A DNA stretch of 37,773 nucleotides from an uncultured Alphaproteobacteria bacterium. Its GTDB lineage: Bacteria; Pseudomonadota; Alphaproteobacteria; Rhizobiales; Beijerinckiaceae. The position numbers and the translations under genes were made by a program. Positions 1-37,773 of the stretch are shown piece by piece. The notes under the pieces are model-generated. The model saw only the letters and a program-made list of their open reading frames with translations. It had not been told where the DNA came from and did no database searches. How positions within the stretch are numbered: position 1 is the first letter of the stretch; the number at the start of each line of letters is the position of its first letter. The stretch lies in NCBI GenBank assembly GCA_937871825.1, contig CALMOK010000062.1:1984-39756 (forward strand), read 5' to 3'.

Positions 1-561
<561 letters not shown>

Positions 562-629
562 TATCGCAAGGGCTTACCCGGACGGCGGATTCCACATCCG
601 AAGCCGCCGCCAGAACCATAGGACGGATC

Positions 630-1028
630 ATGGCCACCTTCACCCTGGAACTGGTCTCGCCCGAGCAACTGCTTTTCACCGGCGAGGTTGAATCCGTCGT
701 GGTTCCGGGAAGTGAGGGCGAGTTCACCGTCCTCAAGGACCACGCACCCATGATGTCGACCCTCAAGCCGGGTCTCGTGACGATCGTCGAAGCTTCGACG
801 CAGCGACGATTGTTCGTTCGCGGTGGCTTCGCCGACGTCAACCCGGCCGGATTGACCATCCTGGCCGAAACAGCTGTCCCGATCGAGGACCTTGATGCCG
901 CGCGTTTCGACGCGGAAATAAAGGCCGCCAACGACGATGTCGCGGGAGCCTCGACCGACGATGGGCGGCGTCTCGCCCAAACCAACCTCGATCAGCTTCG
1001 CAACCTGCGATCGGCGCTGTCGCTCTAA
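630..1028 (+). CDS. atpC: ATP synthase F1 subunit epsilon
   Basis: 132 aa, [48 protein letters not shown]; position right after atpD. Confidence 0.97.
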
Positions 1029-1030
1029 GG

Positions 1031-1537
1031 TCAGGCGGTGGCAAATCGTCCGAACGCCTCGACAACGCGTTCGTAGGTGCCTCGCTTGTGGGGCATGACC
1101 TTGGCGGGCAGGCTCGAAAGCGGAAGCCACGCCCAGTCGATGAACTCGGGCCTGACACCGCCGACGGGATCGAGGACGTTGATGGCCGCTTCGTCACCCG
1201 TGAAGCGGAACGCGACCCACTTCTGGGTTTGTCCTCGATAAGCACAAAGGTGGTGCCATGGTCCCGCGTAGGGTGGGAAATCGTACGTACACCAGTCATC
1301 CGTTGCCGCCAGGAAGGTAGCGTCCGTGATACTGGTTTCTTCGGTCAATTCCCGCCGGGCTGCCGCCACGAGGTCTTCGCCAGGATCGATCCCCCCTTGT
1401 GGCATCTGCCATTCGTAGCCGTCTCGAACGGTTTCTGGCCCTGCTCCTCGGCTTCGGCCCGCGAAAACCAGACCAGCCGAATTGAAAAGGGCGATGCCGG
1501 CGTTCGGCCGATAGGGTAGGGTCGGTGTCTCGCCCAT
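1031..1537 (-). CDS. rppH: RNA pyrophosphohydrolase (Nudix family)
   Basis: YRPNAGIALFNSAGLVFAGRSR...WQMPQGGIDPGEDLVAAARRELTEETSI: Nudix box and RppH-type N-terminus. Confidence 0.95.
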   Translation of the reverse strand: MGETPTLPYRPNAGIALFNSAGLVFAGRSRGAGPETVRDGYEWQMPQGGIDPGEDLVAAARRELTEETSITDATFLAATDDWCTYDFPPYAGPWHHLCAYRGQTQKWVAFRFTGDEAAINVLDPVGGVRPEFIDWAWLPLSSLPAKVMPHKRGTYERVVEAFGRFATA

Positions 1538-1570
1538 GGGATACTCCGTTGGCGTGAACCCAACGCCTCC

Positions 1571-3835
1571 TTACAGGAAGCTTTGCGGGTCGACGTCGAT
1601 GTTGACTGTGATATTGCCCCGCGCGGGTGTGACTCGCGTGAGCGTCGCCCGCAGGAAGCCCTGCAGGTCGATAGGGCGGCCCGCCTTGATCAGCAAGCGA
1701 AACCGGTAGCGGCCCCGTACCATGGCCAGCGGTGCTTCGGCGGGGCCGAGAACCAGCAACAGGTTGTCTTCGCCGCTTTTACGCAGAAATGCGACCTGCG
1801 CCAACGCGGCGCGCGCCACCGTGCGGGCATGCACCTCGGCGGCGTTCCGGTCCGTGCCGGACACGATGATGGCCGCGAGCCGCCCGAAAGGGGGAAGCTC
1901 GGCCGCCTGTCGGAGTTCGATTTCGGACGAATAGAACCGCTCGGCATCACCCGACAGGAGGGCGCCGATGACCGGGTGGGTCGGCTGGTAGGTTTGGATC
2001 AGCCCGTAACCCGGCGCATCGCCCCGCCCGGCGCGCCCGGTCACTTGTTGAAGGACCTGGAAGGTTCGCTCGCCCGCTCGCGGATCCCCGTTCGCCAAAC
2101 CCACGTCGGCGTCGATCACGCCCACCAGCGTCAGCTTTGGAAAATTATGCCCCTTGGCGACGAGCTGGGTGCCGATCACGATGTCCACCGCACCTTCGGT
2201 GATGGCGGCGAGTTCCGCGCGCAGCCGTGCGATGCCGCCGGGGAAGTCGGAGGAGAGCAATAGAGTCCGGGCGTCCGGAAACAGGCCCGCGACATTCTCG
2301 GCCAGCCGTTCGATGCCCGGCCCGCATGCCACGAGCGAGTCGGTCGACTGGCATTCCGGACATTGGACAGGCCTCGCTTCGGAATGTCCGCAGTGATGGC
2401 AAACCAGACTGCCACGAAAGCGATGTTCCACGAGCCAGGCCGAGCATTGGGGGCAGCGAAACCGATACCCGCAGGTTCGGCAGAGCGTCAGGGGCGCGTA
2501 GCCGCGCCTGTTGAGAAACAGGAGGCTTTGCTCGCCGCGCCCAAGCGTTTCCCGCATGGCGTCGAGCAGGGGCGGGGCGATCCACTGCCCCCGCGCGGGG
2601 GGCGTCGCCCGCAGGTCCACGGCCCGCAAGGCCGGCATGGTTCGACCGCCGAAACGGGCCGGCAATCGGAGGTGGGTGTAGCGGCCACGCTCGGCGTTGA
2701 CCCGCGTCTCGATGGACGGCGTCGCAGAGGCGAGGATGACGGCCGCGCCTTCGAGCCGCCCACGCACCACGGCCATGTCTCGCGCGTGATAGGCGACGCC
2801 GTCCTCCTGCTTGTAGGCGGACTCATGCTCCTCATCGACGATGATGAGGCCGAGGTTGTCGAAAGGGAGGAACAGGCTCGACCGGGCGCCGGCCATGACC
2901 CGGACTTCGCCACTCGCCACGGCCGACCAAAGTTTGACGCGCTTTCGGCCACCGACCTCCGAATGCCACTCCGCGGGAGGCACACCAAACCGCGCCTCGA
3001 AGCGGCCGAGGAATTGCGACGTCAGGGCAATTTCCGGCAGAAGGATAAGAACCTGGCGACCGGCCTTCAAGGTCGCCGCCACGGCCTCGAAATACACATC
3101 GGTCTTGCCGGCTCCTGTCACCCCTTCCAACAGGGTGACCGAGAAAGCGCCAGCGTCGACCACCTGCCGCAAGGCCCTTGCCGCATCCTCCTGCGCACGA
3201 TCCAGCCGTCGCGGCGCGAAGTCGGGATCGGGTTTGCCGACCAATGGTTCGGGCCGCAGGGGCTCGGCGAGGAGAACCCCTTCCGTTGCCAGCCCGTCGA
3301 TCACGCCCGGCCCGCAGCCGGCGGCCGCCGCGAGGGCCGACTTGCCCAAGGGCTCGTGATCGGCAAGGGCTTGCAGCACCCGGGTTCGCGCTGGCGTCGA
3401 TCGCGCCGGGGCGAGGCCGCTGCGCCTGAAGCCGAGTCGTATCACCTCCGTGCCCTCGTGTTCGGCCGCTCGCACCGCCATGCGCAGGACCATGCCGCGC
3501 GGCATCATGGTCCAGCGGGCGATCCAGTCGATCAGGTCACGCAGAGGCTTGCGGAGAGCGGTCACGGGTCGCCGCCCGAGGACGGATTTCAGGTTGGCGC
3601 CGCCGCCGGGCGTACGCTCGACGGACCAAACCACGCCAACGGTCTGACGCGTGCCGAGTGGAATATCGACGAGGTCCCCGGGGCCCACATCCAGCCCTGC
3701 CGGAACCCGGTAGGAGTAGGTCTGGTCGACCGCGACCGGCACCAGAACATCGACAATCGTGACCGCGTCTGGAGCGACATTGGCCGAGGCGGTGATGGGC
3801 TCGCGGTCATTGGTTGGTCCGGCGCTCGCCATCAA
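1571..3835 (-). CDS. priA: Primosomal protein N' (replication restart helicase PriA)
   Basis: GVTGAGKTDVYFEAV Walker A, DEEHESAYKQED, paired zinc-binding cysteines (CRTCGYRFRCPQCSAWL...CHHCGH...CPEC), GTQLVAKGHNFPKLTLVGVIDAD, QVTGRAGRG. Confidence 0.97.
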   Translation of the reverse strand: MMASAGPTNDREPITASANVAPDAVTIVDVLVPVAVDQTYSYRVPAGLDVGPGDLVDIPLGTRQTVGVVWSVERTPGGGANLKSVLGRRPVTALRKPLRDLIDWIARWTMMPRGMVLRMAVRAAEHEGTEVIRLGFRRSGLAPARSTPARTRVLQALADHEPLGKSALAAAAGCGPGVIDGLATEGVLLAEPLRPEPLVGKPDPDFAPRRLDRAQEDAARALRQVVDAGAFSVTLLEGVTGAGKTDVYFEAVAATLKAGRQVLILLPEIALTSQFLGRFEARFGVPPAEWHSEVGGRKRVKLWSAVASGEVRVMAGARSSLFLPFDNLGLIIVDEEHESAYKQEDGVAYHARDMAVVRGRLEGAAVILASATPSIETRVNAERGRYTHLRLPARFGGRTMPALRAVDLRATPPARGQWIAPPLLDAMRETLGRGEQSLLFLNRRGYAPLTLCRTCGYRFRCPQCSAWLVEHRFRGSLVCHHCGHSEARPVQCPECQSTDSLVACGPGIERLAENVAGLFPDARTLLLSSDFPGGIARLRAELAAITEGAVDIVIGTQLVAKGHNFPKLTLVGVIDADVGLANGDPRAGERTFQVLQQVTGRAGRGDAPGYGLIQTYQPTHPVIGALLSGDAERFYSSEIELRQAAELPPFGRLAAIIVSGTDRNAAEVHARTVARAALAQVAFLRKSGEDNLLLVLGPAEAPLAMVRGRYRFRLLIKAGRPIDLQGFLRATLTRVTPARGNITVNIDVDPQSFL

Positions 3836-3859
3836 GGGGGTGCAGCCCTCCCGGTCGAT

Positions 3860-4819
3860 TCAGAAGCGCAGGTTGAAGACGCGATGAGGAACAAGAGCCC
3901 CCTGCTCGATAGGTCCGAACGCCACCACCACGCCGCCGCAACTGGCGTAGGCCATGCCACCTGCCGGAGCGTTTCGTCCCAGCAACACGAGGCTCTGGCC
4001 GCGTCGAAGATGGGCCGCGGCATCGCGCGTGACAACGACGTGGGGAACCTCGCCCAACCCCGCCTCGACCGGCAGAAGATGATCGAAGGGTGCGGCATCG
4101 TCGGCCTCCAGTGCCGCGAGCGGGACCGAATGGCTTTCCGACAAGGGGCCGACCCGCGTGCGGCGCAGGGCGGTCACATGGCCAAAACAGCCGAGAGCCT
4201 CGCCGAGGTCGCGCGCGATCGCCCGCACATAGGTGCCCTTGCCGCATTTGGCTTCGAACACCGCCTCGTCTCCGTTGAACGAGACGAGATCGAGCGCGTG
4301 AACGGTGATCGGGCGCGCTGCGAGTTCGACGATCTCCCCCTCACGGGCGCGATCGTAGGCGCGTTCGCCGTTGACCTTGATGGCGGAAAAAGCGGGGGGG
4401 CGCTGCATCAGCACGCCGGTGAACTGAGGCAGCAGGTCCTCGATCGCCTCGCGGGTGGGTCGTCGGTCCGATGAGGCGACGACGCGGCCTTCCGTGTCGT
4501 CGGTGTCGGTCTGCGAGCCCCATTGGACGCGGAACCGATAGGCCTTCTCGCCGTCCTGGACGAACGGCACAGTCTTGGTGGCTTCCCCGAAGGCGATCGG
4601 AAGCAGTCCGGACGCCAGCGGGTCGAGGGTGCCGGCGTGACCCGCCTTTTTGGCATTGAAGATGCGCTTCATGCAGCTGACGGCATGGGTCGACGTCATG
4701 CCAACGGGCTTGTCGAGCACCAGCCATCCGTTCACCTCGCCCCGCTTTGACCGGAACTGGGTTCTTGGCGCAACATCATCCGTCGGTACCGGTGCGGTCT
4801 CGTGTTCGTTGGCTGTCAT
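3860..4819 (-). CDS. truB: tRNA pseudouridine(55) synthase TruB
   Basis: GWLVLDKPVGMTSTHAVSCMKRIFNAKKAGHAGTLDPLASGLLPIAFGEATK; catalytic GTLDPLASG motif. Confidence 0.97.
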   Translation of the reverse strand: MTANEHETAPVPTDDVAPRTQFRSKRGEVNGWLVLDKPVGMTSTHAVSCMKRIFNAKKAGHAGTLDPLASGLLPIAFGEATKTVPFVQDGEKAYRFRVQWGSQTDTDDTEGRVVASSDRRPTREAIEDLLPQFTGVLMQRPPAFSAIKVNGERAYDRAREGEIVELAARPITVHALDLVSFNGDEAVFEAKCGKGTYVRAIARDLGEALGCFGHVTALRRTRVGPLSESHSVPLAALEADDAAPFDHLLPVEAGLGEVPHVVVTRDAAAHLRRGQSLVLLGRNAPAGGMAYASCGGVVVAFGPIEQGALVPHRVFNLRF

Positions 4820-4851
4820 GCGATGGGTCGAGTCACTTTAAAGGGATACCG

Positions 4852-4869
4852 ATCCGCGCTGTCGCGGAT
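4852..4869 (-). other. Intercistronic hairpin between rbfA and truB
   Basis: Plus strand ATCCGCG-CTGT-CGCGGAT: perfect 7-bp inverted repeat with 4-nt loop in the rbfA-truB gap. No T-run follows. Confidence 0.5.
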
Positions 4870-4907
4870 GGCCGGATGCGGCGTCACTCTCACGCGTTCG
4901 GCCCGGA

Positions 4908-5312
4908 CTACTCGTCGTCGTCGAGCACCGCGAGGTCGCGCTGGACTGCGGGCGAGGACAGGAGGGCGTCGATCCGCGACGATTTCTCGAAGCTTTCGTC
5001 GGCCAGGAAGCGGATGTCGGGCGCGAAGCGCAGGTTGACCTTGTGGGCCAGTTCCGTCCGGATGATCTTGCGCTGCTTATCCAAGGCCGCCAAGACCGGG
5101 GCCATGTCCTTGCCGCCCAGCGGCATGACGAAAACCGTGGCCAGCTTCAAATCCGGCGACATCCGGACTTCCGGCACCGTGATGACATGCCCGTCCAACA
5201 CCGGATCGTTGGCGACGCCGCGCGACAGGATGTCCGCCACCACATGGCGGACGACCTCGCCGACCCGAAGCATGCGCTGCGACGGCCCGGACGCGGATTG
5301 ATGCTTGGCCAT
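4908..5312 (-). CDS. rbfA: 30S ribosome-binding factor RbfA
   Basis: [22 protein letters not shown]...[25 protein letters not shown]; between infB and truB. Confidence 0.95.
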
Positions 5313-5374
5313 GATCCGCCTTTCGATGTTCGACGAGGATGGGGTTTTCGCGTCGTTCCATGACCGGAACGGAT

Positions 5375-5404
5375 CGGGGCCGCACCTTTGCGGATGCGGC
5401 CCCG
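5375..5404 (-). other. Intercistronic hairpin downstream of infB, upstream of rbfA
   Basis: CGGGGCCGCA-(10 nt)-TGCGGCCCCG: perfect 10-bp inverted repeat beginning about 25 nt after the infB stop. No T-run follows. Confidence 0.6.
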
Positions 5405-5429
5405 GGTGGCCTGACCTGTTCGAGCCTGA

Positions 5430-8400
5430 TCAGAGGTAACGCTTCTCGGAATGCACGAGGTAGCACTCGATCACGTCGTTCGGGCGCATGTCCTGGTAAT
5501 GCTCGAACGCCATGCCGCATTCCTGTCCGGCGACCACGTCCTTCACTTCATCCTTGAAGCGCTTGAGCGTCGAAAGCTTGCCCTCGTGAACCACGACGTT
5601 GTCGCGGATCAGGCGGACGTGGGCGCCGCGTTGCACGGTGCCGTCCGTCACGCGGCAACCAGCGACCTTGCCGACCTTCGAGATGTTGAACACTTCCAGG
5701 ATGGTCGCGTTGCCCAGCATTTCTTCCCGCAACGTCGGCGGCAACATGCCGGACATGGCGGCCTTCACGTCATCCACGAGATTGTAGATGATGTTGTAGT
5801 AGCGAACCTCGATGCCGACCTGCTCGGCCAAGCTGCGGGCTTCCTTGTGGGCTCGGACGTTGAAGCCCAGCACCACGGCGTGGGACGCTTCTGCCAGCGT
5901 GATGTCGGACTCGGTGATCCCGCCGACGCCGGCGTGAACCACGCGGGCGGCGACCTCCTCGGTTCCGAGCTTGTCCAGCGTGGCCATGATCGCCTCGACC
6001 GATCCCTGGACGTCGCCCTTGATGACGAGCGGGAATTCTTTGCGGCCAGCCGTCCTCAACTGGCTCATCATATCGGCGAGAGAGCCCCGCACCGATCCGC
6101 CGCGTGCCGCCAGCTTCTCGCGCTTCTGTCGCTCGCGGTATTCCGTGATCTCGCGGGCCCGCGCCTCAGATTCGACCACCGCCACGCGATCGCCAGCGTC
6201 AGGGGCGCCCGAAAAGCCCAGCACCTCGACGGGCAGGGACGGACCCGCCTCGCCGACCGTTTCGCCTTTGTCGTCGATCAGCGCGCGAACGCGCCCGGAT
6301 TGCGAGCCCGCCACGATAAGATCGCCAACCTTCAGGGTGCCGCGCTGCACCAGCACGGTGGCGACGGGGCCTCGACCCCGGTCGAGGCGCGCCTCGATCA
6401 CGGTCCCCTCGCCGGCCCGGTCGGCATTCGCCTTGAGGTCGAGCAGTTCGGCCTGCAACTCGATGCCTTCGAGCAGCTTGTCGAGATTGGTCTTCTTGGT
6501 CGCCGACACCTCGACCTCGAGCGTGTCGCCGCCCATGGTTTCGGTCTGCACGTCGTACTGCAGCAGTTCGGCGCGCACCCGCTCGGGCTTGGCGTCGCTC
6601 TTATCGATCTTGTTGATGGCGACGATGATCGGCACACCCGCAGCCCGCGCGTGGGAGATGGCCTCCGCGGTTTGCGGCATCACGCCATCGTCGGCCGCCA
6701 CAACCAGCACGACGATGTCGGTCACCTTCGCGCCGCGCGCCCGCATAGCCGTAAAGGCCGCGTGGCCCGGCGTATCGATGAAGGTGATCGGCTTGCCGCC
6801 GGGCGCCATGACCTGATAGGCGCCGATATGCTGGGTGATGCCGCCCGCCTCGCCCGACACGACGTTCTCGTGACGGATCGCGTCGAGCAGCGAGGTCTTG
6901 CCATGGTCGACGTGACCCATGATGGTAACCACCGGGGGGCGCGACACCAGATGGGCATCTTCGTCCGGCGTGTCGAACAGACCTTCCTCGACGTCCGACT
7001 CGGCGACGCGGCGCACCGTGTGCCCCATGTCCTCGGCCAGCAATTGGGCGGTATCGGCATCGATCACGTCCGTGATCTTCACCATCTCGCCCTGTTTCAT
7101 GAGCAGGCGAATGACGTCGACCCCGCGTTCCGACATGCGGTTGGCGAGTTCCTGAATGGTGATCGTCTCAGGCAGCACGATTTCGCGGGACAATTTCTCC
7201 TTCGGCTCGTTGCCGAACCCCTTCAGGCGTTGGGTGCGGCGGCGGAAAGCCGCGACGGACCGCGACCGCTCCTCTTCCTCCGAGGTTGCGCTGGTCACCG
7301 TCAAGCGGCCCCGGTTGCGCGGGTCCGCGCCGCGCGTCGGCTTGGGCGGCAGAACCACCTTCGTGGGCATGGCGGGGCGAAGCAGGCGGCGCGCGCCGTC
7401 CTCCTCGCCCGGCTTGGCCGCCGTAGCTCCGGCAACCCCGAGCGGCCGGCGCACACCGGCCGCATCCGTGCCGACGTTGCGGCGACGGGCTTCTTCCTCA
7501 GCCTTGCGCTTCGCTTCCGTTTCAACGACGCGACGCGCATCTTCCTCGCGCTTGCGCGCTTCGGCGGCTTCCCGCTCAGCCTTTTCGATGACGTCCCGTT
7601 CGGCCCGGAGGATCGCATCGGCTTCGGCCCGACGACGATCTTCCTCCTCGCGCGATTTCGCGCCGATCAGCGCGCGCGCCCGGGCCTCACGCTCTTCCTC
7701 GGTCAACGTCCGCAGGACGACACCGGTTTGAGGACGGCCTGGCGCGGCCGGCTTGACAACCGGGGCGACCGGACGCGGTCCGGCTGAAGCCGGGCGAGCA
7801 GTCGGCGCAGTGGCCCCTGCCGCGGGACGACCCTGGAGGGACGATGGCCGGGTGGTCGTCGAGAACGAACGGCTTGGTTGCGACGTTACGGTTGGACGGA
7901 CAACGCCGGTTTGAGTGGTGGCGGACCTCGCTTCGGCGGGCGCGGGCGGCGCTGGCTCAGGCACGCTCGCGGCGACGACCGGCGCGGCTGGTGGCATCTC
8001 GGCGGCGACGGGCTCGGCTTGCAGGGGAGCGACCTGCGGTTGAACCGCGACCGGCTCCGGCACTGCCGCCGGGGTAGCGGGGGCCTCCCGCTCGGCCTGC
8101 TCGCGTGTGGCTGCTTCCTCGCGGGCCTTCTGGACGCGGACATCGCGAGCCAGCGCGTCACGGGCCTGCGCTTCACGCAAGGCTTCGCGGACCTGGGCTT
8201 CCCGTGCGGTCGGTTCGCGAGCGGGGGCAGGCGAAGCCACCGTCGCCTGACGGGGCGCGACCGTGTCGCGGGCCGGGGCGGGCGCGACTACCGGCGACGC
8301 TTCGCGCGGGGCCACTTCGCCAGGACCCAAAACGCGGCGCTTCACTTTTTCGACCACGACCTGCTTGGTTCGGCCGTGAGAAAAGCTTTGACGAACAGTT

Positions 8401-8486
8401 CCCTGCTCGGCCGGGCGCTTCAGCGACAACGTTTTTGTCGGAGCGACGGTCAAAGTCTTTTCACCACCGTTATTCGGTTCACTCAT
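5430..8486 (-). CDS. infB: Translation initiation factor IF-2
   Basis: G-domain [40 protein letters not shown]; long Ala/Pro and Arg/Glu-rich N-terminal extension typical of alphaproteobacterial IF2. Confidence 0.98.
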
Positions 8487-8588
8487 CAGCTAATTGTCCC
8501 AAGGGCCATGGTGCCCATGCCTGAAATCGAACATGCGGGCACCAGGGGGTGCCGCACTTGAACTCTTGCGGATGATCTCCGCCGCGGT

Positions 8589-9293
8589 CTAAGTCTCGTT
8601 GAGAGCCGCATCACCGGAAGTCGCGGGATCCGCAGCTTCGATGGGCCGTTCTGGGCTTACACCGCGAAAATGGCCGAGCCGAGCCGCGCGCTCGAGAAAT
8701 GCCTCGCTCACACCGCCCTCTAGTAGACCGACATGTATCACATTTGAGCGTCCCAATGCCAAATCCAATTGGCTGGACACAAAAAATTGTACACGGGCCA
8801 TTTCGTCCCGGCCGTCCGGCCATGTTCGGCGCGCGACGGCTTCGGTTTTCCTGATCCCGTCGGCTCGGCCGTCAGCGGCGTGGATCAGCCCCACCAGGGT
8901 GCGTCGCTCGATCGCGGCCTCGACCTTGGCGGCACCGGCGACGATCTGGCCCGCCTTGTTGGCGAGGGCGAGCGACTGCAGGGCGTCCCGTTCCAGGAGG
9001 GCATCGACCTGGCCGACGAGGTCCGGGGCGACACCGACATCCCGCTTGAACGCTCGGGCGAAGGCCTTCCGCTTGATCGCCTGCTCAAGGACGGCCTTTG
9101 CCGCCGTGACCCAGGCGCCCCGTCCAGGCAGACGGTTGCGGATATCCGGCACCACCGCTCCATCCGGTCCCACAACGAAGCGAATCAGCGCCGCGGGGGA
9201 ACCTTTCTGCCGCGTGACGACGCAGGTCCGCTCCGGACCTTTCTCGTCCTCGGCGATATCCGTCTCGTCATCCAAGCCGCGCTCGTCGTCCAA
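8589..9293 (-). CDS. RNA-binding protein, YlxR (DUF448) family; TTG start
   Basis: ERTCVVTRQKGSPAALIRFVVGPDGAVVPDIRNRLPGRGAWVTA: YlxR signature; between nusA and infB as in most bacteria. The start at 9293 reads TTG on the minus strand. Confidence 0.9.
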   Translation of the reverse strand: MDDERGLDDETDIAEDEKGPERTCVVTRQKGSPAALIRFVVGPDGAVVPDIRNRLPGRGAWVTAAKAVLEQAIKRKAFARAFKRDVGVAPDLVGQVDALLERDALQSLALANKAGQIVAGAAKVEAAIERRTLVGLIHAADGRADGIRKTEAVARRTWPDGRDEMARVQFFVSSQLDLALGRSNVIHVGLLEGGVSEAFLERAARLGHFRGVSPERPIEAADPATSGDAALNET

Positions 9294-9299
9294 GCCGCG
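9264..9299 (-). repeat. 18-bp tandem duplication spanning the ylxR start codon
   Basis: ctcgtcatccaagccgcg / ctcgtcgtccaagccgcg, 17/18 identical, head-to-tail. Confidence 0.85.
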
Positions 9300-9303
9300 A
9301 TCC

Positions 9304-10893
9304 TCAATCCTGCAAGGCTTCGGCTTCGGCCTCGTCGGCCTCGGGCTGGGCTTCGACCCATCCGGCCAGCACGCGCGCTTCCATGATCATGGCTTCGGCA
9401 TCCTCGCGGGACAGTTCGAAATCATCGAGGTAGCCGCCGTGCCGCGTCGTTTCCCCATCCTTGCGCTCCGACCAGCCGACGAGGTCGTCGGTGGCGCAGC
9501 CGGCGAGGTCGTCGATTGACTTCACGTCGTTCTCGCCAAGCTTCACCAAGATGGCCGAGGTGATGCCATTCACCTGCTTCAGGGCATCGTCGACACCAAG
9601 TTCCCGGCGCTTGCTGTCGAAGCCTTCCTCGATTCGCGCCAGGTTGTCGCGCGCCCGCATCTGGATCTCCTGCGCGGTGTCCTCGTCGAACCCTTCGATG
9701 GCGCTGATCTCGGATGGTTCCACGAAGGCGATCTCCTCGACGGTCCGGAAGCCCTCGGACGCCAGCAGCTGGCCAACCACTTCGTCGACGTCGAGGGTTT
9801 CCATGAACAGGGCCGTGCGGCTGACGAACTCCTTCTGACGGCGCTCGGACTCCTCGGCCTCGGTCAGGATGTCGATGTCCCAGCCGGTCAACTGCGAGGC
9901 GAGACGGACATTCTGTCCGCGCCGCCCGATCGCGAGCGACAATTGGTCATCCGGTACCACGACCTCGATGCGCGAGCTGTCCTCGTCGAGCACGACCTTG
10001 ACGACCTCGGCGGGCTGCAGCGCGTTGACGATGAAGGTGGCCGAATCGGCCGACCAGGGAATGATGTCGATCTTCTCGCCCTGCAACTCGTTCACCACGG
10101 CTTGCACGCGCGAGCCGCGCATGCCGACGCAGGCGCCCACCGGATCGATGGAAGAATCGCGCGACGTCACCCCGATCTTGGCGCGCGATCCGGGATCCCG
10201 CGCCACCGTCTTGATCTCGATGATGCCGTCGTAGATTTCCGGCACCTCCTGGGTGAACAGCTTGGCCATGAATTGCGGATGGGTGCGCGACAGGAAGATC
10301 TGCGGCCCGCGCTGTTCCCGGCGCACGTCGTACACATAGGCGCGGATGCGATCGCCAGGCCGGAAAGTTTCGCGCGGGATCATCTCGTCGCGTCGAACGA
10401 TCGCCTCGCCGCGCCCGAGGTCGATGACCACGTTGCCGTATTCCACGCGCTTGACGATGCCGTTGATGACGTCGCCGATCCGCTCCTTGTACTCGTCATA
10501 CTGCCGGTCGCGCTCGGCTTCGCGCACCTTCTGCACGATGACCTGCTTGGCCGATTGGGCGGCGATGCGGCCGAAGTCGAATGGCGGCAGCGTTTCGGAA
10601 ATCCAGTCGCCCTCCTGGGCCGCCGGGTTCTTGCGCCGGGCCTCATCCAACGTGATGTGGATGGCGTCGTTTTCCACCTCGTCGACCACGAGCAGCAGCC
10701 GCGAGAACCTGATCTCCCCGGTTTTCGGGTTGATCTCGGCGCGAACCTCGGTTTCCTGCCCGTAGCGCGAGCGCGCCGCCTTCTGCATCGCGTCCTCCAT
10801 CGAGGCGAGGACGATCTGGCGGTCGATCGATTTCTCCCGGGCGACCGCGTCGGCGATCTGCAGAAGTTCGAGTCTGTTGGCGCTCACGGCCAT
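9304..10893 (-). CDS. nusA: Transcription termination/antitermination factor NusA
   Basis: [46 protein letters not shown]1/KH region [33 protein letters not shown]-terminal helix-hairpin-helix acidic repeats. Confidence 0.98.
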
Positions 10894-10942
10894 GCGGAAT
10901 ACTCCTTGAACGGTTCGTTTCGTAAGGGCGCCTTGCGGCGTT

Positions 10943-11698
10943 TCAGCGACGCCGGGGCGTCTTGATGTCGGCCGGCAGGACGGGTTTCGACTTGTTGCGG
11001 TTGGCGAAGCGGCCCGGACCCCGCGCCACGGTGGGTTGGGGGGCGGCCGTCTCGTCGGCTGGTTCGTTTGCAGGTTCTTGGGCGGGCTCCCCGGCCTGCT
11101 TTTCAGCCCGCAGCGATTGCCGGATCAGGGCGTCGGTCAGCACGAGGCGGGCATCTTCGATCATATCGAAGGGCAACACGACCTCCGACGGCTCGCTCGC
11201 CTTCGCGTCGAGCCGGGTGATCGTCAGGCTGTCGTCACCGACCGCCGCCAGGATCGCGCGAAACCGCCGGCGTCCTTCGAGGGGGGCGGCGAGTTCGATC
11301 TTCGCTTCATGGCCCAGGGCGCGCCGGAAATCCGAAACACGCACCAGCGGGCGGTCGATGCCCGGCGACGACACTTCGAGCCGATAGGCCACCGACAGCG
11401 GGTCGTCGAGGTCGAGCACCGGCGAGATCGCCTTGCTGGCCGCCTCGCAATCCTCGATCATCATGGTGCCGTCCGCCCGCTCGGCCATGATCTGCAGCGT
11501 CGGGTCGTTTCCCGTTGAAACCTTGATCCGCACCAGCCGCAGGGCGAAGTCCGCCAGCACCGGCTCAACCGCGCGGGCGACCCGGGCGGCGACGCCCGTC
11601 TCGGCCGAAAGGCGCGGCTCGTCCAGGCCCGCCTCGACCGGCGGGTCGCCGGCCACGGTGGCGACTGGGGATTGGTGCGCGGGATCGTCCAAAACCAT
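10943..11698 (-). CDS. rimP: Ribosome maturation factor RimP
   Basis: [81 protein letters not shown]. The ATG at 11698 is preferred over the longer ORF start at 11848, because the upstream part overlaps a terminator-bearing leader. Confidence 0.95.
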
Positions 11699-11773
11699 GA
11701 GCCTCGAAAGAACGCGGCCACCTCGGGAACGGCCAGGCGAGGGGACGCGATCAAGTGCGGAACCGCAGGCAAT

Positions 11774-11804
11774 AAAAAAGAGCGGGTCCGGCAGGAGCCC
11801 ACTC
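11774..11804 (-). terminator. Intrinsic terminator/attenuator in the rimP leader
   Basis: Minus strand GAGTGGGCTCCTGCCGGACCCGCTCTTTTTTA: GAGTGGG/CCCGCTC stem (one G-U pair) followed by TTTTTT. Confidence 0.8.
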
Positions 11805-11853
11805 TCAATCAAACCTACCGGATATAAAGCGAACCTCAGTTCACCCATAATCC

Positions 11854-11882
11854 TTTATAAGCCCGGCAAGCCAGGACCGCAA
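11854..11882 (-). promoter_or_regulatory. Putative sigma-70-type promoter for the rimP-nusA-infB operon
   Basis: Minus strand TTGCGG (11882-11877), 17-nt spacer, TATAAA (11859-11854), between the hydrolase stop and the leader terminator. Confidence 0.5.
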
Positions 11883-11913
11883 GGGCCAGACCCTCCGGCG
11901 GAAACATCGCCCA

Positions 11914-12708
11914 TCAGGCGATTTGTTCGACTGCCCCGATCAACTTGGCGATGTCCTCCTCGCGCGAAAGCCGGTGATCCCCGTCCCGCACCAGGGTCAG
12001 GCTGACCGGATCTTCCGCGAGGTGCTCGACGAGCAGCATGGCATGCTGCCAGGGCACGTCCTCGTCGTGCATGCCTTGCAGGATATGGACCGGGCAATGC
12101 GTGCGGATCGCGGTACCAAGCAGGAGATGACGCCGGCCATCGACAATGAGCGCGTGCGTGATGGGGTAGGGGGTGTCGCCATAAGGTGAAGGGCGAAGCC
12201 ACAGGCCGTTTTCTTCGATGGTGGCGCGGATGTCCGGCGAGAACTGGTCCCACATCAAGCGCTCGGTGAAGTCCACCGCCGGGGCGATCAGCACCGCGCC
12301 GGCGAGCCGTTCGGTTTCCCCAGCCTCATGCAGCGCGCGGGCCAGCAGCAGGGCGAGCCAGCCTCCCATGGAGGAGCCGACCAGGATCAACGGCCCGGCC
12401 GCGGCGCGCAGTACGGCGAGCGCGTCGTCCAGCCATTGGCCGATCGTGCCGTCCTCGAACCGCCCGCCGGATTCGCCGTGGCCGGTATAATCGAAGCGGG
12501 TGAACGCCCGGCCGTTCCGGGCCGCCCAGGCGTCGAGCGCCATCGCCTTGCCGGACCGCATGTCCGACATGAAGCCGCCCAGCCAAAGGACGCCCGGCCG
12601 CTCCAGCCCGGCTCCCGTGGCGAGGCGCTGACGCACCGCGATGGCGCGCGACGCGTCCCCTCGTTGCGACGTCGACACCGAAAGAACGATCGGAACGATT
12701 TCATTCAT
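11914..12708 (-). CDS. Alpha/beta hydrolase
   Basis: LWLGGFMSDMRSGKA...FDYTGHGESGGRFEDGTIGQW...LILVGSSMGGWLALLLAR: nucleophile elbow GSSMGG; C-terminal HxxDEDVPWQH and GDHRLSR. Confidence 0.9.
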   Translation of the reverse strand: MNEIVPIVLSVSTSQRGDASRAIAVRQRLATGAGLERPGVLWLGGFMSDMRSGKAMALDAWAARNGRAFTRFDYTGHGESGGRFEDGTIGQWLDDALAVLRAAAGPLILVGSSMGGWLALLLARALHEAGETERLAGAVLIAPAVDFTERLMWDQFSPDIRATIEENGLWLRPSPYGDTPYPITHALIVDGRRHLLLGTAIRTHCPVHILQGMHDEDVPWQHAMLLVEHLAEDPVSLTLVRDGDHRLSREEDIAKLIGAVEQIA

Positions 12709-12778
12709 GGTTATCCATGTAGTCTCGGGTGGCGAAGTTGGCGAGTTGACCTTGGGGCTTTCGGGAGAAATCGGATCG

Positions 12779-14020
12779 ATGCGCCAGGCCCACGCTTCCC
12801 CCTTCGTTCACGCGGCGCCATCGCCGCTCGCGGGCCGGACCGTGCTGCAGATCATCCCGGCCTTGCAGGCGGGCGGGGCCGAGCGAACCGCCATCGACAT
12901 CGCGGGCGCGTTGGCGGAGGTCGGCGCCCGGGCGCTTGTCGCCACCACGGGCGGGCGCCTCGTGAGCGAGCTTCAGGCGAGGGGCGGGGTGTGGCTTCCG
13001 TTCCCGGCCGACACCAAGAACCCGGTCGCCATGGCGCGCAACGTGCTCAAGCTGCGGCGCCTCATCGCCGATGAGAAACCGGTCCTGGTTCACGCCCAGT
13101 CCCGTGCGCCCGCCTGGGTGGCCCTTTGTGCGACGCGGCTCACCAAGACGCCCTTCGTGACGAGCTATCACGGCATCTACTCGGGCACTCACGCCATCAA
13201 GCTGCGCTACAATTCCGTGATGGCGCGGGGCGACGCCGTGATCGCCAATTCCCGCTACACGGGTGACCTGATCGCGCGGGTCTATCCCTGGGCCGGCGCA
13301 CGGGTGCGCGTCGTCTCGCCCGGGGTCGAACTTCGCGAATTCCACCCGGGATCGGTCGACGTGTCGCGCGTGGAAGCGCTGCGCTCGGCCTGGGGGGTGG
13401 CGCCCGACCAGCGCATCGTTCTTCTGGCCGCCCGCCTCACCGATTGGAAAGGCCACCGCGTGCTGATCGACGCGGCCGACATCCTGCAACGGGAGGGGCT
13501 GACCGAGACCGTGTTCGTGCTGGCGGGCGACCATCAGGGACGCAACGGCTATGTCGCCGAACTCGACGCCCTTGTGGCGGCGAAGAAACTCGGCGGTATC
13601 GTCAAACGGGTCGGCCATTGCGCCGACATGCCCGCCGCGCTGTTGGCCGCGAGCGTTCTGGTTGTTCCATCCACCCGGCCCGAGGCGTTCGGCTTGTCGG
13701 CCGTGGAAGCCCAAGCGATGGGAACGCCGGTGGTTGTCACCGATCTTGGCGCCGTGCCGGAAACCGTTCTGGGGCCACCCGACGTCAAGCCCGAGCAGCG
13801 CACCGGATGGCGCGTCGCCCCCGGCGACCCCGCCGCGCTGGCGGAAGGCCTTCAATCCGCCCTGGCGCTTGGCGCGACGGCGCGCGACGGTTTGGCGATG
13901 CGGGCAAGAGCCCATGTGGAAGCGAAATTCTCCCGCGACGCTATGACGGAAGCCATGCTGGACGCCTATAGTGCGGTGATCGAGGAGCAGTTGACCAAGA
14001 TCCGGGGCCGCCATGCGTGA
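12779..14020 (+). CDS. Glycosyltransferase family 4 (GT4, GT-B fold)
   Basis: LQIIPALQAGGAERTAIDIAGALAEVGARALVATTGG...LLAARLTDWKGHRVLIDAADIL...PSTRPEAFGLSAVEAQAMGTPVVVTDLGAVPETV: GT4 EX7E-type motif. Start could instead be 12707. Confidence 0.92.
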   Translation: MRQAHASPFVHAAPSPLAGRTVLQIIPALQAGGAERTAIDIAGALAEVGARALVATTGGRLVSELQARGGVWLPFPADTKNPVAMARNVLKLRRLIADEKPVLVHAQSRAPAWVALCATRLTKTPFVTSYHGIYSGTHAIKLRYNSVMARGDAVIANSRYTGDLIARVYPWAGARVRVVSPGVELREFHPGSVDVSRVEALRSAWGVAPDQRIVLLAARLTDWKGHRVLIDAADILQREGLTETVFVLAGDHQGRNGYVAELDALVAAKKLGGIVKRVGHCADMPAALLAASVLVVPSTRPEAFGLSAVEAQAMGTPVVVTDLGAVPETVLGPPDVKPEQRTGWRVAPGDPAALAEGLQSALALGATARDGLAMRARAHVEAKFSRDAMTEAMLDAYSAVIEEQLTKIRGRHA

Positions 14021-14567
14021 GGAAGAGGGCGGCGTCCGGTTTCGGGCCGGCACGATCGACGATGCCGCCGCCATCGCGGATCTCCATACCCGAAGCTGGC
14101 GCGCGAATTACCGGGGCAGCCTGAGCGACGCTTATCTCGACGGCCCCATCGAGGGCGAGCGACGGGCCTTCTGGCAGGAGCGACTGCGCCACCCCCGCAC
14201 GGGTTTGTGGACGCTGGTTGCCGACGATGACACCCAGACGCTCGCCGGTTTCCTTTGCCTCCTGGCCGATCACGACCACCACTGGGGCACGCTGATCGAC
14301 AACCTCCATGTCGACCCGGCCCGCGTCCGCCAGGGAGTCGGGCGGGCGCTGATGCGAGCCGCCGCCGAGCACCTGCTGTTCGGCCTGCCCCGGCGGCCGA
14401 TCTACCTGTTCGTTCTCGAAAGCAACACGGCAGTGGCCGGCTTCTACCGCCACCTGGGCGGCGAGCCCGCCGAGCATTTGGTCAGCACGGAGCCGGACGG
14501 CAGCAGCCTTCCGGTGATCCGCTACGTTTGGCCGAGCGCGGCGGCCTTTGCCGGGGGAACGGGTTAG
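14013..14567 (+). CDS. GNAT family N-acetyltransferase
   Basis: VRFRAGTIDDAAAIADLHTRSWRANYRG...IDNLHVDPARVRQGVGRALMRAAAEHL...FVLESNTAVAGFYRHLGG; acetyl-CoA-binding R/QxxGxG/A motif. Start overlaps the end of the GT gene. Confidence 0.93.
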   Translation: MREEEGGVRFRAGTIDDAAAIADLHTRSWRANYRGSLSDAYLDGPIEGERRAFWQERLRHPRTGLWTLVADDDTQTLAGFLCLLADHDHHWGTLIDNLHVDPARVRQGVGRALMRAAAEHLLFGLPRRPIYLFVLESNTAVAGFYRHLGGEPAEHLVSTEPDGSSLPVIRYVWPSAAAFAGGTG

Positions 14568-14578
14568 GAAGCCCCGCC

Positions 14579-15649
14579 GTGGCATCGTTCCTGGCGTTCG
14601 TTGAAACGATGGCTGAAGCCCGGCGGGCGGTGGAGGGCGGGGCCGACGCCGTTTCACCAAGCGCCGGCGCCGTGCTGGACGAGGCGGAACTCCTCGCGAT
14701 CATTGGCGGCCGCGCAGCCCTTTGCCGGTGGGCCGGAGCGCCGCACGACCCTGCCGGGACACGGGGCCACGAGGCCAGCGTTCTCCTCCAGCCGAGCCGC
14801 TCGGCCTTCCCGTTCGAGGGACGGGTCCCCGGTCGGGACAGCCCGGCGACGATCGTGGTTTTCAGCGAGGCCCGCCCGTCGGCAGCCGATCTCGATGGTC
14901 TCGCCGCCAGCGGCCACTTGGGCGTGATGCTGGACGCGCCGGGACGGCTTCTCGATGCCGTGAGCCTGCCCGACCTCGCGGCGTTTTGCGAGGACTGCCA
15001 TGGGCGCGGGCTCCTGTGCGGCTTCTCGGGTGGGCTGGAGCCGCCCGACGTGCCGCGTCTACTGGCGCTCGGGCCGGACCTCCTGGCCTTTCAACGAGCC
15101 CTTCGGCCGGGGCGGGGGAGCGAAGCCGCCGGGTTCGACCCCCACGCGGTGCGGCTTGTCCGCGACCTAATCCCGCTGGCGCCCCATCGCTTGCTGGCGG
15201 GGCGTTCGCTCCAACCCATGCCGCAAGCCGGGCCCGTCGCGCATCCCCCGCAACTCGAGGGAACAACCCGGATCTTCGTTCGCGACCTCGTGGTCGAGAT
15301 GGCGATCGGCGCTTACGCCAGCGAACATGGGCGGACGCAGCGCGTGCGGTTCAGCGTCGAGGCGGATCTCGACGATCCTCGCGTTCGAGCCCAGGACACG
15401 CGCCAGCAGGCCTCGGGCGACCAGGACATGCGCGACGTCGTTTCCTACGATCTCCTCAGCGACGCCATCCGACAAGTGGCCGCCCGGGCCCATGTGGAAT
15501 TCGTCGAAACGCTGGCCGAAGCCATCGCCGAACGGGTTCTGGTTCACCGGCGCATTCGTGCCCTCACCGTCACGGTGGAAAAGCTCGACCTCGGCCCCGG
15601 GTCGGTCGGCGTCGAGATCTGGCGGAAGCGGGTCGACACGCCGCGTTGA
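14579..15649 (+). CDS. Two-domain fusion: N-terminal DUF556/MfnB-like [(5-formylfuran-3-yl)methyl phosphate synthase-like] + C-terminal dihydroneopterin aldolase (FolB-like)
   Basis: GTG start with GGAAG 7 nt upstream. N-domain: VETMAEARRAVEGGADAVSPS...HLGVMLDAPGRLLDAVSLPDLAAFCEDCHGRGLLCGFSGGLEPPDVPRLLALGPDLLAFQRAL, MfnB-like layout. C-domain: TRIFVRDLVVEMAIGAYASEHGRTQRVRFSVEADL...VVSYDLLSDAIRQVA...FVETLAEAIAERVL...LTVTVEKLDLGPG, FolB signature. Confidence 0.78.
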   Translation: MASFLAFVETMAEARRAVEGGADAVSPSAGAVLDEAELLAIIGGRAALCRWAGAPHDPAGTRGHEASVLLQPSRSAFPFEGRVPGRDSPATIVVFSEARPSAADLDGLAASGHLGVMLDAPGRLLDAVSLPDLAAFCEDCHGRGLLCGFSGGLEPPDVPRLLALGPDLLAFQRALRPGRGSEAAGFDPHAVRLVRDLIPLAPHRLLAGRSLQPMPQAGPVAHPPQLEGTTRIFVRDLVVEMAIGAYASEHGRTQRVRFSVEADLDDPRVRAQDTRQQASGDQDMRDVVSYDLLSDAIRQVAARAHVEFVETLAEAIAERVLVHRRIRALTVTVEKLDLGPGSVGVEIWRKRVDTPR

Positions 15650-15713
15650 GCTTGCATGTCGGGCATGGCCGTGGTTTGCCCCGAACCCCGCCGCCACCGA
15701 ATGAGGCGATCCC

Positions 15714-16913
15714 TTGTACGTTCAAACTCCCGCATCGACCGGGTCAGCCCTCCCGCCCGCGTCGGGGCTGATCCAGCCCATCTTCGCGGGCCTGCTCGCC
15801 TCGGTCGTCGGGTTCGCCAGCACCTTCACCATCGTGCTGCAGGGCTTCCGGGCCGTCGGGGCAAGCCCGGGGCAGGCCGCCTCGGGGCTGCTCGTGATCT
15901 GCCTCGTCCAGGGTTTCCTGACGATCCTGCTGTCGGTGCTTTGGCGACAGCCGATCAGCATCGTCTGGTCGACGCCCGGTTCGGCGCTGCTGATCGGGAC
16001 GGGCGCGCAGGCCGGTGGCTACCCGACCGCCCTGGGGGCCTTCGTGCTGGCGGCCTTGCTGATCGTGGCGGCGGGGTCCTTCAAGCCTTTCGGTCGCCTA
16101 GTCGGCGCCATCCCGACCAGCCTCGCCAACGCCATGCTGGCCGGGGTGCTGTTCGAGATCTGCCTCGCCCCGGTGGAAGCGGCCAAGACCTCGCCCGCCC
16201 TGGTGCTGCCCATCGTCCTCGTCTGGATTCTGGCGTTGCGCTTCGCGCGCCGTTTCTCGGTGCCGATCGCCGTCGCGATGACGGCGCTGATCGTGGTCTT
16301 CGTCACCAAGCTGCCGGCGGGCGCCTTGGCCGACACCTGGCCGGCGCTGGTGGTCAGCGTCCCGAGCTTCAGCTGGCCGGCGACCGCGAGCCTGGTGCTG
16401 CCGCTCTTCATCGTGACCATGGCGTCCCAGAACGTGCCGGGCCTCGCGGTTCTCCACGCCAACGACTATCGGCCGAAGGTCGGCCCCATCTTCGTGGGAA
16501 CGGGGCTTGCCAGCATTCTCACCGCGTTTGGAAGCGGTGGGCTCCTTAACCTGGCGGCCATCACGGCCGCCCTTTGCGCCGGGCCGGAATCGCACCCCGA
16601 TCCCGCCAAGCGCTACCTGTCAACGGTGACGGGCGGGTTGGCCTACGTGCTGCTCGGCCTTTTCGCGGCCTTCGCGGCCGCTTTCACGCTCGCCGCCCCC
16701 CCTTCCATCGTCCAGGCCGTCGCCGGCCTCGCCCTGATGGGGAGCTTCGCCGGGGCACTGACGGCGGCGCTCGCGCGTCCGGACGCGAGGATCGCCGTTG
16801 CGGTGACGTTCGTGACGGCGGCCTCCGGGTTGACCCTGTTCGGCATCGGCGCGTCCTTCTGGGGCTTGGTCGCCGGAGGGCTGGTATTGGCGGTCGACCG
16901 GATCGGCCGTTGA
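15714..16913 (+). CDS. BenE-family benzoate/H+ symporter-like transporter (TTG start)
   Basis: SGLIQPIFAGLLASVVGFASTFTIVLQGFRAVGASPGQAASGLL...QPISIVWSTPGSALLIGTGAQAGGYPTALGAFVLAALLI...NAMLAGVLFEICLAPVEA; multiple TM segments and BenE motifs. Confidence 0.88.
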   Translation: MYVQTPASTGSALPPASGLIQPIFAGLLASVVGFASTFTIVLQGFRAVGASPGQAASGLLVICLVQGFLTILLSVLWRQPISIVWSTPGSALLIGTGAQAGGYPTALGAFVLAALLIVAAGSFKPFGRLVGAIPTSLANAMLAGVLFEICLAPVEAAKTSPALVLPIVLVWILALRFARRFSVPIAVAMTALIVVFVTKLPAGALADTWPALVVSVPSFSWPATASLVLPLFIVTMASQNVPGLAVLHANDYRPKVGPIFVGTGLASILTAFGSGGLLNLAAITAALCAGPESHPDPAKRYLSTVTGGLAYVLLGLFAAFAAAFTLAAPPSIVQAVAGLALMGSFAGALTAALARPDARIAVAVTFVTAASGLTLFGIGASFWGLVAGGLVLAVDRIGR

Positions 16914-16929
16914 TCCTTGGGCCGCGACG

Positions 16930-17718
16930 CTAGCCAGTCACGACCCTGCGCCGTGCCGCCAAAAAATAGTTGACGTCCGTGTCCCGGCTCAGCCGCCACG
17001 TCGCGCGAAGTGGGTTGTAGACCATTCCGGTCGTGTCGAGGATGCTGAAGCCGGCCCGGCGGACCGGCGCGGCGAGTTCCGACGGGGTCACGAACTGCGT
17101 CCAGGTGTGGGTGTTGCGCGGCAGCCAGCGCAGCACGTATTCGGCACCCACGATGGCCAGCATGAAGCTTTTCGCCGTGCGGTTCAGCGTCGAGGCCACG
17201 AACAGCCCGCCCGGCCGCACGAGCGAGCAGGCCGTGGCCACGAAGGCGTTGCGGTCCACTACATGCTCGACCACCTCCATGGCGAGCACCACGTCGAAGC
17301 GCGCGCCGGTCTCGGCCAGCGCTTCGGCCGTCGTGGCGCGGTAATCGATCGTCAACCCACGCGCGTCCGCGTGGCGGCGGGCCGCACCGATGTTTTCGAC
17401 GCCGGGATCGATGCCCGTCACGCGGCCGCCCATGCGGGCCAACGGCTCGGACAGCACGCCGCCGCCGCATCCGATGTCGAGGATCGACAGCCTGTCCCAC
17501 GGCCAGGCGCCATCGTCGGCCGGCGGAGATGGCCGCGGATCGTGCTTCGCCACGAGGTCGCGCAGGTAGCCCATCCGCACCGGGTTGATCTCGTGCAACT
17601 TGCCCATGGGGCCTTGCAGGTCCCACCATTGCGCCCCGAGCCGCTCGTAGCGCGCGAGGTCGACGGCATCGATGCTGCCGCTCGCGGCGGCGTTGTGGTC
17701 GTGGTCGGGCGTTTGCAT
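16930..17718 (-). CDS. ubiG: Bifunctional 2-polyprenyl-6-hydroxyphenol methylase / 3-demethylubiquinol 3-O-methyltransferase
   Basis: SIDAVDLARYERLGAQWWDLQGPMGKLHEINPVRMGYLRD...LSILDIGCGGGVLSEPLARMGGRVTGIDPG; UbiG signature and SAM motif I. Confidence 0.96.
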   Translation of the reverse strand: MQTPDHDHNAAASGSIDAVDLARYERLGAQWWDLQGPMGKLHEINPVRMGYLRDLVAKHDPRPSPPADDGAWPWDRLSILDIGCGGGVLSEPLARMGGRVTGIDPGVENIGAARRHADARGLTIDYRATTAEALAETGARFDVVLAMEVVEHVVDRNAFVATACSLVRPGGLFVASTLNRTAKSFMLAIVGAEYVLRWLPRNTHTWTQFVTPSELAAPVRRAGFSILDTTGMVYNPLRATWRLSRDTDVNYFLAARRRVVTG

Positions 17719-17782
17719 CGCGGCATGCCTCCAGGTCGCGCTCCGGGCGCCTCGGGCTCAACCTCGGGCGGCCGTCCGGCTG

Positions 17783-17811
17783 TTGACAGTCCCGGCGAGC
17801 GCCGTCATCTG
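17783..17811 (+). promoter_or_regulatory. Candidate promoter for lysC
   Basis: Consensus -35 TTGACA at 17783-17788, 17-nt spacer, weak -10 (CATCTG) in the divergent ubiG-lysC intergenic region. Confidence 0.35.
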
Positions 17812-17899
17812 TAGCGCCCTTCCGGTCTCGACGCGAGCAACGGGTCGCCGGTCAACCGTGGGACGCCCGTTGCGTTCCCTCGCTTTTCGAACCGAGCGT

Positions 17900-19141
17900 A
17901 TGACCCGTCTTGTTCTCAAGTTCGGCGGAACCTCCGTCGCAAACCTCGACCGCATTCGCGCGTCCGCGCTGCACGTCAAACGCGAAGTGGATGCCGGGCA
18001 CGAGGTGGCGGTCGTCGTTTCCGCCATGGCGGGCAAGACCAACGAACTCGTGGCCTGGTGCCGGGACGCGTCTCCGCTCCATGACGCGCGCGAATACGAT
18101 GCCGTGGTTGCGTCGGGCGAGCAGGTCACCGCTGGCCTGATGGCGCTCACCCTCCAACATATGGGCATCAACGCGCGCTCCTGGCAGGGCTGGCAGGTTC
18201 CGATCCTGACCTCCGATCAGCATGGCTCGGCCCGCGTCGAGGCGCTCAACGGGCAACACCTGATCGCCCGGCTGAAGGAACGTCGCGAAGTCGCCGTGAT
18301 TGCGGGCTTCCAGGGATTGCACAAGGAAACCGGGCGCATCACGACCCTTGGGCGCGGCGGATCCGATACCAGCGCCGTGGTGATCGCGGCCGCGATCGGG
18401 GCGGAAAGATGCGACATCTACACGGACGTCGACGGCGTCTACACCACGGACCCGCGCGTGGTCGCCAAGGCGCGCCGGATGGAACGGGTGGCCTTCGAGG
18501 AGATGCTGGAGATGGCCTCGCTCGGCGCCAAGGTCCTCCAGGTGCGATCGGTCGAAGCCGCCATGGTCCACAAGGTGAAGGTTTTCGTCCGCTCATCCTT
18601 CGATGACCCCGTGGCATCGGCCTCGTCGGGAACGCTGATCTGCGCTGAAGAGGATATCATGGAACAGCAAGTCGTCACCGGAATTGCCTTTTCGCGCGAC
18701 GAGGCTCAGATCACCCTGCGGGGCGTCGTCGACAAACCGGGCGTCGCGGCGGCGATTTTCGGGCCGCTCGCCGACGCGGCCATCAATGTCGACATGATCA
18801 TCCAGGTCGTGTCCGACGACACCACCACGACCGACATGACCTTCACGGTGCCCACCGCCGATTTCGAGCGCGCCAAGACCATCCTGGAAAGCGCCAAGTC
18901 GGCGATCGTCTACGCGACGCTGCATGGCACCAACGATGTCGTCAAAGTGTCGGCCATCGGCATCGGCATGCGGAGCCACGCCGGCGTCGCGGCGCGGGCC
19001 TTCAGGGCGCTGGCCGACAAAGGCATCAACATCCGGGCCATCACCACCTCGGAGATTAAATTTTCGGTACTGATCGACGCGGCCTATACGGAGCTCGCGG
19101 TGCGGACGCTTCACACGCTTTACGGGCTCGATCAGGCCTGA
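17900..19141 (+). CDS. lysC: Aspartate kinase
   Basis: MTRLVLKFGGTSVANLDRIR kinase N-terminus, GFQGLHKETGRITTLGRGGSDTSAV, YTDVDGVYTTDPR, two C-terminal ACT repeats. The longer ORF from 17672 lacks family sequence upstream. Confidence 0.97.
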   Translation: MTRLVLKFGGTSVANLDRIRASALHVKREVDAGHEVAVVVSAMAGKTNELVAWCRDASPLHDAREYDAVVASGEQVTAGLMALTLQHMGINARSWQGWQVPILTSDQHGSARVEALNGQHLIARLKERREVAVIAGFQGLHKETGRITTLGRGGSDTSAVVIAAAIGAERCDIYTDVDGVYTTDPRVVAKARRMERVAFEEMLEMASLGAKVLQVRSVEAAMVHKVKVFVRSSFDDPVASASSGTLICAEEDIMEQQVVTGIAFSRDEAQITLRGVVDKPGVAAAIFGPLADAAINVDMIIQVVSDDTTTTDMTFTVPTADFERAKTILESAKSAIVYATLHGTNDVVKVSAIGIGMRSHAGVAARAFRALADKGINIRAITTSEIKFSVLIDAAYTELAVRTLHTLYGLDQA

Positions 19142-19396
19142 TGTCCAGCGGCGGACGCAGGTTGTCGGCCGCCCTCACTTGATCTTGGTTCCGACCATCC
19201 CCATCCCACATCTCAAAATCGGCTCGGAACGCTCCTTGCTTGGCGAAAGGCCGGGCCTGTGGCAAACCCGATCGTAAGGGTCGCGGCGCGACCGAGAAAA
19301 TTGGCTCGCCGCGAAGGGGGACGTGATGCGATTGACCATCACCGGACAGCATGATGGGGCGGGCCCGCGGGCGGAAGCCTCGCGGGGCGCGGCCTG

Positions 19397-21661
19397 ATGC
19401 GCGGTTGGAACGGTGGACCGCGCTTGCTGCTCCGCCGACTCCGCGAGGTCATGGCGGAGCCGATCGGCGCGCAGGCGCGGCTCGACAAAATCGTCGTCCA
19501 GATCGCCTTCAACATGGTGGCCGAGGTTTGCTCGGTTTACGTCCTGCACGCCGACCGTCGTCTCGAGCTCTACGCCACCGAGGGCCTGAAGCGCGAGGCC
19601 GTCCATCTGACCACCATGCGGGTCGGCGAGGGCATTGTGGGCACGATTGCGGCAAGGGCCGAAGCCCTCGCCCTGCCGGACGCCCAGTCCCATCCGGCTT
19701 ATTCGTACAAGCCCGAGACCGGTGAGGAGATCTACCAGTCCTTCCTTGGGGTGCCCATCCTGCGCGGCGGCAACATCCTCGGGGTGCTGGCCGTCCAGAA
19801 CCGGGCAAGTCGGATCTACACCGAAGAGGAAATCGAGGTCCTGCAGACCACGGCGATGCTGCTCGCCGAGATGATTGCCGGCGGCGAGCTGCAGTCGCTG
19901 GCGCCGGCCGGGTCGGCCGTGCTGCGCCAATCCTTGTCGCTGAAGGGAGGCGTGGTGGCCGACGGGGTGGCGCTCGGCCACGTGGTGCTGCACGAGCCCC
20001 GCGTCGTGGTCGAGCGGCTCGTGGCCGAGAACATCGACGGCGAAGTGGTCCGCCTCGACGAGGCCATCGGCGCCTTGCGCGAATCGGTCGATCGACTGGT
20101 CGACCGTGGCGAAGAAGCCGGCCCCGGCGAGCATCGTGAAATCCTGCAAACTTTTCGCATGATCGCGCATGATCGCGGGTGGCTTCGGCGGCTGCGGGAA
20201 GCCATCGCGACTGGCCTCACCGCCGAGGCGGCGGTGGACCGCGTTCAGAGCGACACCCGCGCCAAGCTGATGCGGCAGACCGACCCTTACGTCCGGGGAC
20301 GCTTGCACGACCTCGACGAACTCGCCAACCGGCTACTCCATCAGCTGACCGGACAGGCGCTGGTGGCCTCGAACGACCAACTGCCCGACAATGCCGTGCT
20401 GGTTGCGCGCTCGATGGGCGCGGCGGCCCTGCTTGACTACGATCGTGGCAAGCTGCGCGGCCTGGTGCTGGAGGATGGCGGCACGACAAGTCACGTCGCC
20501 GTGGTGGCGCGGGCGCTCGGGATCGCCGCCGTCGGCAGCGTGGCCAACATCACCAGCCTGGTCGAGCCCGGCGACGCCATCATCGTGGATGGCGCGACGG
20601 GCTGCGTCGAGGTTCGCCCAGGCCCGGACGTCGAGGCCGCCTATGCCGAGCGGGTGCGACTGCGCGCCCGCCGCCAGGAACAATACAAGGCGCTTCGGGA
20701 CGTGCCGGCGCGGACGCTCGACGGCGTCGATATCGGCCTGCATATGAACGCGGGCCTGCTGCTCGATCTTCCGCACGTGATGGAGACGGGCGCTGATTCG
20801 ATCGGTCTTTTCCGGACCGAGCTGCTGTTCATGGTCGCCGACCGGTTCCCCCGCCCGGCGCAGCAACACGCCCTTTACAAGAGCGTGCTGGACATGGTGC
20901 GCGATCGCCCGGTGACCTTCCGGACCCTCGACATCGGTGGCGACAAGGTGCTGCCCTATATGCTCCGCCTCGACGAGCAGAACCCCGCACTCGGTTGGCG
21001 GGCCTTGCGGATCGGGCTCGACCGACCGGCGCTGCTGCGCTCGCAGCTTCGGGCCATGCTGCGCGCGGGGGCCGGCCGCGAAATGCGGATCATGTTCCCC
21101 ATGGTGGCACTGACCGCCGAGTTCGACCGCGCCAAGGCGTTAGTGGCCCAGGAAGTCGCCTACCTCACGCGGCACGACCACCCGGTCCCGACCGAGATCA
21201 AGCTAGGCGCCATGATCGAGGTGCCGGCCCTGCTGTGGCAGCTGGACGAGATCGCCGAGCGGGCCGACTTCCTGTCGGTGGGCTCGAACGACCTCATGCA
21301 ATATCTTTTCGCGGCCGACCGCGACAACAAGCGGGTTTCGGGGCGCTTCGACCCCCTGTCGGCGCCCATGCTCCGCGCGCTGCGGTCGATCGCGGATGCC
21401 GGGCGAGCCCATGGCAAGCCCGTCACGCTTTGCGGCGAACTCGGCGGCGAACCCCTGGCCGCCTTGGCGCTCATCGCGATCGGCTACCGCGGCCTGTCGA
21501 TGGCCCCCTCGGCGATCGGGCCGGTCAAAGCCATGATCTTGGCGGCCGACGCCAACGAGGCGGCCGCCTTCGTGACGACGCTGCTTGGCGAGTGGAATGG
21601 CGAGCCGAACTTGCGAGAGCCGCTGGCGTCCTTCGCCGCCAGTCGCGGCATTCCGGTTTGA
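19397..21661 (+). CDS. ptsP: Phosphoenolpyruvate--protein phosphotransferase PtsP (EI-Ntr, N-terminal GAF domain)
   Basis: N-terminal GAF (AQARLDKIVVQIAFNMVAEVCSVYVLHADRRLELYATEGL), active-site GGTTSHVAVVARALGIAAVG, EI C-domain (GLFRTELLFM, SVGSNDLMQYLFAADRDN). Confidence 0.96.
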   Translation: MRGWNGGPRLLLRRLREVMAEPIGAQARLDKIVVQIAFNMVAEVCSVYVLHADRRLELYATEGLKREAVHLTTMRVGEGIVGTIAARAEALALPDAQSHPAYSYKPETGEEIYQSFLGVPILRGGNILGVLAVQNRASRIYTEEEIEVLQTTAMLLAEMIAGGELQSLAPAGSAVLRQSLSLKGGVVADGVALGHVVLHEPRVVVERLVAENIDGEVVRLDEAIGALRESVDRLVDRGEEAGPGEHREILQTFRMIAHDRGWLRRLREAIATGLTAEAAVDRVQSDTRAKLMRQTDPYVRGRLHDLDELANRLLHQLTGQALVASNDQLPDNAVLVARSMGAAALLDYDRGKLRGLVLEDGGTTSHVAVVARALGIAAVGSVANITSLVEPGDAIIVDGATGCVEVRPGPDVEAAYAERVRLRARRQEQYKALRDVPARTLDGVDIGLHMNAGLLLDLPHVMETGADSIGLFRTELLFMVADRFPRPAQQHALYKSVLDMVRDRPVTFRTLDIGGDKVLPYMLRLDEQNPALGWRALRIGLDRPALLRSQLRAMLRAGAGREMRIMFPMVALTAEFDRAKALVAQEVAYLTRHDHPVPTEIKLGAMIEVPALLWQLDEIAERADFLSVGSNDLMQYLFAADRDNKRVSGRFDPLSAPMLRALRSIADAGRAHGKPVTLCGELGGEPLAALALIAIGYRGLSMAPSAIGPVKAMILAADANEAAAFVTTLLGEWNGEPNLREPLASFAASRGIPV

Positions 21662-21747
21662 AACGCGCGATCGCGCCAGCCGCCTTGCTGTCGCGCCACA
21701 AGCGGTCGGGCGTTCCATCCGGCCCACGTTTCATCTAAACCAATCCC

Positions 21748-22827
21748 ATGTTGCCCATCGCCAAACTCGACCTCGTTCTCCGCCGTCACGAGGAAATCTC
21801 GGCGCGCCTCGTCGAAGGGCCCGATTCGGCGACTTTCGTGGCCTTGTCGCGTGAACTGGCCGACACGGACGACCTCGTCGCGGCGATCCGCGCCTATCAT
21901 GCGCAAGGCGCCGAACTCGCCGGGATCGACGCCATGCTGGCCGACCCGGCGCTTGACGCCGAAATGCGGGACCTGGCCGAAAGCGAACGCGGCGAAGCGG
22001 CGGCACGCGTCGCCGAGGTGGAACGATCGATCCGCCTCGCCCTGCTGCCCAAGGACGCCGCCGACGAAAAAAGCGCCATCCTGGAAATCCGCGCCGGAAC
22101 GGGTGGCGACGAGGCCGCCCTGTTCGCCGGCGACCTTTTCCGCATGTATTCGCGCTATGCCGAACTCCACCGCTGGAAGGTCGATGTGTTGACGATCAGC
22201 GAGGGAACGGCGGGGGGCTACAAGGAAATCGTGGCCGAGGTCGTCGGACGAGGTGTGTTCGCACGGCTGAAGTTCGAAAGCGGCGTTCATCGCGTGCAGC
22301 GCGTGCCCGACACCGAAACGCAGGGCCGCATCCACACCTCGGCCGCCACCGTCGCGGTGCTGCCCGAAGCCGAGGACGTCGACGTCGACATCAACGAGGC
22401 CGACCTGAAGATCGATACCATGCGGGCGCAGGGCGCGGGCGGCCAGCACGTCAACAAGACCGAGTCGGCGATCCGTTTGACCCACCTGCCGACCGGCCTT
22501 GTGGTCTTCATGCAGGAGGAGCGTTCGCAGCACCGTAACCGGCAGAAGGCCATGGCGGTGCTGCGCGCCCGCATCTTCGACCTGCAGCGCCAGAAGCTCG
22601 ACAGCGAGCGGGCGGCCGACCGCAAGGCCCAAGTCGGGTCGGGCGACCGGTCCGAACGCATCCGCACCTATAATTTCCCACAAGGTCGCTTGACCGATCA
22701 CCGCATCAACCTGACGCTGTACAAGCTCGACAAGGTCATGATCGGTGAAGCCCTGGACGAGGTCGTCGACGCACTCACGACCGAGCATCAGGCTGCCGCG
22801 CTCGCGGCTGTCGAGGCGGGTGGGTGA
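21748..22827 (+). CDS. prfA: Peptide chain release factor 1
   Basis: [31 protein letters not shown] motif in [46 protein letters not shown]. Confidence 0.98.
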
Positions 22828-22888
22828 GGGCACGGGCTTATCTTCATCAAATTGGTTTTACTCTCTCCACGCGCAAACGGGATCGACC

Positions 22889-24409
22889 ATGGCTTTCAGA
22901 ACGGCATTTTGTCTCGCGGCGGTTGTCTCGGCAGCATGGGCCCCATCCGCGACGGCGGCCCCCGCGACGCCAGAGGAGGCTCAGCGGCTGTTGACGATGT
23001 TCGAGCGCTATCTCGGCAAGCCGACGACCCCTGCCGCAGCCGCGGTTCGCGTGACCCCGGAGGGAGAGGCCTATAGGTTTTCCGTCGATCTCACGGCACT
23101 GATGGCCCCGCTTGCCAAGTTCGGGTTGACCGTCAAGGCGGGGGACCTCGTTTCGATGCTCACGCCGACGAACGATGGCCTGTGGCATGTGACCAGCGCG
23201 GGCTTCCCGCCCATCTCACTGACCGGCAAAGGGCAGACATTCTCCGCGACCTACGCCGATGCCAAGTTCGACGGCCTGTTCGACCCCAAGATCAGGGTCT
23301 TCCAATCGAGCACCAGCACGTCGACCGGCAACACGTTCGCGAGCGTGACCCCTCAGGGCTCGAACGAGACGCGAACAACGGGGCAGAGCGAGCGAAAGTC
23401 CACCGCCGTCGATGAGGGTGATGGAAGCGTCAACGCGAAAACCACGCAGACCATCGCGCCGTTCGGCTACAAGCTCGAGTTCAAGCCGGTCGCCGGCGCC
23501 GAAGGGGCAGCGCCGACCACCCTCTCGATCGACGCGCACGCCGAGGGTGCCACAACGACGGTTGAGGTGCGGAACGATCGGACCGCGCGCCTCCTCGATC
23601 TTTGGGCTTTCGTGGTCGCTCATCCATCCAAGGAAACGCTGATCGCCGACCAGGGCGAGCTCAAGACGCTGCTGACCGGGTTGCTGCCTTATGGGTCTTC
23701 CTTCAACCTAGACGGATCTGTCCAAAAACTCGCGGTGTCGACCCCGCAGGGCAACTTTGGCGTCGGGACCTTCAGCGAGCAGGTCGCCGTAGGCAAGGAC
23801 GTCGCCAAGGACGCGATCGCCCTCGGCGTCCAGATAAGCGGGCTGACCCTTCCGGCTGGACTGGTTCCGAACTGGTCGACGGGCTTTGTTCCGACCGGGC
23901 TCGACATCAAGGAAACCATCGGGCCGCTGCACATCAACGACGGCCTGTTGAAGGCCGTCGCGGCTCTCGATCTCAGCCGCGACCAGCCGATCAGCGATGC
24001 CGACGTGCTCGACATCAGCCGAACGATCTACGACGCCAAGGAGCTTGTGCTCACCCTGGCGCCGAGCACCATCACGTCCCCGTTGCTGCAGGTGAAGCTC
24101 GAGGGCCGCATGCAGTTGACCCAGCCGATGCCAACCCTCGCCGCCACGGTCACCGCGACGGGCGTCGACAAGGCGATCGACGTCGCCCAGGCGGCGGCCC
24201 AAACCGATCCCGCGGCCACCCAGGTGTTCGCGATGTTGAGCGCCGCCAAGTTGTTCGGCAAAGCCACCGGGGAAGGAAACTACACTTGGCTGATCGAATC
24301 TAAGCCCGGCGGCGACATTCTCGTTAACGGAAAATCTCTGCAGGCCGCGCCACCAACCGCCGTCGCCCCACCGGCCAAAACCAAGAAGAAGCCCGCCCCG
24401 AAGCTCTGA
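22889..24409 (+). CDS. Predicted secreted/periplasmic protein of unknown function (possibly DUF2125/DUF945-like)
   Basis: 506-aa ORF from ATG 22889 with signal peptide MAFRTAFCLAAVVSAAWAPSATAAPA; repetitive beta-rich sequence; Pro/Lys-rich C-terminal tail PPAKTKKKPAPKL. Family assignment uncertain. Confidence 0.75.
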   Translation: MAFRTAFCLAAVVSAAWAPSATAAPATPEEAQRLLTMFERYLGKPTTPAAAAVRVTPEGEAYRFSVDLTALMAPLAKFGLTVKAGDLVSMLTPTNDGLWHVTSAGFPPISLTGKGQTFSATYADAKFDGLFDPKIRVFQSSTSTSTGNTFASVTPQGSNETRTTGQSERKSTAVDEGDGSVNAKTTQTIAPFGYKLEFKPVAGAEGAAPTTLSIDAHAEGATTTVEVRNDRTARLLDLWAFVVAHPSKETLIADQGELKTLLTGLLPYGSSFNLDGSVQKLAVSTPQGNFGVGTFSEQVAVGKDVAKDAIALGVQISGLTLPAGLVPNWSTGFVPTGLDIKETIGPLHINDGLLKAVAALDLSRDQPISDADVLDISRTIYDAKELVLTLAPSTITSPLLQVKLEGRMQLTQPMPTLAATVTATGVDKAIDVAQAAAQTDPAATQVFAMLSAAKLFGKATGEGNYTWLIESKPGGDILVNGKSLQAAPPTAVAPPAKTKKKPAPKL

Positions 24410-24419
24410 TGGGCGGGAT

Positions 24420-24440
24420 GGGTCCGGCTTCGGCCGGATC
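24420..24440. terminator. Candidate bidirectional terminator hairpin between convergent genes (secreted protein / recN)
   Basis: GGTCCGGC-TTCG-... stem: TCCGGC TTCG GCCGGA with flanking G-U/G-C pairs, UUCG tetraloop on the plus strand, in the 53-bp convergent gap. No long T-tract. Confidence 0.5.
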
Positions 24441-24462
24441 TGTCCCGGTCAATTCACCATGT

Positions 24463-26133
24463 TCACGTCTTGGCGTCGATCAGGCGACGGGCGGCCGCCC
24501 GCGCTTCCTCGGTGATTGTCGCCCCGGCCAGCATGCGGGCGATCTCCTCGCGCCGCAGCGCCGGCGCGAGGCTCGTAACCCGCGTCGCCACCTTGCTGCC
24601 TTCGGCGACCTCGCCCTTGCTGATCCGCAGGTGGGTCGTCGATCGCGCGGCGACCTGGGGGGCGTGGGTGACGGCCAGGACCTGAACCCGATCGGCGAGC
24701 CGCGCCAACCGTCGGCCGATCGCATCCGCCACGGCGCCGCCCACCCCCGTGTCGATCTCATCGAAAACCAGGGTGGGGGCCGACCCCCGATCGGCCAGCG
24801 AGACTTTGAGGGCGAGCATGAAACGGGCAAGCTCCCCGCCCGAGGCGACCTTGGCCAGGGCGCCGGGCCGACTGCCCGGATTGGTGGCGACCCAGAACTC
24901 CACGTGGTCCAAGCCATCCGGCCCACCAGGGCCGATTTCCGGCTCGATATGGGTTTGAAAGCGGGCGCGTTCGAGCTTCAGGGGGGGAAGCTCGGCATTG
25001 ACAGCCGCGTCCAACGCTTCGGCAGCCCCTTTCCGCTCCGCCGTCAACCGCGCGGCGCATTCCCCGTAGGCCTTTTGAGCCCCGGTGGCAGCGATCGCCA
25101 GGGCCTGAAGATGGCGTTCGCCGGCATCGAGGCTCGCCAAGTCGGCGGTGAATTTCGCCGCCAGCGCCGGCAGTTCGGCAACCGCGCAGCCGTGCTTGCG
25201 GGCAGCCGCCCGCAGGGCGAACAGGCGTTCTTCGACCCGCTCGAGTTCTTGCGGGTCGTGCGCGGCGTCCTCGATCGCCTGGGCGATGGCGGTTTCGGCG
25301 GCGTCGATCGCCTCCAGAACGGCGTCGATCGCCTTGGTGCAGGGTTCGATAAGGGCCGGGGCCTGCGAGGCCCGCCGTTCCAGGCGCCGAACCAGCGACG
25401 CATAGGTGGCGGCAGGCGAGCCGTCGCCCGACACGCTGTCATAGGCGTCGCGGAGATCGCTCGTCACTTTTTCGGCCGCCATCATCTCGGCCCGGCGGAT
25501 CGCCAACTGTTCCTCCTCGTCGGGTTTGGGCGACAGGGCGTCGAGCTCTTCGGCGGCGTGGCGAAGGTAGTCGGCCTCGAGGCGCGCCTTGACGACCCGC
25601 TCTTCCTCGATTTTCAGGGTCGCCGCGATGGTTCGCCGGGTTTCATGGCAGCGCCGGACCGTGGCGACGAGGCTGTCGAAGCCGCCGTAGGCATCTACCA
25701 GGGCGCGATGCAGGGCGGGGTCGACCAGGGCGCGCTCGTCGTGTTGACCATGGATTTCGACCAGCGTGCGCGACAACGCCCGCATCACCTGGGCGCTGAC
25801 CGGCGCGTCGTTCACAAAGGCGCGGGTCCGGCCATCGGCGACCTGCACCCGGCGCAAGATCAGGTCTCCCTCGATCTCGATATCGTGGCTGCGCGCGAGG
25901 ATCAGTGCCGGGTGGCTGGGCGGCAGGTCGAAGATCGCCGTGACCTGGCCCTGCTTTTCGCCGTGCCGCACGAGGCCACCGTCGCCCCGTCCGCCCAAGG
26001 CCAGCGCGAAAGCGTCGAGCAGGATCGATTTGCCCGCACCGGTCTCGCCGGTGAGGACCGTCAGCCCGGCGCCGAACTCGAGGTCGAGACGATCGATCAG
26101 CACGATGTCGCGGATCGTCAGTCGGGACAGCAT
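24463..26133 (-). CDS. recN: DNA repair protein RecN
   Basis: MLSRLTIRDIVLIDRLDLEFGAGLTVLTGETGAGKSILLDAFALALGGR; C-terminal VFDEIDTGVGGAVADAIGRRLARLADRVQVLAVTHAPQVAA. Confidence 0.97.
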   Translation of the reverse strand: MLSRLTIRDIVLIDRLDLEFGAGLTVLTGETGAGKSILLDAFALALGGRGDGGLVRHGEKQGQVTAIFDLPPSHPALILARSHDIEIEGDLILRRVQVADGRTRAFVNDAPVSAQVMRALSRTLVEIHGQHDERALVDPALHRALVDAYGGFDSLVATVRRCHETRRTIAATLKIEEERVVKARLEADYLRHAAEELDALSPKPDEEEQLAIRRAEMMAAEKVTSDLRDAYDSVSGDGSPAATYASLVRRLERRASQAPALIEPCTKAIDAVLEAIDAAETAIAQAIEDAAHDPQELERVEERLFALRAAARKHGCAVAELPALAAKFTADLASLDAGERHLQALAIAATGAQKAYGECAARLTAERKGAAEALDAAVNAELPPLKLERARFQTHIEPEIGPGGPDGLDHVEFWVATNPGSRPGALAKVASGGELARFMLALKVSLADRGSAPTLVFDEIDTGVGGAVADAIGRRLARLADRVQVLAVTHAPQVAARSTTHLRISKGEVAEGSKVATRVTSLAPALRREEIARMLAGATITEEARAAARRLIDAKT

Positions 26134-26155
26134 CAGGTCCGACCAGGTTGGAGGC

Positions 26156-27166
26156 TCAGGTCAAACCGAGGTTGTGGAACGTACGATAGATGATCGAGCC
26201 CTGGTCTTCCCGCGGCTCGAGACCACCGGATTGCAGAAGCGTGATGGAATCCTTGTACCACTGGCTGTCCGGGAAGTTATGGCCGAGGACCGCCGCTGCG
26301 GTTTGCGCTTCGTTGGTGATCCCGAGCGCCATGTAGGCCTCCGTTAGCCGCGCCAGCGCTTCCTCGGTGTGACGGGTCGTCTGATACTTGCCGATCACCG
26401 TCCGGAAGCGGTTGATCGACGCCACATAATTGTGGCGCTGCAGGTAGAAACGCCCCACCGACATTTCCTTACCGGCGATCTGGTCGCGGGTGACCTGGAT
26501 CTTGAACTTGGCGTCGCCCGCATATTCCGACGTCGGGTATTTGGCGACAATTTGCGAGAACAGATCGAGCGCCTTTTCGGATTGGTTCTGGTCGCGCGAA
26601 ATGTCCGGGATCTGGGCGTAATAGGACATCGCCTCGAGGTAGAGCGCGTAAGGCGCGTCGGGCGAGTTCGGATAGCTCGTGTAATACCGGTTGCCGGACG
26701 CGATCGCGTCGTCGTAGGCGCCCGACGAATACTGGGAATAGGTGGTCATCAGCAGGCCTTTCCGACCGTAGTCGGAAAAGGGGTATTGTTTGTCGAGTTC
26801 GGCGAACTTCTTTGTCGCGCCGTCATGGTCGCGCTTGGCCAGCCGAGCCACGCCCTGGTTGTAGATGTCGTCGGCCGGCACGTCGGGCAGGATCTTGGTT
26901 TCGTACTTCTCCGCGCCAAACGGGTTGAACGACTCGAGGCTCGAACATCCACCCAATTGCAGCGCGACCATCGCGGCCGCTGCCGCCATCCAGGATTTTG
27001 CAGCCGGAACGTGCGATCCCGGCTTCGCGAAAGCTGCCAACCAGGGACGGATTTGCGGCATGCGGGGCAACTCGGCTTTCGGCAAGGGACGCGGGTGCCG
27101 AGACGGATAACCCGCTCGGATCAGACATGATGTCGGCATCGCTTTAAGAGCCATGATTAAGGCCAA
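26156..27166 (-). CDS. bamD: Outer membrane protein assembly factor BamD (lipoprotein)
   Basis: Lipobox ALQLGGCSS, then PADDIYNQGVARLAKRDHDGATKKFAELDKQYPFSDYGRKGLLMTTYSQYSSGAYDDAI TPR repeats. Start uncertain: ATG at 27061 also gives a plausible signal peptide. Confidence 0.94.
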   Translation of the reverse strand: MALIMALKAMPTSCLIRAGYPSRHPRPLPKAELPRMPQIRPWLAAFAKPGSHVPAAKSWMAAAAAMVALQLGGCSSLESFNPFGAEKYETKILPDVPADDIYNQGVARLAKRDHDGATKKFAELDKQYPFSDYGRKGLLMTTYSQYSSGAYDDAIASGNRYYTSYPNSPDAPYALYLEAMSYYAQIPDISRDQNQSEKALDLFSQIVAKYPTSEYAGDAKFKIQVTRDQIAGKEMSVGRFYLQRHNYVASINRFRTVIGKYQTTRHTEEALARLTEAYMALGITNEAQTAAAVLGHNFPDSQWYKDSITLLQSGGLEPREDQGSIIYRTFHNLGLT

Positions 27167-27271
27167 TCCGCGCCGTGAAGATCAACAGGAAAGCATTCAT
27201 GACAGCGCGCCGGCGATTTGGCCCGGCATGACGCGAAATTGCAACAGCACGGTTCGCCTGGCCGAACCCGA

Positions 27272-28213
27272 TCAGTTCATCTCGGCAAAGGCCGGCATGG
27301 CCGGCAGGCCGAAGTCCGCGTAGAAGCTGCGCGCCCGGCTCGGCGCCTCGACCATTTCGAAGGACGTCCGGTCGGCGAACATGGCCTGGAGAACGGCGAC
27401 GTTCATCCTGTGACCGGGGCAGAACGCCCGATAGGTGCCGATGATCGGCGCGCCCGCGAGGGCGAGGTCACCGACCGCGTCGAGCATCTTATGCGAAACG
27501 AACTCGTCGGCGCTGCGCAGCCCCTCGGGGTTGAGGACACGGTCACCGTCCACCGCGATGGAATTCTCCAGCGACGAGCCGAGGGCGAAACCCATCTTCC
27601 AGAGTCGTTCGACGTCGGCGATCGATCCAAACGTGCGCGCACGGGCGATCTCGGCGCGAAAGCTCGAGGGCGTGAGCAGGAGCGCCTTGTGCTGCCGTCC
27701 GATCACGCCGCTCGCGTAATCGATCTCTACATCCAGGCGAAAGCCCTTGTCGCATGGCGAAAGCTCGGAAAACGAACGGCCGTGATCCACCCTGATCGGT
27801 TTCAGGACCTTGAGGTGGCGGCGGGAGGCCGACAGGGTCTCGAGGCCGACACGGTCGATGGCGGCCACGAAAGCCCAAGCCGATCCGTCCATGATGGGCA
27901 CTTCGGGTCCGTCGATCTCCACCGTGACGTTGTCGACGCCCAAACCCGCCAAAGCCGCCAGGAGATGTTCGATCGTCGCCACCGTGCCGCGGGATGGGTC
28001 ACCGATCACCGTGCAGAGCTCAGTCGTCGAAACCTTCGACCACTTGGCCTCGATGCGGCGGTCGCCGCCATCGGGAAGGCCGGTCCTGCGAAAAACGATC
28101 CCCGTATTGGCTGACGCGGGATGGAGAACCAGGCTGACTGGAGCATTGGAGTGAACGCCTGCGCCAAGCAGCGTCACGGTCTTGCGCAGGGTCGTCTGCT
28201 TCCCCAGTTTCAT
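27272..28213 (-). CDS. lpxC: UDP-3-O-acyl-N-acetylglucosamine deacetylase
   Basis: KQTTLRKTVTLLGAGVHSNAPVSLVLHPA...TVATIEHLLAALAGLGVDNVTVEIDGPEVPIMDGSAWAFV; HKMLDAVGDLALAG. Confidence 0.97.
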   Translation of the reverse strand: MKLGKQTTLRKTVTLLGAGVHSNAPVSLVLHPASANTGIVFRRTGLPDGGDRRIEAKWSKVSTTELCTVIGDPSRGTVATIEHLLAALAGLGVDNVTVEIDGPEVPIMDGSAWAFVAAIDRVGLETLSASRRHLKVLKPIRVDHGRSFSELSPCDKGFRLDVEIDYASGVIGRQHKALLLTPSSFRAEIARARTFGSIADVERLWKMGFALGSSLENSIAVDGDRVLNPEGLRSADEFVSHKMLDAVGDLALAGAPIIGTYRAFCPGHRMNVAVLQAMFADRTSFEMVEAPSRARSFYADFGLPAMPAFAEMN

Positions 28214-28482
28214 TCGTCGTCCTGCTCCGCGCGTCCCGCCCTGCGGGCGCTTGGCTTGCGTGTGTCCCCATCGATCCTGTGGTGACGGCTCACACTAGGG
28301 GCGGGCCAGGAGGGATCGGATGGTCCGGAAAGCCGTGGGCCACGTTTCGGCCCTGTCTTGTTTCAACAAACTACGCGTCGATCGTTTGTTATCCAAATCA
28401 CGCTTTCTAACGCAATGTTACACAATCGATCGAATTGAACACCCTGACATTCGTGAGCAATGCCAAGCACATGAATCAGCCG

Positions 28483-28508
28483 GAAGGCCCGGCGGCTGCC
28501 GGACCTTC
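28483..28508 (-). other. Strong hairpin downstream of ftsZ (possible 3'-end stabiliser/terminator)
   Basis: Minus strand GAAGGTCCGGC-AGCC-GCCGGGCCTTC: 11-bp stem with one G-U pair and 4-nt loop, 28 nt past the ftsZ stop. No long T-run. Confidence 0.6.
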
Positions 28509-28536
28509 GCGGTTCGTTACATCATTCGGCGACGAT

Positions 28537-30318
28537 TTAGTTGGATTGTCGCCGCAGGAAAGCCGGGATTTCCAACTGGTCGTCCTCCGATACCCGCGGC
28601 ATCGAGGGGCGACCGTGCTGGTCTGCCGAAAGGTGGGCCTGCCGTGCTGGGGCAGCCGGTGCTTGGCGCTTGGCATATTCGGCGTGAACCGAACCGGGCT
28701 GTGGGCTGCGGGGCGTCGAATGAACCGGCAGATGCGGAGCGGCTTGGGCGATCTGCGTGGTCTGTGGCAGGCTGACCTGCGTCCGGTGGGCCGGCGCGGC
28801 GGCCGCGGCGGGCTTGCCGGCCTGGGAATCGTCGCCACGGCTCATGCCGAAGGAGGCGAGCCGCTCCAGCAGGCTGCGGCGCTTGGTTTCCGCCTGGCCG
28901 GCTTCGGGTTGGGCCCGCTGCGCGCGGATCTGTTCCTGCACCGGCAGCGGCAGGTCTTCCACCTGCGGCATGCGTTGCGGGCGCTGCACCTGCAGCGGCG
29001 CCGGTGGGATGAAGGGGCCGCTTTCCATCACCTCGGGGGCACGTGGTGTTTCGTGCTGCAAGGGGGGCTGGGCGGGGAAAACGCTCGCCTTGGACTGGAC
29101 CTGCATCAAGTCGAGATCGTGTGAGGTCGTCACCGGGGCAGGGGGGGCGTATTGGACCGGTGCGGCCTGGACGACCTGCTTGGGTGCCGCCGGAGGGGCG
29201 GCCAGCTCGTAGGCCGGGGCGTGCTGCTCGGGCATCGCGGCCACCCGGGCCGGTGCGGCGGCTTCCGGGGCGCGGGCGATCGTTTGGGCCCGCAACCGGG
29301 CGGTCGCCTCGTTGATGCGGGCCTCGCTCGACGCGAGTTCCTTGGAGCCGGCGGGATGATCGATGCCGGTCGCCACCACGGACACGCGGACGATGCCGTC
29401 GAGGTTGGAGTCGAAGGTGGCGCCCAGGATGATGTTGGCGTCGTCGTCGACCTCCTGACGGATGCGGCTCGCCGCTTCGTCGACTTCGTAGAGCGTGAGG
29501 TCGTTGCCGCCCGTGATGGAGATCAAGAGGCCCCGCGCGCCCTTCATCGACACCTCGTCGAGCAGCGGATTGGCGATCGCGGCTTCGGCCGCCATGATGG
29601 CGCGCTTGTCGCCGGAGGCTTCCCCGGTGCCCATCATGGCCTTGCCCATTTCGCGCATGATGGCGCGGACGTCGGCGAAGTCAAGGTTGATCAGTCCTTC
29701 CTTGACCATGAGATCCGTGATGCAGGCGACGCCCGAGTAGAGGACCTGGTCGGCCATCGAGAAGGCGTCGGCGAAGGTGGTGCGCTCGTTGGCAACGCGG
29801 AACAGGTTCTGGTTCGGGATGCAGATCAGCGTGTCGACGGCCTTCTGCAATTCGTTGATGCCGGCTTCCGCCACCCGGGCGCGGCGCTGACCTTCGAACT
29901 GGAACGGCTTGGTCACCACGCCGACGGTGAGGATGCCCATGTCGCGCGCCGTGCGGGCGATCACCGGTGCGGCTCCGGTTCCCGTACCACCGCCCATCCC
30001 GGCGGTGACGAACACCATATGGGCGCCGGCGAGGTGGTCGCGGATCTCCTCGATGGCTTCCTCGGCGGCCGCGCGCCCGACCTCCGGCTGCGATCCAGCC
30101 CCGAGACCCTCGGTGACCTGGAGGCCCATCTGGATTATGCGCTCGGCCTTGGAGCCCGTCAGGGCCTGGGCGTCCGTGTTGGCGACAATGAAATCGACCC
30201 CCACCAGTCCGGACACGATCATGTTGTTGACCGCGTTACCGCCGGCGCCCCCGATGCCGCACACCATGATGCGGGGCTTCAGCTCTCTCAATTCCGGTCC
30301 CTTAAGATTGATCGTCAT
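28537..30318 (-). CDS. ftsZ: Cell division protein FtsZ
   Basis: [31 protein letters not shown] tubulin signature, long Pro/Gln/Ala linker, C-terminal conserved peptide [15 protein letters not shown]. Confidence 0.98.
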
Positions 30319-30380
30319 CGTTCCTGGCCTCTTGATTGCTCGGTGCGCTGCCGCGCTCTATCCGTTTTTCCACCCAATAC

Positions 30381-30413
30381 GCGACGCCGCGGGCCGCCGT
30401 CCCGCGCCGTCGC
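30381..30413 (-). other. Intercistronic hairpin between ftsA and ftsZ
   Basis: gcgacgccgcggg-ccgccgt-cccgcgccgtcgc: 13-nt arms, 12 of 13 complementary, 7-nt loop, starting 6 nt past the ftsA stop codon. Confidence 0.65.
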
Positions 30414-30419
30414 AAAACC

Positions 30420-31724
30420 CTAGAAGCTGTCTTTCAACCAGCGCCCGACCCGCGTCATGTAGCCGTCCGTTCCGGTCGCCTGCATGGATGGTTGGCCTTG
30501 AGGCTCGAAATGCTCGATGCCCGCGAACTGCGGGTAGATGAGCAGGCCAACGGCTGCCGCGAAGGCGGGATTCTTCGCTGATTCGGGCAATCCTTGAATA
30601 CCTAAGGGACGCCCGATCCGGACTTGCGGCGAAATAATCCGTCGTGCGGCTTCGGCGACACCCGTCAGCTGGCAAGCGCCTCCGGTGAGCACGAGGCGGC
30701 GGCCGGCATGGGCCGCGAACCCCGCGTCCCGCAGGCGGTCCCGCACGAGTTCGAGGATTTCCTCCACGCGCGGCTTGATGATCCGCACCAGATGGGACTT
30801 CGGCAAATGGCTCGGCTGGTCGGGATCGTCGCCCACGTGGGTGATCGCCACGGTTTCCCGCTCGTCCGAGGCCGACGAGATGGCGGTGCCGTAGAAGGTC
30901 TTCAGCCGTTCGGCGTCGGTCATGCGCGTGGTCAAGCCTCGGGCGAGGTCCATGGTGACGTGGTTGCCGCCAACCGCGACGGCGTCGACGTGAGCGAGAT
31001 GGCCGCCCGCGAACACACCCGTGGAGGTTGTGCCGCCGCCCATGTCGATCAGCGCGACGCCGAGTTCGGCTTCGTCGTCCACAAGGGCCGACAGGCCCGC
31101 CGCATAGGGGGTCGCCACCAAGGCTTCCACCGTCAGGTGGCAGCGTTCCACCGCCAGCATCAGGTTGCGGGCTGCCGCGGCGTCGCAGCCGATCACGTGC
31201 ATCTCGGCGCCGAGTTCGTCGCCGATCATCCCCTTGGGATCGCGGATTCCCCGGGTGCGGTCGAGCGAGAAGCCGTTGGGAAGGGAATGGAGAACGGCCC
31301 GGCCTTGGCGCGCGGTGGTGGTGCTCGACGCCTCGAGGACGCGGTGCACGTCGTAATCCGACACCGCCTTGCCACCCACCGTGACCTTGGCGTTGTAGTG
31401 CTGGGACGACAGCCGACCGCCGGTGGTCGTGACGATCACGCTGCTGACCTCGACGCCCGCCATGCGCTCGGCGGCGTCGACCGCGAGCCGGATGGCGCTC
31501 TCGGCCTCGTCCATGTCGATCACGGCGCCGGCCTTGATCCCGCGCGAGCGCTGGTGGCCGATGCCGAGGATGCGGCAGCGATGGGTGCGCCCGCGCAGCA
31601 TGTCGGAGGGTTCGGCGGGCGCCAGCTTGGCGATCAGGCAGGCGACTTTCGACGTGCCCACGTCGAGGACGCAGAGCACGGCGCTCTTGCGGGCCGAAAG
31701 GGGACGCAGGCGCGGCGGCATCAT
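30420..31724 (-). CDS. ftsA: Cell division protein FtsA
   Basis: SAVLCVLDVGTSKVACLIAKLAP...GIGHQRSRGIKAGAVIDMDEAESAIRLAVDAAERMAGVEV...VALIDMGGGTTSTGVFAGG; start ATG at 31724 or 31721. Confidence 0.96.
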   Translation of the reverse strand: MMPPRLRPLSARKSAVLCVLDVGTSKVACLIAKLAPAEPSDMLRGRTHRCRILGIGHQRSRGIKAGAVIDMDEAESAIRLAVDAAERMAGVEVSSVIVTTTGGRLSSQHYNAKVTVGGKAVSDYDVHRVLEASSTTTARQGRAVLHSLPNGFSLDRTRGIRDPKGMIGDELGAEMHVIGCDAAAARNLMLAVERCHLTVEALVATPYAAGLSALVDDEAELGVALIDMGGGTTSTGVFAGGHLAHVDAVAVGGNHVTMDLARGLTTRMTDAERLKTFYGTAISSASDERETVAITHVGDDPDQPSHLPKSHLVRIIKPRVEEILELVRDRLRDAGFAAHAGRRLVLTGGACQLTGVAEAARRIISPQVRIGRPLGIQGLPESAKNPAFAAAVGLLIYPQFAGIEHFEPQGQPSMQATGTDGYMTRVGRWLKDSF

Positions 31725-32722
31725 TCGTGCGGTCCCTTGGACTTTGGCTTCTTGGCGAGAGCCTCGGCGCGCGCCGCCGCGGCATCGGCCGACAGGCGCA
31801 CGGTGACGCGCGTCGGCCGGCGCAGGTCGACCGAAACCACGTCCTTGTCGAGCAGCTTGGATTGCCCGTCCAGGGCGACGAGCCGGGCCACCTGCTCGGC
31901 ACCGCCGGTTTCCGGCAAGGCGACCTCGACGCCGTTGTCCATGCGCAGGGTCCAGCGCCGGTCGCCGACGAGGATGCCGGCGGCGATGCGGCCCCGCAGG
32001 TCGCCCGCGGCGTCGAGCAAGGCCAGGAACTGGCCGACCTTCGCGTTCGCACCCTGGCCGACCACGAAGGGCAGGCCAATGAAACGGTCGTCGTGCACGC
32101 CGTCGATCACCGTGCCGTCGTTTGAAACGATCGAAAGCTGGCCGTCCTTCTGCCAAAGGGCCACGGGGTCGCGCTCGTCCACGGCGATCATCAGGCGGTC
32201 GGGGAACAGCTTGGTGATCACCGCGTCCTTGATGAGCGGTAACGCCTTCAACCGGTCACGGACGCTTGCGGCGTCGAGAAACAACAGCGAATTCTTGGGA
32301 TCAACCGCGGCGGCCTTTAGGATTTCGTGCTGGTCGAGTTCCTTGAGGCCCGAGATCGTGATGGCGTTGATGGGAAAGCCCGCGACCTTGGCGACGAGAT
32401 CGAAGGGGGAGCCGTTCGCCTCGACGTAGGCGGCGTATTGCCCGCCCCGGACCGCGCCGAAGAGACCCGTGGCGGCGAACAGGACGAGGCTCAGCGCGAC
32501 ACCCACGCCGCCGCGTCGTGTGAGAAGGAGCATGGGATCGCTGGTGCGGCGCTTCGAGCGGCCGCGCGGCGGATAGGGGGTGGATCGCGGCGGCGCATAG
32601 TCCTGGCTGCCACGGGACGGCTCGAACCCACCCGGAACGCCGGCGAAGCGCAGGCGCGACGACCCGACCAGCGCCGAGCCGGCTTCCGTTAACGATCTAA
32701 GGAGGCGTCCTCCACCATCCAT
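31721..32722 (-). CDS. ftsQ: Cell division protein FtsQ
   Basis: Single TM (GVGVALSLVLFAATGLFGAV), POTRA-like FPINAITISGLKELDQHEILKAAAVDPKNSLLFLDAASVRDRLKALPLIKDAVITKLFPDRLMIAVDERDPVALWQKDG; location between ddl and ftsA. Confidence 0.95.
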   Translation of the reverse strand: MDGGGRLLRSLTEAGSALVGSSRLRFAGVPGGFEPSRGSQDYAPPRSTPYPPRGRSKRRTSDPMLLLTRRGGVGVALSLVLFAATGLFGAVRGGQYAAYVEANGSPFDLVAKVAGFPINAITISGLKELDQHEILKAAAVDPKNSLLFLDAASVRDRLKALPLIKDAVITKLFPDRLMIAVDERDPVALWQKDGQLSIVSNDGTVIDGVHDDRFIGLPFVVGQGANAKVGQFLALLDAAGDLRGRIAAGILVGDRRWTLRMDNGVEVALPETGGAEQVARLVALDGQSKLLDKDVVSVDLRRPTRVTVRLSADAAAARAEALAKKPKSKGPHE

Positions 32723-33612
32723 CGGACAAGCTCACCAAATGACAAGCCGGCGTGTGCCGCAAGCTCGGGTACCAGCGAGGTCTCGGTCATTCCGGGTTGC
32801 GTGTTGACTTCCAGCGCGACCAACTGCCCCGTTCCGCCAGGCCGGTCGTCGTATCGGAAGTCGGTGCGACTCACGCCGCGGCAACCCAGAGCCCGATGCG
32901 CTCTGAGGGCCAACTCTTGGACATTTTGGTAAACAAACTGTTTAAGATTTGCCGGAAGCACATGGGTCGAGCCCCCTTTGGCATATTTCGCGTCGTAGTC
33001 GTAGAACTCGCCGGTGTTTGACACGACGTCGATCACGTCAAGGGCGCGGTCGCCCATGACGGCGCAGGTCAGCTCGCGCCCGGCGACAAACGTCTCGGCC
33101 AGGATCGTGTCGCCGAAGGCCCAGTCCTCGCGGCCGACTTCCTGCGGCGGATGGCTCCTGTCTTCCCGCACGATGATGACGCCGACCGAGGATCCCTCGT
33201 TGACCGGCTTGAGCACGTAGGGCGGCGGCAGGACGTGCGACCGCGCGGCGGCGAACCGGTCGACCACCATGCCGTGCGCGACCGGCACCCCGGCGGCGGC
33301 CATCAGGATTTTGGCCTTGTCCTTCTGCATGGCGACGGCCGAGGCCAGGACGCCCGAATGCGTGTAGGGGATGCGCAGGACTTCGAGGATGCCCTGCACC
33401 GTTCCGTCCTCGCCCACCCGCCCATGAAGGGCGTTGAAGGCGACGTCCGGGCGAAGCGCGGCGAGGCGAGCCCCGATGTCGCGCTCGACGTCGAGGCGCG
33501 TCACCCGGTAACCGACCCCCTCCAGCGCGGCCGCGCAAGCCGCCCCGGTGCGCAGCGACACGTCCCGCTCCGCCGACCATCCGCCCATCAGAACCGCGAC
33601 ATGCTGGGTCAT
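32689..33612 (-). CDS. ddl: D-alanine--D-alanine ligase
   Basis: [37 protein letters not shown]...[42 protein letters not shown]...[21 protein letters not shown]. Confidence 0.97.
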
Positions 33613-34553
33613 TGAACCATTCCTTTCGCGGCCACGCCGATCCGCTTGATTTCCCAGGCAAGGGAGACGCCGCTGTCCGCGAACACGCGCGCCCGAACCT
33701 CCTCGCCAAGCCCTTCGATGTCGGCTGCGGTGGCCGAGCCCCGGTTGACGAGGAAGTTGCAATGCATGGTCGACACGTGGGCGTCGCCCCGCGTCAGGCC
33801 CCGGCAGCCGGCGGCGTCGATCAGCTGCCAAGCCTTTTGGCCGGGTGGGTTGGCGAAAGTGGAGCCGCCGGTCTTTTCGCGAATGGGCTGCGAGGCTTCG
33901 CGCGCGACCGTGATCCGCTCCATGTCGGCCCGGATGGCGCCAGCTTCGCCAGCCCGGCCCCTGAACATGGCCTCGGTCAGGATCACGTCGTCGGGGATGG
34001 CCGAATGCCGGTAAGCAAAACCCATGTCGCCATGGCTGAACACCCGCACGGCGCCGGTGCGGTCGACGCCGCGCGCCTCGACCAGCACATCCGCGGTTTC
34101 GCCCCCATGCGCGCCAGCGTTCATGCGGAGCGCGCCACCGATCGAGCCGGGAATGCCGCGAAAGAACGCCAGGCCGTCGACGCCGGCGTCGGCCGCAGCC
34201 CGCGCGACCTTCACGTCCGGCACGGCGGCCCCAACCCGAAGGTGGTGGTCGCACTCAACCGCGATGCGGCCAAAACCCTTGCCGAGCCGGATGATCAGGC
34301 CCGGCACGCCCCCATCGCGAACGATGAGGTTGGAGCCGAGCCCGACGGTGGTCACCGGGACGTCGGCGGGAACCTCGCCCAGGGCATAGGCGAGGTCTTC
34401 CTCGTCGGCCGGGACCAGCATGGCATCCGCGTGGCCGCCGGCCCGGAACCACGTCATGGGGCCAAGCGGCTCGTCCCGGGTCAGCCGGCCGCGCAGGCGG
34501 GGCAGGGCGCCTCGCAGCCGGTCGAACCGAAGGTGGGATGCCGAACCGTTCAC
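33609..34553 (-). CDS. murB: UDP-N-acetylmuramate dehydrogenase (GTG start)
   Basis: [65 protein letters not shown]...[41 protein letters not shown]. Confidence 0.96.
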
Positions 34554-35959
34554 GCGTGGCCAGCCGCCGCGAGTTGTTCGGGCAAAGCGTAGGCCCACTG
34601 GGTGATGTTGCCGGCTCCCAGAAGCACCACGTAGTCGCCAGGCTGGGCGAGCCCGCGGACGAGCTGCGCCAAATCCTCGGCCGCCGGCAGGGCCGCGACG
34701 CTGCGGTGGCCGTGGGCCTTGATGGCGGCCACGAGATGGTCCTTGTCGACGCCCTCGATGGGCGCTTCTCCGGCCGGGTACACGTCGGCGACGATCACCG
34801 CGTCGGCATCGTTGAAGCAGGTCGCGAAATCGCCGAACAAGGCTTGCAGGCGGGAATAGCGGTGCGGCTGCACGACGGCGATCACCTGGTTGCGCGTGGA
34901 AGCGCGGGCGGCCTTCAGCACGGCCGCGATCTCCACGGGATGGTGGCCGTAATCGTCGAAGATTTGCGCGCCGTTCCAATCGCCGGTGCGGGTGAAGCGG
35001 CGCTTCACGCCGCCGAACGCCGCCAAGGCCTTGCGGATGGTGTCGATCGGGATCTTGAGCTCGTAGGCGACGGCGATGGCCGCCGTGGCGTTCAGGGCGT
35101 TATGGTGCCCCGGCATCGGCATTACGACGTTCTCGATATAGGTGGCGGCCCCGGTTTTTCGATCGCGGATCAGCACGTTGAAGCGCGACACGCCTCCCGT
35201 GAGGTCGATGTCGAGCAGCCGGACATCGGCCTGAGGGTTTTCGCCGTAGGTGACGACGCGCCGGTCCTCGATCCGGCCGACCAGTTCCTGCACGGTGGGG
35301 TGGTCGATGCACATCACGGCGAAACCGTAGAACGGCAGGTTCTCCACTAGGGTGAGAAAGGCGTCCTTGATGGCGTCGAAGGTCTTGAAGTGGTCGAGGT
35401 GCTCGGGGTCGATGTTGGTGACGATGGCGACATCGACGGGCAGCTTCAGGAAGGTGCCGTCGCTTTCATCGGCTTCCACCACCATCCAATCGCCATCGCC
35501 GAGGCGGGCGTTGGTGCCGTAGGCGTTGATGATTCCGCCGTTGATGACCGTGGGGTCGAGGCCGCCCGCGTCGAGCAGGGTCGCCACCAGGGAGGTCGTT
35601 GTGGTCTTGCCGTGCGTGCCGGCGATCGCCACGCAGGTCTTCAGCCGCATGAGTTCGGCCAGCATTTCGGCGCGGCGCACGACTGGCAGGCGCTTTTCGC
35701 GCGCGGCCGCGAGCTCCGGGTTGTCCCGGCGGATGGCGGTCGACACCACCACGACCTCGGCGTCGCCGAGGTTCGCCGCCAGATGGCCGATGCTGATCGC
35801 GATCCCTTTCTGGCGCAGGCGCTGGATGTTGGCTCCCTCGGCGGCATCCGAGCCCTGAACCTTGTAGCCGAGGTTGTTCAACACCTCGGCGATGCCCGAC
35901 ATGCCGATGCCGCCGATTCCAACGAAGTGGATGGGGCCGAGTTCGCGCGGCAGCTTCAT
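34550..35959 (-). CDS. murC: UDP-N-acetylmuramate--L-alanine ligase
   Basis: [34 protein letters not shown]...[21 protein letters not shown]; Mur ligase P-loop. Start ATG 35959. Confidence 0.97.
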
Positions 35960-37095
35960 GAGGTCGTGCTTTCGTTTGCGGCCCGGCCACGCCCGGCGAC
36001 GTTGAGGACGAGGTCGGCGAGGCGCTCGGCGGCGTCGGGCAGGCCGACCGAGCGCGCCGCCTCGGCCTGTGGCCTCAGAATGGCGGCCGGATCGGCGAGC
36101 ACGCGGCCGAGTTCGCCGGCGAGCCAAGCCGGGGTGAAGCCCGTTTGCGGGACCACGCTGGCGGCGCCCACGCCTTGCAACATCAGGGCGTTGGCGGCCT
36201 GGTCCTGATCCAGCGCATGAGGGAATGGAACCAGGATGGAGGGTCGTCCGATCACCGCCAATTCACTGACCGTGGAGGCGCCGGCGCGCGCGACGACGAG
36301 GTGGGCCGCACCGATCCGCGCCGGCAGATCGGTGAAGAAGGGGGCCACTTCGGCTTCGATCCGGGCATCCCCGTAGGCGGCGCGCACGCGTGCCTCGTCT
36401 TCGCCGCGTGCCTGTTGAACCACGACCAGCCGACCCTTTGCTTCCGCGTCGAGGCGGGCGAGGGCGAGCGGCACCACGTCGGACATCACCCGCGCGCCCT
36501 GCGAGCCGCCCGTCACGAGGAGGCGCAGCTTGCCATTGCTGAAGTCCGGGTAGGGTGCCATCGCGGCGGCGAGAACTGTCGCCCGAACGGGATTGCCGGT
36601 GTGGGTCGCTTTGGCGGTCACGGCCGCCGAAGCCTTGCCAAGGGTTGCGAAACCGGTCGCGATGGCGTCGGCGCGCCGGGCCAGGAAGCTGTTGGCGCGG
36701 CCCATGACGGCGTTCTGCTCGTGGAGGACTACGGGGATGCGGCGGGACGCGGCCGCCAGCATGGGCGGCACCGTGGGATAGCCGCCAAAGCCGACCACCA
36801 CACAGGGCTCGACGCGGCCGAGGATGCCGCGCGCCTGCAGGGCGCCCCGTCCCAAGGTCAGGATCGCCAAGGGTTTGGACAGGGTCGACCCCCCCGTCGG
36901 CGTCGCGGCCCTGACGGCGTGCACCGCGTCGGCGGGAAAGCTCCCCACATAGGCGAGGGCGCGCGTGTCCGTCATCAATTCAACCGAGACGCCGCGCGCC
37001 TGGAGGACTCGTGCCAGGGCTTCGGCCGGAAAAAGATGCCCGCCCGTGCCGCCGGCTGCCAGCAGGACGGGTCCGCGCCCCATCGTCCTCGGCAT
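35956..37095 (-). CDS. murG: Undecaprenyldiphospho-muramoylpentapeptide beta-N-acetylglucosaminyltransferase
   Basis: [39 protein letters not shown]...[16 protein letters not shown]...[18 protein letters not shown]...[24 protein letters not shown]. Confidence 0.97.
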
Positions 37096-37773
37096 CAGCC
37101 CAGGTCTTCCGGCAGGTCCAGCACGGCGGCCCGTGGGCGTTTGCGCGTGACGGCGATCAGGAACCCCATGCCGAGCGCCAGGGAGATCAGCGACGACCCG
37201 CCATAGGAGATGAAGGGCAGCGTCATGCCCTTCGCCGGCATGAGGTGCAGGTTGACCGCCATGTTGATGCAGCTTTGGACGCCGAACAGCACGACGAGAC
37301 CCGCCGCCGCGAAACGGCAGAAGGGATCATCGTTGCGGTCGGCCAGCATCAGCCCGCGCAGCACGATGAACGCGAAAAGCCCTGCCAGCGCGACGCAGAA
37401 GATCAGGCCGAACTCCTCGCCCGTGACGGCGAAGATGAAGTCGGTGTGGGCGTCAGGCAGGATGCGCTTGACGGTGCCCTCGCCCGGGCCCTTGCCGAGC
37501 CAGCCGCCCGAAAGGAAGCTTTCGCCCGCCGTGTCGACCTGGAAGGTGTCGCTCGCGCCGGGCCCGTTCGAGGGGTCCAGGAAGTGCAGGATGCGATCAC
37601 GCACGTGCGGCACGAGCTTGTAGGCCAGGAACACGCTGACCCTGCCCATGCCACCGAGCCCGACCACCCAGAAAAGGTGCAGCCCGGCCATGAAGAAGAG
37701 CGCCGCCCAGACCAGCGACAGCAGCATGGTTTGGCCAAAGTCGGGCTGCAGAATCAGCGGCACAACTGTGATC
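37095..37773 (-). CDS. ftsW: Lipid II polymerase / cell division protein FtsW, C-terminal part (truncated by window)
   Basis: Frame open to window end: ITVVPLILQPDFGQTMLLSLVWAALFFMAGL...GWLGKGPGEGTVKRILPDAHTDFIFAVTGEEFGLI...MPAKGMTLPFISYGGSSLISLALGMGFLIAVTRKRP: SEDS family; adjacent to murG. Confidence 0.96.
   Translation of the reverse strand, partial: ITVVPLILQPDFGQTMLLSLVWAALFFMAGLHLFWVVGLGGMGRVSVFLAYKLVPHVRDRILHFLDPSNGPGASDTFQVDTAGESFLSGGWLGKGPGEGTVKRILPDAHTDFIFAVTGEEFGLIFCVALAGLFAFIVLRGLMLADRNDDPFCRFAAAGLVVLFGVQSCINMAVNLHLMPAKGMTLPFISYGGSSLISLALGMGFLIAVTRKRPRAAVLDLPEDLG

What the first reader, a model, noticed from the sequence alone, without database searches (positions are those of the whole stretch)
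14579..15649. MfnB-like/FolB fusion whose MfnB half has no lysine: a possible repurposed C1-cofactor enzyme
Seen directly: one 356-aa frame joins a DUF556/MfnB-like half (GVMLDAPGRLLDAVSLPDLAAF...GLLCGFSGGLEPPDVPRLLALGPD) to a FolB-like half. The translation has only two lysines: one in the FolB segment LTVTVEKLDLGPG and one near the C-terminus. The first ~300 residues have none. Established knowledge: MfnB (methanofuran/methylofuran pathway) is a class I aldolase-like enzyme that works through a Schiff-base lysine. The usual DxKxP-type motif reads DAVSPSAG here, and the FxKxG-type motif region reads FPFEGRV. FolB features appear kept (GAYxxE...Q, SYDLL, VEK). Inference: the N-terminal half cannot do standard MfnB chemistry and may be a scaffold, ligand sensor or altered enzyme covalently tied to pterin synthesis. 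That would link the furan and pterin C1-carrier pathways (methylofuran and tetrahydromethanopterin).
Basis: partly seen in the sequence, partly recalled or inferred. Interest (0 to 1): 0.75.

Follow-up and report, generated by a model that had tools for sequence, protein, structure and literature searches.

The report
FolB carrying a dead MfnB half
A folate-making enzyme in this bacterium carries, fused to its front, a second enzyme (MfnB) that lost its active site after the ancestors gave up their methanol/formaldehyde pathway; the same inactivation happened many times in related bacteria, yet the dead half is kept and, in several of them, still guarded by natural selection.

Summary
ORF 14579-15649(+) is one 356-aa protein: a degenerate MfnB-like barrel (PF04476) joined to FolB (PF02152). 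Lysines occur only at 335 and 350; the positions of MfnB's Schiff-base K27, K85 and K155 are lost or deleted, D151 is kept.

The claimed furan-pterin link does not exist in this genome: it has no mch, ftr or fae, and no other MfnB or FolB. The fusion is widespread in its family (Methylocystis, Methylocapsa, Methylovirgula, Beijerinckia) and in some Acetobacteraceae and Aureimonas. K27 is present in every mch+ genome tested and missing only where mch is absent; a prediction written down before testing 38 more records came out 14/14 (K27-lost) and 22/24 (K27-kept). K27 changes at least 10 times on the tree.

So the MfnB half dies after loss of the C1 pathway, while FolB, nearly always the only copy, stays intact. 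Less expected: the dead half is not simply a neutral relic. Close dead pairs in relatives show pN/pS of 0.07-0.17, and a fusion-specific motif (LExPDxxRL) stays at 93-100% in 30 dead proteins while the catalytic lysines go. I think the dead half now serves FolB folding or assembly; that step is inferred.

The parts
14579..15649 (+). mfnB-folB fusion gene (GTG start, 356 aa, stop included)
   Evidence: conserved gene order in G004 and G005
14579..15181 (+). N-terminal pseudo-MfnB half (aa 1-201): predicted 8-strand barrel, about 200 aa against 223 in live relatives, no lysine
   Evidence: AF2 block pLDDT mostly 85-96 except aa 51-90; Foldseek to 4rc1/4u9p MJ1099; lengths and K counts
14645..14665 (+). 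aa 23-29 DAVSPSA: place of the MfnB motif DxKDP (D25 and Schiff-base K27), lost or deleted
   Evidence: alignments; K27 Schiff base from PMC6604932
14747..14833 (+). aa 57-85: low-confidence, eroded part of the barrel including the K85 position (F79)
   Evidence: AF2 segments under 50: 57-64 and 73-85
14927..14950 (+). aa 117-124 MLDAPGRL: D151 kept (D119); the K155 stretch (xxKGxG) deleted
15029..15061 (+). aa 151-161 GGLEPPDVPRL: fusion-specific motif LExPDxxRL kept in live and dead fusions, absent from unfused MfnB
15182..15262 (+). linker (aa 202-228), mostly low pLDDT (202-220 under 50)
15263..15646 (+). FolB half (aa 229-356): dihydroneopterin aldolase with E249, Q254, Y290, E310, K335 kept
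15371..15415 (+). about 10 extra residues (within aa 265-279) in the FolB half, not seen in the aligned relatives
   Evidence: alignments A1 and A4
14013..14567 (+). upstream GNAT acetyltransferase, 11 bp before the fusion gene; same order in G004 and G005; not C1-related
15714..16913 (+). downstream BenE-type transporter; same order in G004 and G005; not C1-related

Best explanation
The gene is this bacterium's only dihydroneopterin aldolase (FolB, folate synthesis). Its N-terminal half descends from a working MfnB (the furan-forming enzyme of methylofuran synthesis) to which folB was fused in an ancestor that had the H4MPT/methylofuran pathway. When the lineage lost that pathway, selection on MfnB catalysis ended and the active-site residues were lost; the same happened repeatedly in other lineages. 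The frame cannot simply break, because stops or frameshifts upstream would remove the essential FolB half. Beyond that, the dead half is still under purifying selection in several lineages and keeps one fusion-specific motif, so it most likely serves the FolB half structurally (folding, solubility, or assembly of the FolB oligomer). Shown: fusion, loss of active-site residues, absence of pathway marker genes, parallel pattern across genomes, single FolB, selection on dead halves of relatives. Inferred: direction of events, FolB activity, the structural role. Confidence is for the dead-MfnB-after-pathway-loss reading; the structural role alone I put near 0.6.
For: Own genome: no mch, ftr or fae; one PF04476 hit and one FolB hit, both this gene. 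Fusion in many family members. Residue table against mch: every mch+ genome in the table has K27; g1, g4, g16, g23, g25, g27, g35 and g43 contain mch- genomes without it, and g16, g27 and g43 contain both kinds. Prediction written first, tested on 38 records: 14/14 K27-lost are mch-, 22/24 K27-kept are mch+. Of six K27-kept mch- genomes, four have ftr or fae, so mch was probably missed. Tree set: 57 mch+/K27+, 31 mch-/K27-, 6 mch-/K27+, 0 mch+/K27-; at least 10 changes of K27. Live fusions often lie within about 10-16 kb of mch or ftr. FolB single-copy in 51 of 54 genomes. Retention in 30 dead proteins: motif 93-100%, other live-conserved N-half sites mean 58%, K85 20%, K155 23%, FolB sites mean 90%. 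Purifying selection in close dead pairs: pN/pS 0.07, 0.09, 0.17 over aa 1-168, P < 1e-10.
Against: The structural role is not shown; selection against misfolding of a fused domain would give a similar signal. In the window's own genus the N half is much more relaxed (G000/G004 pN/pS 0.75, P 0.05 over aa 1-168, near saturation), so the purifying-selection case rests on relatives. G123 (99% complete) and G454 keep K27 without mch, ftr or fae. Same-genus G001-G003 do without the fusion, using a stand-alone FolB, in G001 and G003 outside this gene order, so the dead half is dispensable over evolution. The independent-pairs test on starred branches alone is underpowered: 7 pairs, median p 0.25, none in the opposite direction.
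Confidence: 0.85

Rival explanations
1. The dead MfnB half has been repurposed: it binds a phosphate- or pterin-type ligand and regulates FolB allosterically, or is an altered enzyme without a Schiff base.
For: Purifying selection on dead halves in close pairs; barrel still predicted; conserved motif after strand 7; g16 members keep K85, D151 and K155 and have a single K27-to-T change.
Against: The dead copies share no new conserved site that I noticed beyond the motif that live copies also have; live-conserved N-half sites outside the motif are kept only 58% on average; Aureimonas has deleted much of the middle of the barrel, which is hard to reconcile with one shared ligand site.
Confidence: 0.12
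2. Pure hitch-hiking: the dead half has no role and stays only because it lies in frame upstream of an essential enzyme.
For: Progressive shortening (about 160-200 aa in many dead copies against 223); same-genus genomes without it; relaxed N half in the window's genus.
Against: pN/pS of 0.07-0.17 with P < 1e-10 in three close dead pairs; motif sites at 93-100% across independent losses.
Confidence: 0.25
3. The N half is still a working MfnB or a furan-pterin link with unusual catalysis, as the first reader considered possible.
For: D151 kept; fold kept.
Against: Schiff-base lysine and the other catalytic lysines missing; the pathway marker genes are missing from the genome.
Confidence: 0.02
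4. Sequencing or assembly error, or contamination.
For: The genome is a draft of 338 contigs.
Against: Same gene order and loss of the same lysines in G004 (3 contigs) and G005; about 30 dead homologues in other genomes.
Confidence: 0.01

Closest known systems
MfnB, (5-formylfuran-3-yl)methyl phosphate synthase (MJ1099; Orf22 of methylotrophs), PF04476
   Same: Sequence and predicted barrel fold; live family members have D25, K27, K85, D151, K155.
   Different: The window copy has lost K27, K85 and K155 and part of the barrel; it is fused to FolB and has a motif that unfused copies lack; the pathway is missing.
FolB, dihydroneopterin aldolase, PF02152
   Same: Catalytic residues kept; apparently the only FolB in the genome.
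   Different: Carries a 200-aa N-terminal pseudo-MfnB domain and about 10 extra residues inside the domain.
FolB fused to another folate enzyme, e.g. the bifunctional dihydroneopterin aldolase / 6-hydroxymethyl-7,8-dihydropterin synthase of Streptococcus pneumoniae (2cg8)
   Same: FolB as one half of a two-domain protein (matched by Foldseek).
   Different: There both halves are named as pterin/folate enzymes; here the partner came from furan-coenzyme synthesis and is inactive.
Loss of methanotrophy in Beijerinckia (Tamas et al. 2014, as cited in PMC10316377)
   Same: Beijerinckia sp. L45 (L226/G116) has a dead fusion and no mch, in line with reported loss of C1 metabolism.
   Different: That work concerns the metabolism; I found no mention of this fusion protein in the papers searched.

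Membership tests
MfnB / 4-HFC-P synthase (PF04476) | Profile match over the curated cut-off | tested here: met
   40.1 bits against 22.4, but only profile positions 134-210
MfnB / 4-HFC-P synthase (PF04476) | MfnB barrel fold | tested here: met
   Foldseek to 4rc1/4u9p E 1.3e-7, with a poor rmsd of 8.4; eight strands in the model
MfnB / 4-HFC-P synthase (PF04476) | Schiff-base lysine K27 | tested here: not met
   Lost or deleted; role of K27 from PMC6604932
MfnB / 4-HFC-P synthase (PF04476) | K155, D25 and D151 of the active site | tested here: not met
   D151 kept; K155 deleted; D25 position unaligned or S
MfnB / 4-HFC-P synthase (PF04476) | Genome has the pathway (mch, ftr, fae) | tested here: not met
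MfnB / 4-HFC-P synthase (PF04476) | Furan-phosphate synthase activity | not testable with these tools
   needs an assay
FolB (PF02152) | Profile match over the curated cut-off | tested here: met
   69.8 bits against 31.8
FolB (PF02152) | Conserved Glu/Gln, Tyr, Glu and Lys of the active site | tested here: met
   E249, Q254, Y290, E310, K335, all 100% in live and dead fusions; Y290 aligns with Tyr53 of the Y. pestis enzyme and K335 with a lysine of 3v9o
FolB (PF02152) | Fold | tested here: met
   3v9o E 5e-11, TM 0.81 by target
FolB (PF02152) | Dihydroneopterin aldolase activity | not testable with these tools
   needs an assay

The most novel reading that the evidence does not exclude
Loss of a C1 pathway has repeatedly turned a bifunctional MfnB-FolB enzyme into a pseudoenzyme-FolB in which the dead barrel became a needed structural or allosteric part of FolB, with LExPDxxRL as its contact site; the dead domain is then a marker from which past methylotrophy can be read in non-methylotrophs.
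Probability: 0.4. Interest if true: 0.72.

Novelty: new variant of a known kind. Interest (0 to 1): 0.58.

Why it matters
It is a natural series of repeated experiments on what happens to one half of a fused enzyme when its pathway disappears. Related genomes show stages: live, only K27 changed (g16), barrel eroded (Beijerinckia, the window's genus), barrel partly deleted (Aureimonas). It makes two things testable: whether a dead domain becomes indispensable to its fusion partner, and whether K27 in the fusion can serve as a sequence marker of present or past H4MPT/methylofuran C1 metabolism. It also warns annotators: PF04476 scores above its cut-off here although the active site and the pathway are missing.

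Tried and rejected
Lysine poverty by itself was dropped as evidence because the genome is lysine-poor and the adjacent GNAT protein has none. IQ-TREE codon omegas were computed but not relied on, because the dead clades have saturated tree lengths; fixed-omega likelihood tests failed for syntax. Rfam and tRNA scans of the window found nothing. Literature searches found no description of the MfnB-FolB fusion in the held library, which misses most subscription journals, so priority is not proven.

Full report
OBSERVATION. The frame 14579-15649(+) is a single open frame of 356 codons with a GTG start. It carries FolB (aa 232-347) and a partial MfnB match (aa 104-176), both above Pfam's cut-offs. 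The only lysines are K335 and K350. Mapped on MJ1099 through a live relative, D25 and K27 fall in DAVSPSA, where the alignment leaves gaps; K85 is replaced by F; the stretch with K155 is deleted; D151 is kept. K27 forms the Schiff base, and two lysines and two aspartates are essential (PMC6604932).

STRUCTURE. AlphaFold2 with 44 relatives gives mean pLDDT 80.6 and pTM 0.65; the N half shows eight strands with high confidence except aa 51-90, and the linker is of low confidence. Foldseek finds FolB structures first and MJ1099 (4rc1) at E 1.3e-7.

SURROUNDINGS. Upstream are ylxR, nusA, rimP, an alpha/beta hydrolase, a glycosyltransferase and a GNAT protein; downstream a BenE transporter, a UbiG-like methyltransferase, aspartokinase, ptsP and prfA (ylxR, ptsP and prfA named from sequence by eye). 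The order from nusA to BenE and ubiG is the same in G004 and G005, with the fusion in the same place. No C1 gene is adjacent. In live relatives the fusion is often near mch or ftr: for example G047 C122 (ftr 1.6 kb, mch 8.4 kb, fae 11.4 kb, fusion 17.2 kb) and Aureimonas altamirensis G451 C1 (ftr 182 kb, mch 189 kb, fae 192 kb, fusion 198 kb).

GENOME CONTENT. The window's genome has no mch, ftr or fae, no other PF04476 gene and no other FolB. It is 96% complete in 338 contigs, so one missing gene could be a gap, but three marker genes missing from it and also from G004 and G005 is not plausibly a gap.

COMPARATIVE TEST. Among relatives, mch was searched in the fusion-bearing genomes. In the residue table every mch+ genome has K27. 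K27 is lost in mch- members of genera g1 (the window's), g4, g16, g23, g25, g27, g35 and g43; in g16, g27 and g43 live and dead copies occur in one genus according to mch. Four mch- genomes kept K27. I then took 75 named loci, read K27, wrote down the expectation and searched mch in 38 of them: all 14 without K27 lacked mch, 22 of 24 with K27 had it. Dead cases new to the second set include Rhodopila globiformis (K to Q), two MAGs (K to T), Consotaella and seven Aureimonas, while two Aureimonas altamirensis strains are live. Of the six K27+ mch- genomes, G277, G255, G251 and G470 have ftr and/or fae; G123 and G454 have none of the three. Those two are real exceptions, perhaps recent losses.

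ON A TREE. A FolB-plus-strand-7/8 tree of 94 proteins needs at least 10 changes of K27; the table is 57 (mch+ K27+), 0 (mch+ K27-), 6 (mch- K27+), 31 (mch- K27-), Fisher P 3e-19, which ignores kinship. The kinship-aware pair test on starred branches has only 7 pairs and is not significant alone (median p 0.25); none goes the wrong way.

WHAT IS KEPT. In 30 dead proteins the FolB sites conserved in live copies are kept at 90% on average and the catalytic ones at 100%; N-half sites outside the motif at 58%; K85 20%, K155 23%, D25 30% (K27 is zero by choice of the set). Seven sites of GxLExPDxxRL all rank among the top eight of 52 (93-100%). Unfused alphaproteobacterial MfnB has GSLxxxDIxxL or the like instead, so E, P and R belong to the fusion. 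In Aureimonas much of the middle of the barrel is gone but the motif stays, and a model of that protein has pTM 0.82, although MJ1099 is no longer among the 50 best matches.

SELECTION. Close dead pairs: L231/L233, L220/L221 and G174/G189 have pN/pS 0.07, 0.09 and 0.17 over aa 1-168, with P < 1e-10 against neutrality, like live pairs (0.11-0.33). More distant dead pairs are more relaxed (0.34-0.56), and G000/G004 most (0.75). So the half is under relaxed but real constraint in several lineages; in the window's own genus the constraint is weak outside the C-terminal part (0.54, P 0.008).

CONCLUSION. The window protein looks like a working FolB with a catalytically dead MfnB half left from a lost C1 pathway; the dead half is probably kept as a structural element.

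LIMITS. Function is inferred from sequence; no assay. Genome absence depends on completeness. The literature search is limited to open-access papers.

Noticed in passing
G123 (L123:353-1555:+): A 99% complete genome keeps an intact-looking MfnB half (K27, K85, D151, K155) but has no mch, ftr or fae; possibly a very recent loss of the pathway or another use of the furan.
   Followed up: partly
L095, L096, L097, L098 (G154, G174, G189, G020): One clade has a single early change, DCKDP to DCTDP (K27 to T), with K85, D151 and K155 kept and mch absent: a first step of decay or an altered enzyme.
   Followed up: partly
L114-L116 (G001, G003, G002): Three same-genus genomes have a stand-alone, diverged FolB and no MfnB domain; in G001 and G003 it lies outside the gene order seen in the window.
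   Followed up: partly
G039:C1:1273278-1273613: A genome of genus g35 (the genus of Beijerinckia sp. L45) has a second, stand-alone FolB besides its dead fusion; one of few genomes with two FolB.
   Followed up: no
window 15371-15415: About 10 extra residues inside the FolB half (DPRVRAQDTRQQASG region) found only in the window protein among the aligned relatives.
   Followed up: no
window 14013-14567: The upstream GNAT acetyltransferase has no lysine in 184 residues, so lysine-free proteins are not rare here.
   Followed up: yes
L104 (G232): The reading frame of the fusion is disturbed in this genome (an unresolved residue and a frame change in the N half); not interpreted.
   Followed up: no
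L185, L198, L200, L207, L218, L219, L222 and L201, L204, L220, L221, L229, L231-L233, L236: The MfnB-FolB fusion also occurs in Acetobacteraceae (Rhodopila, Acidisphaera) and Aureimonas, suggesting old origin or horizontal spread beyond one family.
   Followed up: partly
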